The notes beneath the pieces are model-generated. The model was not told the origin of the DNA, did not search any database, and saw only the letters and a program-made list of their open reading frames with translations. Below, piece by piece: positions 1 to 64,000 of a stretch of 64,000 nucleotides of DNA. Origin of the DNA: Solibacillus silvestris (lineage in GTDB: Bacteria > Bacillota > Bacilli > Bacillales_A > Planococcaceae); assembly GCA_001586195.1 (NCBI GenBank), contig CP014609.1, positions 222,001 to 286,000 of the forward strand, written 5' to 3'. Each line of letters begins with the position of its first letter. Positions within the stretch are counted from its first letter, which is position 1. Position numbers and translations under genes: made by a program.

Positions 1-271
1 GATGAGCATTGGCTGCGCGCTCTATATTGCGGCAAGTCTTGGCGAAGGCCCGCGTGACACGATTATGATGATTATTGCGAGTAAAGGCTATTCTGTGAAA
101 ACAGGGCGGCTTGTTATGGAAGTATTTGCGACTGGCGCCGGCTGGCTGCTTGGTGGTCCTGTTGGTTTTGGGACGGTTATTTTAGCGCTCGGCACAGGTT
201 ATGTCATTCAGCCTTCACTGTTTTTCTTTAAAAGAAAGCTTGAGGAAATAATCGGAGAGCCGCTTACATAA
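1..271 (+). CDS. YczE/YitT-type integral membrane protein (3' part)
   Basis: Only the last 89 or so codons lie in the window; the gene very probably begins upstream, since the visible part starts inside the family's conserved region. The fragment carries the motif GEGPRDTIM, typical of the YczE/YyaS/YitT family of multi-pass membrane proteins, followed by two hydrophobic segments and a short cationic tail. The biochemical role of this family is not established. The gene ends 58 bp before kbl. Confidence 0.7.
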   Translation, partial: MSIGCALYIAASLGEGPRDTIMMIIASKGYSVKTGRLVMEVFATGAGWLLGGPVGFGTVILALGTGYVIQPSLFFFKRKLEEIIGEPLT

Positions 272-286
272 AAAATTCCCCCTCTG

Positions 287-295
287 TGCTAAAAT
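287..295 (+). promoter_or_regulatory. possible extended -10 promoter of kbl
   Basis: TGCTAAAAT matches an extended -10 (TGn followed by a -10 hexamer) 34 bp before the kbl start. No convincing -35 is visible, as is common for extended -10 promoters. Confidence 0.35.
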
Positions 296-329
296 ATAGT
301 GGAAATAGATATCGAAAGGATGAACGCGC

Positions 330-1520
330 ATGTCAAACGTATTAAATACCTTTTTAGATGAAAACTTACTGGCACTACAAGCACAAGGTTTATACAACGA
401 AATTGATCCGGTAGAAGGAGCAAACGGCCCGATTATCAAAGTTGGAGGCAAACAGCTTGTAAATCTGTCATCAAACAACTATTTAGGTTTGGCGACGAAC
501 GATGAGCTGAAAAAAATTGCTCAAGACACGATCGCTTCATACGGTGTCGGTGCTGGTGCTGTTCGTACAATTAACGGCACACTTGATCTACATGTAAAAC
601 TGGAAGAAACATTAGCAAAGTTTAAAGGTACAGAAGCAGCAATCAGCTATCAATCAGGCTTCAACTGTAATATGGCAGCAATTTCGGCTGTTATGGACAA
701 AAATGATGCAATATTATCGGATGCATTAAACCATGCTTCAATTATCGACGGCTGCCGTTTATCAAAAGCAAAAATTATTCCGTTTGCACATGCGGATATG
801 GATGATTTACGCGCAAAAGCAAAAGACGCAACAGAATCAGGCCTTTACAATAAAGTAATGGTCATTACAGATGGCGTTTTCTCGATGGACGGCGATATTG
901 CCAAGCTTCCGGAAATCGTGGAAATCGCAAAAGAATTTGATTTAATTACGTATGTAGACGATGCACACGGTTCAGGCGTTACAGGTAAAGGTGCCGGAAC
1001 AGTGAAGCATTTCGGTCTGCAACACGATATCGACTTCCAAATTGGTACATTGTCAAAAGCAATCGGTGTTGTCGGCGGCTATGTGGCAGGGAAGAAAAAT
1101 CTGATCGACTGGCTAAAAGTTCGATCTCGTCCGTTTTTATTCTCAACAGCATTACCACCAGGGGATGTTGCGGCTATTACACGTGCTGTAGAGATGATTA
1201 TGGAATCAACTGAGCTGCATGACAAGCTTTGGGAAAACGGTCAGTATTTAAAAGACGGCCTAGCAAAACTTGGCTTTAATATCGGTGATTCGGAAACACC
1301 GATTACACCATGTATTATCGGCGAAGAAAAGCTGACACAACAATTCTCGAAACGTTTACTCGAAGAAGGTGTGTACGCAAAAGCAATCGTGTTCCCGACA
1401 GTACCAAAAGGAACAGGCCGCGTGCGCAATATGCCAACAGCGGCACATACGAAAGAAATGCTCGATGAAGCATTAGCGATTTACGAAAAAGTAGGCCGCG
1501 AGTTAGAAGTAATTAAATAA
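330..1520 (+). CDS. kbl: glycine C-acetyltransferase (2-amino-3-ketobutyrate CoA ligase)
   Basis: PLP-dependent alpha-oxoamine synthase that converts 2-amino-3-ketobutyrate plus CoA to glycine and acetyl-CoA, the second step of threonine breakdown. Its 396 residues are the family's normal length. The PLP lysine is about K243 in GTLSKAIG, and DDAHGSG is the usual cofactor-binding stretch. The ATG follows AAAGGATG at 8-nt spacing. The partner enzyme threonine dehydrogenase is not adjacent, as it is in many bacteria, but lies 4.5 kb downstream at 5977. A 7-keto-8-aminopelargonate synthase (bioF) is the closest alternative, but the sequence and the nearby tdh favour Kbl. Confidence 0.9.
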
Positions 1521-1530
1521 AAGATGTTAA

Positions 1531-1564
1531 GCTCAGCGCTGTTTTTATGGTGCTGAGTTTTTTG
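1531..1564 (+). terminator. rho-independent terminator of kbl
   Basis: CTCAGC and GCTGAG pair around a T-rich loop and are followed by a run of T, 10 bp after the kbl stop. Confidence 0.75.
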
Positions 1565-1569
1565 TGATT

Positions 1570-1683
1570 TGAGGATTATTTAGTGCATGCTGAGGATTAT
1601 AAAATAGAGACTGAGGATTAAGTGAGGGCAAGTGAGGATTATTAAGTGATGGTTGAGGATTACTGAGTCAAAACTGAGGATTA
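1570..1683. repeat. six copies of TGAGGATTA at exact 21-bp spacing
   Basis: TGAGGATTA occurs at 1570, 1591, 1612, 1633, 1654 and 1675, every step exactly 21 bp. The 12-bp spacers differ from one another. The array fills the gap between the kbl terminator and the terminator of the convergent mtnE. A conserved 9-mer phased at two helical turns suggests either a decayed tandem repeat under selection for the core or a row of protein-binding sites on one face of the helix. Confidence 0.9.
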
Positions 1684-1685
1684 AA

Positions 1686-1718
1686 ACAAAAATGCGGCGA
1701 ATAAAACACCGCATTTCT
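1686..1718 (-). terminator. rho-independent terminator of mtnE
   Basis: On the minus strand AAATGCGG pairs with CCGCATTT around an 11-nt loop and is followed by a T-rich tract, 25 bp after the mtnE stop. Confidence 0.75.
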
Positions 1719-1742
1719 GATAGCAGAATCATACAATGAAAG

Positions 1743-2927
1743 TTATTTCAAAACCGTCTCCTCAAACAGACCAAGCTTCGCGACACGCTGCATTGCTTCG
1801 CGCAAACGTTCTTCATCGACGAGCAGTCCGACACGAATATAGCCTTCGCCGTATTCACCAAAACCATTACCAGCTGCAACGGCAATATCCGCTCTTTCCA
1901 GCAAATAGTCGGCAAATAGCTCGCTTGTATATGGTGCAGGTACAGGGAGCCATGCGAAAAACGAGCCTTTCGGAGCTGTAATTTCCCAGCCGATTTTATG
2001 AGCCTCTTCAACGAGTACATTGCGGCGACGCTCATACAATACACGCAATTCATCTACGCAAAATTGCTCTTCGTTCAGTGCAACGGCCGCTGCATGCTGA
2101 ATTGCAGGGAATTGGCTGCAAAACAGATGGTCCTGAATAATATTGATCGCTTCAATCATTTTTGCATTGCCAACAGCAAAGCCGATGCGCCAGCCTGCCA
2201 TATTGTACGATTTTGACAATGTATAAAGCTCAATACCGACTTCCTTTGCGCCTGGTGCTTGCAGGAAGCTTGGCGGACGCTCCCCATCAAAACCTATTGC
2301 CCCGTAAGCAAAGTCATGGGCAACCGCAATGTTATTTTCTTTAGCGAACTGTACGGTCTGTTCAAAAAATTCATGTGTTGCGACACCGCCAGTCGGATTG
2401 TTTGGATAGTTTAAATATATCAATTTTGCCCGTTGTTTAATGTCTGCGGACAATGCTTCGTAATCTGGCAAAAAGTGATTTTCCTCTTGAAGCGGCATCG
2501 TATCAAATTTTACATCTGCGAGTGCGACACCGGATAAGTAATCGGGATAACCCGGATCTGGAAGGAGCATATAGTCACCCGGATTCAGGAGCCCAAGCGG
2601 AAGTTCGACTAAACCGATTTTTGTTCCGCCAAGGACAGCCACTTCTGTAGCAGGATCAATATCGACATTATATTCACGTTTGTAAAAATCTGCAGCCGCT
2701 TGCTTGAGCTCTGCAATACCGCGGAATGGGGAATATTTATGTGTTTGCGGGTCGTTTGCCGCAATTTGTAGTGCTTCAACAATATGTGCCGGTGTCGGCT
2801 GGTCCGGATTTCCCTGACCTAAATTAATGACATCGCGCCCTTCAGCAAGCGCTTCATTTACTTTGTTTACAAGTGCTGCGAAAAACTGTTGTGGTAACTG
2901 TTGCAGCTTTTTCGAGAATTCAATCAT
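1743..2927 (-). CDS. mtnE: methionine-salvage aminotransferase
   Basis: Class I/II PLP aminotransferase of 394 residues, most like MtnE (YkrV) of B. subtilis, which transaminates 2-keto-4-methylthiobutyrate to methionine with glutamine as favoured amino donor. The PLP lysine is about K239 in TLSKSYNMAGWR; NYPNNPTGG and the arginine of YIRVGLL are also visible. It is divergent from an MtnU-type amidase, the same pairing as ykrV/ykrU, which supports the assignment over a generic aspartate aminotransferase. ATG start with an AGAGGTG-type ribosome binding site. Confidence 0.85.
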   Translation of the reverse strand: MIEFSKKLQQLPQQFFAALVNKVNEALAEGRDVINLGQGNPDQPTPAHIVEALQIAANDPQTHKYSPFRGIAELKQAAADFYKREYNVDIDPATEVAVLGGTKIGLVELPLGLLNPGDYMLLPDPGYPDYLSGVALADVKFDTMPLQEENHFLPDYEALSADIKQRAKLIYLNYPNNPTGGVATHEFFEQTVQFAKENNIAVAHDFAYGAIGFDGERPPSFLQAPGAKEVGIELYTLSKSYNMAGWRIGFAVGNAKMIEAINIIQDHLFCSQFPAIQHAAAVALNEEQFCVDELRVLYERRRNVLVEEAHKIGWEITAPKGSFFAWLPVPAPYTSELFADYLLERADIAVAAGNGFGEYGEGYIRVGLLVDEERLREAMQRVAKLGLFEETVLK

Positions 2928-2972
2928 TTTTTATCACCTCTGAAAAATAGTAAGGTTAATGTTAGTCTAAAA

Positions 2973-2993
2973 CTTCACTTAAGTAAAGTGAAG
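2973..2993. promoter_or_regulatory. inverted repeat between mtnE and mtnU
   Basis: CTTCACTT and AAGTGAAG form a perfect 8-bp inverted repeat with a 5-bp centre, ending 4 bp before the -35 of mtnU. A further partial half-site, TGAAGTGAG, lies inside the mtnU promoter spacer. It resembles an operator shared by the divergent pair; the regulator is unknown. Confidence 0.5.
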
Positions 2994-2996
2994 ATT

Positions 2997-3024
2997 TTGA
3001 CAACTTGAAGTGAGATGTTACAAT
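2997..3024 (+). promoter_or_regulatory. SigA promoter of mtnU
   Basis: TTGACA (2997-3002), a 16-bp spacer, then TACAAT (3019-3024), 55 bp before the chosen mtnU start. Confidence 0.75.
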
Positions 3025-3078
3025 GAGTACGAATAAGCGAAAATTGATTCGCACGGAATTTTTAAGGCGGTGGCAGTT

Positions 3079-3870
3079 ATGAAAATTGGTTGTATTCAGT
3101 TGAATGTTGGTTTTGGCAAGGTAGATGAAAACTATGAACGCGCGGAGAAGTTTATTCGCGAAGCGGTAGCAGGCGGTGCTGAAATCGTCGTATTGCCGGA
3201 AATGTGGAATACGGGCTATGCGCTCGAAAAACTTGAAGAGCTGGCAGACGAAAATGGTAAACGTACAAAAGCATTTTTAAGCAGTCTTTCAAAAGAATTG
3301 GCGGTACATATTGTAGGCGGTTCGGTATCGGTGAAGCGTGATGATAAGTTTTACAATACGATGTATACGTACAATCGCGATGGTGAATTAGTCGGCGAGT
3401 ACAGTAAAGTGCATTTATTCCGCTTAATGGATGAGCATTTATATTTGGAATCCGGCAGTAACATGAACCGTTTCGCATTAGGTGAGCTCGAAGCGGGCGG
3501 AGCGATTTGCTACGATATCCGCTTCCCGGAATGGCTGCGCTCTCATGCATTGGACGGTGCTAAGGTACTGTTCATACCAGCACAGTGGCCGACACCACGT
3601 ATTGATCACTGGAAAATATTACTGCAGGCGCGTGCGATTGAAAATCAGTGCTTCGTCGTTGCGGTAAATCGTATTGCCCGTAAAGTGGAAAATTTTAATG
3701 GCCAGTCGATGATTATCGGACCATGGGGCGAGGTGCTTTGGACAGGCGCAGAAGATGAGGAGCTGGCGATTATTGACGTTGATTTTTCAACGGTCGATGA
3801 AGTGCGCGGCCGCATCCCTGTATACGAAGATCGCCGTCCAGGTCTTTATGAAAAAGTAATAAAAGAATAA
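3079..3870 (+). CDS. mtnU: carbon-nitrogen hydrolase, omega-amidase of methionine salvage
   Basis: Nitrilase-superfamily amidase of 263 residues. The catalytic triad is visible: E41 in VVLPEMW, K110 in YSKVHLF and C144 in GAICYDIRFPEW. In B. subtilis-type methionine salvage this enzyme (YkrU) hydrolyses 2-oxoglutaramate, the by-product of glutamine-dependent MtnE, pulling the transamination forward. The divergent mtnE supports this. The start at ATG 3079 is preferred over GTG 3070 because AAGGCGG sits 8 nt upstream of the ATG and overlaps the GTG. Confidence 0.85.
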   Translation: MKIGCIQLNVGFGKVDENYERAEKFIREAVAGGAEIVVLPEMWNTGYALEKLEELADENGKRTKAFLSSLSKELAVHIVGGSVSVKRDDKFYNTMYTYNRDGELVGEYSKVHLFRLMDEHLYLESGSNMNRFALGELEAGGAICYDIRFPEWLRSHALDGAKVLFIPAQWPTPRIDHWKILLQARAIENQCFVVAVNRIARKVENFNGQSMIIGPWGEVLWTGAEDEELAIIDVDFSTVDEVRGRIPVYEDRRPGLYEKVIKE

Positions 3871-3876
3871 GTTTTA

Positions 3877-3910
3877 GAAGCGTACTGGATAATGCCAGTG
3901 CGCTTTTTTA
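3877..3910 (+). terminator. terminator of mtnU
   Basis: GCG-ACTGG pairs with CCAGT-CGC (one mismatch) around a short loop, followed by six T. Confidence 0.7.
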
Positions 3911-4012
3911 CATTAAGCAGCAAAATAACTCTTTCATACCGAAAAAAAATCCCTAACAACCAAAACAGCCACTACTTTCCACTTGCCATCTCACACGTCT
4001 CATTTTAATATA

Positions 4013-4026
4013 AGAACAAACGTTCG
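4013..4026 (+). promoter_or_regulatory. LexA (SOS) box of the uvrX operon
   Basis: AGAACAAACGTTCG contains GAAC-N4-GTTC, matching the Gram-positive LexA/DinR consensus CGAAC-N4-GTTCG except for the first base. It lies 20 bp before the start of a Y-family polymerase gene, the expected place for SOS control. Confidence 0.8.
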
Positions 4027-4045
4027 ATATAAGGAGATGAGCTTT

Positions 4046-5299
4046 ATGTATGAAAATGCGCCGGAACGTTCGATTATTTGTATTGATATGCGCAGTTTTT
4101 ATGCAAGCTGTATTGCATCAGTTGAAAATTTAAATGTAATGGAAGTCCCGATTGCGATTGTCGGAAATTTTCAGCAAAAGGGAAGTGTTGTGCTTGCAGC
4201 GTCCCCTCCGATGAAAAAGCGCTTTAATATTCGTACAGGTTCGCGATTATACGAAATCCCGCCACATCCGGATATTCGCCTTTTTGAGCCGCGGATGTCG
4301 TTATTTATTCGCATATCAATGGAAATTACACGTCTGTTCAATGAGTTCGTTCCAAAAGAGGCCATTCATGTATATAGCGTCGATGAGAGTTTTATCGATT
4401 TAACCGGAACAGAAAAGTTATGGGGACCGCCCGAAGAAACGGCAAAATACATTCAGCAGCTCGTTTACAACCAATTTGAAATTCCATGTGCAGTCGGTTT
4501 TGGCCCAAATATGCTGATGGCAAAACTGGCGCTCGACATCGAAGCAAAAAAGACGGGATTTGCGAAATGGACATATAATGATGTACCGGAAAAACTGTGG
4601 CCGATCATGCCGCTGTCTACAATGTGGGGCATCGGTAGCCGAACGGAAAGAACGCTGAACCATATGGGGATTTACTCTGTCTATGATTTGGCGCATGCCG
4701 ATTTAGCGTTACTTGAAAAGCGCTTCGGTGTTCTCGGCAACCAGCTTTATTACCACGCATGGGGAATCGATCATTCGACAGTCGGAGCACCGATTATGCA
4801 AGGGCAGATCAGCTTTGGGAAAGGCCAAATGCTGATGCGCGATTATCGCAGCCGAAAAGAAATTTTAGTCGTATTGCTGGAAATGTGTGAAGACGTGGCA
4901 AGGCGGGCGCGGGAAGCGAAAAAAATTGGGCGGACGATTTCATTAGGGCTTAGCTACAGTAAAGATGCCTTCGGAGCCGGATTTCATCGTTCCCGCACAA
5001 TTGATGAGCCGACAAACGATACAATGAAAATTTTCGAAGTATGCAAGCAGCTGCTCGACGAATTTTATGCAGAACGACCGGCACGCAAAGTTACGATTAC
5101 ATTAAGCAATATTGAAAGTGAATATTCGATGCAGCTCAGTCTGTTTGATGAGATGAGATGGCGCAACCGCAAGCTCGGAGAAACGATGGACCGTTTACGT
5201 ACAAAATACGGCACAACAGCGATTTTGCGTGCTGTTTCCTATACGGAAGCAGGTACTGCACTGACACGGGCTAAATTAGTAGGCGGGCATAAACAATAA
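4046..5299 (+). CDS. uvrX: Y-family DNA polymerase, UvrX/YqjW type (UV damage repair)
   Basis: Error-prone translesion polymerase of 417 residues. The catalytic acidic residues are visible: D14 in IDMRSFYAS and D113-E114 in YSVDESFID. Helix-hairpin-helix and little-finger regions follow, and QLSLFDE near the C-terminus looks like a beta-clamp-binding motif. Start ATG 4046 has AAGGAG 9 nt upstream; ATG 4037 is too close to that site. The LexA box upstream and the YolD gene 12 bp downstream match the uvrX-yolD and yqjW-yqjX operons of Bacillus. A DinB/Pol IV label is the main alternative. Confidence 0.88.
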   Translation: MYENAPERSIICIDMRSFYASCIASVENLNVMEVPIAIVGNFQQKGSVVLAASPPMKKRFNIRTGSRLYEIPPHPDIRLFEPRMSLFIRISMEITRLFNEFVPKEAIHVYSVDESFIDLTGTEKLWGPPEETAKYIQQLVYNQFEIPCAVGFGPNMLMAKLALDIEAKKTGFAKWTYNDVPEKLWPIMPLSTMWGIGSRTERTLNHMGIYSVYDLAHADLALLEKRFGVLGNQLYYHAWGIDHSTVGAPIMQGQISFGKGQMLMRDYRSRKEILVVLLEMCEDVARRAREAKKIGRTISLGLSYSKDAFGAGFHRSRTIDEPTNDTMKIFEVCKQLLDEFYAERPARKVTITLSNIESEYSMQLSLFDEMRWRNRKLGETMDRLRTKYGTTAILRAVSYTEAGTALTRAKLVGGHKQ

Positions 5300-5311
5300 G
5301 GAGTGAAGGCG

Positions 5312-5632
5312 ATGAACAAAGATAGAGGAACAATTAAATGGAGCGCAATGATGCTGCCGGAGCATGTCCAACTATTACGTGAATGGCAGGAAGAGGACAC
5401 AATTGTTACCCAACCCCAACTCGACGAAGCCCAGTTAGAACAAATTAACATCAATCTGCAGCGAGCCTACACAGAGCATTGCCCAATCCAACTAAAAGTA
5501 TGGGAGCAAACAGGCCTTTATACAGTTTCCGGAGCAATTCAAAAAATCAACATCCACGAACAATACGTCAAGCTGGCAAACAGCGAAAGAATTCAATTCC
5601 ACCATATTTATGAAGCACTCTTGGATGAGTAG
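5312..5632 (+). CDS. YolD-like family protein
   Basis: 106-residue YolD-like protein, the usual small partner encoded next to UvrX/YqjW polymerases and thought to act with them in SOS mutagenesis. Motifs such as RGTIKW near the N-terminus and WEQTGLY mid-protein fit the family. Start ATG 5312 has AAGGAG 8 nt upstream, overlapping the uvrX stop, so translation is probably coupled. The gene shares the LexA-controlled transcript. Confidence 0.82.
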   Translation: MNKDRGTIKWSAMMLPEHVQLLREWQEEDTIVTQPQLDEAQLEQININLQRAYTEHCPIQLKVWEQTGLYTVSGAIQKINIHEQYVKLANSERIQFHHIYEALLDE

Positions 5633-5633
5633 A

Positions 5634-5704
5634 CTTTCTAATCGTCCGACCCGGAATGGAAATCAACCCAATGTTAGAAAGAGAAATTAAATTTCTCTCG
5701 ATTT
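5634..5704 (+). terminator. repeat remnant and terminator-like stem after yolD
   Basis: CTTTCTAA (5634-5641) and TTAGAAAG (5674-5681) enclose the tail of a dispersed repeat (5644-5666, ending GGAATGGAAATCAA). A second stem, AGAGAAA/TTTCTCT at 5680-5698, is followed by a short T-rich tract and probably ends the uvrX-yolD transcript. From 5705 to 5795 I see nothing further. Confidence 0.5.
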
Positions 5705-5795
5705 TACAACCAGAGCCACTCGTATAAAAGTAATCTTTCTATTCGAATATTTCACACGTACAAATGTATTGCTGAAAAAGAATATTTTTTAAATA

Positions 5796-5824
5796 TTGTT
5801 TTTTAGAAAAGAACACCATATAAT
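5796..5824 (+). promoter_or_regulatory. SigA promoter of tdh
   Basis: TTGTTT (5796-5801), a 17-bp spacer and a perfect TATAAT (5819-5824). This leaves a leader of about 145 nt before tdh in which I recognise no known riboswitch. Confidence 0.6.
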
Positions 5825-5976
5825 GAATTTCATGAAAATGTTTGAACATCAAGTTTTACGGATGGTTCTATGTATTTTCCACAAGGACATTTGTTTTAAT
5901 AGATGAGAAATAATAGACGGTATATTCAGCGGTAACAGGCTGAAAATTGTCTTTTAAAGGATAGGGAGGCTTCAGC

Positions 5977-6927
5977 GTGAAGAAAATTATGGTGACCGGT
6001 GCTTTAGGTCAAATTGGTTCGGAATTAGTAGAGAAATTACGCCATACGTATGGCACAAATAATGTATTGGCAACAGATATTCGAAAGATTGATCAGCATG
6101 AAGGTCCATTTGAAGTATTGGATGTAACAGATGGGAAACGCATGCACACACTTGCCCATGATTTTGGTGCAGACACGATGATACACATGGCTGCATTACT
6201 CTCGGCAACAGCAGAAAAAAATCCAGTTTTCGCCTGGAATTTAAATATGGGCGGTTTAATGAATGCACTTGAAGTGGCGCGTGAACTTGATATGCAGTTT
6301 TTTACGCCAAGCTCAATCGGCGCATTTGGTCCTTCTACGCCAAAGGACAATACACCACAAGATACACTGCAACGTCCAACAACGATGTACGGTGTCAATA
6401 AAGTAGCAGGCGAATTGTTATGCGACTACTACTACACACGCTTTGGGCTGGATACACGCGGTGTCCGTTTCCCGGGGCTGATTTCGTATGTGACGCCACC
6501 TGGTGGAGGAACGACGGACTATGCAGTAGATATTTATTATAAAGCAATCTTGGAAGGACGCTACACATCGTATATTGCGGAAGGTACGTATATGGATATG
6601 ATGTATATGCCGGATGCACTGCAGGCTATTGTTGATTTAATGGAAGCGGACCCTGCAAAGCTTGAGCACCGCAATGCATTTAATATTTCGGCGATGAGCT
6701 TTGAGCCGTCACAAATCGCAGCCGAAATTAAAAAGCATATTCCAAGCTTTACAATGGATTATGATGTCGACCCGATCCGTCAGGCAATTGCGGACAGCTG
6801 GCCAAATGCAATCGACTCATCAGCAGCGATTGAAGAATGGGGCTTCAAAGCTAGCTACGATCTGGAAAAAATGACGGTCGATATGCTGGAAAAACTAAAA
6901 GTACGATTAGCACAAAACGCGATTTAA
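5977..6927 (+). CDS. tdh: L-threonine 3-dehydrogenase, SDR type
   Basis: Extended short-chain dehydrogenase of 316 residues. The Rossmann motif GALGQIG is at residues 8-14 and the catalytic Y138xxxK142 in [14 protein letters not shown] and the TTDYAVDIY segment are typical of the epimerase-like threonine dehydrogenases found in bacteria and animals. It oxidises threonine to 2-amino-3-ketobutyrate with NAD, feeding the kbl product. GTG start with GGGAGG 7 nt upstream. It is monocistronic here, with its own promoter and terminator. Confidence 0.88.
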
Positions 6928-6935
6928 CTTATAGA

Positions 6936-6976
6936 AGCGAGTGAAACTGTTGAAAAGCAGTTCACTTGCTTTTTTA
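6936..6976 (+). terminator. terminator of tdh
   Basis: GCGAGTGAAACTG pairs with CAGTTCACTTGC (near perfect) and is followed by six T. Confidence 0.85.
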
Positions 6977-7173
6977 TATAGGTACCTGTGGAAAAAGCAA
7001 AATTCTGTAATATTCGGTTCTCTAGTAAAATGAAATCGTTGCATTATTGACAAAATATTTTCATTTTTCAGTATATTATATTAAAATGATATTGTGGGAG
7101 AAATTAGGAGGCGTTTTATTGGTAATGGGGATTGCTGGTAAAGATAGTGCCTCATAAAAGGGGGAAATATATA

Positions 7174-8790
7174 ATGATGATGCAAACACCACTCGTTCTA
7201 ACAGATATGGTCAAGCGTGCAGAAACGTATTATGCACACAAAGAAATTATTTCACGTACAAGTGAAAAGAAGGTTCATCGCCTTACATACGGGCAATGGG
7301 TAAAGCGTACAAGAAAGCTAGCGCATGCATTAACAAAGCTGGGCATGGAGCGCGGTGATAAAATTGCGTCATTTGCCTGGAATCAGCATCGCCATTTAGA
7401 AGCGTATTTTGCGGTTCCATGCGCAGGTGCAATTTTGCATATGGTCAATATTCGCCTGTCAACGGAACATATTGCGTACATTATTAATCATGCGGGAGAT
7501 AAAATAATTTTAATAGATGAAGATTTAGTGCCGCTCATTGAGGAAGTACAATCGGAATTGAAAACAATTGAGCATTACATCATTATGGCGGATGGGGAAT
7601 TGCCGGAAACGACTTTGCCGAATGTACTGTCATATGAAGCATTGCTGGAAGAAGCAGATGAAAACTTTGCATTCCCGGAAGATTTGGATGAAAATGCGCC
7701 AGCAAGCATGTGCTATACAAGTGCGACAACAGGGAATCCAAAAGGGGTTGTGTATACACATCGTTCGCTCGTGCTGCATTCCATGTCGATTTCAATGGTG
7801 GATACGATGGCAATTTCAGAACGTGACACGATTTTACCGATTGTTCCAATGTTCCATGTCAACGCTTGGGGAATGCCGTTTGCAGCAGTGAATGTAGGGG
7901 CTACGCAAGTATTGATCGGTCCTCAATTTACCCCGGCCCTAATACTGGATTTCATTGAGCAGTACAATGTAACGAAAACGGCGGGTGTACCGACAATCTG
8001 GCTTGGCGCATTGCAGGAACAGGAAAAAAGAGCCCGTGATTTATCCACACTACAGGAAATTTTCTGTGGAGGATCGGCTTCACCAAAAGGCCTTATTAAA
8101 AAGTACGAAGAAATGGGCGTCAACTATATTGTGGTATACGGCATGACGGAAACTTCACCGATTGTTTCGATGTCACGTGATATGTCACATATGAATGACT
8201 GGTCATTGGATGAAAAAATTGAAACACGCGCAATGCAAGGCTTAACGGTTCCAGGAATTGAATCGAGCATCGTCAATGAAAACGGTGAAGTGCCGTGGAA
8301 CGGAGAAACAATGGGCGAGCTGCGTCTGCGTGGTCCATGGATTGCGGCGGAATATTATAAAGATGAACGTACAGCGGAAGCCTTTTCTGATGGTTGGCTG
8401 TATACAGGGGATATCGCGGTTCGTTCAAAAGAGGGATTCATTAAAATAACAGACCGAACGAAAGATTTAATCAAATCCGGTGGTGAGTGGATCTCATCCG
8501 TTGATTTGGAAAATGCACTTATGTCGCATGAAGCGGTATTTGAAGCGGCAGTCATTGCTATTCCACACGCGAAATGGCAAGAGCGTCCGCTGGCATGTGT
8601 TGTCTTGAAAGAGGGGGCCAATACAACAAAAGAGGAACTTACCGCATTTTTGGAAGGTCAATTTGCAAAATGGTGGCTGCCGGATGATATCGTCTTCTTA
8701 ACGGAAATTCCGAAAACGTCTGTCGGAAAGTTCTTAAAGGCGAAGTTACGTGAAAGTGTGAATGAAATTTATCCACAGCTCCAACTATAA
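7174..8790 (+). CDS. fatty acyl-CoA synthetase (AMP-binding)
   Basis: ANL-superfamily adenylating enzyme of 538 residues. It has the phosphate-binding loop YTSATTGNPKGV near residue 180, YGMTETSP near 320, and the C-terminal hinge and lysine regions DRTKDLIKSGGEWIS and PKTSVGKFLKAKL. It activates a fatty acid to its acyl-CoA; medium/long-chain specificity is inferred from overall similarity. The start is ATG 7174 after AAAGGGGGA; an in-frame TTG at 7132 has no binding site. A TTGACA at 7047 with TATATT 19 bp further may be its promoter. Beta-oxidation genes lie elsewhere (60-64 kb). Confidence 0.85.
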   Translation: MMMQTPLVLTDMVKRAETYYAHKEIISRTSEKKVHRLTYGQWVKRTRKLAHALTKLGMERGDKIASFAWNQHRHLEAYFAVPCAGAILHMVNIRLSTEHIAYIINHAGDKIILIDEDLVPLIEEVQSELKTIEHYIIMADGELPETTLPNVLSYEALLEEADENFAFPEDLDENAPASMCYTSATTGNPKGVVYTHRSLVLHSMSISMVDTMAISERDTILPIVPMFHVNAWGMPFAAVNVGATQVLIGPQFTPALILDFIEQYNVTKTAGVPTIWLGALQEQEKRARDLSTLQEIFCGGSASPKGLIKKYEEMGVNYIVVYGMTETSPIVSMSRDMSHMNDWSLDEKIETRAMQGLTVPGIESSIVNENGEVPWNGETMGELRLRGPWIAAEYYKDERTAEAFSDGWLYTGDIAVRSKEGFIKITDRTKDLIKSGGEWISSVDLENALMSHEAVFEAAVIAIPHAKWQERPLACVVLKEGANTTKEELTAFLEGQFAKWWLPDDIVFLTEIPKTSVGKFLKAKLRESVNEIYPQLQL

Positions 8791-8801
8791 TTTGAAATGA
8801 T

Positions 8802-8836
8802 GGGAACGCTCTGAATTGCCGGGCGTTCCTTTTTTA
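8802..8836 (+). terminator. terminator of the acyl-CoA synthetase gene
   Basis: GGAACGC pairs with GCGTTCC around a 13-nt loop, followed by six T. Confidence 0.85.
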
Positions 8837-8911
8837 TATTTTTACTAGAATAAAAAGGGAAGGTGTGCAAAAATAATGGCAAGTTGATTTCAATTAAAGA
8901 AGGTGCGGAAA

Positions 8912-9589
8912 TTGCGAATTTTAGTGGCGGACGATGATCATACATTGTGTGATAACATCGCGAAAATATTGAAGCTCGATTTTTATGCGGTTGATTCCGT
9001 ATTTGATGGAGCGGAAGCGAAGGATTTAATCGATTACTATCAATACGATCTGCTCGTGCTCGACTGGATGATGCCGGAAGCTTTAGGGATTGAAGTTTGC
9101 CGGTATGCACGGAGCAAAGGGTTTGATGGCGGAATTTTAATGCTGACGGCAAAAGATGCAACGGAAGACATTATCGAAGGATTGGATAATGGCGCGGATG
9201 ACTATATGGTGAAGCCATTTAAAATGGAGGAGCTTCGCGCAAGAGTCCGGGCACTGTTGCGTCGGAAAAACAAAATGGTGGAAGAGGAAGTCAGCGTAGG
9301 TTCGCTGAAGCTTAATAAAAACAAGCGGACCGTTTTTATTGAGAATTTCGAAGTAAGCCTGACGAAAAATGAATTTCTGCTGCTCGAATATTTAATTGAA
9401 AACAGAGGACAAGTACTGACACATGAACAGATGATCGACTATATTTGGGACATTGACGATAATGCCAATACAAATACGCTGGCAGCGCTCATCCGTCTAG
9501 TACGCAAGAAAATCGATATGGAAGATGAGCCGTCCTATATTCAAAGCATTCGCGGACTTGGCTATAAATTGAGGGACAGCGATGTTTAG
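8912..9589 (+). CDS. OmpR/PhoB-family response regulator
   Basis: 225-residue response regulator. The receiver domain (1-120) has the acidic pocket DDD near residues 6-8, phosphoacceptor D51 in VLDWMMPE, and the conserved K of VKPF. The C-terminal winged-helix DNA-binding domain ends in IRGLGYKL. Start TTG 8912 is favoured over GTG 8903 because AGAAGG lies about 8 nt upstream. It overlaps the kinase gene by 8 bp, so the pair is translationally coupled. The target is unknown; the CotH cassette 1.4 kb downstream is an obvious candidate. Confidence 0.92.
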   Translation: MRILVADDDHTLCDNIAKILKLDFYAVDSVFDGAEAKDLIDYYQYDLLVLDWMMPEALGIEVCRYARSKGFDGGILMLTAKDATEDIIEGLDNGADDYMVKPFKMEELRARVRALLRRKNKMVEEEVSVGSLKLNKNKRTVFIENFEVSLTKNEFLLLEYLIENRGQVLTHEQMIDYIWDIDDNANTNTLAALIRLVRKKIDMEDEPSYIQSIRGLGYKLRDSDV

Positions 9590-10826
9590 AAAAATAAAAA
9601 TGCGCCTCACATGGATGAATGCCATCAGCTATTTTGTTTTTCTCGTGCTGTTTTTAACTGTTTTCTATATATCCTTTGCGCAAATTTTGAACAAAGTACA
9701 GGAAAATATGGTTGAAAGCTATGCGGCTAACAATATCGATAAGTTTTTCAATATTTATAACGGACCACCGAAGCCTCCTCAGCGTTTTGAACTTGAAGTC
9801 GATCAAGTGAGCTTCTTTTATGTTGTTAACCGTGATCTGGAGATTTTGTACGGAGAAGAGCTACATGCCGGATTCAATGAAGTATTGCAGGAAAATTTAA
9901 CGCCGGTAGAAAAGAAACAGTTTAAACGATATGACTACGAAGGCGAAACATTGCTCGTCATGACACAGGCTGTGCGCATGAAGGGGGAAACATTAGGCTA
10001 TATCGCAGTTGGCCAAGATGTCACGACATATGAGGAGCTGTTACAAAATGTGCTTATTTTACTTATCATGCTGCTGACTGTTTCAAGTATCGGCATCGGG
10101 ATATTAAGTTATTTCCTAGTGAAAAAATCGATGGCACCAATTCAAACATCGTATGAGCAACAGCGCCAATTCGTAGCAAATGCTTCCCACGAGCTCCGGA
10201 CACCGCTTGCCGTAATGTACAGCTCGCTGGAATTATTCGAAGCGCAGATGAAGCAAAAGGAAACCGATTATCCAACAGATACGATTGATGATATGAAAAA
10301 TGAAGCGAATTATATGAATGACATGCTTTCAAGTTTGCTTACGTTAACACGTTCGGATCAAAATCAAATTCAGTTGACAATCAGTGAAGTGGATTTATCG
10401 AAAGTACTCATTCAGCGAACACGCCGCTTTGCCAAAACGGTGCAGCATCTATCATTTCAGCTCGATATTGAAGAGAATTTGACGATTGAAGCGGATAAAA
10501 TATTGGTAGAGGAACTGCTTTATATTTTATTGAAAAATGCAGTGACCTATACAACGGAAGGTACGGTTCATGTTCGCGCATATAAGGAAACAAGCTTCGT
10601 GAAAATCGAAGTGGCAGATACCGGTATCGGCATTGCGGAGGAAGATTTGCCTCATATTTTCGAAAGGTTTTACCGGGCAGATAAAATACGCAATAAATCA
10701 GGAACGGGGCTCGGACTTGCCATCGCAAAAGTCATTATTGATTTGCATGGCGGGCAAATTACAGTAAAAAGCGAGCTAGGCGAAGGGACAGCATTTACTG
10801 TTGAATTGCCGATTGTTCAAAAATAG
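9582..10826 (+). CDS. sensor histidine kinase
   Basis: 414 residues. A transmembrane segment near 14-36, an extracytoplasmic sensor of about 120 residues, a second membrane segment near 155-180, then the dimerisation domain with H203 in NASHELRTPL. The ATPase domain has the N box KNAVTYT, G1 box DTGIGI and G2 box GTGLGLAIAK. It pairs with the upstream response regulator. The sensor region contains a proline-rich PPKPPQRF and is not assignable to a known ligand domain by eye. Confidence 0.92.
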   Translation: MFRKIKMRLTWMNAISYFVFLVLFLTVFYISFAQILNKVQENMVESYAANNIDKFFNIYNGPPKPPQRFELEVDQVSFFYVVNRDLEILYGEELHAGFNEVLQENLTPVEKKQFKRYDYEGETLLVMTQAVRMKGETLGYIAVGQDVTTYEELLQNVLILLIMLLTVSSIGIGILSYFLVKKSMAPIQTSYEQQRQFVANASHELRTPLAVMYSSLELFEAQMKQKETDYPTDTIDDMKNEANYMNDMLSSLLTLTRSDQNQIQLTISEVDLSKVLIQRTRRFAKTVQHLSFQLDIEENLTIEADKILVEELLYILLKNAVTYTTEGTVHVRAYKETSFVKIEVADTGIGIAEEDLPHIFERFYRADKIRNKSGTGLGLAIAKVIIDLHGGQITVKSELGEGTAFTVELPIVQK

Positions 10827-10879
10827 GCGAGGAGTCTTATTAAAAAGTCTTCCGCAACAAAACAAAATACATGAATCAA

Positions 10880-10920
10880 AAAACTCAACTTTTCTCTCAG
10901 GAGGAAAATTGAGTGTTTTT
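10880..10920 (+). terminator. terminator of the two-component operon
   Basis: ACTCAACTTTTC pairs with GAAAATTGAGT around a short loop, followed by five T. It separates the kinase gene from the cotH-like gene, so the latter needs its own promoter. Confidence 0.75.
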
Positions 10921-10933
10921 ATTTATCCGGACC

Positions 10934-10958
10934 ATTTTTTCATTTTCATTTCATTTTT
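10934..10958 (+). promoter_or_regulatory. direct repeats upstream of the cotH-like gene
   Basis: Repeated TTTTCATT/TTCATTT units are packed between the two-component terminator and the cotH-like gene. Direct repeats with about 10-11 bp period are typical of OmpR-type regulator sites. No clear -10 was found, so this is suggestive only. Confidence 0.3.
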
Positions 10959-10993
10959 CCTCTGTATTGTAACGTTTGTAAGGAGGAATGACT

Positions 10994-12832
10994 TTGAAAG
11001 TGCGTACAAGATGGCTAGTTGTGCCAATTATTTTAACGGTTGCCGTCGTGATAGCTGCAGTTTATGGGCTGAAGTATTTTAACGTAGAAAAATCAACAGC
11101 AGGCTATGACTATAAAGAGCAGTTATTTAAGGAAGATGAACTCGCAGTCGTAGAAATAACGGTGAGTGACAGCAACTGGAATAAAATTTTGGACAATCCA
11201 ACTGCCGAGGAATATGTGGAAGCAAAAGTAACGATTAACGGTGAAGCATATGACAATGTAGGTGTTCGTGCAAAAGGGAACTCCTCATTATCAAGTGTGG
11301 CGAACAGCGATTCAGAGCGTTACAGTCTAAAAGTGGATTTTGCTCAATATGATACGAACCAGACGTTTTACGGTTTGGAGAAAATCAATTTAAACAATAA
11401 CTTTTCAGATACAACACAAATGAAGGAATTTGTCTCATACGAACTGATGGAACAACTGGGGATCGTGACACCAGCACACTCTTATGTAAAAGTGCTTGTG
11501 AATGGTGAATATTACGGACTGATGCTTGCCGTTGAAGAAATTGGAGAAGCCTTTGCGAAAACAAATTTCGGATCGACAGAAGGGTTTATTTTTAAACCAG
11601 AAGGCGATGGCAGTGATTTAGCCTATAAATCGGATGATACAGATGATTACGCCGGAATTTTTGATGAAGTAAAAATGAACAAAAAAACGGCTGAAAAAAA
11701 TTCGAATATTATCAACATGATGAAAGAAATTAGCGAGGGTGACACCTCTTCGGTAAATATTGACGAGGCAGCACGCTATTTCGCATTAAATACGGCGCTT
11801 GTCAGCATGGACAGTTATCAAGGCTCATTCAAGCATAACTACTATTTATATGAAGATGAAAATGGACAATTCTCGGTTATTCCATGGGATTATAACATGT
11901 CATTCGGTGGATTTGGCGGTGGGGGCGGTCGTCCGGACGGGCAAGTCAATGCCGATACCGGGCAAAATAACGAAGCACAAACAGAAGAACCCACAAACAA
12001 TCCGCCACAGATAAACGGTGGTATGGGAGGTGGCGGTATGATGCTTAACGAAACGATCATAACCGAATCCAATATTAATTTCAGTATTACGGAGCCTGTA
12101 TCGGGAACAACCGTTGATGCACGTCCATTATTGAAAATTATTTTAGAGAACGAAGAAGCGCGGGCGTTATATGACGGTTATTTAGAAAAAATAGCGGCTG
12201 AAATTTTAACAGAACAAAATGTACTTGCGATTACAACTAAATTACAAGATTTGCTGCAGGAAGCAGTAGAAGAGGATCCATCCAAATTTGCAACGACAGA
12301 GCAATTCCTGGCAGGAGTGAGCGGTGAACAAAGCTTGCCGGAATTTGCAAAACAGCGCAGCGAATCGATTTTAAAGCAACTTGCCGGTGAAATTGAAGGT
12401 GTATCAGGTGCAGGATCAGGATTTGGCGGGGCCCCGGGCGGTGAAATGAATGGCGAAATGTCTGAAATGAACGGGCAAGCCCCACCGGATTTCGGTAACA
12501 ACGGACAAGGGAATGCCAATCAAGGGCGCGGTAATCGTCCACAAATAAATGGACAGTTACCCGCGAACGGAGAAAACGGAGCACAAGACGGACCACCGGA
12601 AATGAACGGAGAAATGCCAAACTTCGAGGATATGCCGGAAATGAACGGAGAAATGCCGAACTTCGAAAACATGCCCCAAATGAACGGTATGCCAGGGCAG
12701 CCACGTACAAACGACGCGGCAACAGGCAGTTCAAAACAAACGATCATCATATTGGCAGCTTCCTTTGCAGCAGTCATTATCGCAATCGGTGCTGTTGTAA
12801 TCCTAAGCAGAAGAAAATATAAAAAGGGGTGA
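10994..12832 (+). CDS. CotH kinase family protein with C-terminal membrane anchor
   Basis: 612-residue exported protein. An N-terminal signal anchor (about 8-29) precedes a CotH kinase-like domain (about 50-460) with NVGVRAKGNSS, MLAVEEIGE, NYYLYED and IPWDYNMSFGG. CotH proteins in Bacillus phosphorylate spore coat proteins. Unusual parts are a Gly-rich insertion right after the IPWDYN motif and a Gly/Asn/Met/Pro-rich stretch (about 470-580) built from repeats such as EMNGEMPNFE, followed by a C-terminal transmembrane helix and the cationic tail RRKYKKG. Start TTG 10994 is chosen because AGGAGG at 10981 lies 7 nt upstream but only 1 nt from ATG 10988. The next two genes form a conserved association with it. 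Confidence 0.85.
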   Translation: MKVRTRWLVVPIILTVAVVIAAVYGLKYFNVEKSTAGYDYKEQLFKEDELAVVEITVSDSNWNKILDNPTAEEYVEAKVTINGEAYDNVGVRAKGNSSLSSVANSDSERYSLKVDFAQYDTNQTFYGLEKINLNNNFSDTTQMKEFVSYELMEQLGIVTPAHSYVKVLVNGEYYGLMLAVEEIGEAFAKTNFGSTEGFIFKPEGDGSDLAYKSDDTDDYAGIFDEVKMNKKTAEKNSNIINMMKEISEGDTSSVNIDEAARYFALNTALVSMDSYQGSFKHNYYLYEDENGQFSVIPWDYNMSFGGFGGGGGRPDGQVNADTGQNNEAQTEEPTNNPPQINGGMGGGGMMLNETIITESNINFSITEPVSGTTVDARPLLKIILENEEARALYDGYLEKIAAEILTEQNVLAITTKLQDLLQEAVEEDPSKFATTEQFLAGVSGEQSLPEFAKQRSESILKQLAGEIEGVSGAGSGFGGAPGGEMNGEMSEMNGQAPPDFGNNGQGNANQGRGNRPQINGQLPANGENGAQDGPPEMNGEMPNFEDMPEMNGEMPNFENMPQMNGMPGQPRTNDAATGSSKQTIIILAASFAAVIIAIGAVVILSRRKYKKG

Positions 12833-12834
12833 GC

Positions 12835-13539
12835 ATGGTGCGAAAACAAACATCCTATAATCCAAATGGCCGCAGTGAAATGAAATTTGGGATTACGTAT
12901 ATAGACTATCAAATTTTAAAAATGAAGCTGCGTCATATGATGAAGCTCGATCCGCATGCAAATGCAAACGGGCGTTATCTCATCCGTTCCTGTTATTTCG
13001 ACAACTTCGACAATAAGGTAATGAACGAAAAGAAGGAAGGCTTTTTAAACCGGGATAAATACCGGGTGCGAATATACAACAAAAGCGATGCGGTTATTCA
13101 TCTTGAGCGCAAATCGAAGCGCAATAACCAGACATACAAATCTAAATGTCCACTGACAAAAAAAGAATTTGAGCAATTGCGTGTAAATGATTTTGAATGG
13201 ATGAAAGATGATGAGCGTTCATTAATCCGAGATTTGTACAAAGACATCAGACTCTATCACCTGAAACCAACGACCGTTGTCGACTATGAACGTGAAGCCT
13301 ACTTGTATGAGCATGGCAATGTGCGTATAACATTCGATTGCAAAGTACAGACAAGCTTGCGCAATACCGATATGTTCGACAAAAAATTACCAATGGTCGA
13401 TGTACTTGATCAAAATGAAGTCATTTTGGAAGTGAAGTATGACGAGTACTTGCCGGCAATTATTAAAATGTTGCTGCAAGGCATTCATACGCGCCATGAA
13501 GCGTACTCAAAATATCAGTTAAGCCGCATGTTCGGCTAA
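12835..13539 (+). CDS. VTC-domain (polyphosphate polymerase-like) protein
   Basis: 234-residue protein consisting of a VTC domain, the triphosphate-tunnel fold of the yeast Vtc4 polyphosphate polymerase. Tunnel residues appear conserved: RSCYFDN, KYRVRIYN, HLERKSK, DYERE, RITFD and LEVKYDEYLP. This suggests a catalytically competent enzyme acting on polyphosphate or a nucleotide, but that is inference. ATG 12835 lies just past the CotH stop, with AAAAGGGG upstream (GTG 12829 and 12838 are alternatives), so it is co-translated with CotH. It lacks the SPX domain of the eukaryotic enzymes. Confidence 0.85.
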   Translation: MVRKQTSYNPNGRSEMKFGITYIDYQILKMKLRHMMKLDPHANANGRYLIRSCYFDNFDNKVMNEKKEGFLNRDKYRVRIYNKSDAVIHLERKSKRNNQTYKSKCPLTKKEFEQLRVNDFEWMKDDERSLIRDLYKDIRLYHLKPTTVVDYEREAYLYEHGNVRITFDCKVQTSLRNTDMFDKKLPMVDVLDQNEVILEVKYDEYLPAIIKMLLQGIHTRHEAYSKYQLSRMFG

Positions 13540-13557
13540 ATATAGGAGGAATTTTAA

Positions 13558-14262
13558 GTGTTTACATTATTAGCAGCAACGAATATCACCAATTTTGATG
13601 ATATTTTTAAATCGAGTTTCTTAGAAAAGACGTCCAGTTTTTCTTTAATCGATGCATTGATTGGACTGGCAAGTGCCTTTTTATTAGGTGTGTTTATTTA
13701 CTTCATATATAAGAAAACATTTAACGGCGTTGTGTACTCTCATTCGTTCAATATTTCGTTGATGATTATGGCTATGGCAACAGCGCTTGTCATTATGGGG
13801 ATCAGTCAAAACGTTTTATTATCACTTGGTATGGTCGGTGCATTATCAATCGTTCGTTTCCGTACACCGATTAAAGATCCGATGGATTTAATATTCCTGT
13901 TTTGGTCAGTAGTAGTCGGAATTTTATGTGGTGCAGGATTTATTCCTTTAGCGGTAATCGGTTCAGTCATTATTGGAGTAGTCATCATTGTTTTCCAAAA
14001 TAAAATTGTAATCGAAAATCCGTACTTAGTTGTAGTACGTTTTGAGCATGAAGAAACGAATGCAGTAATTGAAAGATTGTTGAGAGAAGCTTCAAAACGT
14101 TATTTACTAAAATCAAAATCGGTGATGAATGATGAACAAATGGAAGTCACATATGAAGTACGCTTAAAAGGGAACGATGCTGCTTTCGTATCAACATTAT
14201 CAAAAGTAGAAGGTGTGTCATCAGCGGTAATGTTAAGCTATGACGGCAACTTCACAGCCTAA
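13558..14262 (+). CDS. DUF4956 multi-pass membrane protein
   Basis: 234 residues. Three or four hydrophobic helices (about 25-50, 60-85, 95-150) precede a cytosolic alpha/beta C-terminal domain. The motif VGALSIVRFRTPIKDP between helices is characteristic of DUF4956. GTG start with AGGAGG 7 nt upstream, 18 bp after the VTC gene. The VTC plus small-membrane-protein arrangement resembles the yeast VTC complex, where the membrane part passes the nascent polyphosphate across the membrane. Function here is unproven. Confidence 0.82.
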   Translation: MFTLLAATNITNFDDIFKSSFLEKTSSFSLIDALIGLASAFLLGVFIYFIYKKTFNGVVYSHSFNISLMIMAMATALVIMGISQNVLLSLGMVGALSIVRFRTPIKDPMDLIFLFWSVVVGILCGAGFIPLAVIGSVIIGVVIIVFQNKIVIENPYLVVVRFEHEETNAVIERLLREASKRYLLKSKSVMNDEQMEVTYEVRLKGNDAAFVSTLSKVEGVSSAVMLSYDGNFTA

Positions 14263-14279
14263 AAACAAGGAGTGTACTA

Positions 14280-15143
14280 ATGAAAAAAAATTTAATCGGT
14301 ATCACAATGACGGCTTCATTTTTGTTGGCGGCATGTGGTAATACAGATAACGAGATTGTCGCAACAACGGCTTACGGGGATATTACAAAATCCGGATTTT
14401 ATGAGCAAATGAAAGAAATAGCCGGAACAACTCTTTTGGAACAAGTCGTAATTGATAAAATTTTAACGGATCAGTATGAAGTGTCGGACAAAGAAATAGA
14501 GGAACAGCTCGAAACGTATAAAGAAATGTACGGAGAAAGCTTTGAATCGGCTTTGGCGACGAATGGCTATACAGAAGAAACATTCAAGGACACAATACGC
14601 TTCCAATTGCTCCAGCAAAAAGCGATGGAAGATGTTGAAGTAACAGAGGAAGAAATCGAGACCTATTATGAGCAAGGAAAATATGAGCTTCATACACGCC
14701 ACATATTAGTCGAAACGGAAGAAGAGGCGAAGCAATTGTATGAGCAGATTTCGGAAGGTGGCGATTTTGAATCGGTTGCTAAAGAAAGCTCGCAGGATAG
14801 CGAAACAGCTGAAAACGGCGGCGATCTAGACTGGCTGTCAATTTCTGATATGGAGACAACATTTGCAGATGCGGCATATGCGTTAGAAACTGGAGAAGTA
14901 TCAGAGCCGGTGGAAAGTACTTTAGGCTTTGAAATTATTCAGCTAGTAGATAAACGTGAAGTGAAAGACTATGCTTCACTGGAAGAGCAAAAAGAAGAAA
15001 TCAAAAAGACATTGAGAGAGCGAATTGTTGCGAATACTGAGTGGGAAACAGTAGAGGCACGTTTATTGAAAGAAGCGAATGTTACAATTAAAGATGCTGA
15101 TTTTAAAGGTGCATTTAGCGAAACATTAAATGAAGAAGAGTAA
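14280..15143 (+). CDS. PrsA-like foldase lipoprotein (parvulin-type PPIase)
   Basis: 287 residues. Lipobox LLAAC gives an acylated Cys19. The parvulin rotamase domain (about 135-230) begins at HTRHILVETEEEA and contains GGDLDWLSISDM and STLGFEIIQL. It should act at the outer face of the membrane in folding exported proteins. It starts 17 bp after the DUF4956 gene and ends the cassette at a strong terminator, so it may assist export or folding of the large CotH protein, though PrsA homologues usually act broadly. Confidence 0.88.
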   Translation: MKKNLIGITMTASFLLAACGNTDNEIVATTAYGDITKSGFYEQMKEIAGTTLLEQVVIDKILTDQYEVSDKEIEEQLETYKEMYGESFESALATNGYTEETFKDTIRFQLLQQKAMEDVEVTEEEIETYYEQGKYELHTRHILVETEEEAKQLYEQISEGGDFESVAKESSQDSETAENGGDLDWLSISDMETTFADAAYALETGEVSEPVESTLGFEIIQLVDKREVKDYASLEEQKEEIKKTLRERIVANTEWETVEARLLKEANVTIKDADFKGAFSETLNEEE

Positions 15144-15153
15144 ACGAAAAATA

Positions 15154-15193
15154 AAAACGGGAACGCATCGTTTTACCGAGCGTTCCCGTTTTT
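15154..15193. terminator. bidirectional terminator
   Basis: AAAACGGGAACGC and GCGTTCCCGTTTT form a 13-bp perfect stem with T-runs on both strands. One arm and the loop contain the last codons and the stop of the minus-strand gene at 15173. Confidence 0.9.
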
Positions 15194-15403
15194 CGTCGTC
15201 CCGCCTACGAAAAAGCGTTTCATAAGGGAGAGTCCTAAATTGAATAGGAAAATGATCAGTGCAACACGAAAGAAAGCAACGAAATATTGCCAAGCAGTTG
15301 TACTTTCAATAAAAAGGTTCGGCATATTATCGACTAATGCGTAAATAAAATAACCCGCCAGTCCAATAAAAAACAAACCGGCAAAAAAGTCCTTTACACT
15401 CAT
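15173..15403 (-). CDS. small membrane protein of unknown function
   Basis: 76 residues with two hydrophobic segments (about 6-24 and 39-62) and a cationic C-terminal tail. A good GGAGG lies 7 nt before the ATG. I do not recognise the family. It is convergent with the PrsA-like gene, and its stop codon lies inside the shared terminator hairpin. Its leftward neighbour is the trp operon terminator, so it is a single-gene unit. Confidence 0.65.
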   Translation of the reverse strand: MSVKDFFAGLFFIGLAGYFIYALVDNMPNLFIESTTAWQYFVAFFRVALIIFLFNLGLSLMKRFFVGGTTKNGNAR

Positions 15404-15474
15404 TTTGAACCTCCACTAAATAGGATTTAATCAAAGGATACCATATAAAGGAAATGTAATATATAGAAGAAAGC

Positions 15475-15540
15475 AGGATGCAAAAGAGCTGATTGGGTAG
15501 GAGAAAACCTCCTATTCACCAAGCCGTTGCATCCTTTATC
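15475..15540 (-). terminator. long hairpin after trpA
   Basis: AGGATGCAA and TTGCATCCT (perfect 9-bp outer stem) enclose an inner stem TAGGAG/CTCCTA. It lies just after the trpA stop and probably ends the operon, although the following tract is only moderately T-rich (TGCTTTCTTC). Confidence 0.6.
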
Positions 15541-15551
15541 ATAAGTGGCAA

Positions 15552-16331
15552 TTAAATTGCCGCCGTCTTCTTCGTCGCCTGTACAAGGGCTTCGATTGTT
15601 GCCCAGTCTTGCTCAACGAGTGCCGTAACAATTTTACTGCCGACAATTACGCCATCCGCAATGTCGCCGAAGCTTTTTACATGTTCCGTCGTAGAAATAC
15701 CGAATCCTGCTAGAACCGGAATATTGCTCGCTGCTTTCAAGTTTGCAAAGTGCCCGGCAAGTTCCGCGGCAAAGCTTGCACGTTCACCGGTAATGCCATT
15801 TACCGTAACGGCATAAACGAAGCCTTCACTTGCTGCGGCTAATTTCTTAATACGTTCAGGTGGGCTCATCAATGATACGAGCTGGACAAGCGCAATGCCG
15901 TTTACCTTTAAAGCATCATGCAATAAAGCACTTTCTTCATAAGGCATATCCGGTACAATCAGCCCTTGAACACCACCGCGTTTTGCATCCTCGGCAAATG
16001 CTTCAATTCCATAAGCTAAAATCGGGTTTAAGTACGTCATGACAACGAGCGGAATATGGATTTCCTGTGCAAAGCTTTGCAGTTCAGCTAGTACTTTTTT
16101 CAATGACACACCGTGGGCAAGTGCACGTTCACCGGCTAGTTCAATCGTTGGTCCATCTGCTACAGGATCGGTAAATGGAATGCCGACCTCAATTGCGGAA
16201 ACCCCGATTTGCTGCAGCTTTAATATAGTAGGTTTTAAAGTTTCAAGCCCGCCATCGCCTGCCATAATATAAGGAACAAATGCTTTATCCCCTGTTGCTA
16301 ATACGTCTTCAAGCTGTTTTTGCAATGTCAT
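15552..16331 (-). CDS. trpA: tryptophan synthase alpha subunit
   Basis: 259-residue TIM-barrel subunit that cleaves indole-3-glycerol phosphate and passes indole to TrpB. The catalytic region [12 protein letters not shown] and the phosphate-binding glycine regions ([15 protein letters not shown]) are visible. It is the last gene of the operon, its ATG overlapping the trpB stop by 4 bp. Confidence 0.95.
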
Positions 16332-17515
16332 TTCAAGCCACCTCCAAGTTTATCCATTAATGTATGAACATCTTTGTCTCCACGACCTGATAAGCAAACA
16401 ACAACAATTTCATCAGCAGGACGGTTCTTAGCAAATTGACTTGCATAGTAAATGGCATGCGCGCTTTCCAATGCAGGCAAGATTCCTTCTGTTTCACATA
16501 ACAGCTTCACACCTTCAAGGGCCTGTTCATCGGTAACTGAAGGGTAGGCAGCACGACCTGTTTCATGTAAATGACAGTGCTCAGGTCCAACTCCCGGATA
16601 ATCAAGTCCTGCTGAAATTGAATGGGCTTCTTGAACAAAACCGTTATCATCCTGTAATAAGTACATGAACGCACCGTGAAGGACGCCTGTTTTTCCAACA
16701 TGAATTGCTGCCGCATGCTTGTCGGTATTAACACCGGAACCTGCAGCTTCCACGCCATATAATGCAACATCCTGATCTTCCACGAACGGGTAGAACATTC
16801 CGATTGCATTACTGCCGCCGCCAATACATGCAATAACTGTATCCGGAAGACGTCCTTCCTGCTGTAAAATTTGGGCACGTGTTTCATCCCCAATAACACG
16901 CTGGAAATCACGGACAATTGTAGGGAAGGGGTGTGGCCCAAGTGCTGATCCTAAAATGTAATGCGTATCTTCTATATGAGTAACCCAGTGACGCAATGCT
17001 TCATTAACCGCATCTTTTAATGTTGCGGAACCTTTTTCTACTGCAACAACTTTTGTCCCGAGTAGCTCCATACGGAAAACGTTCAGTTGCTGACGGCGTA
17101 CATCTTCTGCCCCCATATAAACGATACATTCCATATCAAGCAATGCACACGCAGTTGCTGTTGCGACACCATGCTGACCTGCCCCTGTTTCAGCGACAAT
17201 CTTTTTCTTTCCCATACGCTTTGCTAAAAGTGCTTGGCCGATCGCATTATTTATTTTATGTGCGCCAGTATGATTTAAATCTTCACGCTTTAAATAGATT
17301 TTCGCACCGCCGACTTTTTTTGTTAAACGCTCTGCAAAATAAAGTGGAGTTTCCCGTCCGACATATTGCTTTAAATAATAGTCAAGTTCTTCCTGGAAAG
17401 AGGGGTCCTTTTTTGCTTCCTCATATGCAAGCTCCAATTCCTCAAGTGAAGTCATCAATGTCTCTGGCACAAATTGACCGCCGAATCGCCCGAAGCGTCC
17501 TTTTACTGTCGTCAT
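16328..17515 (-). CDS. trpB: tryptophan synthase beta subunit
   Basis: 395-residue PLP enzyme joining indole and serine. The PLP lysine is in the HKINNA motif, and [10 protein letters not shown] binds the cofactor phosphate. Full family length. It overlaps trpF by 4 bp and trpA by 4 bp, so the distal operon is tightly coupled. Confidence 0.96.
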
Positions 17516-18129
17516 AAAATCAACTCTCCTTTTGCTGTTTCAATAAAATTCGTAATCACTGCTGAACTTTTTCGACCATCTACTTCTACACCACTTGAAA
17601 CATCTACCGCAAATGGCTCGACAAGCATAATCGCCAGCCCAACATTTTCATTATTTAATCCGCCTGCCAAAATAACCTTTTCAAGCGTGATTTTCACTTT
17701 ATCGAGGAGCATCCAGTCAAAGGATTTTCCGCTCCCTCCACGGAAGTCACTTCCAGGCGCATCAAACAAATAGTAGTCTACATCATATGTCGCCGCACGC
17801 ATCACATCCTCTTCGCCACGAATCGAAAACGCTTTAATTGCCGGCAGTCCGACCTCCTGAATTTTTTCGGGCGTCTCGTCCCCGTGATACTGGATATAAT
17901 CGAGTCCGACTTCTTTTGCAATTTGACGAATAGTGACTGACTCTTCATTGACAAAAACCCCGACTTTTTTAACTGTACTCGGAATTGCCTTTGCCAGTTC
18001 CACTGCTTCCTCTACTGTAATGCGTCGTTTACTGGGCGCAAACATAAATCCGATAAAATCAGCACCTGCTTTGACCGCTGTTTCCACATGTTCGATTTCT
18101 TTTAATCCGCAAATTTTTACTTTTGTCAT
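17512..18129 (-). CDS. trpF: phosphoribosylanthranilate isomerase
   Basis: 205-residue TIM barrel. KICGLK with the catalytic cysteine is at the N-terminus; the conserved aspartate is in [16 protein letters not shown]; and [10 protein letters not shown] plus DVSSGVE bind phosphate. 4-bp overlaps on both sides. All motifs look intact. Confidence 0.95.
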
Positions 18130-18920
18130 CGATTTTCGCCAACCTTTGCTGTTATGTCGATTTGTAGGGCTTTAAGTGATTTTTTGACGTTTCCGCTCCG
18201 CATTAATGCCTCGCCGACTAATATTCCTTTTGCGCCAGCATTCGCCACAAACTGTGCATCTTCCGGACCTAAAATGCCGCTTTCACTAATAAAGGCAATC
18301 GGTGATGGGGGAAGAAGCTGCGCAATTTCAAGTGTTGCTGAAAGTGAAACATCGAATGTTTTCAAATTCCGGTTATTTACCCCGATGATGTTTGCTCCAA
18401 TGGCAAGGGCACGCTTTAATTCCTCGGCATCATGTACTTCAACGAGCACTTCAAGCTGTTTTTCTGTCGCATAGGCGTGTAGGGATTTCAGCTGAACGTC
18501 TGTTAATGCTGCGACAATCAACAGTACAACCGATGCGCCGGCAGCCTTTGCATAGTCGATCTGCACTTCATGGATGATGAAGTCTTTACATAAAACAGGG
18601 ATGTTTACGGCATTTGCAACTGCATTTAAATCCGCATAGCTTCCTTTAAAAAATGCGCGCTCTGTCAATACGGAAATACAGGCAGCACCTGCTTCTTCAT
18701 ATTGTAAAGCTTGCTCAACAGGCTCGACTTCTGTCGCAATATCACCTTTGGAAGGGGAGGCACGCTTCATTTCCGAAATTACTTGCAATGAATTGGCTGA
18801 CATCAATGTTTCATATAAAGAAGGTCGGGCCTTATCAATTGATAAAAACACAGGCTTTGTCGAAAGCAATTGTGGCAACTCAGTCTTTTTTTGGTCAATA
18901 ATACGGTCTAAAATCGTCAT
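18126..18920 (-). CDS. trpC: indole-3-glycerol phosphate synthase
   Basis: 264-residue TIM barrel. EMKRASPSKG carries the catalytic lysine; LCKDFIIHEVQI and IGVNNRNLKTF are signature motifs; ISESGI is near the C-terminus. Normal length and complete. Overlaps trpD and trpF by 4 bp. Confidence 0.95.
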   Translation of the reverse strand: MTILDRIIDQKKTELPQLLSTKPVFLSIDKARPSLYETLMSANSLQVISEMKRASPSKGDIATEVEPVEQALQYEEAGAACISVLTERAFFKGSYADLNAVANAVNIPVLCKDFIIHEVQIDYAKAAGASVVLLIVAALTDVQLKSLHAYATEKQLEVLVEVHDAEELKRALAIGANIIGVNNRNLKTFDVSLSATLEIAQLLPPSPIAFISESGILGPEDAQFVANAGAKGILVGEALMRSGNVKKSLKALQIDITAKVGENR

Positions 18921-19963
18921 TTTACGGGTTCCTCCTGCATCTGTTTTTGGCTATAAGCAACGATATTTTCTAACTTTTCATAAGCGCGTCCGGACAAAAT
19001 GCTGTCCTTCGCCATATCGATTCCTTCCTTCATCGTCGCGGCAAGCCCATATGCAAAGAAGCCAATGCCGGCATTTAAGAGAACTGTATCGAAATACACG
19101 CTTTGTTTTCCCTTTAATAAATCACGCATAATGTCCGCATTTTCTGCAGGAGTGCCGCCACGTATTGCAGAAAGTGGCTGTGCGGCTAAGCCCACATCTT
19201 CAGCGCGCAGTTTAAATGGAATCATATCCCCGCGGTCTAACAGCACAAAAGTGTTTTCACCATCCAGTGATGCTTCATCCATTCCTTGTGCACCAGATAC
19301 GACGATTGCACGCTCACGTCCAAGCATATGGAGCACTTCCGCATAATCCATCGTGAAGGTCGGTCGGTTAATGCCGACAAACTGTGTTTTTAATGGAACA
19401 GGGTTTGTCAGGGGGCCGACTAAATTGAAAATCGTCGGCTTGCCGATTGCCTGTCGCACTTCACCGATCCGTTTTAATTTTGGATGCATGTTCGGTGCAT
19501 GTAAAAAGGCGATACCATGTTGTTTGAGTAATTCGGATGTTTGCTCGATATTCGGCAATAGCGTAATGCCAAGTGCCTCTAACACATCCGAACTTCCTGA
19601 AGCACTTGATACTTTTCTATTGCCGTGCTTCGCTACCGAAATGCTTCCACCTGCCAATACAAAAGCGGAAGTCGTACTAATATTGAAGCTTTGAAGTCCG
19701 TCGCCACCTGTGCCACAATTATCGATATAAATACCTTCCGGTACGTCGACGGCCACGGCATGTGATTTCATTACAGAGGCTAAACCTGCAACTTCGTGTG
19801 CCGTTTCTCCTTTTGCACTCATGGCTGTTAAAAAGAAGGCGATCTGTTCTTTCGGTGTTTGCTCATTAAAAATAAGCTGTGCCGCCTGCTGCATTTCCTC
19901 AAAAACTAAGTGCTCTTTTCGCTCAATCTGTTCAATGTATGGAAGTAAAGACATGTTCATCAT
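18917..19963 (-). CDS. trpD: anthranilate phosphoribosyltransferase
   Basis: 348 residues. DNCGTGGDG binds the pyrophosphate, KHGNRKVSSASGSSDVLE is the signature region, and IFNLVGPLTNP is also intact. It converts anthranilate and PRPP to phosphoribosylanthranilate, so a source of anthranilate is needed, which matters because the upstream TrpE looks inactive. ATG overlaps the trpE stop by 4 bp. Confidence 0.95.
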   Translation of the reverse strand: MMNMSLLPYIEQIERKEHLVFEEMQQAAQLIFNEQTPKEQIAFFLTAMSAKGETAHEVAGLASVMKSHAVAVDVPEGIYIDNCGTGGDGLQSFNISTTSAFVLAGGSISVAKHGNRKVSSASGSSDVLEALGITLLPNIEQTSELLKQHGIAFLHAPNMHPKLKRIGEVRQAIGKPTIFNLVGPLTNPVPLKTQFVGINRPTFTMDYAEVLHMLGRERAIVVSGAQGMDEASLDGENTFVLLDRGDMIPFKLRAEDVGLAAQPLSAIRGGTPAENADIMRDLLKGKQSVYFDTVLLNAGIGFFAYGLAATMKEGIDMAKDSILSGRAYEKLENIVAYSQKQMQEEPVK

Positions 19964-20943
19964 CCTTTCAGTAAAGAGTGGAATGGCACTTCTTCATCTG
20001 CTTTCGAATGAAGCTGAGCGACATTTCCTTGAATTATTATCGTCTGTTCAGGTGTTGTGAAATCGACTTGCCCATTAAAGCCGATATAGCCGATCATGCC
20101 TTGTGCTGGTAATAGCCCTTTCACGACATCGATTGCATGAAGGGTAGGGCTTAACGTACCTGTTGTAACATTGGCAAGTTGTTGCACTGAATTTTCCGTA
20201 CTATAGCGTTCAATTGACGGTGCATCATTCGTAACGGAAATATTTCCGTCTCTTACTTGCATGTAGTTTGATTGTGACGTACCGATTACTGTGCAATCAT
20301 CAAATTCGACATAGTACATATATGGTGCAGCGTGCTCAATGCGCATTTTTCGATAAAGAGAAAGGGCGTCACCTGTAAATTGTGCGCGATAACGTTCATT
20401 TTCATCTTTTTCGACATGTTGCAATGTGTAGGCTGACTGTTCAGGTGTTGGTGTTGTAAACAGCTGTTCAATCAATTGATTAATGTTTGGCTCTACTTGC
20501 TCTGCTTCAATATTTGTATGGAAAACAGCGATTTCATCTGTTAAATGATCAAAAATAACGAGTGTATCGTAAACGTGAAACTGCAGTTCAGGCAATGGCT
20601 TTTGCAATGCATGAATATAGCCAATCCCGCCACCAGTAAACGGATATTCCGTATGTGACGATATACGCGGCATCGCTTGTTTTAATAGTTGGATCAGTTC
20701 GCCTTCATATGTGTAGGCTTTTTTTGAATGATGCGTATGATCTAAGAGCTGATCATCTGTCCCGACATATGTTTTGCGGGGATTGACCCCGATGAACGAA
20801 TAGCGTCCATTGCCATCATATTTAGAGGAACTTTCCAATAAAAACTTCCGTTCACCTTGCAAACGCTGGAAAATAGAAATCGGTGTCAGTAAATCCCCAT
20901 TTACTTTTTTCATTGATGTACGAAAATATTGCTGAACTACCAT
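19960..20943 (-). CDS. trpE: TrpE-derived protein, apparently without catalytic motifs
   Basis: 327 residues against roughly 460-520 for anthranilate synthase component I. The N-terminal half is recognisable: the feedback-site motif LLES, then NGRYSFIGVNP, FTGGGIGYIH and, further on, APYMYY. The catalytic half has collapsed. I cannot find the GDIFQ-type motif, the AGTRxRG motif, the EHxMLVDLARND helix with its Mg ligands, PAGTLTGAPK, the IRT arginine or the GAGIVADS loop. What remains is a bridge LLPAQGMIGYIGFNG and a divergent tail. The frame is open throughout, codon use looks normal, and it overlaps trpD by 4 bp, so it is not a simple frameshift. Start ATG 20943 has AGGAG 8 nt upstream; a longer reading frame runs into the T-box. 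No trpG is in the window. Confidence 0.85.
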   Translation of the reverse strand: MVVQQYFRTSMKKVNGDLLTPISIFQRLQGERKFLLESSSKYDGNGRYSFIGVNPRKTYVGTDDQLLDHTHHSKKAYTYEGELIQLLKQAMPRISSHTEYPFTGGGIGYIHALQKPLPELQFHVYDTLVIFDHLTDEIAVFHTNIEAEQVEPNINQLIEQLFTTPTPEQSAYTLQHVEKDENERYRAQFTGDALSLYRKMRIEHAAPYMYYVEFDDCTVIGTSQSNYMQVRDGNISVTNDAPSIERYSTENSVQQLANVTTGTLSPTLHAIDVVKGLLPAQGMIGYIGFNGQVDFTTPEQTIIIQGNVAQLHSKADEEVPFHSLLKG

Positions 20944-21019
20944 TTGAAACACTCCTTTTTTGAAATAAACTACGCCTTTACGATTCGGATTATTTAGCAA
21001 TCTTGTAATTAAAGTTTGC

Positions 21020-21347
21020 TGAATAAAAAAAATCGCCCTCAGCAAAAGAATTAACTTTTGCTGAGGACGATCTGCACCGCGTTGCCACCTCGTTTGAAGC
21101 ATGCCAAAAAAGCCATGCCTCCACTTAAACCTGATAACGGCAGGGTACCGTCCACCGACTAGCGCCAGCAGCTTTCATAAGGCCCATTCACATTTACCTT
21201 TTGGCGTATTTTCACCATCCATACGCTCTCTGGACAAAACAATAAATGCTACTCTTCTTATTCAACAATTTACTCAACTAAGCTCAACTAAACGAAAACG
21301 GTGGTCGCGCTCCCGCAACCTGCTACCGTAAATAACAATTTAATATG
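21020..21347 (-). promoter_or_regulatory. tryptophan T-box leader of the trp operon
   Basis: On the minus strand the T-box core GAGGTGGCAACGCGG (centred near 21083) pairs with uncharged tRNA. It is followed by a terminator, CCTCAGCAAAAG pairing with CTTTTGCTGAGG and then eight T (21027-21068). Stem I carries the CAGAGAG-type bulge, and GTGAATGGGCC places UGG (21184-21186) as specifier codon, which is tryptophan. The operon should be transcribed through when charged tRNA-Trp is scarce. Confidence 0.92.
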
Positions 21348-21351
21348 CTTT

Positions 21352-21379
21352 ATTCTAACACTGAAAAACGAAATGTCAA
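21352..21379 (-). promoter_or_regulatory. SigA promoter of the trp operon
   Basis: On the minus strand TTGACA (21379-21374), a 16-bp spacer and TAGAAT (21357-21352) lie directly before the T-box leader. Confidence 0.75.
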
Positions 21380-21404
21380 ACAATTCTAAAATGTTTTCGC
21401 TAAA

Positions 21405-21440
21405 TAAAAAAACCAGCTGGCGTTCAAAAACCAGCTGGTG
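21405..21440 (-). terminator. terminator of queT
   Basis: Two CCAGCTGG units separated by about 10 nt form a stem (ACCAGCTGG/CCAGCTGGT), followed on the minus strand by seven T. Confidence 0.85.
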
Positions 21441-21452
21441 AAACAATCGATA

Positions 21453-21938
21453 CTAAATTAATTTTTTGAAATTCAATCGTTTATTTAAAGTGTACATAAT
21501 CGGTGCTCCAACCGCCAATACAACAAATTCGCCAAATGCTACAAACAGCCAAGTTTCCCAGAACGGGAAGCCGAGAACAATATTCAGCTGTGCTGCAATG
21601 ATAAACATTGTAAACGTAAATAGCGTTGTATTAATGATCAGACGAGCCCAAATATTTTTCACAAACTTACAAATGAATATGAAAATTCCCAGTGTAATAA
21701 TCGTATGTCCCACACCGAATATTAAGTCAATTGGACCGATTGAAGACAGCAGGAAATTGGAAATAAATACACCTAAAACAACACCTAACATATAGCGCGG
21801 GTTAAAAGCGACTAAATGGTTAAAAATTTCGGCAATACGGAACTGTACTTGCCCAAAGCTAATTGGTGCAACAAGCATTGTGACAGCAATATACAATGCT
21901 GCAATAATGGCACTCGCTGCAATAAACTTTACTTTCAT
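21453..21938 (-). CDS. queT: QueT family queuosine-precursor transporter (ECF S component)
   Basis: 161 residues, with five to six hydrophobic helices. The FRIAEIFNHL segment and overall size fit QueT/DUF988, the substrate-binding membrane component of an energy-coupling-factor importer for preQ1/preQ0-type queuosine precursors. The preQ1 riboswitch in its leader makes the assignment secure. The shared ECF ATPases and T component are not in the window. Confidence 0.9.
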   Translation of the reverse strand: MKVKFIAASAIIAALYIAVTMLVAPISFGQVQFRIAEIFNHLVAFNPRYMLGVVLGVFISNFLLSSIGPIDLIFGVGHTIITLGIFIFICKFVKNIWARLIINTTLFTFTMFIIAAQLNIVLGFPFWETWLFVAFGEFVVLAVGAPIMYTLNKRLNFKKLI

Positions 21939-21946
21939 ATGAAATT

Positions 21947-21990
21947 CCTCCTAGTTTTTTAACGTGGGATGGTTACGAACCACGCAAAGC
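21947..21990 (-). promoter_or_regulatory. preQ1-I riboswitch of queT
   Basis: On the minus strand GCGTGG...CCACG forms the P1 stem around TTCGTAACCATCC, followed by the A-rich tail TTAAAAAACTAGGAGG. The last bases pair back into the loop as a pseudoknot and include the queT ribosome binding site, so ligand binding should block translation. Confidence 0.88.
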
Positions 21991-22179
21991 AACTGCAATC
22001 ATAGCAATATTGAAAATAAAAGTAAAGATTTATAGGTCTTTTTTTTCAATAATTATTCGAAAAATTTACAAAGAGTAAAAAGTTCAACAAACCCCGCCGC
22101 ATAGCGGTTTGAAGTGTAGCAAGTAAATTTTAAAATAAGGCGCATTACCTATAATAAATTCAGAAGATTCTAAATGTTA

Positions 22180-22208
22180 TTGACTATCTAAATATGACGC
22201 GGTAATAT
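22180..22208 (+). promoter_or_regulatory. SigA promoter of the TrpX-type transporter operon
   Basis: TTGACT (22180-22185), 17-bp spacer, TAATAT (22203-22208). The leader of about 65 nt contains a small stem (ACTTCAT/ATGAAGT) but no T-box. From 21991 to 22179 I see only an AT-rich stretch with one GC hairpin near 22096-22119. Confidence 0.65.
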
Positions 22209-22278
22209 TATTTCAACACACTTCATCCAAATGAAGTTCGGCGCTTTAAACCGATAAAGTAAACTAGGGGGAAATAAG

Positions 22279-23295
22279 ATGAGAAAAAACTTAATGAAGC
22301 TGTCCTTTTTATTATTCGGGCTTCTTTTATTATTAGCTGCTTGTGGCACGGAAGAGAGCGAGACATCTTCGAATGAGACAACAAAAGGCGAGGCTGCAGA
22401 TACAGCTAATGCAGATAGTGAAAAAACATTTAAAATCGGAACAACACAAATTGTTGAGCATCCATCATTAGATGCAGCAAAAGAAGGATTTAAAAAAGCA
22501 ATTGAAGATGCAGGTATTAAAGCAGAATACGTAGATAAATCAGCAAACAACGATAACAGTGCGAACATGACAATCGCCCAGCAGTTAGTCGGGGATAATG
22601 TAGATCTGATTTTCGCGAACTCAACACCTTCAGCACAGGCGGCAAAAAGCGCAACTTCTGATATTCCGGTTATCTTCACATCGGTAACGGATGCAGTAGG
22701 TGCAGAATTGATCGAGTCAATGGCAACACCTGGTGCTAACGTAACAGGTACGATTGATTTACATCCGGAAACAATGCCGAAAACAGTTGCTTTCCTAAAA
22801 GAATTAGGGGCAAAAAATGTAGGGATGGTATTTAACGCTGGTGAGCAAAACTCAGTTGCACAAATTGCGGCAGTAAAAGAAATTGCAGCAAAAGAAGGCG
22901 TAACGATTGTGGAAGCAGCAGTTTCTGCTTCATCTGAAGTACGCCAGGCAGCAGAATCATTAGTAGGAAAAGTAGATGCATTTTATATTATTACAGATAA
23001 TACTGTTGTATCGGCACTTGAATCTGTAATCGAAGTAGCAGATGCAAACAAATTACCGCTAGTTGTTGGTGAGCTTGATTCAGTAGAGCGAGGCGGTTTA
23101 GCAGCATACGGTTTCGAATACTACGATATCGGCTATGAAGCAGGGCAAATGGCGGCACAAATTTTATTAGAAGGCAAATCACCTTCAGAAGTTCCAGCTG
23201 CATACCCGGCAAACTTAAAATTGGTAATCAATAAAGCAACAGCAGAAAACTTAGGCTTGGAAATTAAGCCTGAATGGGAAGCCGAAGTACAATAA
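22279..23295 (+). CDS. ABC transporter substrate-binding lipoprotein, TrpX type
   Basis: 338 residues. Lipobox LLAAC gives Cys22. The mature part is an ABC_sub_bind (periplasmic-binding type 1) domain with KIGTTQIVEHPSLD, FANSTPSAQAAK and the hinge segment SVTDAVGAEL. This family includes TrpX of streptococcal tryptophan uptake systems. Tryptophan specificity is inferred from family and from the neighbouring trp operon; other aromatic or small solutes are possible. RBS AGGGGGA. The first gene of a three-gene transporter. Confidence 0.85.
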   Translation: MRKNLMKLSFLLFGLLLLLAACGTEESETSSNETTKGEAADTANADSEKTFKIGTTQIVEHPSLDAAKEGFKKAIEDAGIKAEYVDKSANNDNSANMTIAQQLVGDNVDLIFANSTPSAQAAKSATSDIPVIFTSVTDAVGAELIESMATPGANVTGTIDLHPETMPKTVAFLKELGAKNVGMVFNAGEQNSVAQIAAVKEIAAKEGVTIVEAAVSASSEVRQAAESLVGKVDAFYIITDNTVVSALESVIEVADANKLPLVVGELDSVERGGLAAYGFEYYDIGYEAGQMAAQILLEGKSPSEVPAAYPANLKLVINKATAENLGLEIKPEWEAEVQ

Positions 23296-23310
23296 TTCAC
23301 TTTATAAAAA

Positions 23311-23360
23311 AAGCAAGTCAGCCTAAACAGGGATAAATGTTTGGGCTGATTTGCTTAAAA
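23311..23360 (+). terminator. strong intra-operon stem-loop
   Basis: AAGCAAGTCAGCCTAAACA pairs with TGTTTGGGCTGATTTGCTT over about 19 bp with few mismatches. It is followed by AAAACTTTT rather than a clean T-run, so it may be a leaky terminator or an mRNA 3'-end stabiliser that keeps the binding protein more abundant than the permease. Confidence 0.65.
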
Positions 23361-23388
23361 CTTTTAAAAAGTCAGGAGATGATTCGAG

Positions 23389-24429
23389 ATGTTTACAGCT
23401 ATGTTTGGGTCAGTGGAGCAAGGGATCATCTATGCAATTATGGCGCTTGGTGTTTATTTAACATTCCGCGTGCTGGATTTTCCGGATTTAACGGTTGATG
23501 GAAGCTTTGTAACGGGTGCAGGGACGGCAGCGATGATGATCGTACTTGGTTATAATCCGTTGCTTGCCACATTGGTTGCAACAGTTGCTGGATTTATTGC
23601 TGGATGCATGACAGGAATTTTACACACTAAAGGGAAAATTAATCCACTGCTTGCAGGGATTTTAATGATGATCGCCCTCTATTCGATCAATCTTCGAATT
23701 ATGGGGTTAAGCTCAGATACCGGTGTAACACGACCAAATATTCCATTATTAAATTCGGAAACAGTTTTTTCTACGTTCGGAGCTTTCTGGTCGAATTTAG
23801 GTATTGATTCCGCGATTACAAACCTATTGAAATCAATGGGCTTAGCTTCTGTTCCAACAACTTGGGGAATTTTAATTTTAATGGTTGTTGTCACGGCGGT
23901 TATTAAACTAGTAGTAGACTGGTTCTTAAAAACGGAAATCGGTCTGGCAATCCGTGCAACAGGTGACAATAAACGAATGATTCGCAGCTTTTCGGCAAAT
24001 ACCGATTCACTCGTCATCTTAGGGCTGGGAATTTCGAATGGTATGGTGGCATTATCGGGTGCCTTGATTGCCCAATATACAAAGTTTGCCGATGTCGGGC
24101 TGGGAATTGGTATGATCGTTGTCGGATTGGCGTCTGTAATTATCGGTGAAGCGATTTTCGGAACAAAGTCGATTGTTCGTGTCACATTTGCAGTTATTGC
24201 CGGGGCAATAATTTACCGAATGATTTACGCATTGGCTTTACGTGTGAAATGGCTTGACTCAGGTGATATGAAATTAATTACGGCGGTTATCGTTATTCTA
24301 GCGCTAGTAATCCCGCAAATCGTAGGGAAATATAAAGAGAAAAAGAGAAAAGCAAAACGTTTGGAAGAGCGTCTCGCATTACAGCAGGCAGAAGTAGATA
24401 TTGAGCAGGGAGGGAAGAGCCTTGCTTAA
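23389..24429 (+). CDS. ABC transporter permease, LivH-like (TrpY type)
   Basis: 346 residues with about eight to nine transmembrane helices of the branched-chain amino acid permease type. FPDLTVDGSFVTGA and the motif LAIRATGDNKRMIRS with its ATPase-contact loop are visible. A cationic, charged cytoplasmic tail follows from residue about 305. Partner of the TrpX-type binding protein. RBS AGGAG upstream of ATG. Confidence 0.88.
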   Translation: MFTAMFGSVEQGIIYAIMALGVYLTFRVLDFPDLTVDGSFVTGAGTAAMMIVLGYNPLLATLVATVAGFIAGCMTGILHTKGKINPLLAGILMMIALYSINLRIMGLSSDTGVTRPNIPLLNSETVFSTFGAFWSNLGIDSAITNLLKSMGLASVPTTWGILILMVVVTAVIKLVVDWFLKTEIGLAIRATGDNKRMIRSFSANTDSLVILGLGISNGMVALSGALIAQYTKFADVGLGIGMIVVGLASVIIGEAIFGTKSIVRVTFAVIAGAIIYRMIYALALRVKWLDSGDMKLITAVIVILALVIPQIVGKYKEKKRKAKRLEERLALQQAEVDIEQGGKSLA

Positions 24430-25216
24430 ATTAGATGGCATTAATAAAGTGTTTAACGAAGGAACACCCGATGAGAAAATTGCACTGGACAATATTAACT
24501 TGCATTTGGCACCTGGTGACTTCGTTACAATTATCGGAAGTAACGGTGCCGGTAAATCGACAATGATGAATATGATTTCTGGAGCATTAACACCCGACTT
24601 TGGCTCTGTCGAAATTAACGGCAATAATTTAACCCGTTTGCCGGAGTATAAGCGTGCTGTCCATATCGGCCGTGTTTTCCAAGATCCAATGGCAGGGACA
24701 GCACCAACGATGACGATTGAAGAAAACTTGGCGATCGCCTACTCGCGCAACACGAAGCGTTCATTGCGTTTTGGTGTTGATAAAAAGCGTCGAGAGTTTT
24801 TCAAAACGTCATTGGAAAAGCTGCATTTGAATTTGGAAAATCGTTTATCGGCTAAAGTCGGGCTATTATCGGGTGGGGAACGCCAGGCATTAAGTTTATT
24901 AATGGCGACGTTTACGAAGCCTTCAATTTTGCTGCTTGATGAACATACAGCAGCACTCGACCCATCACGCGCAGAACTTATTACAAAGCTGACAAAAGAG
25001 CTTGTCGAGGAAAGCCAGCTGACAACACTGATGGTCACGCATAATATGCAGCAGGCGCTCGATTTGGGGAATCGCCTCATCATGATGGATAAAGGTCAGA
25101 TCATTCTGGAAGTCGGCGAAGACCGCAAACAGGACTTGACGATTCCGGATTTAATGCACGAATTCGAACAAATCCGCGGCGAAAAAATGAACTCAGACCG
25201 CGCGCTGTTAGGGTAA
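24422..25216 (+). CDS. ABC transporter ATP-binding protein (TrpZ type)
   Basis: 264 residues. Walker A GSNGAGKST, Q-loop RVFQDP, signature LSGGERQ, Walker B SILLLDEHTAALD, switch histidine in VTHNM. Start TTG 24422 is chosen because GGGAGGGA lies about 7 nt upstream; it overlaps the permease stop by 8 bp. The Walker B is followed by H rather than the usual P (DEHTAALD), a feature shared with this subfamily. Confidence 0.9.
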   Translation: MLKLDGINKVFNEGTPDEKIALDNINLHLAPGDFVTIIGSNGAGKSTMMNMISGALTPDFGSVEINGNNLTRLPEYKRAVHIGRVFQDPMAGTAPTMTIEENLAIAYSRNTKRSLRFGVDKKRREFFKTSLEKLHLNLENRLSAKVGLLSGGERQALSLLMATFTKPSILLLDEHTAALDPSRAELITKLTKELVEESQLTTLMVTHNMQQALDLGNRLIMMDKGQIILEVGEDRKQDLTIPDLMHEFEQIRGEKMNSDRALLG

Positions 25217-25287
25217 TTGAAAAGTTCCGGATAGATATCGAGCTTCTTTTAATGAGTAAGCATCAGTTTGAATTAAAACTTGATTAA

Positions 25288-25442
25288 TTGATTGGAGTGA
25301 AGGGGCGACTCCTGGGGGATAAGCGTGACGCCTGAGACCAGGAACAAAAGCTAAAAGAACGCCACGTTCTGTGGCAACGCTTTTGTGACCAACATCGTGT
25401 TGGCCTCACGCCTCCGGAAAGCGCCCCCATAATGGAAATCAA
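25288..25442 (+). repeat. dispersed intergenic repeat, copy 1 (155 bp)
   Basis: Begins TTGATTGGAG and ends GGAAATCAA, giving short inverted ends. Inside is a block also present at 33.2 kb: GGAACAAAAGC...GCTTTTGTGACCAAC, containing the nested hairpins CCAC/GTGG and CCAAC/GTTGG. It matches the style of the extended intergenic repeats of Bacillaceae (TTGATTGGAG ... GCGGAAAGCG ... GGAAATCAA). Confidence 0.8.
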
Positions 25443-25454
25443 TTTTTAGAAGCA

Positions 25455-25497
25455 AAAGACTCAATTTTCTCTTGGAGAAAATTGAGTCTTTAAATTT
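25455..25497. terminator. bidirectional terminator between the transporter operon and ilvA
   Basis: AAAGACTCAATTTTCTC and GAGAAAATTGAGTCTTT form a perfect 17-bp stem with a 3-nt loop, followed by T-rich sequence on both strands. Confidence 0.9.
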
Positions 25498-25511
25498 TTA
25501 AAAAATAATAT

Positions 25512-26780
25512 CTACACAAGCAACGCAAACAGTGTACTGTCGTTATTTACTTCCTTATACTCGAAGCCGTTTGCACGCATACGTTCAATTAATCCTGCGT
25601 GGTCTTCGCGATGTGCAAGCTCTATGCCGACTAATGCCGGTCCGCTTTCTTTGTTGTTTTTCTTCGTATACTCGAATGTTGTAATATCATCATTCGGACC
25701 AAGAACTTCCGTTAAAAATTGGCGTAATGCTCCTGAACGCTGCGGGAAACTTACGATGAAATAGTGCAGCAGCCCTTCATAAATGAGTGAGCGTTCTTTA
25801 ATTTCCTGCATACGCCCGATATCGTTATTTCCTCCAGAGATAATGATGACAACCGATTTTCCGCGAATTTGCTCTGCGTAAAAGTCAAGTGCTGCAACCG
25901 ACAATGCTCCAGCAGGCTCGGCAATAATAGCATGCTTATTATAAAGATCTAAAATAGTCGTACATACTTTGCCTTCCGGAACGGCGATAATATCATCCAA
26001 ATAGTGACGGCATACTTCATATGTATCATGCCCAACACATTTTACAGCAGCGCCATCAACGAATTTATCGATCGTGTCCAGTGAAACCACTGCTCCGTTT
26101 TGGAAAGCAGATTTCATACTTGCCGCCCCTGCAGGCTCTACACCAATAACTTTACTCGAAGGGGATAAGTTTTTAATGTACGAAGAGACGCCTGACATTA
26201 AGCCGCCACCGCCTATACTGCCAAATACATAATCGATCGGCTCTTCGATGTCGTTCATAATTTCTACCGCCACTGTTCCTTGGCCAGCCATTACATCTGC
26301 ATCATCGAATGGATGGATGAAAATGCGGTTTTCCTGTTCACAATAGGCAAGCGCGCTTTCCGCTGAGTCGTCAAATGTATCGCCTGCGAGCACAATTTCC
26401 ACAAAGCTTCTGCCAAACATCCGCACTTGATCGATCTTTTGTTTCGGTGTTGTTTTCGGCATGAAGATTGTCGCTTTAATTTCCAGCTTTGCACATGCGT
26501 AGGCAACGCCTTGTGCATGATTGCCTGCACTTGCACAGACGACACCTGAAGCACGAGCCTCAGTTTCAATTTTTTTAATTTTATAGTAGGCACCACGTAA
26601 TTTAAATGAGCGAACATGCTGCAAATCTTCACGCTTGAAGTAAATTTTTGCCCCATATTTTTCTGATAAATATTCGTTTAATTGCAGGGGTGTATGTACA
26701 ACGACATCTTTTAAAAAATGATGTGCGATTAATACGTTTTCGACTGCAATCGTATTCGGTTGAGTAACTCCCATTTCCAT
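25512..26780 (-). CDS. ilvA: threonine ammonia-lyase (biosynthetic threonine dehydratase)
   Basis: 422 residues. The PLP lysine is near residue 60 in SFKLRGAYYK, GSIGGGGLMSG binds the cofactor phosphate, and the C-terminal regulatory ACT-like domain (about 330-420) is single, as in Bacillus IlvA. It makes 2-oxobutanoate for isoleucine. GGAGG upstream of ATG 26780. The window thus holds two threonine-consuming routes, IlvA and Tdh/Kbl. The leader has a CodY-like site. Confidence 0.93.
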   Translation of the reverse strand: MEMGVTQPNTIAVENVLIAHHFLKDVVVHTPLQLNEYLSEKYGAKIYFKREDLQHVRSFKLRGAYYKIKKIETEARASGVVCASAGNHAQGVAYACAKLEIKATIFMPKTTPKQKIDQVRMFGRSFVEIVLAGDTFDDSAESALAYCEQENRIFIHPFDDADVMAGQGTVAVEIMNDIEEPIDYVFGSIGGGGLMSGVSSYIKNLSPSSKVIGVEPAGAASMKSAFQNGAVVSLDTIDKFVDGAAVKCVGHDTYEVCRHYLDDIIAVPEGKVCTTILDLYNKHAIIAEPAGALSVAALDFYAEQIRGKSVVIIISGGNNDIGRMQEIKERSLIYEGLLHYFIVSFPQRSGALRQFLTEVLGPNDDITTFEYTKKNNKESGPALVGIELAHREDHAGLIERMRANGFEYKEVNNDSTLFALLV

Positions 26781-27127
26781 GTAACCTCCGTCATCTGATT
26801 AAAGATTATATTATTCTATCATAAATTTATGACGTAATGGCGTAAAAATTCTGTAAATTATGAAAATTCATCAATATGCCATAATGAAAGCGGTTTAATA
26901 CAGAAATTAGGCAAGGATTCATACAAAAATCCCTTCAAATTGAAACGCCAACTAAATTCCTTGGAAGAGCATATCGTAGAGCAGAACAGGAAAAGCTTAT
27001 GTTTAAATCACCTCTCATGTTTATTTGAAAAGTAACAGGGAAAAATAAATTATTGTGGCAGGACAATTTTGCGGATAGGAAAAACTTATTGGCAACGTCC
27101 AAAATTATATAATCAGGAGGAATAGGG
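26781..27127. promoter_or_regulatory. ilvA upstream region: 14-bp palindrome and CodY-like box
   Basis: TCATAAATTTATGA (26819-26832) is a perfect palindrome. On the minus strand AATTTTCATAATTTA (26868-26854) matches 11 of 15 positions of the CodY consensus AATTTTCWGAAAATT, plausible because ilvA is a known CodY target in B. subtilis. The rest, 26880-27110, leads to the SDR gene and holds no feature I can name apart from AGGAGG at 27116. Confidence 0.45.
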
Positions 27128-27877
27128 ATGACTAAAACAGCGATTATCACAGGTGGAGGCAGCGGGTTAGGACAGGCAACAGCCATCCGTATGGCTCAGG
27201 AAGGTATTAATATTGCAGTAGTGGATGTCAGTGAAAAAGGTGGAAACGAAACAGTTGAACAAGTAAAAACACATGGCGTAGACGCTATTTTCATTAAAGC
27301 GGATGTTTCAAAAGCAGAAGAAGTAAAAAACTATGTGGATCAAACACTGAAGCATTTTGGTTCGATCGATTACTTCTTTAACAATGCAGGGATTTCCGGA
27401 AGCGGTAAATTCTATTTAGATACTACCATCGAGGAAATTGAACAAATTGTCGGCATTAACTTGCTTGGGGCACTTTATGGTGTACGCTATGTAGCAGAAG
27501 TAATGCTTCAAAACGGTGGCGGTTCTATTGTGAACACAGCATCAAGTGCCGGTGTAATTGGTCAGGATTCCGTTGTTACATATTCGGCAACGAAACACGG
27601 AATTGTCGGGTTAACGAGAAGTATGGTAGCGGAATATGCAAAAGACGGGCTGCGTGTTAATGCGATCGCACCAGGGCCGACTGAAACACCAATGGTAAAA
27701 GCCTTTTATGAAGCAAATCCGCAAATGAAGGAAAATGCTACTGGTGGAATCCCTCAAAAACGCTTAGGTACACCAGAGGAAGTAGCAGAGCTTGTAACCT
27801 TCCTGCTAACTTCAAAAGCAGAGTATATTAACGGGGAAGTCATTCGAATCGATGGCGGCTTCACAAGCACGAAGTAA
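27128..27877 (+). CDS. SDR family NAD(P)-dependent oxidoreductase
   Basis: 249-residue classical short-chain dehydrogenase. Cofactor motif TGGGSGLG at about 8-15, NNAG near 90, catalytic S-Y-K with YSATKHG near 155, and the C-terminal INGEVIRIDGG. The substrate cannot be inferred from the sequence; 3-oxoacyl-ACP reductase-like or glucose 1-dehydrogenase-like labels are common for such proteins. RBS AGGAGG 6 nt before ATG. Single-gene unit. Confidence 0.85.
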   Translation: MTKTAIITGGGSGLGQATAIRMAQEGINIAVVDVSEKGGNETVEQVKTHGVDAIFIKADVSKAEEVKNYVDQTLKHFGSIDYFFNNAGISGSGKFYLDTTIEEIEQIVGINLLGALYGVRYVAEVMLQNGGGSIVNTASSAGVIGQDSVVTYSATKHGIVGLTRSMVAEYAKDGLRVNAIAPGPTETPMVKAFYEANPQMKENATGGIPQKRLGTPEEVAELVTFLLTSKAEYINGEVIRIDGGFTSTK

Positions 27878-27882
27878 ATAGT

Positions 27883-27936
27883 AAAAAGGGCTGCCCGGAA
27901 CGTCAGTAGAGAATCTGACTTTCCGGCAGCCCTTTA
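27883..27936. terminator. bidirectional terminator
   Basis: AAAGGGCTGCC...GGCAGCCCTTT, extended by TCAG/CTGA near the loop. T-rich on both sides; it serves the SDR gene and the convergent yjiH. Confidence 0.88.
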
Positions 27937-27944
27937 TTGTTTAA

Positions 27945-29297
27945 TTAAAATAAAAGATGTGCAATTGCTGCGATAATCGGAATCGAAATGATTGTACGGA
28001 TTAAGAAAATGATAAATAGATCCCAGATTTTTAATGGAAGCTTTGTACCTAAAATCAGTCCGCCAACTTCCGACATGTAGATTAACTGTGTAACCGATAC
28101 TGTTGCGATGAAGAAACGTGTCATTTCTGATTCAATACCAGCACCTAAAATAGAAGGTAACAGCATGTCCGCAAAACCAACGATCATCGTTTGTGCAGCT
28201 TCACCGGCTTCAGGAATTTGCAGAAGCGCCAAAATCGGCTCGAATGGCATCCCTAGAATACGGAAGAAGCTTGTAAACTCGGCTAACACTAATGCGATTG
28301 TGGCGAACGCCATAATAATAGGAGTTACCGCAAACCACATTTCCAGTACATTAATAAAACCGTTTTTAATCATTTTACCTAAGTTACGGTTAGAATCGGC
28401 TTTTGATAAAGCATTGTGCAAACCAAAAGAGAATACATTATATCCTTCTTGTACATCTTCACGGTTTGCAGGCACTTGTGAGCCATCAATTAAAGTATCC
28501 GCCTTTTGTTTTAACGGGTAAATACGTGGCATAATGAATGCTAAAATTAATCCGCAAATAATGACAGAAGCGTAGAATTCGATGAAGTAATCAGAAATGC
28601 CGATTGTTTCAACTACAACTAAACAGAATGTGATCGATACAACCGAGAAAGTTGTCGCAATTGTCGCCGCTTCACGGCCTGTATAATTTTTTTCTTCATA
28701 CTGCTTGCTTGTAAGCAATACGCCGATTGTGCCATCGCCAACCCAAGAAGCGAGACAGTCAATGGCAGAACGTCCTGGGATCTTGAATAGGGGGCGCATA
28801 ATTTTCACCATCATTGAACCGAAAAATTCAAGTAAACCGAAGTCTGTTAATAACGGCAGCAATAACCCTGCGAATAAGAACAATACGAACATGAATGTTA
28901 CAAGACCAGTTGCCGGGTCGATTAACACACCTGTCGTGACTTCACTCGTTAAGCTTTCAGGACCAACTTGGAAAAGAAACATACTTGCAAAAATTACTGC
29001 GAGCACACGCATGATTGTCCAGAACCAGTTCACACGGAATAATGAATCAACTATCGTACGTTGACCTTTTTGCGGAATAAACTGCATTACGACAGATCCT
29101 ACCGCCGCAACAATAAACACGATGAGTGCGAACCAATGAATGAATGGCTCCACTTTCCCTGCCAAAAAGTTCGCAAGGATCGCAATCGGTACTTTTATGC
29201 CGTCTTCTGTACCAATCGGTGTAATAAATAGAAAGACACCAAGTGCAGAAAGGGCAATAAACAGAAACCAAGTATAAAAAGAAAATTTTGTTTTCAT
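27945..29297 (-). CDS. yjiH: YjiH family membrane protein (nucleoside-recognition/GATE domains)
   Basis: 450 residues with about ten to eleven transmembrane helices. The DCLASWVGDGTIGVLLTSKQYE segment and MYMSEVGGLILGTKLPL-like region fit the YjiH group related to spore maturation and nucleoside-gate proteins. The transported substrate is not established. Monocistronic, with its terminator shared with the convergent SDR gene. Confidence 0.8.
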   Translation of the reverse strand: MKTKFSFYTWFLFIALSALGVFLFITPIGTEDGIKVPIAILANFLAGKVEPFIHWFALIVFIVAAVGSVVMQFIPQKGQRTIVDSLFRVNWFWTIMRVLAVIFASMFLFQVGPESLTSEVTTGVLIDPATGLVTFMFVLFLFAGLLLPLLTDFGLLEFFGSMMVKIMRPLFKIPGRSAIDCLASWVGDGTIGVLLTSKQYEEKNYTGREAATIATTFSVVSITFCLVVVETIGISDYFIEFYASVIICGLILAFIMPRIYPLKQKADTLIDGSQVPANREDVQEGYNVFSFGLHNALSKADSNRNLGKMIKNGFINVLEMWFAVTPIIMAFATIALVLAEFTSFFRILGMPFEPILALLQIPEAGEAAQTMIVGFADMLLPSILGAGIESEMTRFFIATVSVTQLIYMSEVGGLILGTKLPLKIWDLFIIFLIRTIISIPIIAAIAHLLF

Positions 29298-29518
29298 CTA
29301 TGATAACCTCTTTGAATGTTAGTTTGAATATTTATACACTATAAAACGTGAATATTCATTTGTCTACTGTTTTACATAAAGATTAATATTTCTGAAAACT
29401 ATACTGATTAAAAAATGAATATAATTAGGCGGACGAAAGGTTTAGACGTAATAAACACCATATTTTTGAAGAAATAAGCTAAAATTGAACCGAATAAAAA
29501 TACAAGAGATGAATAAGA

Positions 29519-29561
29519 GAAAAAAGACGTCTGCAAATCAAAAAAATATGCAAACGTCCTT
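29519..29561 (-). terminator. terminator of the yojF-bshB2 operon
   Basis: On the minus strand AAGGACGTTTGCA pairs with TGCAGACGTCTT, followed by T6. Between 29298 and 29518 (upstream of yjiH) I see nothing but AT-rich DNA. Confidence 0.8.
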
Positions 29562-29578
29562 GAAATTATAAATATGCA

Positions 29579-30256
29579 TTAATCATTAAATGTTACAGTA
29601 TAAAACTTTTCGTAATTTAACCAGTTATCTATTGAGACATCACCGGTATCTACTCGTTTTTCTGCGTCCTGCATCATCCAAGCAGTTTGAGAAGCATGTG
29701 CTTTCAATGCTTTTAACTTATCTGCTTTGACGGATTGGATTTCGATTGTCACATCCGGCTCACCATTTTTCTCAACTGTGTCATTCGCAAACGCACAAGC
29801 TAAAATACGAGGGCGGTACTTTTTATCGATGCGACGTACCGCTTCGACGACAGCACGTCCAGTTGCTTCATGATCGGGATGAACAGCGAAGCCTGGTAAA
29901 AACGTGAAGATTAATGATGGATTCAGCTCGACAATTAAATCATTTACGAGCTTGATCATTTTTTCATCATCTTCAAATTCAACTGTTTTATCACGTAAAC
30001 CCATCATACGCAAATCCCCGATACCCATTGCCTCACATGCTTGCATCAGCTCTTTTCGGCGGATTTCCGGCAATGATTCGCGCGTTGCAAATGGAGGATT
30101 TCCTAAGTTTCGTCCCATTTCGCCTAATGTTAAACAAGCATATGTAACAGGAACTCCCATGTCGTGGAATAAGCGTAATGTACCTGCAACTGAAAAGGCT
30201 TCATCATCCGGGTGGGGATAAACGACTAAAACGTGACGTTCTTCTTGTAATGTCAT
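29579..30256 (-). CDS. bshB2: bacillithiol biosynthesis deacetylase BshB2
   Basis: 225-residue LmbE-type zinc deacetylase. Metal-binding PHPDDEA is near residue 15 and HPDH (FAVHPDHEATG) mid-protein. It removes acetyl from GlcNAc-malate in bacillithiol synthesis, or from thiol conjugates in detoxification. Start ATG 30256 has AAGGAGG 8 nt upstream. It lies 13 bp after yojF, the standard yojF-yojG pairing. Confidence 0.9.
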   Translation of the reverse strand: MTLQEERHVLVVYPHPDDEAFSVAGTLRLFHDMGVPVTYACLTLGEMGRNLGNPPFATRESLPEIRRKELMQACEAMGIGDLRMMGLRDKTVEFEDDEKMIKLVNDLIVELNPSLIFTFLPGFAVHPDHEATGRAVVEAVRRIDKKYRPRILACAFANDTVEKNGEPDVTIEIQSVKADKLKALKAHASQTAWMMQDAEKRVDTGDVSIDNWLNYEKFYTVTFND

Positions 30257-30269
30257 ATAAGCAACCTCC

Positions 30270-30620
30270 TTAATAAGCAAATGGCGTTTCGCTGATTTCT
30301 AATGCAACCGCCAGCTTTCCAGTATTATCTAAACCGGCCATTAGTAATCGGCCCTGATCGTCCAGTTCAAAATGTGTAATTCCTTGTGCGTACACCCAGC
30401 CATGCGGCATTTTAAGTCCGACACGGTGCGGTGCGTCTCCTACAACTTTTCCTAATTCATAGCGTATTTGTACATTGCGGATAAATGCGCCTGCATTGAA
30501 AAAGCCTTCATTGTAGTGTGTTGCATAAGAGCCGTTTGTAGTTTCTAGATGAATAAAAACGTCTTTGTTCGCAAAAGAATTAATTAACTCCTGGAGCTCG
30601 TTAGTATTTACTTCCTTCAT
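30270..30620 (-). CDS. yojF: YojF family protein (DUF1806)
   Basis: 116 residues, DUF1806/YojF, a small protein of unknown biochemical role that nearly always precedes bshB2. Conserved stretches GSYATHYNEGFFNAGAF and MPHGWVYAQGITHFE are visible. ATG 30620 is chosen; GTG 30623, with AAAGGAG 9 nt upstream, is equally possible. A longer frame upstream runs through the promoter. Confidence 0.82.
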   Translation of the reverse strand: MKEVNTNELQELINSFANKDVFIHLETTNGSYATHYNEGFFNAGAFIRNVQIRYELGKVVGDAPHRVGLKMPHGWVYAQGITHFELDDQGRLLMAGLDNTGKLAVALEISETPFAY

Positions 30621-30656
30621 CACTCTTATTAACTCCTTTCGAATCTTTCTATTAAT

Positions 30657-30685
30657 AGTATAGTCAAATATATTCGACTGTGAAA
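30657..30685 (-). promoter_or_regulatory. SigA promoter of yojF-bshB2
   Basis: On the minus strand TTTCAC (30685-30680), 17-bp spacer, TATACT (30662-30657). Confidence 0.55.
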
Positions 30686-30693
30686 CGAAAAAG

Positions 30694-30841
30694 TCACACA
30701 AGAAACGAGTTCTTGTGTGACGCCATATCAATTACGCCTCAGCGTAATTGCGTCCGGATTCGGCTTTGCGCTGACGCAAAGACCTCCTTGCCGAATTTGT
30801 GACATCCGCCGGAGGCAAAACTTCTACTTGTAGAAGTTTTA
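30694..30841 (-). repeat. structured intergenic element between pdxK and yojF
   Basis: Four successive inverted repeats fill the gap: TCACACAAGAA/TTCTTGTGTGA (30694-30720), AATTACGC/GCGTAATT (30730-30749), ATTCGGC/GCCGAAT enclosing TTTGCG/CGCAAA, and AAAACTTCTA/TAGAAGTTTT (30817-30840). On the minus strand the outer two have T-runs or T-rich tails and can end pdxK transcription. The middle part, unusually GC-rich for this window, looks like an inserted repeat. Confidence 0.65.
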
Positions 30842-30845
30842 TGCA

Positions 30846-31694
30846 TTATGCTTTAACATAGTTTGGAATTGTTGTAACCGTAACTTCAGGTGCACCGAAA
30901 CGTGGTTTTGCCCCATGCATTACTGGTCCAACATGTTCATTTAAAGCCCAACCGTGTTTAATCGCCGCTGAAACGAACTCTTTCGCTTCAATAACCGATT
31001 CTTCAACAGTAAGACCATTTGCTAAGTTTGCACAAATACTTGCTGCAAAAGTACAGCCTGCCCCATGATTATAAGTAGAAGAAACTTTTTCTGTTTCTAA
31101 TAATTTAAATTCTACTCCATTATAGAACAAATCAACGGCTTTATCATGTACTAAGGCTTTTCCACCTTTAATTACAACATTTTTTGCGCCAAGCTCATGG
31201 ATTTTCACAGCGGCAGCTTGCATTTGCTCGATTGTTTTCGGCGTTGTTGTCCCTGCAAGTTGTCCTGCTTCGAAAAGATTAGGTGTGACAACTGTTGCGT
31301 GGGGTAATAAATATTGAATCATTGCTGTCGTATTGCCAGGGTTCAATACTTCATCTTCGCCTTTGCAGACCATAACTGGATCGATAACAATTTTATCTGT
31401 ACCGGAAGCCTGGATCGCTTTTGAGGCCATTTGAATAATTTCTTCAGTTGAAAGCATGCCTGTCTTAATGGCATCGACACCTGTTGAAAGGGCTGTATCG
31501 ATTTGCTTTTGCAATAATTCTGTCGGTAGCGGTGTTACTGTGTGGCTCCAAGTTTTCGGGTCCATTGTTACGACTACAGTCAATGCGACCATTCCGTATG
31601 TGCCATGTTCCTGGAAGGCTTTTAAATCGGCCTGCATTCCTGCGCCTGCAGAAGTATCAGAACCAGCAATTGTTAAAGTTTTTTTTAGTGTCAT
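30846..31694 (-). CDS. pdxK: pyridoxine/pyridoxal/pyridoxamine kinase
   Basis: 282-residue ribokinase-fold kinase. IAGSDTSAGAGMQADLK is at the N-terminus, PVMVCKG mid-protein, and the anion hole/catalytic GAGCTFAA near residue 212 with the general base. It resembles the B. subtilis PdxK (YwdB) more than ThiD, and the divergent ung matches the ywdB-ung neighbourhood. ThiD (HMP-phosphate kinase) is the alternative label. Confidence 0.85.
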   Translation of the reverse strand: MTLKKTLTIAGSDTSAGAGMQADLKAFQEHGTYGMVALTVVVTMDPKTWSHTVTPLPTELLQKQIDTALSTGVDAIKTGMLSTEEIIQMASKAIQASGTDKIVIDPVMVCKGEDEVLNPGNTTAMIQYLLPHATVVTPNLFEAGQLAGTTTPKTIEQMQAAAVKIHELGAKNVVIKGGKALVHDKAVDLFYNGVEFKLLETEKVSSTYNHGAGCTFAASICANLANGLTVEESVIEAKEFVSAAIKHGWALNEHVGPVMHGAKPRFGAPEVTVTTIPNYVKA

Positions 31695-31856
31695 ATAGCA
31701 TATCTCCTTATAGTGAATATTCGAATTATAATTAGGTTAAGTATAACTCCTATCTGACTATATAAAAATGGTCAGAAAACGAAAAAACTATAATGCCAGA
31801 AGAACTACTTGAACTTCTGATGCAAATACAATAGCGTTTAAAATGAGGTGGAAATT

Positions 31857-32552
31857 ATGATGGAACAGTTAACGAATAGTTGGAAAGATTTATTGTCTCG
31901 AGAAAAAGAGCAGCCGTATTATAAATTTCTCGAAACATTTTTAGAAAGACAATACATGGAACAAACAGTGTATCCGAAGAAGGAGAATATTTTCAATGCC
32001 CTCCAGTTAACGGATTACGATAATGTAAAAGTAGTCATTTTAGGCCAAGACCCGTATCATGGTCCGAATCAGGCACATGGATTAAGTTTTTCGGTTGAAA
32101 AAGGGCAAAAATTACCACCCAGTCTTAAAAATATGATGAAGGAACTGCAACAGGACATTGGCTGCGAAATACCTGAGCATGGAGACTTAACATCGTGGGC
32201 AAAGCAGGGTGTATTATTATTGAACACCGTTTTAACTGTACAAGCAGGCAAAGCCAATTCTCATAAAGGGCAAGGTTGGGAACAATTTACGAATGCTGTT
32301 ATTGAACTTCTCGCGAAACGTGAGCAGCCTATTGTATTTTTATTATGGGGAAAACCGGCGCAAAGTAAACGAATGTTAATTGAACAAATTTCAAGTAACC
32401 ATATCATTCTGCAATCGCCACATCCGAGTCCACTAAGCGCACACCGAGGATTTTTCGGAAGCAGACCGTATTCAAAAGCAAACGAAGCGCTTTTATCATT
32501 GGGACAACAGCCGATTGACTGGTGCTTAACGAAGAAATGGGGAAACAGCTAA
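31857..32552 (+). CDS. ung: uracil-DNA glycosylase, family 1
   Basis: 231 residues. The catalytic water-activating loop [18 protein letters not shown], the uracil-binding LLLNTVLTV and the [13 protein letters not shown] leucine loop are all present. It removes uracil from DNA at the start of base excision repair. Starts ATG 31857 and 31860 are both possible behind TGAGGTGG; the second has better spacing. Confidence 0.96.
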
Positions 32553-32604
32553 ACTTTTGCCCAAAAGCATGGTAAAGTATTGATAGAAAGAGAGGGAACG
32601 GCAA

Positions 32605-32787
32605 ATGAAAGTAGATTGCTTTAAATGCCAGTATTTTCGTGTGACGTGGGATCAGTCTAATCCGCGCGGTTGTACAGCATATGGCTTTAAAACGAAGCAG
32701 CTGCCATCTCTTGTTGTAAAACAGTCTTCGGGAATGGACTGCTTAAAATTCGTACCGAAAAATAGAGAAGGTGGGCAAACGCGATGA
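32605..32787 (+). CDS. small four-cysteine protein in the ung-ywdI operon
   Basis: 60 residues. Four cysteines (C5, C8, C23, C46), with CFKCQYF and GMDCLKF, suggest a small metal-binding fold. Proteins like this are often mislabelled uracil-DNA glycosylase because of their position after ung. RBS GAGGGAA before ATG, and a 4-bp overlap with the next gene. Role unknown. Confidence 0.75.
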   Translation: MKVDCFKCQYFRVTWDQSNPRGCTAYGFKTKQLPSLVVKQSSGMDCLKFVPKNREGGQTR

Positions 32788-33062
32788 TTACGTATGAAAC
32801 GATTGTTAAGCAAATTGAAAAATTGACAGCAGAAGCAGCACATGCGGCAACAGAACAACAAGCCCGTGAAAAGCTTACGGCAATTCGTGCACTATGTGAT
32901 GTCGTTTTAGACGAAAAAGTCAGTTCGCCAAAACCTGCTTCCATAAATAGCATGAGTATGAGTACAACAATCTCGACCCCGGTATACACGCAACCAGTCG
33001 CAATTCCAGCACAAAAGCTTGAAGAAGACGATGCAAACGGCGACTCATTGTTTGATTTTTAA
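32784..33062 (+). CDS. ywdI: YwdI family protein
   Basis: 92 residues. A helical N-terminal half (Ala/Glu-rich), a low-complexity Ser/Thr/Pro linker and an acidic C-terminus ending DSLFDF. It matches YwdI by size, position and N-terminal ITYETIVKQIEKLT. Function unknown. ATG overlaps the upstream stop by 4 bp, so it is co-translated. Confidence 0.75.
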   Translation: MITYETIVKQIEKLTAEAAHAATEQQAREKLTAIRALCDVVLDEKVSSPKPASINSMSMSTTISTPVYTQPVAIPAQKLEEDDANGDSLFDF

Positions 33063-33106
33063 CTGATATTAAAATTAAGAATCGTAAAGACCTTTTATAA
33101 AGCAAG

Positions 33107-33308
33107 TTGATTGGAATGGAGGGGAGGCGACTCCAGCGGGAACAGCAAAATTTATTTTGCGACGAAAGCGAAGCGACAGGAGCACCGAGCCGGAGACTTA
33201 GGAACAAAAGCTAAGAACGCCACGTCCTGTGGCAACGCTTTTGTGACCAACTTCGTGTTGTCCCCACGCCGTGCCCGCGGAAAGCGTCCGACCCGGAATG
33301 GAAATCAA
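33107..33308 (+). repeat. dispersed intergenic repeat, copy 2 (202 bp)
   Basis: Begins TTGATTGGAATGG and ends GGAATGGAAATCAA. It shares with copy 1 a nearly identical block of about 59 bp that holds AACAAAAGC...GCTTTTGTG and two smaller hairpins. It carries an extra internal segment (about 33140-33195) absent from copy 1. The end GTCCGACCCGGAATGG is also found at 5644. An open frame across it is not a gene. Confidence 0.82.
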
Positions 33309-33356
33309 CCCCTTGTTAGGGGAATTCGGTATTAGAAAAAGAAAGAGGTAAAAGAA

Positions 33357-33737
33357 ATGAAAGGTTCAATTATATCTGGTGCAATTCACGGATTTTTAGC
33401 AGTTGCCTTAGGCGCATTTGCAGCACATGCACTGGAAGATTTGCTCGATGATTACAGTGCAGGAATTTGGGATACAGCAATCCAATATCAAATGTTCCAT
33501 GCAGCAGCACTTATTTTGGTCGGTATTTTAATGTCAAAAGCTATTTTCGGTGAAGTAAAGCAGTTAAAAATTGCGATGTTCTGCTTTAATGCAGGCATTG
33601 TGTTCTTCGCTGGAAGCTTAATGGTGTTAGCATTAACAGGAATCGGTATACTAGGTGCCATTACTCCTATTGGCGGGGTATTCTTTTTAGTGGGCTGGAT
33701 TATGGTTATAATAACAGTAGTAAAAAAGACTCAATAA
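33357..33737 (+). CDS. ywdK: DUF423 membrane protein YwdK
   Basis: 126 residues with four predicted transmembrane helices. The N-terminal GAIHGFLAVALGAFAAHAL and the HAAALILVG segment are the DUF423 signature. Unknown function. It follows ywdI as in B. subtilis, with the repeat inserted between them. Confidence 0.88.
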   Translation: MKGSIISGAIHGFLAVALGAFAAHALEDLLDDYSAGIWDTAIQYQMFHAAALILVGILMSKAIFGEVKQLKIAMFCFNAGIVFFAGSLMVLALTGIGILGAITPIGGVFFLVGWIMVIITVVKKTQ

Positions 33738-33743
33738 AATCTG

Positions 33744-33783
33744 TAGCATATACTTCATGAATTGGAAGTATATGCTTTTTTTA
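33744..33783 (+). terminator. terminator of ywdK
   Basis: AGCATATACTTC pairs with GAAGTATATGCT, followed by seven T. Confidence 0.9.
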
Positions 33784-33871
33784 TTATTTTAATTGGAAAA
33801 TCAAATCTTTTATCTAAATTATTTGAATTTATTGTATAGTTATAAAGTAAGAGAGTAAAGGGGTAAGGAAA

Positions 33872-35062
33872 ATGGACCAATTATTATTAAAGTTAGAAGA
33901 TAATTTTGAAGAGATGGTAAGTATTCGACGCTATTTACATGAGCACCCAGAACTATCCCATCAGGAAATACATACACCTGCATACATTGCAAATTACCAT
34001 CAGGAGCTAGGCTTGGAAGTTCGCGAATTTGTAGGAGGGCGTGGAGTTGTAGCCACATTAAAAGGGTCAAAACCAGGAAAGACAGTGGCTTTACGTGCTG
34101 ATTTTGATGCATTGGCAATTCAGGAATTAAATGATGTTCCTTATAAATCGAAAAATGATGGAGTGATGCATGCGTGCGGTCATGATGGGCATACGGCAAC
34201 ATTACTCGTTCTGGCAAAAGCATTAACAGAGATGCGGGATCAACTGTCCGGCACTATTGTATTTATCCACCAGCATGCAGAAGAGCTTGCTCCAGGTGGG
34301 GCAAAGGCAATGATTGAAGATGGCTGTTTAGACGGAGTAGACGTAATATTCGGAACACATTTATGGGCACCGACCCCTTTAGGCGAAGTTCTTGTACGCG
34401 AAGGGGCTATTATGGCGGCAGCAGATCGGTTTGAAATTGTGATCCAAGGAAAGGGTGGACACGGTGCAGAACCACAGCATTCAGTTGATGCAATCGTTGT
34501 TGGTGCACATTTTGTTACACAATTGCAGACGATTGTTTCTCGCCGTATCGCCCCACTTGAATCGGCTGTAGTGACACTCGGGCAATTTGAGGCGATCAAT
34601 CCTTTCAATGTCATAGCGGATACAGTGAAAATGCAAGGGACTGTACGTGCCTTTGACGAACAAGTACGAAGACAAATGAAAGAGGAAATTGAATTATTAT
34701 TGAAAGCTACTTGCTTAGGAATGCATGCTGACTATCGATTTGACTATTTTGATGGTTATCCGCCTGTAGTAAATCATGTAGAACAGACACAACTTGTCGC
34801 ACAAATAGCGAACGAAACACCGGGTGTTGAAAAGGTAACAGTTTGTTCTCCATTTATGATAGGGGAAGATTACGGCTACTATATGCAGCACGTTCCAGGA
34901 ACTTTCTTCTTTACAGGAGCCAAAGACCCGGACTGGGAAACGGTATATCCGCATCATCATGCCCGATTTGATTTTGATGAACGTGCAATGCTCATCGCAG
35001 CAAAAGTTTTAGGACAGGCAACATTGGAGTTTCTTTTAACTGAACAACGAGAAGAGGAATAA
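33872..35062 (+). CDS. M20 family metallopeptidase (amidohydrolase)
   Basis: 396 residues. Zinc/manganese-binding positions lie in [23 protein letters not shown] and the C-terminal [10 protein letters not shown]. The dimerisation domain (about 180-290) starts at [14 protein letters not shown]. It probably deacylates N-acyl amino acids or related compounds; exact substrate unknown. RBS AAAGGGG. One base separates it from the chemoreceptor gene, an unusual operon partner. Confidence 0.85.
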
Positions 35063-35063
35063 T

Positions 35064-36749
35064 ATGAGCGTAGGGAAAAGATTAAATGCTGCACTAATTA
35101 TAATGATAGTGTTAATTATGATTACAGTAATACTGAACTATATTAGTCTGAAAAATATACAGGGAAATATGAATGAAGCACTCGACTACCGGGTTGAACA
35201 AATTCGTTCCGTAGATAAAATCCGGTTTAATGTCGCGATGCAAGGAATGTATGTACGTGCACTTGTTTTTGATGGGAAAGAGGAATCTGTCGAAAGCTTT
35301 AAACAGTATAACGAGTTGCTGGATCAGGAGATTGAATATTTAGGGAAATTAGTCTCAAGCGATACGATGAAAGAACTGATGGAACAAATCATTAAGTACC
35401 GAGATGACTTTAATTACGGTTACCTTGATATGATGGATGCTTTCGAACGGGGCGATAAAATACTCGCAAACGGTTTTATTAATACAAAACTGCGCGCAGC
35501 AAATGACGGAATGTTCGATGCAACAGCTCAAATGGTTGAGCATCAGGAAAAAGAACTTGATGCAATTAAAACGAAAGCCGATGATGCGATTGGCTTCTCC
35601 GTTTTAGTTGCAGGAATTGCTTTAGCAATCAGTGTTCTTATTGGCATACTTGTTATGATGTATATTCGTAAAACAATTATTTCCCCTTTAAATGGAATTG
35701 TGAATGAAGCGAATCTTATTGCAGCAGGTGATTTATCGCAGCAGGATATTCATGTGAAAACAAAGGATGAAATTGGGCAGCTGGGCAACGCATTCAATTC
35801 GATGAAAAATAATTTATCGAACCTGATAAAAAATATTCAAGTCAACTCAGAGCAAGTAAATGCGGCGGCACAGGAGCTTTCAGCAAGTACCGAAGAAATA
35901 ACGGCAACGACGGAAGATGTCACGATGCGGGTAAATGATACGACTGAAAGAGCGCAAATTTCTGCACATGCATCAAATGAAAGTGCCCGTGCAATGGAAG
36001 AAACAGCAGCAGGGGTACAACGAATTGCGGAATCAACACAGAAATTGCTTGGAAATTCGGTTGATGCGACACAAACAGCAAAAAATGGTGGTCAAATTAT
36101 CTATGATGCGCAACAACAAATGAGCATTATTAGTTCATCAACAAACTCTGTAAATGCTTTAGTACAAAAACTGGCACAACAAACAGAAGAAATTAATAAT
36201 ATTTCCCAATTAATCACATCGATTACGGATCAAACGAATTTATTGGCATTAAATGCAGCGATTGAAGCAGCGCGCGCAGGAGAACATGGAAAAGGGTTTG
36301 CTGTCGTGGCAGATGAAGTACGGAAGCTGGCTGAGCAATCGAAGTCATCTGCCAGTTCAATTGTCAACTTAACAATTGAAATTAAAGCAGATACGGAAAA
36401 CGTAGAACGTGCCGTATCGGAGTCGTTAGTTTCTGTGGAAGATGGTGTAAAGATTATTTCAAATGCCGGCGATTCATTTACAACGATTGTAGATGCAGTG
36501 ACACAAATGTCGATGCAAATCCAGGAAATTTCAGCTACTTCTGAAGAGCTTTCTGCAAGTGCAGAGCAGGTGACGGCATCGGTTAACGAAATAGCTCAAA
36601 GTTCAACTGAATCAAGCGGCAACTTAGAGATGATCGCGGCGGCAGTAGAGGAACAGACCGCTACAATGCAGCAAGTAAATGCAGTTGCCGTGACATTAAG
36701 CGATAATGCACAAACACTCCAACAGGAAATTTTGCAGTTTAAAGTATAA
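35064..36749 (+). CDS. methyl-accepting chemotaxis protein
   Basis: 561 residues. First transmembrane helix about 8-28, an extracellular four-helix sensor (about 30-180), second helix about 183-205, HAMP domain (about 205-260), then the signalling coiled coil with the conserved hairpin tip [20 protein letters not shown] and methylation-type EE/QQ pairs. The ligand is unknown. Its ATG follows the M20 stop by 1 bp, with AGAGGAA inside the upstream gene, so it may sense a substrate or product of that hydrolase. Confidence 0.92.
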
Positions 36750-36837
36750 TCCATTCCATAAGGGTGAAATGAGTGGAAACCTGCTTGAAAAAGAGTTAAG
36801 TACTCGTAGTAAGAAGCTAATATTTTTATTTACAGCA

Positions 36838-36875
36838 AAAAACGTCATTTTTCTCCTGAGGAAAATGACGTTTTT
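36838..36875 (+). terminator. terminator of the M20-MCP operon
   Basis: AACGTCATTTT pairs with AAAATGACGTT, followed by T5. Confidence 0.85.
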
Positions 36876-36902
36876 GAGTTATGTCTGCTGCTTTTCTGCA
36901 AC

Positions 36903-36934
36903 AAAAAAAGGCGCTTAAAAAATGCGCCTTACTT
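36903..36934 (-). terminator. terminator of gerQ
   Basis: On the minus strand AAGGCGC and GCGCCTT pair and are followed by seven T. Confidence 0.82.
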
Positions 36935-36936
36935 TT

Positions 36937-37281
36937 TTAAGGTTGTTGTGTGAAATAACTTAATTCTTCATCGAATTCAGCATAGTCAAAGTAAATCATC
37001 GGGAACAGGAATCGGTGGTTATTTTTTAAATCACGTAAAATTACATGGTCACGGCCGGCTGCTTCCACAACCCCACGGACCGCCCGTGTATTACTGCCAG
37101 CTACCGCATTATCAAATGAAAAATAAAACGTACCTGGTTTACCTCTGTTTAATCGTAAAATATTCTCGATATAGGATTCCTCACGTGGAAATCCTACTCC
37201 TTGCATACCTGGTATACCCGAAGACATCGGAACCGTCGCAGGATTCATTTGTTGCATTGGAGACGTCCAATAATAAGTCAA
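36937..37281 (-). CDS. gerQ: spore coat protein GerQ
   Basis: 114 residues. A disordered Met/Pro/Gly-rich N-terminus is followed by the conserved GerQ domain: EESYIENILRLNRGK, GVVEAAGRDHVILRD and FPMIYFDYAEFDEE. GerQ (YwdL) sits in the inner coat and localises the cortex hydrolase CwlJ; it is cross-linked by transglutaminase in B. subtilis. TTG start with AAAGGATG about 7 nt upstream. Position next to ywdK matches B. subtilis. Mother-cell expression is expected. Confidence 0.92.
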   Translation of the reverse strand: MTYYWTSPMQQMNPATVPMSSGIPGMQGVGFPREESYIENILRLNRGKPGTFYFSFDNAVAGSNTRAVRGVVEAAGRDHVILRDLKNNHRFLFPMIYFDYAEFDEELSYFTQQP

Positions 37282-37305
37282 TTTTGCATCCTTTCATAAA
37301 GAAAT

Positions 37306-37455
37306 TTAATATACTGCAGTCATCGGCGTAAGAAACAGTAAACGAAGAAATGGCTGCTGTTTCTCTGTGTTCACAATAAGCAGGACACTTGCTTCACCTT
37401 CTGCCGCACTGTAACCGAAGAAAGAAGGGCGGCATGTAAACCTTTTATTTGAAGT
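37306..37455 (-). pseudogene. possible cwlJ remnant upstream of gerQ
   Basis: A 49-codon open stretch without a start codon reads SAAEGEASVLLIVN near its beginning and QPFLRLLFLTPMTAVY at its end. These resemble the N-terminal catalytic-Glu region (RAEAEGE...LLVGNV) and the C-terminal NQPF..CF.P...VY of the cortex hydrolase CwlJ, with the middle missing. It ends 25 bp before gerQ on the same strand; as I recall, cwlJ precedes gerQ in the B. cereus group. A strong AAAGGAGG (near 37480) and CATATACTA, a SigK-like -10 (near 37490), lie upstream. The similarity is short and judged by eye. Confidence 0.35.
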
Positions 37456-37666
37456 TTAGGCGTTCGATGTGACCTCCTTTTTCGACTTAGTATATGCATA
37501 AATAAAAAAGTTGAACACCAAAAACAGTGTTGTTTTTTGAACAGGTGACATACTATAGGTTAATTAGTTCGGATATATGTAATAAATTTCAATGTATTGG
37601 GAAAGATAAAGTAAATAAATAAGAGATTGTTGCCGGTGTTGACGAAAAGCGCAGGAGTGGAACATC

Positions 37667-37855
37667 ATGAAAATAGGAGTTTGGTTAGGCATAATAATTA
37701 GCGCATTATTGTCTTTTGCGGTTGCAATATTTTATGAACAGCCGATTCATTGGTATTTATTGGTTCTTCTAATCATCATCGGTTTCTTCATTAATACAAT
37801 CATTATAATTTTAAAGTTGCAGGATGAATCAAACGTAAAAGATGAGCCGAAATAA
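37667..37855 (+). CDS. small membrane protein of unknown function
   Basis: 62 residues with two transmembrane helices (about 5-24 and 29-50) and a charged C-terminal tail. AGGAGTGG lies 8 nt before ATG, and the stop lies in the loop of a terminator hairpin. I do not recognise the family. Confidence 0.6.
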   Translation: MKIGVWLGIIISALLSFAVAIFYEQPIHWYLLVLLIIIGFFINTIIIILKLQDESNVKDEPK

Positions 37856-37870
37856 ATCGGCTCATCTTTT
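37838..37870 (+). terminator. terminator overlapping the stop of the 62-residue gene
   Basis: AAAAGATGAGCCGA pairs with TCGGCTCATCTTTT; the TAA stop at 37853-37855 sits in the loop. Confidence 0.88.
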
Positions 37871-37880
37871 ATGTTTTAGG

Positions 37881-37944
37881 AAAAAATAAACCCGTTCCAC
37901 ACTTTTGAAGTTGGTTAAGCCAACATCAAGTGGGGGAACGGGTT
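37881..37944 (-). terminator. terminator of hemQ
   Basis: On the minus strand AACCCGTTCC pairs with GGAACGGGTT, with an inner stem GTTGG/CCAAC, followed by TATTTTTT. Confidence 0.8.
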
Positions 37945-37950
37945 AAGACA

Positions 37951-38688
37951 TCAAATTGCTAACAGTTTTTCTAGTTTTTCATTGTCCAGCAAGTTTCCTA
38001 CCAGGAACTCACCGAATTCGCCGTAACGAGCTGAAACTTCATCAAAGCGCATTTCATAAACGATTTTCTTGAATTGAAGCATATCATCAGAGAATAATGT
38101 AACGCCCCACTCATGATCATCTAAGCCGACAGAACCAGTTATAATTTGCTTGATTTTACCTGCATAGCTGCGGCCAATTAGACCGTGGTCATACATCAAT
38201 TTTTTGCGATCTTCCATAGAAAGCATGTACCAGTTGTCATTGCCTTCACGTTTTTTATCCATTGGGTAGAAGCATACGTATTTTGATTTTGGCAGTTCAG
38301 GATATAAACGCGCACGAACATGCGGGTTTTGATATGGATCTTCATCTGATTTACCTGCTAAATAGTTCGATAATTCGACAACGGAAACGTATGAATACGT
38401 TGGAATTGTAAAATCGGCAATCGCCAATTTCGCAAATTTTGTTTCGATTTCATTTAGTTCTTCAGGTGTTTCACGTAAAGTCATAATCATGAAATCTGCT
38501 TTTTGTCCAATAATTGAGTAAAAAGCATTCGAACCCGTATCTTTATTTAAGTCTTCCAAAAATGCGATAAATTCTTTTGTAGCGGCTTCGCGTTCTTCAG
38601 CTGAAACTAATTTCCATGATACCCAGTCCATTGAGCGGAAATCATGTAATGCGTACCAGCCGTCTAATGTAATTGCTGCTTCATTCAT
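37951..38688 (-). CDS. hemQ: coproheme decarboxylase (HemQ/ChdC)
   Basis: 245-residue chlorite-dismutase-fold enzyme that oxidatively decarboxylates coproheme to heme b, the last step of the Gram-positive heme pathway. The catalytic tyrosine region [10 protein letters not shown] and the proximal heme histidine in [14 protein letters not shown] are present. Start ATG 38688 with AAGGAG-type binding site. The divergent lipL and the surrounding genes match ywfI-ywfL of B. subtilis. A Fur-like site lies upstream. Confidence 0.95.
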
Positions 38689-38710
38689 CTATTCAAACAC
38701 TCCTTGTAAA

Positions 38711-38725
38711 TGAAAATGATTCACA
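38711..38725 (-). promoter_or_regulatory. Fur-like box upstream of hemQ
   Basis: TGAAAATGATTCACA (plus strand) matches 11 of 14 specified positions of the 7-1-7 Fur consensus TGATAATNATTATCA. It lies 23 bp before the hemQ start, overlapping the likely transcription start. Confidence 0.4.
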
Positions 38726-38791
38726 ATTAGTGTAGCATAGTTTCAGGGAAAAATATCATTTCAACATTGCAAAATCCGTCAATTCACCAAT

Positions 38792-38819
38792 TTGACATGA
38801 CTTTAAAATGCGGTATGCT
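38792..38819 (+). promoter_or_regulatory. SigA promoter of lipL
   Basis: TTGACA (38792-38797), 16-bp spacer, TATGCT (38814-38819), 34 bp before the lipL start. Confidence 0.7.
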
Positions 38820-38853
38820 AAAGTGAGGAAAAATTAGGCTAGGAGTATAAAAT

Positions 38854-39681
38854 ATGAATGATTTTTTGCAGCAAACAATGTGGCGTTTTATCGATCAGTC
38901 GATCAGCGCGAATAAACGCTCGCCATTAGAGTCCTTTGCAATGGATGATACACTTTGTCATCTTGTCGGTCAGAAAATGACCAATTCGACAATACGTACG
39001 TGGGTTCATCATGACGCAGTGGTTCTTGGCATTCAAGATCACCGCTTGCCTTATATTGAGCAAGGAATGGAGACATTGAAGAACAGTGGATATGATCCGA
39101 TTGTCCGCAATTCTGGAGGACTGGCGGTCGTATTGGATGCAGGAGTTTTAAACATTTCGATTGTGTTAAATGATGACAAGCCGTTAAGTATTAATAATGC
39201 GTTTGAAATGATGGTTGCATTAATTCGTCAGTTATTCCCTGAAATTGCAATGAAAATAGAAGCATATGAAATTGTTGGTTCTTATTGTCCAGGTTCATAT
39301 GATTTAAGTATTAATGGTCAAAAGTTTGCCGGTATCTCACAGCGTCGTATGAAAAACGGAATTGCTGTTCAAATATATTTATGTGTGGAAGGCAGTGGCA
39401 GTGAGCGTGCGGAACTGATTAAACGTTTTTATGAAAATGGTCTGCAAGGCGAGAAAACGAAATTCGAGTATCCGGATATAAAGCCGGAAGTCATGGCTTC
39501 ACTTCAACAACTGACAGGACAAAACGTGACAGTATTCGAAGTGAATGAAAGGCTTCGTAACCTATTGAGGCAGTGGAATGGACAGCTGTTCGAACTGCCA
39601 TTGCAGCAAGAGGAAATGGAATTGTACGATTACTATTTAGAGCGCGTGTTCAAACGCAATGAGTCGATGCTAAGTAAATAA
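38854..39681 (+). CDS. lipL: octanoyl-[GcvH]:protein N-octanoyltransferase
   Basis: 275-residue BPL/LPL-fold amidotransferase that moves octanoyl from GcvH to E2 subunits in lipoate assembly. The catalytic cysteine is in GSYCPGSYDLSINGQKFAG, with the conserved K of the same block; VRNSGGLAVVLDAGVLNIS is the lipoyl-binding strand. It resembles LipL (YwfL) rather than a lipoate ligase because the cysteine is present and the position beside hemQ matches. Confidence 0.9.
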   Translation: MNDFLQQTMWRFIDQSISANKRSPLESFAMDDTLCHLVGQKMTNSTIRTWVHHDAVVLGIQDHRLPYIEQGMETLKNSGYDPIVRNSGGLAVVLDAGVLNISIVLNDDKPLSINNAFEMMVALIRQLFPEIAMKIEAYEIVGSYCPGSYDLSINGQKFAGISQRRMKNGIAVQIYLCVEGSGSERAELIKRFYENGLQGEKTKFEYPDIKPEVMASLQQLTGQNVTVFEVNERLRNLLRQWNGQLFELPLQQEEMELYDYYLERVFKRNESMLSK

Positions 39682-39689
39682 GAAAATAA

Positions 39690-39722
39690 AAAGAGGCGAG
39701 GTGCTAATATAGCGCTTCGCCT
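39690..39722 (-). terminator. rsfA terminator overlapping its last codons
   Basis: On the minus strand AGGCGAAGCGC pairs with GCACCTCGCCT, followed by CTTTTTATTTT. The rsfA stop TAG (39706-39704) lies at the edge of the loop, so the first arm is coding. Confidence 0.8.
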
Positions 39723-40345
39723 GAATCATTTAACGATGTTTGGGAAATCAAGTTGCCGTTACGCTCCATTTTGAATGTTGGCGTGGCCTCAGTATCTGTT
39801 TCTAGTGCTACAAGTCGTCTTGCGCGGTTCATAATAGAAACAAACTGCTCGTAATCTTCTTTAATCGCTTTATTCTCTTTTTGCAGTGTTGTCAGCTGTT
39901 GCTCTAGCTGGCTTTTCTGTTCTGTTAATAGTGATGTCAGTTTGCGCCATTTCAATAAATCCTGTTCATTTGAATTCGTATGCTGCAGTTGTACTAAGTA
40001 TGCAATGACGATATCTAGTGATAATGCCGATAATGGAATCGATGTTGGCTGATTTTCGTTTGACGGCAGTAAGTATACTGGAGTTGTTCTGCGTTTTGTA
40101 GCCGTATTCATCATGCGCATACGTTCTTTGCGTTCCTTTTTAGCCTGTGCCAAATCTTCTTCATAAATGCGTCGGACTACAGCATTCCAGCGAAAACCGC
40201 AAGCTGCAGCTGTTCTGTTTAGTAAATCCCCAGCTTCCTCAAATGCATTTAATTGTGTACTGCCTTCTTTTACATGGCGTAAAACAGCCTCTGCTAACAG
40301 CTCATCATTCTCTTTCACCCATGCGTCTTGTCTTGTTTTTGTCAT
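39704..40345 (-). CDS. rsfA: prespore-specific regulator RsfA
   Basis: 213 residues. The N-terminal Myb/SANT-like DNA-binding region (about 1-65) reads RQDAWVKENDELLAEAVLRHV, and AACGFRWNAVVRRIY follows. The C-terminal part has a coiled coil (about 130-180). RsfA (YwfN) modulates SigF-dependent genes in the forespore of B. subtilis. It lies between lipL and ywfO as expected. Confidence 0.9.
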   Translation of the reverse strand: MTKTRQDAWVKENDELLAEAVLRHVKEGSTQLNAFEEAGDLLNRTAAACGFRWNAVVRRIYEEDLAQAKKERKERMRMMNTATKRRTTPVYLLPSNENQPTSIPLSALSLDIVIAYLVQLQHTNSNEQDLLKWRKLTSLLTEQKSQLEQQLTTLQKENKAIKEDYEQFVSIMNRARRLVALETDTEATPTFKMERNGNLISQTSLNDSGEALY

Positions 40346-40576
40346 AAAAAACTCCCCCTGAATTATAATAGTTTTGTTGTTGTAAATCTATCATGTCCAA
40401 AGAGGAAAACATTTATTCAATATATCGTAAATTGTTGCTAGAATGATGAGAAATATGTTCCTAGCAGAACTTTGAACGGAATTGCTAGGATAAAGCTTGA
40501 ATGAAATAAGCAAAATAAGATACAATAGCAAATAGGTTAAAACAGCGAAAATAGCTCATAGAGAGGTGTTGACACT

Positions 40577-40801
40577 ATGGCAAACTTATTCCACGTTTGC
40601 GATGAATGTCAGGCCGTTAATTTAAAGACGTTAATTCCAAAATTAAAAGAAATTGATCCAGAAGCAACGATTGAAATTGGCTGTCATTCATACTGTGGTC
40701 CAGGCCGCAAAAAAACATTTACATTTGTAAATAACCGTCCAGTTGCCGCATTAACTGAAGAGGAGTTAATGGTAAAGGTACTCGACAAATTGAAAAAGTA
40801 A
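40577..40801 (+). CDS. DUF1450 (YuzB-like) protein
   Basis: 74 residues. N-terminal [11 protein letters not shown] and central [23 protein letters not shown] are the DUF1450 pattern, with four cysteines that could bind metal or an Fe-S centre; the fold is thioredoxin-like/ferredoxin-like in appearance. AGAGGTG before the ATG. Function unknown. It is not part of the ywf block in B. subtilis, so this is a local insertion. Confidence 0.82.
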
Positions 40802-40810
40802 CAGCGTAAC

Positions 40811-40850
40811 AAGGACGCGTTCTGAAAGATTTTCAGAACACGTCCTTTTT
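40811..40850 (+). terminator. terminator of the DUF1450 gene
   Basis: AAGGACGCGTTCTGAAA pairs with TTTCAGAACACGTCCTT (one mismatch), followed by T5. Confidence 0.9.
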
Positions 40851-40924
40851 GCGTTTTCGGCGGATTCATTTCTATTTCACTAACATCTCACTTATAATGT
40901 TGTTAAGAGATAAGGAGGTGGGCT

Positions 40925-42232
40925 ATGTTGATGACATATGCAAAAACAAAACTGCAAGAGGAAAAAGTTTTTAAAGACCCTGTCCATCGCTATATTCACG
41001 TTCGGGATCAAGTCATCTGGGATTTGGTCAAAACAAGAGAATTTCAGAGATTGCGCCGTATCAAGCAGCTTGGTACGACGTATTTAGTGTTCCACGGAGC
41101 TGAACATAGCCGATTTAATCACTCATTGGGAGTATATGAAATTGTCCGTCGAATCGTGGATGATGTATTTAAAGGAAGAAAAGAATGGGATGATTCTGAG
41201 CGTCTACTCGTATTATGTTCCGCATTACTGCATGATTTGGGGCACGGGCCGTTCTCTCATGCATTTGAGAATGTATTTGAAACAGATCATGAATATTTTA
41301 CGCGTCAAATTCTGCTGGGGGACACAGAGGTAAATGCCGTGCTCCGTCGAGTGGCCGATGACTTTCCGGAAAAGGTCGCGCAAGTAATTGAAAAAACGTA
41401 TCCCAATGAATTGGTTGTCAGCCTAATTTCCAGCCAGATCGATGCAGACCGTATGGATTACCTGCAGCGTGATGCGTATTATACTGGCGTCAGCTACGGA
41501 CATTTTGATATGGAGCGTATCATGCGTGTTATGCGTCCACGTGCAAATGGTGTTGTTATAAAAGAAAGCGGTATGCATGCGGTCGAGCATTACATCATGA
41601 GCCGCTACCAAATGTATTTGCAAATTTATTTCCACCCGGTGTCAAGAAGTGCGGAAGTCGTGCTGAATCATATTTTAAAACGAGTGAAAGTGCTGTGTAA
41701 AAATAATTATCCATTTAAATATGAACCGACGCCTTTTTTATCCTTTTTCAGAGGGAATGTCACATTGGAAGACTATATTGCGCTCGATGAAAGCATTATG
41801 CTGGCGTACTTCCAATTTTGGATGGGAGAAGACGATGAAATATTACGGGATTTATGCCGCAGATTCGTCAATCGGAAACTGTTCCAATATACGAATCTGA
41901 ATCCTTACAAGCAGCCTGAAGTATATGCACAACTGCAACGTCTATTTTTGCAGGCCGGCATTGATCCGGAATATTATTTAGTGCACGATTCCACATCGGA
42001 TTTACCTTATGACTTTTACCGCCCTGGTATTGAAGGGACGAAGAAGCCAATTTACTTGCTAATGCAGGACGGAATGCAGCGTGAACTATCAGAGGAAAGC
42101 CAAATCGTCGAAGCAATTGCCGGTCGCATCAAAGTAGACCATAAAGTGTATTACCCGGAAGAGTTATTTACAGACGAGCGGATTCCAGCTGCATTGCGGA
42201 ATGAAATAAAACAGCTCATTGAGGAAGCGTAA
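40925..42232 (+). CDS. ywfO: HD-domain phosphohydrolase YwfO
   Basis: 435 residues. dGTPase-like HD fold: HSRFNHSLGVYE supplies the first His, LLHDLGHGPFSHAFE the HD pair, and SSQIDADRMDYLQRDAYYTG the last Asp. Family members hydrolyse dNTPs or act as nucleotide triphosphohydrolases; the substrate here is unproven. AAGGAGGTGGGCT precedes ATG 40925. Position after rsfA is as in B. subtilis. Confidence 0.9.
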   Translation: MLMTYAKTKLQEEKVFKDPVHRYIHVRDQVIWDLVKTREFQRLRRIKQLGTTYLVFHGAEHSRFNHSLGVYEIVRRIVDDVFKGRKEWDDSERLLVLCSALLHDLGHGPFSHAFENVFETDHEYFTRQILLGDTEVNAVLRRVADDFPEKVAQVIEKTYPNELVVSLISSQIDADRMDYLQRDAYYTGVSYGHFDMERIMRVMRPRANGVVIKESGMHAVEHYIMSRYQMYLQIYFHPVSRSAEVVLNHILKRVKVLCKNNYPFKYEPTPFLSFFRGNVTLEDYIALDESIMLAYFQFWMGEDDEILRDLCRRFVNRKLFQYTNLNPYKQPEVYAQLQRLFLQAGIDPEYYLVHDSTSDLPYDFYRPGIEGTKKPIYLLMQDGMQRELSEESQIVEAIAGRIKVDHKVYYPEELFTDERIPAALRNEIKQLIEEA

Positions 42233-42391
42233 CGGGTGCAGGAAAGGTCCATAGTTTGAGTGAATAGATGGAAAACCTTCGCTCAGTTAAAAAAGTCAAT
42301 ACCCGCAAAATTAAAAACACCAAAATTTTCCCTAAAGAAGATTGAGGTGTTTCGATTATTAATTAACTGAAATTCAACGCCAGCTTAACCA

Positions 42392-42577
42392 TTATTGGTC
42401 GCTATAGCGTACGCCACCTTTAGCATAGTGGTTTTTAGACATTTCTTCAATAATGATTGATACATTTTCTACTGGTGCGTCAACTGTTTTTGAAACAGCT
42501 TGTGTAACTTCTTCTACGAGCGCGCGTTTTTGTTCATCAGTGCGGCCCTCAATCATTTTAATTGTAACGATTGGCAT
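42392..42577 (-). CDS. ywhB: 4-oxalocrotonate tautomerase family enzyme
   Basis: 61 residues, exactly the size of the small tautomerase monomers. Pro2, which becomes the N-terminal catalytic base after methionine removal, is present (MPIVTIKM), and Arg12 (EGRTDEQK) and Arg39-type residues are near their usual places. Matches YwhB of B. subtilis. The physiological substrate is unknown. Strong AGGAGG-type site before ATG. Confidence 0.92.
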   Translation of the reverse strand: MPIVTIKMIEGRTDEQKRALVEEVTQAVSKTVDAPVENVSIIIEEMSKNHYAKGGVRYSDQ

Positions 42578-42642
42578 AAAGTCGCCTCCTAGTTAAAATA
42601 TAGTGTATAGTATTTATATTAGCGTATTTGGAGGGATTTACA

Positions 42643-43155
42643 ATGGCAAATGAAGAAAAACCAAAACCGAAAATGGGTTTTACGATAATAAAAAATGATC
42701 CTACCGATGGGCATAAAGGATTCGGTATTGGTTCACTTTCTTTGGAAAATGTATCACCGGTCATTGTCGATGTCGCAGAAGGAACAGCAATTGTTGATAT
42801 CGGGGCAATGCATGCGAAAAGTGAAGTAGAGCGCGGCATTAAGTTTACAATGAACCGTGAAGATTCAGCTGGCGGAAAAGATTACTGGCTTGTATGGGTA
42901 ACAATAGACCATAAAGAATCAGGTGCTTATTTTGCCGGTGTGACAGCATGTGAAATGGTCGTAAACCGTGAAAAACGCCGTGGCTATAAAATTTTGGCAG
43001 ACCATGTGAACAGAATGGATAAATCAATGAAGCGTCACATTATTGTAGACCATATGGATGAGCCGTCAAAGAAAATACTGGCCGACTTCCTGAAAAGCCA
43101 CAACGAAGAAATGTGGAACAACAGTGATGAGAAATTGAGACAGGATTTAGCATAA
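42643..43155 (+). CDS. ywhD: YwhD family protein
   Basis: 170 residues, matching YwhD. Conserved blocks are GFTIIKNDPTDGHKGFGIGS, IVDIGAMHAKSEVERGIKF and RGYKILADHVNRMDKSMKRH. Role unknown. The start ATG 42643 follows GGAGGG; an in-frame TTG upstream at 42628 has no binding site. Divergent from ywhB, as in B. subtilis. Confidence 0.85.
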   Translation: MANEEKPKPKMGFTIIKNDPTDGHKGFGIGSLSLENVSPVIVDVAEGTAIVDIGAMHAKSEVERGIKFTMNREDSAGGKDYWLVWVTIDHKESGAYFAGVTACEMVVNREKRRGYKILADHVNRMDKSMKRHIIVDHMDEPSKKILADFLKSHNEEMWNNSDEKLRQDLA

Positions 43156-43247
43156 AGGTGCACCTTGAACGAAATAAACATCTTACAATAATATTACAAA
43201 ATTCAGTGAACAATATGTGACATTTCAAATTCTACCAAAATCCGTAG

Positions 43248-43276
43248 TTGAAACTGGTTCTAAAAGAAAGTAAACT
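43248..43276 (+). promoter_or_regulatory. candidate SigA promoter in the ywhD-pbpG gap
   Basis: TTGAAA (43248-43253), 17-bp spacer, TAAACT (43271-43276). No recognised gene lies downstream before a strong terminator, so it may drive a small transcript. Confidence 0.4.
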
Positions 43277-43309
43277 GAATTTAAAGCTTGCGAAATAGTA
43301 GGCTAGGAC

Positions 43310-43429
43310 ATGTGGGAAATGAAACAGGTTGAGCAGTATGCGGCATTTGAACCTTCCCAAGCCGAATGCCCCATGGTTCTCAACCATTCATTCACCACAA
43401 TAGAAAAGCTCTTTCGTGTCACGGACTAG
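43310..43429 (+). CDS. possible 39-residue small protein
   Basis: ATG to TAG, with QVEQYAAFEPSQAECPMVLN in its centre. Codons are ordinary for this genome and the stop lies in the loop of the downstream terminator. The ribosome binding site is weak (TAGGA just before ATG). I do not recognise it. It could equally be chance within a structured RNA. Confidence 0.25.
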   Translation: MWEMKQVEQYAAFEPSQAECPMVLNHSFTTIEKLFRVTD

Positions 43430-43454
43430 AACCGGATACGAAAGAGCTTTTTTA
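43404..43454. terminator. terminator between ywhD and pbpG
   Basis: AAAAGCTCTTTCGT pairs perfectly with ACGAAAGAGCTTTT around a 20-nt loop. T-rich on both strands, so it probably serves both directions. Confidence 0.9.
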
Positions 43455-43464
43455 ATTTTTTAAT

Positions 43465-45522
43465 TTATTCCCAAAAGTTCCGCAATGCTTCAAAAGGCAA
43501 TGATTCAAAGAAATTACCCCATGAATCCTGATTGAAAAGATCGAATGATGCACATGATTCTGTTGGTACATCTTCAGTTTTCATGTAAACAATACGCTGG
43601 CTTGAGCACGACTCGTGCGCCAGTTTACCCGTACGGATATCGACCGTTACAGGCTCTACACCATTTGGCATTGTAAATGTTTCGTTTGCTTTTCCATCAA
43701 GCGCTGTTTCCATAAAATCTATCCACACTTGCTTCGATGCGGCCATATCTGTCTGGACAGATAATGTTTTGCCTTGGTCATAGCCATTCCATACACCTGC
43801 CGTTAAGCTTGGTGTAAACCCAATCATCCATTGGTCACTATTTGTCGTTCCTGATTTGGCTGCATATGTGTGGCTCATACGTGAACGCAATGATAAACCA
43901 GTTGCCGGAGAATAATCACTGAACACAGGATCGAACATACCTGTCATCATTTGCGTTAAAATAAATGCATCCTGTTTAGAAATTACTTGTTCTTTTTCAG
44001 GTTTCTTATATTTGTAAACGACTTTTCCTTTTGCATCGGTAATCGACAATACAGTAATCGGTTGTCGTTTTTCTCCGCCTGCAGCAATGATATTATAGGC
44101 GTTTGTTAAATCATACAGCGAGTTTTCGGCAGTTCCAAGTGCAATGGAAGGTATATCTTTTTCGGAATAGTTGAGCCCGAAACGTTTCTGGACATCCCGG
44201 AAAGATCGGTAGCCGATGTTTTCCAGTGCTTTCACCGCATAAATATTGTCGGAAATGGCCAATGCCTGTGCCATGGAAAGCTCATGGTCAGCATACTTCT
44301 TATTGACGTTTTGCGGTGTATAAGTTGCTCGTCCACTATCATACGTAAAGGTCGTTTCGCTCACATCCAAGAAGGACATAGGTGTGAAATCCTTTTCCAG
44401 TGCAGCTGCATACAAAATCGGCTTAATGGCAGAACCAGGCTGTCGGTTACCTAACGCAACTCGGTTAAACGAACTTATACTGTAATCACGTCCGCCGACA
44501 AGAGCTGTTACAAACCCTGTATCTGCTTCCATGCTCACAAATCCAACCTGCAATTCACTGTTGGGCATATTCGTTTTGATCGCATTTTCCGCTGCTCGTT
44601 GATGTGCCTGGTTAAGCGTTGTTTGAATTGTCCATCCACCTTCACTAATACTCAAGTTTTTCTTTTCTAAAATATCGCTTGCTTCTTCCCATACAACATC
44701 CAAAAAGTAAGGAGCGATTGATTTATTTGCAATCCAATCATCACTTTTTAGAGCAACATGTTCTGAAGTAGCATGAGTTTTTTCTTCGTCTGTAATTTTC
44801 CCTTGTTCATTCATCAACCGCAAAATTACTTGCTGACGATTTGTCGCCTTTTCCAAGTTATTAATCGGCGAATAATACGTCGGTCCTTTTGGCACACCCG
44901 CAAGCATTGAAGCCTCGGCCAATGTCAGATCCTTTACGGATTTGCCGTAGAAGTAACGGCTTGCAGCTTCAGCACCGTACATTCCGTGCCCATAATAAAC
45001 CGTATTTAAATAGCCTTCTAAAATTTCTTCTTTTGAGTAAAATAACTCCAACCGATAAGCAAAAAGGGCTTCATTTAATTTCCGGTTCCATGTTTTTTCA
45101 TGAGTTAGATAAAGGTTTCGTGCATATTGCTGTGTCAGCGTACTGGCACCTTGCACTTTCCCCCCGGCTTTAATATCCGCTAAAACGGCCCCTGCGATCC
45201 GGGAAAAGTCAAAACCGCTATGCTCGAAGAAATCTTTATCTTCAACAGCAACAGTAGCATCAATAAGGTAAGGCGATATTTCATCCAGGTCTGTCCAGTA
45301 GCGACGTTCCTTTGTAAAATAGTCACCAATCTGATTATGGTTGCTATCTAAAAAAATTGAAGCTTTCGGAACGGTAAGCGGCGGTGCTCCGGCAACTTGC
45401 GCATATATACGTAATGAAAGGAACATAACAGCGAAAAAACATAAAAGGGCAATCATAAAGAGTCCGATTTTTTTCACGAAATTTTTTCGCTTTTTTCGTT
45501 TTTTAAATTGCTGTCTTTTCAA
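43465..45522 (-). CDS. pbpG: class A penicillin-binding protein, PbpG type
   Basis: 685 residues. A cationic N-terminus and one membrane anchor (about 18-40), then the GT51 glycosyltransferase with EDKDFFEHSGFD and GASTLTQQYARNLYL, then the transpeptidase with SxxK in PGSAIKP, SDN and KSGTTN. It matches PbpG (PBP2d), made in the forespore and active on the germ-cell-wall peptidoglycan. The start TTG 45522 is chosen because GAGGTGG lies about 6 nt upstream; an in-frame ATG at 45537 is itself part of that binding site. Position after ywhD matches ywhE. Confidence 0.9.
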   Translation of the reverse strand: MKRQQFKKRKKRKNFVKKIGLFMIALLCFFAVMFLSLRIYAQVAGAPPLTVPKASIFLDSNHNQIGDYFTKERRYWTDLDEISPYLIDATVAVEDKDFFEHSGFDFSRIAGAVLADIKAGGKVQGASTLTQQYARNLYLTHEKTWNRKLNEALFAYRLELFYSKEEILEGYLNTVYYGHGMYGAEAASRYFYGKSVKDLTLAEASMLAGVPKGPTYYSPINNLEKATNRQQVILRLMNEQGKITDEEKTHATSEHVALKSDDWIANKSIAPYFLDVVWEEASDILEKKNLSISEGGWTIQTTLNQAHQRAAENAIKTNMPNSELQVGFVSMEADTGFVTALVGGRDYSISSFNRVALGNRQPGSAIKPILYAAALEKDFTPMSFLDVSETTFTYDSGRATYTPQNVNKKYADHELSMAQALAISDNIYAVKALENIGYRSFRDVQKRFGLNYSEKDIPSIALGTAENSLYDLTNAYNIIAAGGEKRQPITVLSITDAKGKVVYKYKKPEKEQVISKQDAFILTQMMTGMFDPVFSDYSPATGLSLRSRMSHTYAAKSGTTNSDQWMIGFTPSLTAGVWNGYDQGKTLSVQTDMAASKQVWIDFMETALDGKANETFTMPNGVEPVTVDIRTGKLAHESCSSQRIVYMKTEDVPTESCASFDLFNQDSWGNFFESLPFEALRNFWE

Positions 45523-45849
45523 GTTTTTCCACCTCATTTCTTTTTTAATAGAAAGCAAACTAAATTTAGTCAATTACAAAAAGTAATGAAAATTCTATTG
45601 CACTTTTAATGAAAACAACTATACTTTTTCGTAGCGCACCTTACGAATTTAGTCGTATACGCAGCTATTACAAAAGCAATCCATAATGTCGAATTATGTC
45701 AGTTGCTCTTAATTATACGAAAATAGCGAAACAAAAGTTTCATATGTTAGATTTAGTATGAGCAACTTCTTCTATCGCTATGCATTCTAAATTAAGAAAT
45801 CGGTTTAAAATACGTAATTAAAAATAGAGAAAGGTATAGGTGACTGTAA

Positions 45850-46722
45850 ATGAGATTTGATGAAACTTACGCAGGGAATATGTTTATTAAAAGCCACCAA
45901 AACTATGAAGAAAGTAAAGCCGTTTTATACGGCATGCCAATGGACTGGACAGTTAGCTACCGTCCCGGTCAACGTTTTGGTCCTGCCCGAATTCGTGAAG
46001 TATCGGTTGGTTTAGAAGAATACAGTTTTTACTTGGATCGTGAGCTAGCAGATGTACCGTTTTTTGATGCGGGGGATATTCCACTGCCGTTTGGGAATCC
46101 GGAAAAATCATTAGCAGAAATTAAAACGTTTGTCCGTAAAGTACTGGCAGACGATAAAATTCCAGTAGGGATGGGCGGGGAGCATTTAGTATCACTGCCA
46201 GTAATGGAAGCTGTCTATGAAAAGTATAAAGATTTAGCGATTATTCATTTTGATGCACATACAGATTTACGTACGGATTACGAAGGGGAGCAATACTCAC
46301 ACGCAACACCAATTCGTAAAATTGCCGATACAATCGGACCGGACAATGTTTATTCATTTGGAATACGTTCAGGCTTAAAAGAAGAGTTGCAGTGGGCAAA
46401 AGAAAACGGCATGCACATTTCATTATTTGAAGTTTTCGAGCCATTAAAACAAGTATTGCCTACATTAAAAGGTCGCAATGTTTATGTAACAATCGACATT
46501 GACGTATTGGACCCTGCACATGCACCTGGGACAGGCACGGTTGATGCTGGCGGTATTACTCCAAAGGAACTTTTAGCAGCAATTCATGAAATTGCACGAT
46601 CTGAAGTAAATGTTGTCGGCTTTGACCTAGTTGAAGTGGCACCAATTTACGACCATTCCGAAATAACAGTAAATACAGCTGCAAAATTGATTCGTGAAAT
46701 GATTTTAGGCTGGGTAAAATAG
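45850..46722 (+). CDS. speB: agmatinase
   Basis: 290-residue ureohydrolase converting agmatine to putrescine and urea. Manganese ligands are in GMGGEH, FDAHTDLR and TIDIDVLDPAHAPGTGT, and SHATPIR is intact. In B. subtilis speE (spermidine synthase) lies between pbpG and speB; it is absent here, replaced by a 327-bp AT-rich gap (45523-45849) in which I see no gene. Confidence 0.95.
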   Translation: MRFDETYAGNMFIKSHQNYEESKAVLYGMPMDWTVSYRPGQRFGPARIREVSVGLEEYSFYLDRELADVPFFDAGDIPLPFGNPEKSLAEIKTFVRKVLADDKIPVGMGGEHLVSLPVMEAVYEKYKDLAIIHFDAHTDLRTDYEGEQYSHATPIRKIADTIGPDNVYSFGIRSGLKEELQWAKENGMHISLFEVFEPLKQVLPTLKGRNVYVTIDIDVLDPAHAPGTGTVDAGGITPKELLAAIHEIARSEVNVVGFDLVEVAPIYDHSEITVNTAAKLIREMILGWVK

Positions 46723-46784
46723 CACGGGTTTATAAAACATAGATATAGTAAGGCATTGCGGGGTTAACTGCTAATGTTATTTTG

Positions 46785-46812
46785 AAGGTACTCTACGGAG
46801 TACCTTTTTTTA
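46785..46812 (+). terminator. terminator of speB
   Basis: AAGGTACTC pairs perfectly with GAGTACCTT around a 4-nt loop, followed by T7. Confidence 0.9.
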
Positions 46813-46833
46813 TTGAATTTTGAGGAGGTGTTG

Positions 46834-47052
46834 ATGCATACAGCATGGTTAACTTGGGAGAAATTAATATGGAATAATAAACAATCAAAAGTACACTTGC
46901 AAAGTATACTAAAAAGCATGGTATCCCATTCGGGACGATACAGAGCAGATGAATACATTGATCTTCATTTAGACAAATGCTTATGTTCGAAAAAATGTGC
47001 CAGGTTACAGTTCAATCTTAAAGGGGTAAAGAATGATATGCTGCTGCCATGA
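46834..47052 (+). CDS. small protein of unknown function
   Basis: 72 residues. GAGGAGG lies 5 nt before ATG, the main argument that it is expressed. The composition is cationic, with LDKCLCSKKC near residue 50. No family recognised. It stands alone between the speB terminator and a second small frame, so it may be a relic. Confidence 0.35.
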   Translation: MHTAWLTWEKLIWNNKQSKVHLQSILKSMVSHSGRYRADEYIDLHLDKCLCSKKCARLQFNLKGVKNDMLLP

Positions 47053-47266
47053 CCAAGTGAAATCGGTTGATTCGGGTATTTCGAGGCATTGCGCTAATAA
47101 CGAAGCGTATATCTCATCGATAAAACCCCAAATTATACATAAAGTATTGCATCATACGAGGTGTCAACTGTCAGTAAAAGCCCGATTGATTGGGGTCTGC
47201 AGGAAGCGTGGAAATAAGACATTGCAACAGGACGTTGCGAACTTTGTTTATTTGTTCGGCTACTAA
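47033..47266 (+). CDS. small cysteine-containing frame of unknown function
   Basis: 77 residues starting MICCCHDQ, with AAGGGG about 8 nt upstream and a 20-bp overlap with the preceding small frame. Five more-or-less scattered basic clusters, no signal peptide or membrane segment. No family recognised; coding status uncertain. The rest of 46723-47309 holds no other feature. Confidence 0.25.
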   Translation: MICCCHDQVKSVDSGISRHCANNEAYISSIKPQIIHKVLHHTRCQLSVKARLIGVCRKRGNKTLQQDVANFVYLFGY

Positions 47267-47309
47267 ACGGGTATAGCATGCCAGAGCCAAGTTAGAAATA
47301 GGAGTGTTT

Positions 47310-48020
47310 ATGTTGGAAAAGGGTCATATTGTATTAATAATTTCATTACTAGTAAATGTACTGTTGTTAGGAACAGGGAGCTATGTGGTGAGAAATATCG
47401 GTGGACTTGAAGTTGTTAAAACAAAAATGCAGTCAACACCTTCTCCCAATAAGGATTCTGCTTATTACTTTACGAAAAAAAGCGTCTTTGAACATTCGTC
47501 AATTAGTAATATTGATAAAGTATTCATTGGTGACAGTATTTCCGATTACGGAGAATTCCAGGAATACTTTCCCGGTGAGGTTGTGCTGAATCGGGGAATC
47601 CGGAATGATTGGACAGAAGGTGTATTGAACCGTATACAGGAAGTAGTGGACCGAAACCCGAAAGAGGCGTATTTAATGATCGGTGTCAATGATATCCGTT
47701 ATGGAACAGAAGCCGAAGTATTTAAAAGTAACGTCGAGAAAATCGTGGATTCGTTTGAAGGAAAAGATACAAGGCTCGCTATTCAATCAATCCTGCCTGT
47801 GAATAACGGGTTATTAGGAAATGAAGTGACAAATGACAAAGTGAAGCGGTTTAATATTATTTTGCAAAAGATTGCGGATGATAAGGGAATTGAGTATATC
47901 GATCTGCATTCGAGCTTTACTGATAAAAACGGGCAACTGGATAAGCAGTTCACTGGTGATGGGCTTCATTTAAATGGGAAAGGGTATGAAGTTTGGGTCG
48001 AACGGCTTCGCTCAAAATAA
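47310..48020 (+). CDS. SGNH/GDSL hydrolase with N-terminal membrane anchor
   Basis: 236 residues. A hydrophobic anchor (about 5-24) precedes an SGNH esterase fold: block I FIGDSISDYG, block III IGVNDIRYGT, and block V DGLHLNGKGY with the catalytic Asp-His. It probably acts on acetyl esters at the cell surface. ATG 47310 (or TTG 47313) follows AGGAG. It is convergent with an acyltransferase, so the two may be functional opposites or partners. Confidence 0.82.
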   Translation: MLEKGHIVLIISLLVNVLLLGTGSYVVRNIGGLEVVKTKMQSTPSPNKDSAYYFTKKSVFEHSSISNIDKVFIGDSISDYGEFQEYFPGEVVLNRGIRNDWTEGVLNRIQEVVDRNPKEAYLMIGVNDIRYGTEAEVFKSNVEKIVDSFEGKDTRLAIQSILPVNNGLLGNEVTNDKVKRFNIILQKIADDKGIEYIDLHSSFTDKNGQLDKQFTGDGLHLNGKGYEVWVERLRSK

Positions 48021-48030
48021 AATCAATTAT

Positions 48031-48069
48031 AAAAAAGCTGAACCTCGGAGATGAGGTCCAGCTTTTTTA
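48031..48069. terminator. bidirectional terminator
   Basis: AAAAAAGCTG-ACCTC pairs with GAGGT-CAGCTTTTTT (one mismatch), T-rich on both strands. Confidence 0.88.
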
Positions 48070-49122
48070 CGTCGGAATCGGTGTCTTTTCTTTCTTGTTT
48101 GAAAACCCGCCAAGCAGAATTTTTCCGTTCGGTAGCAAATTTTTGATTAAAATTGAAACAATGATAGGAATGAATATCCCGATCGTTGTGTAACCAATAA
48201 GCCCATACGTGAAATAATCATTTAGTATAATATCTGCAAATATATGCAAATACATAATAGAAAGCGAGTGATTTTCTATTTTCTGCAGCCAGTTAATTGA
48301 CAGTTTTGCTGCGAGCAACTGGAAGCATCCTACTAATACAATTGTAAATGATATGGGAATGACTAAATCTAATATAAAATGGTCATACCGTAAGAACTTC
48401 ATACTCAATCGGTAATCGATGATATTAATTCGATCAAGCAATACCGCCGTTGCACTCAGGAACAAGGCCGTACTCATCCATCGTTTTGAAATATCCATCC
48501 ATAGATGTTTGAAATAATACCCGATTGCAAAATAGATGATTGCCATCAGCGCCACATCGAGGTTCCAAATCATTGGAATCGATTGCGCTGCTTCGGAGGG
48601 TTTGCCGCCGATGACTTTCATAGCGACGATGCTCTCAAAATTTCCGAGAACATAAAAGAGCCCTAGAATGATAAACTGTTTCTTCTGATTGAAGTAGGTC
48701 GTCAACCACATGAATAACAGGTAGGTGAAGAATAATGTCGTCACAAACCAGAAAACACCATATGCTCCTCGAACAAAACGCCCCCCTATGACAAGTGTCC
48801 ATAAATCATTAAGATACCATTCTAAATTCCAATTGCCTGAAAAAATCTCCATTCCATAACGGACTAGTGTAATACTTGCAAGGAAAAATAGGTAAGGGAC
48901 GATTAATTGCATAAAACGCTTGTGAATCGTCGGCTTTATCTCCTTTTTATCTAAAATCGGCTTAAAGAACAAACCGCTTAATATGAAAAATGCAGGCATA
49001 TGAAACCAATAAATATATTTCGCGAGTGGAAAGTCGAGCTCTCCTGGATAATGCCCGATGACGACAAGGATCATTAAGAATCCTTTCGTAATATCCACCC
49101 ACGTTATCCGTTTATTCTTCAT
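48067..49122 (-). CDS. membrane acyltransferase family 3 protein
   Basis: 351 residues with about ten transmembrane helices. The N-terminal signature RITWVDITKGFLMILVVIGH carries the conserved histidine, followed by FHMPAFFILSGLFF. It transfers acetyl or another acyl group from the cytoplasmic side to an extracellular polymer. It lacks the extracellular SGNH domain of OatA, but a separate anchored SGNH protein is encoded convergently next to it. Confidence 0.85.
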   Translation of the reverse strand: MKNKRITWVDITKGFLMILVVIGHYPGELDFPLAKYIYWFHMPAFFILSGLFFKPILDKKEIKPTIHKRFMQLIVPYLFFLASITLVRYGMEIFSGNWNLEWYLNDLWTLVIGGRFVRGAYGVFWFVTTLFFTYLLFMWLTTYFNQKKQFIILGLFYVLGNFESIVAMKVIGGKPSEAAQSIPMIWNLDVALMAIIYFAIGYYFKHLWMDISKRWMSTALFLSATAVLLDRINIIDYRLSMKFLRYDHFILDLVIPISFTIVLVGCFQLLAAKLSINWLQKIENHSLSIMYLHIFADIILNDYFTYGLIGYTTIGIFIPIIVSILIKNLLPNGKILLGGFSNKKEKTPIPT

Positions 49123-49316
49123 TAATCCACCTCTTAAAAAAATATGCTCCCATTATATACCCTCTTTTCGTGTGAATAGCGCAATGTAACAGCATCGTTA
49201 TGTAATTGTTAAATAAACGGTAAATCACGGAAATAAAGGATTCTTGTGGTGTCATAAATCATAAAAGAAATTCACTTCATCTTACAAAGTGGAAATTTAG
49301 GCTTGGTAAAATAAGA

Positions 49317-49362
49317 AAAAAGGTGTGTTAAAAGTCTTAAAAACTTTTAACACACCTTTTTA
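49317..49362 (-). terminator. terminator of the GGDEF pair
   Basis: AAAAAGGTGTGTTAAAAGT and ACTTTTAACACACCTTTTT form a 19-bp perfect stem; it overlaps the stop of the first GGDEF gene. Confidence 0.9.
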
Positions 49363-50439
49363 GTATCGCTGTTTCATCTGGTTGTAATGGCAGATCTGAA
49401 TATTTGCCTGATGCTTTGCTCTCAATAAGGCTTCATATGAAAAGCGGTAAAGCTCTTTAACGCTCTGTCCATTTTGCGGAAAAGAACAGATTCCAATTGC
49501 AAGAATGAGCTGACTGGATGGATAATTTTCAAAAGTGAGCTGCTGTACAGCTTTATTGATTGCGTTGGCTAAAGTAACCGCTTCTGCAGGTACCAAATGC
49601 GGCAGCACGACATAAAATTCATCACTATCAATTCGCCCAATCAGCGCATTTTTGGGCAGCTGGTCTTTCAATAGTTTTGAGACTTGGACAAGCACCTCAT
49701 CGCCAGCTTTATAGTGATACATATAATTCAATTCACGAAACTGACGAATATCGATATGAAGCAACTCAAATGGAATTTTTGCATTCACAAATGATAATAA
49801 CTTCTGCTCAATCGCAATATTATTCGGCAGCTGTGTAAGCAAATCCGTTTTCCGCATTGCGTATATTTGTCTGATTTGTTTATTTTTATGTTCAAGCTGC
49901 ATTAAGATTTTTCTGACTGCAAAAAAAGTGATGGTCGAAACAGCAAAGTAAAGGATTAAATAGAACAGATTATTTATTTGAAAACGGTCATAAATAATGA
50001 GGACGATAATGTGTTCGATCGTTATAACGAAAAAATAGACCGGTAAATTTTGATAGGTAATCGGACGTTTGAATGCGAAAAAACATGCAATGACTGTCAC
50101 TACTAAAGTATTCAGCATGATAATGAACGACAATACTGATGTGTACAATAAAACATACCGACTGATCACAATCATAAAACCTGTAATGAAAATTGAAACA
50201 GGTCCTCCAAGCAAACCACTGAAAAGTACAAATATAATCCGATTGTTTATTAGCATACCGTGAGCATAGGGAGTAGCCAATGCAGTTAAAATAAAGGCGG
50301 CACATCCGAATGTCACACCGACGATAATGGACTTGTATTTATGGATGAAAGGATTATCTTCATATTGTATAAAAGGCCAGAAAATTAAAATCGTAAAGCA
50401 AAATAGAATCGAAAAGTTGATTGTCAGTTCCAAAAACAT
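49360..50439 (-). CDS. GGDEF-domain membrane protein with degenerate active site
   Basis: 359 residues. An N-terminal six-helix membrane region of LytS-type (5TM-5TMR_LYT), with FSGLLGGPVSIFITG, leads into a GGDEF domain (about 200-355). The substrate region TDLLTQLPNN is kept, but the active-site loop reads RIDSDEF in place of RxGGDEF, so both glycines that contact GTP are lost. It probably lacks diguanylate cyclase activity and may bind nucleotide or act as a partner of its neighbour. Same length and architecture as the upstream gene, 32 bp away. Confidence 0.88.
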   Translation of the reverse strand: MFLELTINFSILFCFTILIFWPFIQYEDNPFIHKYKSIIVGVTFGCAAFILTALATPYAHGMLINNRIIFVLFSGLLGGPVSIFITGFMIVISRYVLLYTSVLSFIIMLNTLVVTVIACFFAFKRPITYQNLPVYFFVITIEHIIVLIIYDRFQINNLFYLILYFAVSTITFFAVRKILMQLEHKNKQIRQIYAMRKTDLLTQLPNNIAIEQKLLSFVNAKIPFELLHIDIRQFRELNYMYHYKAGDEVLVQVSKLLKDQLPKNALIGRIDSDEFYVVLPHLVPAEAVTLANAINKAVQQLTFENYPSSQLILAIGICSFPQNGQSVKELYRFSYEALLRAKHQANIQICHYNQMKQRY

Positions 50440-50471
50440 GGCATCACCCCTTGGTAATGTATCGTTACCCC

Positions 50472-51551
50472 TTATTTTAGATTATTTATATGGAAATAAG
50501 AAGATAGTTTTGTTTTTGCCTGCTGTTTTGCCATAACTAAATTTTCCAGGAGTTCCAAAGATGTTTCCCCATTATCAGGAAATGAACTAATTCCAACCGT
50601 AACAGAAATATGTAAAGATAAATCTTGGGATACTTCGAACGGCTGTTGGGCAATCATATTAATTAGATTATTGGCCTCTACAACCGCAATAGCAGGAGGT
50701 ACATCCTTTAATACGAGAAGAAACTCCTCACCGCCTAATCGGCCAACATATGCTCCATTTTTATTGGCATATTCCATCAAGTGTTGGGCAAGTTGTTTAA
50801 TAACAAGATCACCTGTAGAAAAACCATGCCGTAAATTTATCATTTTAAAATCCCGAATATCGACGAGCAATAAATTGAAAGAGGTTTTCTTTTTCATCAG
50901 GTTTTTGACAAATTTCTCATTTTCCTTATTGTTTGGCAACTGTGTCAAAAAATCGATCTTTTTCAAATGAGTGGTCTGTTGTACAGTATCATTAGCAAGC
51001 TTTATTTGGCGAATGACAAAGTAAATGAAATAAAATGAAAAAATCGTAAAGATGCCATAAAGCAATAAGTATTCATAGCTTTTAGTATGGAAGCAAAGCC
51101 CGAGAAATAATGCGATAAATGTTTCAATAAAGCATCCCCAAAAAAATAAAAATATATTTTTTTGCGTCATTTTATATTTACTTGTGACAAAGAATAATAT
51201 CAGAACAAGTACAATAAAGTTAATATTCAGGAACATCGGTACCCATGCCAAATAGGGAAGGAAAAAAAGTCCGATTCCTATAATCAGACCACTGATCAGA
51301 ATAGCAAATGGCCCGCCTAAAAGACCACTGTATAACACCGGAATATACTGAATGTTCATCATGAAATCATTCGTAAGGTGAACAGCAGAGAACGTCAGCA
51401 CAAGTCCGGTTACACCAAACTTCAATCCAATTACATAAGGCTTCGTTCGACTGATGAATGGTGTCTGTCTAAAGTAGTTGATAAATGGCCAATAAATTAA
51501 AAGTGTAAACGTAAATAATATACAGAAGTAAGATAGTAATTCGATTAACAT
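50472..51551 (-). CDS. diguanylate cyclase with LytS-type membrane sensor
   Basis: 359 residues. Membrane sensor (about 1-190, YSGLLGGPFAILISG), then a complete GGDEF domain with KIDFLTQLPNN and RLGGEEFLLVL. The intact GGEEF loop predicts c-di-GMP synthesis. No RxxD inhibitory site precedes the loop. Tandem paralogue of the next gene; the pair was probably made by duplication. Divergent from ywiB. Confidence 0.9.
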   Translation of the reverse strand: MLIELLSYFCILFTFTLLIYWPFINYFRQTPFISRTKPYVIGLKFGVTGLVLTFSAVHLTNDFMMNIQYIPVLYSGLLGGPFAILISGLIIGIGLFFLPYLAWVPMFLNINFIVLVLILFFVTSKYKMTQKNIFLFFWGCFIETFIALFLGLCFHTKSYEYLLLYGIFTIFSFYFIYFVIRQIKLANDTVQQTTHLKKIDFLTQLPNNKENEKFVKNLMKKKTSFNLLLVDIRDFKMINLRHGFSTGDLVIKQLAQHLMEYANKNGAYVGRLGGEEFLLVLKDVPPAIAVVEANNLINMIAQQPFEVSQDLSLHISVTVGISSFPDNGETSLELLENLVMAKQQAKTKLSSYFHINNLK

Positions 51552-51676
51552 AATAAGCTCCTTTATACACTAATCATTACTGTTCTGAACGAAAATTACT
51601 ATAAAAATAGTGGAATTGAAGGAAAATTGTCCAAATCAAGATGATTGAGGGAGTAAGCGCAAAGTTAAGTTCGTTG

Positions 51677-51706
51677 TTGCTTAAAGAGATATACTTATCC
51701 TATAAT
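51677..51706 (+). promoter_or_regulatory. SigA promoter of ywiB-argS
   Basis: TTGCTT (51677-51682), 18-bp spacer, TATAAT (51701-51706), 39 bp before ywiB. Confidence 0.55.
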
Positions 51707-51745
51707 AAAAAGGTTATAGAAATATATGTATAGGAGCTGACTGCT

Positions 51746-52183
51746 ATGGCGAACGAGAGCGGGAAAACAGTCAAAATCAAACTAGTTTCCTCAATCATTC
51801 CAACCGAGGGCGAGCTTGAACAATATGAAATGTGGCTTGAAGGCAGTTGTGTGGAAAAAGGGAACAGTCATTATCTGCGCTATGAGGAAGTTCAGGAGGA
51901 TCTGCAAATTCAAACGACGATTAAACTGAATGAAGCGAATTCGTTTATTATGCGAAAAGGCGGTGTGAACATGCGTTTACCTTTAAATCCGGACTTACGC
52001 GAGAATGGTCATTATGAAAGTCCATTCGGCTCATTACCTCTTGTTACCGATACACATCAGTTAGCCATAGAAGTAGTACAAAGCGAAAAAGTGTCAGGGC
52101 AATTTAAAACGCATTATGACCTTATCATAGGTGGCAACTCAGTTGGCCATTACAAATTAGATATTCAATTTACGGAGGTATAA
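51746..52183 (+). CDS. ywiB: DUF1934 protein YwiB
   Basis: 145 residues, a calycin-like beta-barrel family (DUF1934). Conserved pieces are [27 protein letters not shown] and the alternating-strand C-terminus. It precedes argS with 2 bp between, the same pair as ywiB-argS of B. subtilis. Function unknown. Confidence 0.88.
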
Positions 52184-52185
52184 CG

Positions 52186-53853
52186 ATGAACGCAGTAGAA
52201 CAATTACAGCAATCGATTAAAGCAGCACTCAAAGCGGCAATCGATCAAGCAGGCCTAGTAGAAGCAGGCACGGAAATCAATATTCATTTAGAAACACCAA
52301 AGGATAAAGCAAACGGAGACTTCGCAACAAATATCGCAATGCAATTGACAAAATTGGCGAAGAAGCCACCACGTGCAATAGCTGAAGCAATTTTAGCGCA
52401 TTTAACGACTGAAGGTACAGATATCGAGAAGATTGAAATTGCCGGACCAGGTTTCATGAATATCACAGTACGTAAAGACTTCTTGGCAAGTGTAGTTACA
52501 GCTACATTTGAACAAGGCGAAAACTACGGTCGTTCAACTGCAGGCGCAGGAGAAAAAGTACAAGTCGAGTTCGTATCTGCTAACCCGACTGGTGACTTGC
52601 ATTTAGGACATGCGCGCGGTGCATCTGTAGGCGATTCATTGTGTAATGTATTGGATTTTGCTGGTTTTGATGTATCACGTGAATATTATATTAATGATGC
52701 CGGTAACCAAATTAATAACTTGGCGTATTCTTTGGAAGCACGTTATAAGCAAGCGTTAGGAATGGATGCAGAAATGCCGGAAGATGGATACCACGGTCCG
52801 GATATTATCGGAATCGCTGGTAAGCTGGCTGAAGAATTCGGTGCGACGATTTTGGACAAGTCTGATGAAGAACGCTTTAAATTTTTCCGTGAGCACGGCT
52901 TGAAACTGGAATTGGCAAAACTGCAAAATGACCTTAAAAACTTCCGTGTTGAATTTGATGTTTGGTATTCAGAAACATCTTTATATGAAAACGGTAAAAT
53001 CGATGTAGCGTTAGACAAGCTAAAAGCAAATGGCCATGTATTTGATGAAGAAGGAGCGACTTGGTTCCGTTCAACAACATTCGGTGATGACAAAGACCGC
53101 GTATTAATTAAAAACGATGGTTCATACACATATTTAACACCGGATATTGCTTACCATGAAGATAAATTGCGCCGCGGCTTTGATAAGCTGATCAATATTT
53201 GGGGTGCTGACCACCACGGCTATATTCCACGTATGAAAGCGGCAATCGAAGCACTTGGTTATGACCGCGGTACATTGGAAGTAGATATTATTCAAATGGT
53301 TCAGCTGTACAAAAACGGCGAGAAATTCAAGATGAGTAAACGTACAGGTAATGCTGTAACGATGCGTGAATTAGTGGAAGAAGTAGGCTTGGATGCTGTA
53401 CGTTATTTCTTCGTTAAAACAGCGGGGGATTCACATATGGACTTCGATTTAGACTTAGCCGTATCACAATCGAACGAAAACCCAGTATATTATGCACAGT
53501 ATGCACATGCGCGTATTTCATCGATTTTACGTGCAGCTAACGAGCAAGGTTTCGAAGCTTCATTGGAAAACCTGAACTTGCTAGTAGCGGAAAAAGAAGA
53601 GGATGTACTGAAAAAAGTCGGCGCATTCCCGCAAATTGTGGCAGATGCAGCAAAACACCGCACACCACACCGTATCGCAAACTATATTCAAGACTTGGCA
53701 GCTGCATTCCATAGCTTCTACAATGCAGAAAAAGTATTGAACCAGGATAACAAAGAGCTGACAGAAGCTCGTTTAGCATTAATCACAGCAGTAAAAACAA
53801 CATTGGCGAATGCACTGAAACTAATCGGCGTAAGCGCACCTGAAAAAATGTAA
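52186..53853 (+). CDS. argS: arginyl-tRNA synthetase
   Basis: 555-residue class I synthetase. N-terminal Add-1 domain, then the HIGH motif as HLGH in [19 protein letters not shown] in [10 protein letters not shown], and the anticodon-binding DALR-type helical domain at the C-terminus. Complete and of normal length. No T-box precedes it. Confidence 0.97.
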
Positions 53854-53864
53854 TTCAACTATTT

Positions 53865-53909
53865 AAAGCACTCTATTTTCTGTATACGAAAATAAGGTGT
53901 TTTTTCTTT
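53865..53909 (+). terminator. terminator of argS
   Basis: AGCACTCTATTTTC pairs with GAAAATAAGGTGT (minor mismatches), followed by six T. Confidence 0.75.
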
Positions 53910-53930
53910 GAGGATTGTGAGAATTCTACT

Positions 53931-54056
53931 TTAAGCGTGATTCGTTTTACGTTTTGAGAGCAACAGTTCTCCTTTTGAGGTGCTATCTTCCACATTAAGT
54001 TGAATCAGTTCTCCTTTTTCCGTAATTTGTTCCAATTCCGCCAGCAAACCTTCCAA
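53931..54056 (-). pseudogene. 41-codon coding-like fragment
   Basis: On the minus strand a frame opens at TTG directly after a stop and reads LLAELEQITEKGELIQLNVE followed by DSTSKGELLLSKRK. The amphipathic, charged composition looks like the end of a real protein rather than noise, but there is no ribosome binding site and nothing upstream. It resembles a gene relic. It also contains two copies of AAAAGGAGAACTG. Confidence 0.25.
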
Positions 54057-54191
54057 TTACAAAACAGGGAAACGCATCTAGTGTAATCCCTATAAAGGAA
54101 CTGGGGATATCTATTGACTTGTAATTTCCCGAAACGTACTATTAAATTTGACTTCTATATACAGGACAATAAATATGAGGTGGTGCTTTCC

Positions 54192-55346
54192 ATGAGCAAG
54201 GAATTATTTATTCAAACCGACGAGCAGCAACAATGGCTGAAAAAGTTAGAAACAATATCAGAGAGCGTGAAAGTAAATGCTCAGCAAACAGATGAACAAG
54301 CAACATTTCCATTTGAAAATTTCCGGAAGCTGCGTGAAATCGGCTATACAAAAATAACGCTGCCAAAGGAATATGGCGGGGATGGCTTCACAGTCTATGA
54401 TGCGCTATTACTGCAGGAAACATTGGCGAGCTATTGCGGAAGCACCGGGCTGGCTGTTTCGTGGACAATTCAAAATGTAGGCGAGATTTTCGAAAATCGT
54501 TACTGGGATGAACAAAAGCTCGACTGGTTTGGTAAACAGGTTGCAAATGGCGCGACAGTCAATCGTGCGGTAAGCGAGTTTGCAATGGGAAGTCCAGTAC
54601 GTGGCGGACGTCCGGGAACTTCAGCAAAACGTGATGGGGATTATTATGTAATTAATGGACGTAAAAACTATACGAGCGGTGCACCGGACCTCGACTATTT
54701 TTTAGTTTCGGCATGGATTGAAGATGAGGGACAGCTAGGATTTTTCCTCGTTCCGAAAACGGCTGAAGGGGTATCGGTCGAAAATACATGGGATGTTGCA
54801 TCAATGCGTGGTACGGGAAGCGATGATTTAGTGCTCGATAATGTACGAGTTGATAAAACAAACTTAGTGGAATTACCGAATTATTCAACCGGATTTAAAC
54901 TGAACGGCTGGTTGCTGCTTATCCCGGCAACCTATTTAGGCATTGCCCAGGCTGCACGCGATTACGCAGTTAATTTTGCGAATAGCCATTCCCCCAACAG
55001 TATTCAAGGAACGATTGCCCAGCTGCCAAATGTACAAACACTGATTGGCGAAATGGATTTGGCGTTGACGAGAGCGCGCTTTACGCTTTACGGAGTTGCG
55101 GGACTATATAATGACCCGATTAAAAAGGCGACACTAGTCAATGAAATCAATATTGCGAAACATGTAGTGACAAATACAGCAATTGAAGTTGTCGATAAAG
55201 CGATGCGTCTTGTTGGGGCAAAAAGCCTGCAAAGATCAAATCCGCTTCAACGCTATTACCGTGATGTCCGTGCAGGTCTGCACAATCCGCCAATGGATGA
55301 CATTACGATTAAACGTTTAGCTGAAACGGCAATTGAAAAAGCTTAA
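54192..55346 (+). CDS. acyl-CoA dehydrogenase
   Basis: 384-residue FAD flavoprotein. N-terminal helical domain with LREIGYTKITLPKEYGGDG, middle beta domain with YYVINGRKNYTSGAPDLDYFLVSA (split here as ING.KNYTSG), and C-terminal helical domain. The usual catalytic glutamate position cannot be fixed by eye. Start ATG 54192 with AGGTGG 8 nt upstream; an upstream in-frame extension lacks a site. Substrate unknown. Not in the same transcript as the beta-oxidation genes at 60-64 kb. Confidence 0.85.
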   Translation: MSKELFIQTDEQQQWLKKLETISESVKVNAQQTDEQATFPFENFRKLREIGYTKITLPKEYGGDGFTVYDALLLQETLASYCGSTGLAVSWTIQNVGEIFENRYWDEQKLDWFGKQVANGATVNRAVSEFAMGSPVRGGRPGTSAKRDGDYYVINGRKNYTSGAPDLDYFLVSAWIEDEGQLGFFLVPKTAEGVSVENTWDVASMRGTGSDDLVLDNVRVDKTNLVELPNYSTGFKLNGWLLLIPATYLGIAQAARDYAVNFANSHSPNSIQGTIAQLPNVQTLIGEMDLALTRARFTLYGVAGLYNDPIKKATLVNEINIAKHVVTNTAIEVVDKAMRLVGAKSLQRSNPLQRYYRDVRAGLHNPPMDDITIKRLAETAIEKA

Positions 55347-55469
55347 AAGCAAAGGGGTAAGCAGTTCTTTTATTCGTAATTTCAGCTGAATAAGAAGAAT
55401 TATCTGAAACTTTGGCGATTGAGCACACATTTTTCTGAATATCAGCTATAATAGAGCTATTAATTTTAT

Positions 55470-55645
55470 ATGGACGATAAAGGTTCTTGCTCACTGATAG
55501 AGTAAGGAGTAAAAGGGAAATCGGTGCAATTCCGATGCGGTCCCGCCACTGTAAATGCTAGTTGAGAGCAGTATGCCACTGAAAAACTTTCGGGAAGGCG
55601 CTTATCAACGTTATGCATAAGCCAGGAGACCTGCCTTTATAATGC
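55470..55645 (+). promoter_or_regulatory. cobalamin riboswitch
   Basis: GGGAAATCGGTGCAATTCCGATGCGGTCCCGCCACTGT (split: AATCGGTGCAATTCCG, then GCGGTCCCGCCACTGT) and, 80 nt on, AAGCCAGGAGACCTGCC are the diagnostic core of the AdoCbl riboswitch and B12 box. A terminator follows at 55717, so ligand binding should stop transcription of btuFCD. TATAAT at 55447 may be the -10. Confidence 0.93.
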
Positions 55646-55716
55646 CCTAAAATAAACCTACGAGGATAGGATGTGGCGGATAAATTCTTTTTCCATTGAA
55701 TTTTATTTGCATACGT

Positions 55717-55755
55717 AAAGCTTCCTTCATTTTTAGTAGGAAGCTTTTATTTTTG
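55717..55755 (+). terminator. riboswitch expression-platform terminator
   Basis: AAAGCTTCCT pairs with AGGAAGCTTT, followed by TATTTTTG, 38 bp before btuF. Confidence 0.8.
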
Positions 55756-55792
55756 TAGAAAATTATACAACGAAATTTTGGAGGTTATTATT

Positions 55793-56740
55793 TTGAAAAA
55801 ATGGCAACTGCTATCTTCCTCAGCATTACTTACATTAACATTGGCTGCATGCAACTCGGAAAAAGCAACAGATGAACAATCAGCAAAAGGCAATACAGAA
55901 GTAACTGAAGCAGCACAATTCCCGGTAACTATAAAAGATGCCTTGGACAAAGAAATCACGCTTGAAAAAGCACCAGAGCGCATTATTACATTGGCTCCAT
56001 CCAATACGGAAATTTTATTCGGACTAGGGTTAAACGATGAAATTATTGCTGTGAACGACAATGATACATATCCTGAAGAAGCATTATCTAAAGAATCAGT
56101 TGGCGGCATGGAATTTAATCTAGAACAAATAATCAGCCTGCAGCCCGACTTAGTTGTCGCACATGAATCGGGATTGTACAGCTTCAATGAACAGGCGATT
56201 GCTCAGCTTGAATCAGTAGGAATTCCTGTATTTGTTGTAAAAGATGCGAAAACATTTGAAGAAACATATGAAACAATCGAACAAATTGGCAATTTGACGA
56301 ATAAAGAAAAAGAAGCAGAAGAAATGATCGTCTCCATTAAAGAGGGGATTGAAGAAATTGAAGTGAAAGTAGCCGACTTGGAAGAGAAGTCCGTATTTGT
56401 TGTTGTTGGGACAAATCCGCAACTATATGTTGCTGGACAGGAGACGTTCATTAGTGAAATGCTTGAAGTATTAAATGTAGAAAATGCCGTTCCGGAACTC
56501 GGGTGGCCGCAGTACAGCTCGGAGCAATTTGTACAGAGCAATCCGGATATCATTTTAGTAACATATGAAAACGACTTGGCAGCAATCGAGGGAAATGATG
56601 CATATGCAGAAATGGATGCTGTGAAAAACGCCAATGTGAAATTAGTCGATAGCGATACGACAAGTCGACAAGGTCCGCGTATTGTAGAAGGTATTGAATC
56701 AATTGGGGAAGCAATTTATCCAGAGGTATTCAATGAATAA
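55793..56740 (+). CDS. btuF: cobalamin ABC transporter substrate-binding lipoprotein
   Basis: 315 residues. Lipobox LTLAAC gives Cys20; the mature protein is a class III (two-lobe, rigid helix) binding protein with APERIITLAPSNTEILFGLG and QPDLVVAHE. TTG start with TTGGAGG 8 nt upstream. It follows a cobalamin riboswitch and precedes btuC, so corrinoid specificity is well supported. Confidence 0.93.
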   Translation: MKKWQLLSSSALLTLTLAACNSEKATDEQSAKGNTEVTEAAQFPVTIKDALDKEITLEKAPERIITLAPSNTEILFGLGLNDEIIAVNDNDTYPEEALSKESVGGMEFNLEQIISLQPDLVVAHESGLYSFNEQAIAQLESVGIPVFVVKDAKTFEETYETIEQIGNLTNKEKEAEEMIVSIKEGIEEIEVKVADLEEKSVFVVVGTNPQLYVAGQETFISEMLEVLNVENAVPELGWPQYSSEQFVQSNPDIILVTYENDLAAIEGNDAYAEMDAVKNANVKLVDSDTTSRQGPRIVEGIESIGEAIYPEVFNE

Positions 56741-57731
56741 AAAATATTCAATCGCCTATGTACTATCGATTGGATTGCTTTTAAGCAGTATATGGATTGG
56801 CATTTCGTTCGGGTCTGTTAATATTCCGTTTTCGACATTGTGGGATAAAACAACAGATCCGGTTGCATACAGTATTTTGTGGAAAATCCGAATGCCACGC
56901 GTCATTTTAGCCGCATTAATCGGGGCTTCTTTAGCAATTGCGGGGGCAGCATTCCAAGGGTTGCTTAAAAACCCTTTGGCAGATCCATACACATTAGGTA
57001 TTTCATCAGGGGCCTCGGTAGGTGCGGTAATGACAATCTTTTTAGGCATTTCCATACCGGTGCTCGGTGTATTCACATTGCCGGTATTCAGTATGGCTGG
57101 AGCTGCATGTACGATGATCATCGTCCTGACATTTGCCAGACTTGTTGACCGCTCGATGAAAATGGAGACACTGATTTTGACGGGAATTATTTTCAGCTCG
57201 TTTTTAGGGTCCTGTATTTCCTTAATGGTCGCACTTACTGGTGAACAGCTACGAGAAATCATCGGCTGGCTTCTAGGAAGTGTATCGATGCGAGGGTGGC
57301 CATATGTCCGGATGGTTCTGCCATTTATGGTGCTTGGAACGGCAATTATTTGGCTGACTCGCCGTGAATTGAATGCGATGATTTATGGAGAAGAGCGTGC
57401 CCAGTATTTAGGGGTAAATGTTAAGCGCAGCAAGTATATGATATTGGCGGGTGGTTCCATTCTAACAGGAGCGGCTGTTGCTGCATCCGGGACAATTGGA
57501 TTTGTCGGATTAGTAGTACCGCATATGATTCGCCTGCTAATCGGAGCAGACCATCGACATTTATTGACATTGTCGTTTTTGAACGGTGCAAGCCTGCTCG
57601 TCATTTGTGACTTAGTATCACGTACAATTATTTCCCCTATTGAACTGCCGATTGGTGTTATTACTTCCTTTATTGGAGCACCCGTCTTTGCCTATATCTT
57701 CTTCAAGCAACGTAGAAAGGTTGTTGCATAA
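56733..57731 (+). CDS. btuC: cobalamin ABC transporter permease
   Basis: 332-residue FecCD/BtuC permease with about ten helices. GLLKNPLADPYTLGISSGASVGA and SGTIGFVGLVVPHMIRLLIG are signature stretches, the second contacting the ATPase. ATG 56733 overlaps the btuF stop by 8 bp and has AGAGGT upstream. Confidence 0.93.
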   Translation: MNKKYSIAYVLSIGLLLSSIWIGISFGSVNIPFSTLWDKTTDPVAYSILWKIRMPRVILAALIGASLAIAGAAFQGLLKNPLADPYTLGISSGASVGAVMTIFLGISIPVLGVFTLPVFSMAGAACTMIIVLTFARLVDRSMKMETLILTGIIFSSFLGSCISLMVALTGEQLREIIGWLLGSVSMRGWPYVRMVLPFMVLGTAIIWLTRRELNAMIYGEERAQYLGVNVKRSKYMILAGGSILTGAAVAASGTIGFVGLVVPHMIRLLIGADHRHLLTLSFLNGASLLVICDLVSRTIISPIELPIGVITSFIGAPVFAYIFFKQRRKVVA

Positions 57732-59197
57732 TGTTAAAAGTAAATAATCTATCCGGCGGTTACGGTGGGAAAACGGTTGTGAAAAATATGACGTTTCACG
57801 TGGAAAAAGGAAGAATTCTCGGGATTCTTGGTCCAAACGGCAGCGGAAAATCGACATTACTGAAGATGATCAGTGGTGTGCTGAAATGTGAAACAGGCGA
57901 AATTATTATTGAAGAGAAACCGCTTAAAAGCTATGATAACAAGCAATTAGCGAAAAAGATGGCCGTACTCCCCCAATTAAATGCAAGCGCATTTACAAAC
58001 AGTGTATATGATGCGGTTTCGTTAGGACGCTACCCTCATCAGAGCGGTTTTTTTTCATCTTGGACGGAAGAAGATGAAACGACGGTACAGCGGGCGATGG
58101 AAAGCACAGGTGTTTCGCAATATAAAAATCAATACTTGGAGTTTTTATCCGGCGGCGAGCAGCAAAGGGTATTTATTGCACAGGCACTTGCACAAAATTC
58201 GGAGCTGCTTCTATTGGATGAACCGACAAACCATTTGGATATCGCGCATCAAAAGCAGATTTTGGATATGATTCGAATGCAAGTTGAGGTGCATGGGCTG
58301 ACAGTTGTCTCGATTTTCCATGATATTAACTTGGCATCGCTTTATTGTGATGAGCTGCTGCTATTGGAAAATGGTGAAGTACGGGCGTTTGGCGAACCGC
58401 ATGAAGTCGTGCTGCAAGAGCAGATTGCCGATGTGTATCAGGCTCGAATTGCGACATATCCCCATCCGGAACTGCCAAAACCGCAAATTACGATGCTGCC
58501 AACGAATGAAATGGAAAGAAAAGCTGCGGCAATCCATATCAACAAGTTTCAAATAACTAAAGACTATATCGAATATCAGGCACAGGCACCGCTAAAAGTA
58601 ATTTCATCAGCTGTTCATAATGCCGGCATAGGCTGGTATGACACATTACTCAACCGTTCCATTGCTCCTGAATACGATATTTATAATGTGAAAGAGGAAA
58701 CGGAGCATTTTTTGAAAGAGCGCAAGTTTTCTCCAACAAATACGGTCGTCATGCTGACAGCCGTGGAAACAAGCTGCGCGGCAATTCGTCATTTTTCGAA
58801 AAATAATGCAGAAATCCTTGTCATGGTAACAGCAGGGGTAGGCAACAGTGTTGACGTTACGAAAACATATTTGCGCGAAGAAGAGCCACATATCGGTACG
58901 ATTAATACATGGGTAATCATTAATGGTAAGCTGACAGATGAAGCATTTATTCAGGCGATGATTACGGCAACAGAAGCCAAAACGAAAGCATTGGCAGATC
59001 AGCAAATAAAAGATGCAGTAACAAATACGATAGCAACAAGCACCGCAACGGACAGTTTATTAATTGCCGCTACCCAACAAGGTGAAGAAATGCCGTATGC
59101 CGGACCTATTACAGAAATCGGCAAACTGATCGGCCGGGCCGTTTTTGAAGTGACGATCGAGGCGATTAAGAAATATAAACAGCATTATAATAAATGA
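57731..59197 (+). CDS. btuD: cobalamin ABC ATPase fused to CbiZ
   Basis: 488 residues, about twice the length of a BtuD ATPase. Residues 1-250: Walker A GPNGSGKST, signature LSGGEQQR, Walker B LLLLDEPTNHLD, switch H in IFHD. Residues about 265-485: an adenosylcobinamide amidohydrolase (CbiZ) domain with TAVETSCAAIRH, VTAGVGNSVDV and PYAGPITEIGKLIGRAV. CbiZ cleaves adenosylcobinamide to adenosylcobyric acid, so uptake and remodelling of salvaged corrinoids are joined in one polypeptide. The ATG shares its first base with the btuC stop. Confidence 0.93.
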   Translation: MLKVNNLSGGYGGKTVVKNMTFHVEKGRILGILGPNGSGKSTLLKMISGVLKCETGEIIIEEKPLKSYDNKQLAKKMAVLPQLNASAFTNSVYDAVSLGRYPHQSGFFSSWTEEDETTVQRAMESTGVSQYKNQYLEFLSGGEQQRVFIAQALAQNSELLLLDEPTNHLDIAHQKQILDMIRMQVEVHGLTVVSIFHDINLASLYCDELLLLENGEVRAFGEPHEVVLQEQIADVYQARIATYPHPELPKPQITMLPTNEMERKAAAIHINKFQITKDYIEYQAQAPLKVISSAVHNAGIGWYDTLLNRSIAPEYDIYNVKEETEHFLKERKFSPTNTVVMLTAVETSCAAIRHFSKNNAEILVMVTAGVGNSVDVTKTYLREEEPHIGTINTWVIINGKLTDEAFIQAMITATEAKTKALADQQIKDAVTNTIATSTATDSLLIAATQQGEEMPYAGPITEIGKLIGRAVFEVTIEAIKKYKQHYNK

Positions 59198-59299
59198 AAA
59201 ACCTTAAAGGAAAAAGCGTACGCATGGAAAAAGAGTGTCGATATACTTAAAGGAAAATTTCAAAAATTCTAGAATACTTAATCGAAAGGGTGATGATGG

Positions 59300-59860
59300 A
59301 TGAAATTATATACAAAGCAAGGCGATACAGGAAAGACGAGCATTATTGGAGGACGTGTTGATAAAGACCATCTGCGTGTTGAAGCATACGGGACAATTGA
59401 TGAGCTGAATTCATTTATCGGTAAAGCTGTCAGTGAATTGGAGCAAGAAAAGTTCAAGGATTTGATTGACGACTTAACAGCGATTCAACATGAATTGTTT
59501 GATGGAGGCGGGGACTTGGCAAATGTAATGAAAGAACGCCATTACAAACTTACCGAAGAACCAATCACTGTTTTGGAAAACCGTATCGATGCACTTTCCG
59601 AAGAAGCTCCACCATTAAAACGTTTCATTTTACCAGGGGGAGCACCTGCAGCAGCTACTCTGCATATCGCTCGAACAGTTGCCCGCCGTGCGGAACGCGA
59701 AACTGTATCTTTAATGAAAGAAATTGAAGATGTTTCACCAGTTGTACAAAAATATTTAAACCGATTATCGGATTATTTATTTGCTGCAGCACGTGTTGTA
59801 AACTATCGATTATCGATTCAGGATGTCGAATATATTCGTAGTGGCGACGTATTTAAATAA
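59300..59860 (+). CDS. corrinoid adenosyltransferase, PduO type
   Basis: 186 residues. The ATP-binding N-terminus KLYTKQGDTGKTSIIGG, GTIDELNS, and the C-terminal RTVARRAERE and LNRLSDYLFAAAR are the PduO (not CobA) signature. It adenosylates cob(I)alamin or cobinamide, the form needed by the CbiZ domain encoded 102 bp upstream. Probably part of the riboswitch-controlled transcript. Strong AAAGGGTG before ATG. Confidence 0.93.
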   Translation: MKLYTKQGDTGKTSIIGGRVDKDHLRVEAYGTIDELNSFIGKAVSELEQEKFKDLIDDLTAIQHELFDGGGDLANVMKERHYKLTEEPITVLENRIDALSEEAPPLKRFILPGGAPAAATLHIARTVARRAERETVSLMKEIEDVSPVVQKYLNRLSDYLFAAARVVNYRLSIQDVEYIRSGDVFK

Positions 59861-59863
59861 ACG

Positions 59864-59908
59864 AAAAATGCTAGTTAAGACGGTAAAATCGTCTAACTAG
59901 CATTTTTT
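59864..59908 (+). terminator. terminator of the cobalamin operon
   Basis: AAAAATGCTAGTTAAGACG pairs with CGTCTAACTAGCATTTTT (one bulge), followed by T. Confidence 0.92.
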
Positions 59909-59947
59909 ATATTTTGATTTAATTTTCAGAATAAATGACGAAATCTG

Positions 59948-59976
59948 TTGACTGAATGCTCATTCATTATTACAAT
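59948..59976 (+). promoter_or_regulatory. fadF promoter with FadR-like operator in the spacer
   Basis: TTGACT (59948-59953), 17-bp spacer, TACAAT (59971-59976). The perfect palindrome TGAATG-CT-CATTCA (59953-59966) occupies the spacer and resembles the FadR site of B. subtilis (TGAATGA-type halves), so a TetR-family fatty-acid regulator could block the promoter. Confidence 0.7.
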
Positions 59977-60066
59977 GGGTTTATAGTTTAATATGGAAAA
60001 ATAGTTTATCGGGGTGTATGAGATAAACAAAGGGGTTTAAAGCTTCGTATTCTAGGGGGGAAAAGG

Positions 60067-62355
60067 ATGAATACATTTTTAATCATTAACTGGATTGCAT
60101 TTTTCGCCGTGTTACTTTATGCGCTGGGGTTATTCGCATATTTGCTGAAAACACGTTATGACTACATTCAGCTTGGTCGCAAAGAAGAGTTCAATCACAA
60201 ATTTTCTGAACGTATGTCGGATATTGTCGAGAAAGTATTCGGCCAGTCAAAACTATTAAAAGATAAAAAGATGGGTCTTGTACACGTTCTGTTTTTCTAT
60301 GGATTTTTAATGGTTCAGTTCGGAGCAATCGATTTAATCTGGAAAGGTCTGGCGCCAGGTTCACATTTACCGCTCGGCGGCCTGTATCCGGTATTTACAT
60401 TTACACAGGAGTTAGTTGTACTAACAATTTTAATCGCAGTTGCGGTTGCATTTTACCGTCGTTATATGGAAAAGCTTGCGCGTTTAAAGCAAGGTTTTAA
60501 AAATGGCTTAGTGTATATGTTTTTAGCAATCCTGATGTTTGCTACATTATTTGGCAACGGCTTTTATTTAATATGGCAGGAACATAGTTTAACAGGTTCT
60601 GAACCAGTAGCATCTGCAATTGCCTGGGTATTCCAGTGGATGAATCCGACGATTGCTGCTGTCTTGTTCTTCGTTATGTGGTGGGCACACTTGTTGGCGT
60701 TATTAGCATTCCTTGTTTATATCCCGCAAGGTAAGCACTTCCACTTAATTACGTCGATTTTCAACGTTTATTACAACCGTCAAGACCGTATTGGCACATT
60801 ACGTCCAATCGATTTTGCTGCATTGGAAGAAGCGGAAGATGAAGAAAGTATGCCGCCGCTTGGAGTCGGAAAAATTCACGATTTCACGCAAAAGCAAATG
60901 CTTGATCTGTATGCATGTGTAGAATGTGGACGTTGTACGAATATGTGTCCGGCAACAGGTACAGGAAAAATGCTTTCACCGATGGACCTGATCGTAAAAT
61001 TACGAGACCATCTAACATTTACCGGTGCAGTTGAGCTAAAGAAAAAGCCTTGGGTACCATTCTCATTCTTTAATAATACACAAGGTAACCAATTGGCAAT
61101 GGCTGCTGGTGCTGAAGGTGCAGTAATTGAAGACATTTACAGCCCGTCATTAATCGGCGATGTTATTACAGAAGAAGAAATCTGGGCTTGTACAACATGC
61201 CGTAACTGTGAAGATCAATGTCCGGTAATGAATGAGCATGTTGATAAAATTATTGATTTACGACGTTATTTAACAATGACTGAAGGTAAAGTGAATCCGG
61301 ATGCCCAACGCGCAATGACAAACATTGAGCGCCAAGGGAATCCATGGGGCTTAAACCGTAAAGAAAAAGAAAACTGGAGAGAACTGGACGAAACTGTACA
61401 CGTTCCAACAGTAAAAGAATTGAAAAAATCAGGCGAAGAAATGGAATATTTATTCTGGGTCGGTTCAATGGGTTCATTTGATAACCGCTCACAAAAAATT
61501 GCATTGGCATTCGCTAAATTAATGAATAAAGCAGGCGTTAAGTTTGCCATTTTAGGTAACAAAGAAAAGAACTCTGGAGATACACCACGCCGCTTAGGTA
61601 ACGAATTCCTGTTCCAGGAGCTTGCAACAGCCAACATTGACGAATTTGAGAAAAATGGCGTGACGAAAATTGTAACGATTGACCCGCACGCATACAACAT
61701 TTTCAAAAATGAGTATCAGGATTTCGGCTGGAAAGGTGAAGTACTTCACCATACAGAATTACTATACGATCTGATTCAAGAAGGCCGTTTAACAATGGAT
61801 TACCGTGTGGATGAAACGATTGTATTCCACGATTCATGTTACTTAGGACGCTATAATGATGTATTCGACCCGCCACGTGAAATTTTAAAAGGTATTGCAG
61901 GCGTGAAGCTAGTTGAAATGGAGCGTAATCGTGAAGACGGTATGTGCTGTGGTGCAGGCGGTGGCTTAATGTGGATGGAAGAGCATGTCGGAAACCGTAT
62001 TAACGTTGCGCGTACAGAACAGGCAATTGCAACACAGGCATCGGTTATTTCTTCAGGCTGTCCTTACTGTTTAACAATGCTTTCGGATGGAACGAAAGCA
62101 AAAGAAGTGGAAGATACAGTAGGCACTTACGATATTGCTGAAATTTTAGAGCGTGCAGTATTCGGAACACCGGAAAAAGTGCAAGTTCAACAAGTGCAAG
62201 AAGAAGTAGTAGAAGAAACAGTTGCTGCACCTGTAGAACCGATTGAAGTTGAGAAACAAGCATCAGCAGTTGAAACTTCATCACTTACAGAAGAGCAGCA
62301 AGTGGCAACAGATACGGCACCTGCTGAAAATGAAAATAACGATCAAAACAAGTAA
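60067..62355 (+). CDS. fadF: FadF-type Fe-S electron-transfer oxidoreductase
   Basis: 762 residues. N-terminal membrane part with about six helices (1-235, NarI-like, with conserved histidines), two 4Fe-4S motifs (CVECGRCTNMCP near 290 and CTTCRNCEDQCP near 375), two CCG domains (HDSCYLG...GMCCGAGGG and SGCPYCLTM), and a C-terminal Glu/Val/Ala-rich low-complexity tail (about 700-762). It resembles FadF (YwjF), thought to pass electrons from acyl-CoA dehydrogenase via electron-transfer flavoprotein to quinone. The tail is not expected from the core family. Confidence 0.88.
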   Translation: MNTFLIINWIAFFAVLLYALGLFAYLLKTRYDYIQLGRKEEFNHKFSERMSDIVEKVFGQSKLLKDKKMGLVHVLFFYGFLMVQFGAIDLIWKGLAPGSHLPLGGLYPVFTFTQELVVLTILIAVAVAFYRRYMEKLARLKQGFKNGLVYMFLAILMFATLFGNGFYLIWQEHSLTGSEPVASAIAWVFQWMNPTIAAVLFFVMWWAHLLALLAFLVYIPQGKHFHLITSIFNVYYNRQDRIGTLRPIDFAALEEAEDEESMPPLGVGKIHDFTQKQMLDLYACVECGRCTNMCPATGTGKMLSPMDLIVKLRDHLTFTGAVELKKKPWVPFSFFNNTQGNQLAMAAGAEGAVIEDIYSPSLIGDVITEEEIWACTTCRNCEDQCPVMNEHVDKIIDLRRYLTMTEGKVNPDAQRAMTNIERQGNPWGLNRKEKENWRELDETVHVPTVKELKKSGEEMEYLFWVGSMGSFDNRSQKIALAFAKLMNKAGVKFAILGNKEKNSGDTPRRLGNEFLFQELATANIDEFEKNGVTKIVTIDPHAYNIFKNEYQDFGWKGEVLHHTELLYDLIQEGRLTMDYRVDETIVFHDSCYLGRYNDVFDPPREILKGIAGVKLVEMERNREDGMCCGAGGGLMWMEEHVGNRINVARTEQAIATQASVISSGCPYCLTMLSDGTKAKEVEDTVGTYDIAEILERAVFGTPEKVQVQQVQEEVVEETVAAPVEPIEVEKQASAVETSSLTEEQQVATDTAPAENENNDQNK

Positions 62356-62449
62356 AAATAGAATTAACGAGAATAAAATTTATAGTCAGTATATTTGAAT
62401 AATTTGTTGCGAATTCAAATTGGTTTTAATACAATGAAAGTAAGCGAAG

Positions 62450-62480
62450 AAATGAGAGTAGTAAATACTCTCATTTTTTT
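62450..62480 (+). terminator. terminator of fadF
   Basis: AATGAGAGTA pairs perfectly with TACTCTCATT around a 5-nt loop, followed by T. Confidence 0.9.
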
Positions 62481-62492
62481 CTAAATATTGAT

Positions 62493-62506
62493 TGAGCGAG
62501 CGTTCA
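62493..62506 (+). promoter_or_regulatory. second FadR-like operator upstream of the thiolase gene
   Basis: TGAGCG-AG-CGTTCA has the same 6-2-6 layout as the fadF operator with one mismatch between halves. TTGATT at 62488 may be the -35 it covers. The rest of 62356-62654 holds the terminator and no gene. Confidence 0.5.
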
Positions 62507-62654
62507 GTCGAATTACTAATTACAGACTGCAAACAGTGTTTCTATTAGTAAATGATGGGGATCGTTACTAATAGATTAATAAGCCTGCAGGAACTTCACA
62601 ATACGGATGGCGATGTACAAAATTCGGATTAATTCAAACAAAGGGGTGTATGGA

Positions 62655-63845
62655 TTGTCGAGAACAGTCATTTTAGACGGCGCACGAACACCATTCGGTA
62701 AATTTGGTGGTGCATTAAGTTCATTAAAAGCAAGTGATTTAGGCGGAATTGCAATTAAAGAAGCATTGGTAAAGGCCAATGTATCAGCAGATGAGGTAAA
62801 TGAAGTCATTATTGGAACCGTATTGCAGGCGGGACAGGGGCAAATCCCTTCAAGGCAAGCTGCAACAAAAGCGGGAATTCCTTGGAATGTGAAAACCGAA
62901 ACAATTAACAAAGTATGTGCTTCAGGCATGCGCAGTGTTACTCTTGCCGATCAGCTTATTCGATTAGGGGACGAAGAAGTAATCGTGGCAGGTGGAATGG
63001 AATCGATGTCAAACGCACCGTACTATATGCCAAAAGGTAGATTTGGTTTGCGTATGGGAGATGCTAGTTTAGTAGATGGCATGATTTATGATGGTTTGTC
63101 TTGTGCCTTCCATCCGAAACAAGTGCATATGGGCATTTACGGTAATAGCACAGCGAACAAGTTTGAGATTTCTCGTGAACAGCAGGATGCATGGGCGGTA
63201 CGTAGCCATGAAAAAGCATTGGCGGCAATGGACTCAGGGAAATTTGCAGAGGAAATCGTAGCAGTGGAAATTCCACAGCGTAAAGGCGAACCACTTCGTA
63301 TTGAGACGGACGAGGCACCGCGAGCAGGGACAACATTGGAAACGCTAACAAAATTAAAGTCGGCATTCAGCAGTGACGGTACAATTACAGCTGGTAATGC
63401 CCCAGGTGTGAATGACGGAGCATGTGCACTAGTACTAATGAGTGAAGAAAAAGCACATCAGGAAAACCGTCAGCCACTTGCAACAATTCTCGCGCATGCG
63501 GAAGTAGGGGTAGCACCTGAAGATTTCCCGCAAACACCGGGACTTGTAATAAATGAGTTGCTAAAAAAATCTGGCAAAACATTGGAAGACATTGATTTAA
63601 TCGAAATTAATGAAGCATTCGCAGCGGTTGCTCTTGTAAGCAATCAAATTAGCGGACTGGATGAGAGCAAAGTAAATGTTAACGGGGGTGCCGTAGCTTT
63701 AGGACATCCGATTGGAGCAAGTGGTGCCCGTATTATATTAACACTCGCTTACGAACTGAAGCGTCGTGGGGGCGGTCTAGGAATTGCGGCTATTTGTTCT
63801 GGCGGCGGTCAAGGGGACGCGGTATTAATCGAAGTAACAAATTAA
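62655..63845 (+). CDS. acetyl-CoA C-acetyltransferase (thiolase)
   Basis: 396 residues. Active-site cysteines in [10 protein letters not shown] (about 88) and the C-terminal CSGGGQGD; catalytic histidine in [17 protein letters not shown] loop present. Degradative thiolase of beta-oxidation or acetoacetyl-CoA metabolism. The start TTG 62655 has AAGGGG 8 nt upstream. It is followed after 13 bp by a 3-hydroxyacyl-CoA dehydrogenase gene, as in mmgAB-type operons. Confidence 0.92.
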
Positions 63846-63858
63846 GGGGATGAAATAA

Positions 63859-64000
63859 ATGGCAATTCAAAAAGTAATGGTCATCGGCGCAGGGCAAATG
63901 GGTTCCGGGATCGCACAAGTTTGTGCACAGGCAGGCTATGAAGTCATTTTGAATGATATGAAGGATGAATTTTTCGAACGCGGTTTAAATACCATAACGA
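63859..64000 (+). CDS. 3-hydroxybutyryl-CoA dehydrogenase (5' part)
   Basis: The first 47 codons lie in the window. The NAD-binding motif [20 protein letters not shown] is diagnostic of the 3-hydroxyacyl-CoA dehydrogenase family. AAGGGGATG upstream of ATG 63859. It continues past the window end, in operon with the thiolase. Confidence 0.88.

Follow-up and report, generated by a model that had tools for sequence, protein, structure and literature searches.

A conserved TrpE-derived pseudoenzyme at the head of the trp operon in Solibacillus and related genera, probably a tryptophan-sensing regulator

TrpE is the textbook case of end-product inhibition, with sensing and catalysis on one chain. 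In Solibacillus silvestris, the trp operon begins with a shortened trpE, in which the tryptophan-binding motifs can be read and the catalytic motifs cannot. This raises the question of whether the gene is in decay or has been kept as a protein with another function.

The TrpE-like gene and its operon

The window analysed here is a stretch of 64,000 nucleotides, and all coordinates refer to it. The TrpE-like gene, a catalytically dead trpE paralogue, lies on the minus strand at 19960..20943, and the open reading frame read from the window sequence has 327 codons (327 aa). The open frame of this length that an earlier note had placed behind a tryptophan T-box is real. It has a Shine-Dalgarno sequence, AAAAGGAG, 8 nt ahead of its ATG (20952..20959, minus strand), and a T-box leader (Rfam RF00230, 124.4 bits, full model) heads the operon at 21060..21274 on the same strand. 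The predicted specifier is TGG (Trp), inside GAATGG, at 21184-21186 (minus strand). In a subset of the leaders found, pooled from dead, intact and TrpE2 operons, 33 of 34 had UGG where the specifier is expected; L034, which lacks it there, is a leader of the second TrpE, TrpE2, described below.

The gene is followed, all on the minus strand, by trpD (anthranilate phosphoribosyltransferase; 18917..19963; TIGR01245, 343.9 bits, cut-off 199.05), trpC (18126..18920; NF001371, 312.5 bits, cut-off 307), trpF (17512..18129; NF002300, 231.7 bits, cut-off 212), trpB (16328..17515; TIGR00263, 648.3 bits, cut-off 392.45) and trpA (15552..16331; TIGR00262, 226.8 bits, cut-off 102.35). All five exceed their family cut-offs, in agreement with the view that the other trp enzymes are intact. 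The reported 4-bp overlap with trpD holds for the first in-frame ATG of trpD, but the likely start of trpD is the ATG at 19954, which lies 5 nt beyond the stop and matches the starts in loci L011-L015, where trpD begins 6-7 nt beyond the stop of the TrpE-like gene. AAAGGA at the 3' end of the TrpE-like gene looks like a putative ribosome-binding site of trpD.

Other elements lie near the operon. Just upstream of it, a PreQ1 riboswitch (21945-21989, minus strand) precedes a frame of 161 aa (21453-21938), and such a riboswitch stands beside the trp operon again in several relatives. ABC-transporter-like frames at 22279-24429 (plus strand) adjoin the operon. They presumably encode a substrate-binding protein and a permease, and could form an amino-acid (tryptophan?) transporter; no T-box was found ahead of them with Rfam at the gathering threshold. 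The window also contains two Bacillaceae-1 RNAs (25335-25403 and 33195-33261, plus strand) and a cobalamin riboswitch (55464-55652, plus strand).

The product has the TrpE/PabB fold. It matches Anth_synt_I_N (PF04715) with 83.5 bits against a cut-off of 23, and the Pfam domain Chorismate_bind covers only 51 residues at 27.6 bits, barely above its cut-off of 27. It shares with TrpE as defined by TIGR00564 (NCBIfam) the N-terminal domain, the LLESX10S motif, the overall fold and the operon position behind a tryptophan T-box. It differs in its score of 120.7 bits, where the cut-off is 517.7, in its length, 130 residues below that of the reference used for mapping gaps and positions (the intact operonic TrpE of genome G199, 457 aa), and in the loss of all 16 chorismate-side positions, three of which (Q of GDxFQ, K of GAPK and K502) are motif positions and not known catalytic residues. 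Thus the loss of the catalytic motifs is confirmed. The earlier estimate of 140-190 missing residues was slightly high, but the residues are indeed missing in several places (six gaps of at least 5 residues). Residue labels follow S. marcescens numbering. For L38, E39, Y292, F294, E309, E358, E361, T425, Y449, D463, R469, G482, E495, E498 and K502, the labels and roles are those we take them to have in TrpE, and the assignment of residues to the chorismate and Mg2+ site is in part our assumption. The labels G328, T329, H398, G485, S40, P291, M293, V453 and Y455 are from PMC10464499, and LLESX10S, R65, F68, H170 and D453 of Mycobacterium tuberculosis TrpE are from PMC6437058. By its sequence, the TrpE-like gene encodes a conserved TrpE-derived pseudoenzyme and not a functional TrpE.

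The gene is free of stops in all 16 Solibacillus genomes (325-332 residues), and the other 15 copies are 61-94% identical to the window protein. An assembly or sequencing error as the source of the short TrpE was ruled out, because the same form occurs throughout the genus. dN/dS (NG86) of the gene was 0.089 for close pairs and 0.115 for wider pairs; in the same genomes it was 0.036 and 0.032 for trpD and 0.054 and 0.052 for TrpE2. It was about 0.1 over the whole protein and 0.06-0.08 in the N-terminal domain, with the lowest values in this domain and around GYIGFNGQVDF. A pseudogene would show neutral evolution and broken frames in relatives, and neither was found. Recent decay of a single copy is ruled out by dN/dS. 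The refuting case named in the earlier note, homologues of normal length in close relatives with the window copy alone damaged and neutral, does not hold. Purifying selection thus maintains the TrpE-like gene as the first gene of a T-box-controlled trp operon.

Dead copies in six genera and the source of anthranilate

We searched 261 genomes of the family, with residue checks on operonic TrpEs. Operonic TrpEs that have lost chorismate-side positions were found in six genera: g1 (Solibacillus; 16 genomes), g3 (3), g6 (1), g8 (32; our guess is Lysinibacillus proper), g9 (3; the Lysinibacillus odysseyi group, since named records of it contain the same proteins) and g11 (5). All 60 dead copies were aligned and read at the site positions. 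None of them retains E495 or E498, and chorismate-side matches range from 0 to 5 of 16, except in g6, which has 10. trpD is next on the same strand in every case. Operonic TrpEs read in g5, g12, g13, g14 (G142), g17 and g19 have 16/16 of these positions. Having both trpE genes does not force loss, because Viridibacillus G259 retains two TrpEs with 16/16 positions and the operonic TrpE of G159 (g15) keeps 14/16.

In a tree of 59 sequences, which included 8 of the 16 g1 copies and 6 of the 32 g8 copies, the dead copies form one clade (100/98) within the operonic TrpEs. This clade groups with operonic TrpEs of Sporosarcina, Viridibacillus and Rummeliibacillus (100/99), and its sister is weakly supported (82/51). 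The intact operonic TrpEs closest to it on the tree, those of Sporosarcina and Viridibacillus, differ in having 457 aa and all 16 chorismate-side positions. TrpE2 forms a separate group (94/86). An origin of the dead copies from TrpE2 or PabB was ruled out, since they cluster with operonic TrpE. The dead copies therefore have one origin; all have lost the C-terminal glutamates, and the copies of four genera are also missing much of the catalytic half.

The deletions differ among genera. In the numbering of the 457-residue reference, g1 lacks 116-126, 194-219, 282-318, 333-346, 370-395 and 441-457; g11 lacks 181-226, 283-346, 377-396 and most of the C-terminus; g3 keeps 282-318 and lacks about 181-220, 369-395 and the C-terminus; and g9 lacks 277-314 and 333-346. 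The g6 copy and most of the 13 mapped g8 copies have no large deletion. There is thus a gradient from full-length dead copies (g6, g8) through partly reduced ones (g9, g3) to the most reduced (g1, g11). On a TrpD tree g6 groups with g1, with moderate support (86/86). Because g6 is full length yet groups with g1, the deletions of g1 appear to be independent of the g9 and g11 deletions. A plasmid search for the TrpE-like protein gave 15 records, all below 25% identity and TrpE or PabB where annotated. One Sporosarcina-like trp operon (L066) lies in a record that bears the title Arthrobacter beigongshangensis, probably a mislabelled or contaminated assembly. Loci L149 and L180 (G085, g12) have the order trpE-trpG-trpD with an intact operonic TrpE; the Sporosarcina order is trpE-trpD.

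The genome of S. silvestris is one contig of 3.99 Mb, with four full chorismate-binding enzymes outside the trp operon. It had been proposed that anthranilate comes from another TrpE, and the genome search indeed revealed trpE and trpG, intact and paired behind a T-box of their own, about 1.93 Mb from the trp operon on the same contig. TrpE2 has 464 residues and scores 556.4 bits with TIGR00564, over the cut-off, and TrpG follows it. A second chorismate enzyme, which adjoins an amidotransferase and a PabC-like frame and scores 464.5 bits with TIGR00564, under the cut-off, was read as PabB. The remaining two are presumably MenF and DhbC, by sequence and neighbours. There are two TrpG/PabA-type amidotransferases, one adjoining TrpE2 and one adjoining PabB. 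With TrpE2 and TrpG elsewhere and the enzymes of the trp operon, the tryptophan pathway looks complete, divided between two T-box operons.

Most relatives also have a second TrpE. A TrpE over the TIGR00564 cut-off, intact by sequence and presumably active, lies elsewhere in 58 of the 60 dead-copy genomes. All 11 TrpE2 proteins read from dead-copy genera have 16/16 chorismate-side positions, and trpG adjoins TrpE2 in 6/6 loci inspected. No intact TrpE2 over the cut-off was found in G025, a 2.1 Mb draft. In G063 (g8) the TrpE2 match is split in two (L211, L215; G063:C1:2739020-2740350), with a TAG reported inside; either the sequence contains an error or the strain is naturally auxotrophic, and relatives have intact copies. 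In another genome (L150, G077) one frame of 513 codons that matches TrpD comes after trpE2, apparently a TrpG-TrpD fusion.

Some genomes do without the TrpE-like gene. Eleven were queried for a TrpE-like frame between T-box and trpD; in two (G016, G163) a TrpE frame does precede trpD, and in nine (one in g7, three in g14, one in g15, four in g18) the T-box leads straight to trpD. A TrpE search covered five of the nine (G036, G148, G233, G241, G253), and all have one over the cut-off, each with trpG. On the TrpD tree the absences fall in several places, and g18 lies inside the dead-TrpE clade. A requirement of the upstream frame for trpD translation was ruled out by these nine genomes. Their gene order shows that the TrpE-like gene can be lost cleanly, that trpD is independent of it and that its function is dispensable. 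Since clean loss is possible elsewhere, its presence in 60/60 genomes argues for selection.

The retained tryptophan site

The tryptophan motif LLES-X10-S-F, as defined in PMC6437058, occupies residues 35-50 (20794..20841, minus strand), with LLES-X10-S at residues 35-49, and its LES, S and F positions are kept in all 60 dead copies. The LLES and PYMYY motifs reported earlier are both present; LLES is in fact part of LLES-X10-S. PYMY, residues 207-210 (20314..20325, minus strand), is the second part of the site, and GMIGYIGFNGQVD, residues 282-294 (20062..20100, minus strand), is the third, with the counterparts of V453, Y455 and D463. By alignment mapping H133 (20545..20547, minus strand) is the counterpart of M. 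tuberculosis TrpE H170, which acts in cooperativity, and 60/60 dead copies keep it. R48, F51, H147 and D463 are likewise invariant in the alignment. The exceptions in the pocket are P291 (34 of 60), Y292 (59), M293 (50) and Y455 (28, the other 32 having F). In M. tuberculosis TrpE an arginine and a histidine link the sites of both subunits, as described in PMC6437058; their counterparts are invariant in the dead copies, like LLESX10S.

We compared retention over 111 columns, each at least 95% conserved across 26 intact TrpEs. In 33 dead copies mean retention was 0.89 for nine tryptophan-site columns, 0.51 for 87 other columns and 0.17 for fifteen catalytic columns, the last being low partly by construction, as the six genera were picked for lost catalytic positions. 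The comparison between tryptophan-site and other columns is free of this circularity. Split by domain, with sixteen catalytic columns, tryptophan-site retention was 0.76 vs 0.38 in the C-terminal part (four columns, p 0.019) and 1.00 vs 0.87 in the N-terminal part (p 0.07), where nearly everything is kept. Comparison with near intact TrpEs gave three signature sites only (R56, T58, T98). R56 and T58 (PRKTY) are fixed in 33/33 dead copies; among 17 close intact relatives R56 occurs in none and T58 in about one.

Candidate functions of the TrpE-like protein

The earlier note raised two alternatives, decay with the frame kept open by operon coupling and a pseudoenzyme kept as a tryptophan sensor or scaffold, of which the latter is supported. 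Translational coupling to trpD would explain the spacing: the distance from stop to trpD start, measured for 41 of the 60 dead copies (19 g8 copies lie outside this set), is -38 to +8 nt. Among 23 intact loci where trpD is adjacent, with some genomes entered under two ids, 22 have +13 to +55 nt, and the exception is an intact Sporosarcina locus (L062) with a 4-bp overlap. This count excludes G085, where trpG intervenes, as well as G118, G095, G032 and Planococcus ruber, in which trpD was not found downstream of the intact trpE. Furthermore, the terminal Lys-Gly codons may double as the Shine-Dalgarno sequence of trpD. However, coupling constrains the frame and not the residues, so it does not account for the low dN/dS; with conservation in six genera and the nine genomes lacking the frame, this makes decay very improbable. 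A new activity at a remodelled site is the least probable reading. The fixation of R56 and T58 is a hint of new function, but the chorismate-side positions are absent and the signature sites are limited to three.

A scaffold that stabilises TrpD, TrpG or TrpE2 without sensing, with the tryptophan site as only part of the fold or holding a structural tryptophan, is possible but rather doubtful. It would fit the retention of the entire N-terminal fold, beyond the pocket alone, and it has a precedent in Chlamydia trachomatis, where TrpB function needs an inactive TrpA (PMC3937554). Both are dead trp-pathway proteins, the C. trachomatis one retained since its partner needs it; that protein is full length and from C. 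trachomatis, whereas the TrpE-like protein spans six genera, four of them with large catalytic-half deletions. Against a scaffold, D463 and LES...S (60/60) and Y292 (59/60) persist across genera with different deletions in the C-terminal half. A putative amidotransferase decoy, which would bind PabA or TrpG and so direct the ammonia supply towards folate or tryptophan synthesis, is improbable. Two such amidotransferases are available in the genome, and in Sporosarcina trpD directly follows operonic trpE with no trpG between, so that the ancestor probably shared PabA, but the catalytic half has lost large blocks.

The TrpE-like gene is thus probably a tryptophan-sensing regulator and not a dying gene. 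From a conserved dead protein in this operon position, with the tryptophan signature kept and a second TrpE in the genome, we infer tryptophan binding and regulation. We lean towards a protein that would fold as the regulatory side of TrpE, bind L-tryptophan in the retained allosteric pocket, dimerise via the retained tryptophan-sensing face (LLESX10S loop, R47, H133) and act as a tryptophan-dependent regulatory subunit. The chances seem about even that the operonic TrpE lost catalysis once a second trpE-trpG made anthranilate, then shed its catalytic half separately, leaving a stand-alone tryptophan-binding regulator that acts in trans like HisZ. HisZ of the short-form ATP phosphoribosyltransferase, as described in PMC10795190, demonstrates that end-product feedback can reside in a dead paralogue. 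Both would be inactive paralogues of an enzyme that recognises the pathway end product and serve that pathway. They differ in that HisZ arose from a tRNA synthetase and forms a proven complex, whereas the TrpE-like protein derives from the first enzyme of its pathway and any complex of it is putative. The inactive paralogue coexists with an intact TrpE in the 58 genomes named above, and the residues of the putative end-product site are largely kept in the 60 dead copies.

We file the TrpE-like protein among the regulatory pseudoenzymes, a known class; among open-licence PMC papers, none on a TrpE pseudoenzyme was found. The dead-TrpE clade is a natural dissection of TrpE, in which catalysis was lost, the sensing signature was kept and intermediates survive, and the evolution of a regulatory pseudoenzyme becomes directly testable in cultivable bacteria. 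Automatic annotation likely labels the dead copies as anthranilate synthase, and metabolic models would then place the enzyme at the wrong locus.

The likeliest partner would be TrpE2:TrpG, in a hetero-subunit arrangement, or TrpD, and we do not choose between them. TrpE2:TrpG is plausible because the retained face couples two TrpE subunits in M. tuberculosis. TrpD is plausible because its gene comes directly after the TrpE-like gene and because enteric AnPRT responds to tryptophan only when complexed with anthranilate synthase (PMC10464499). A scan for partner signatures gave no site in TrpD and one in TrpE2; at five TrpD sites only g18 differs, and g18 is on a longer branch.
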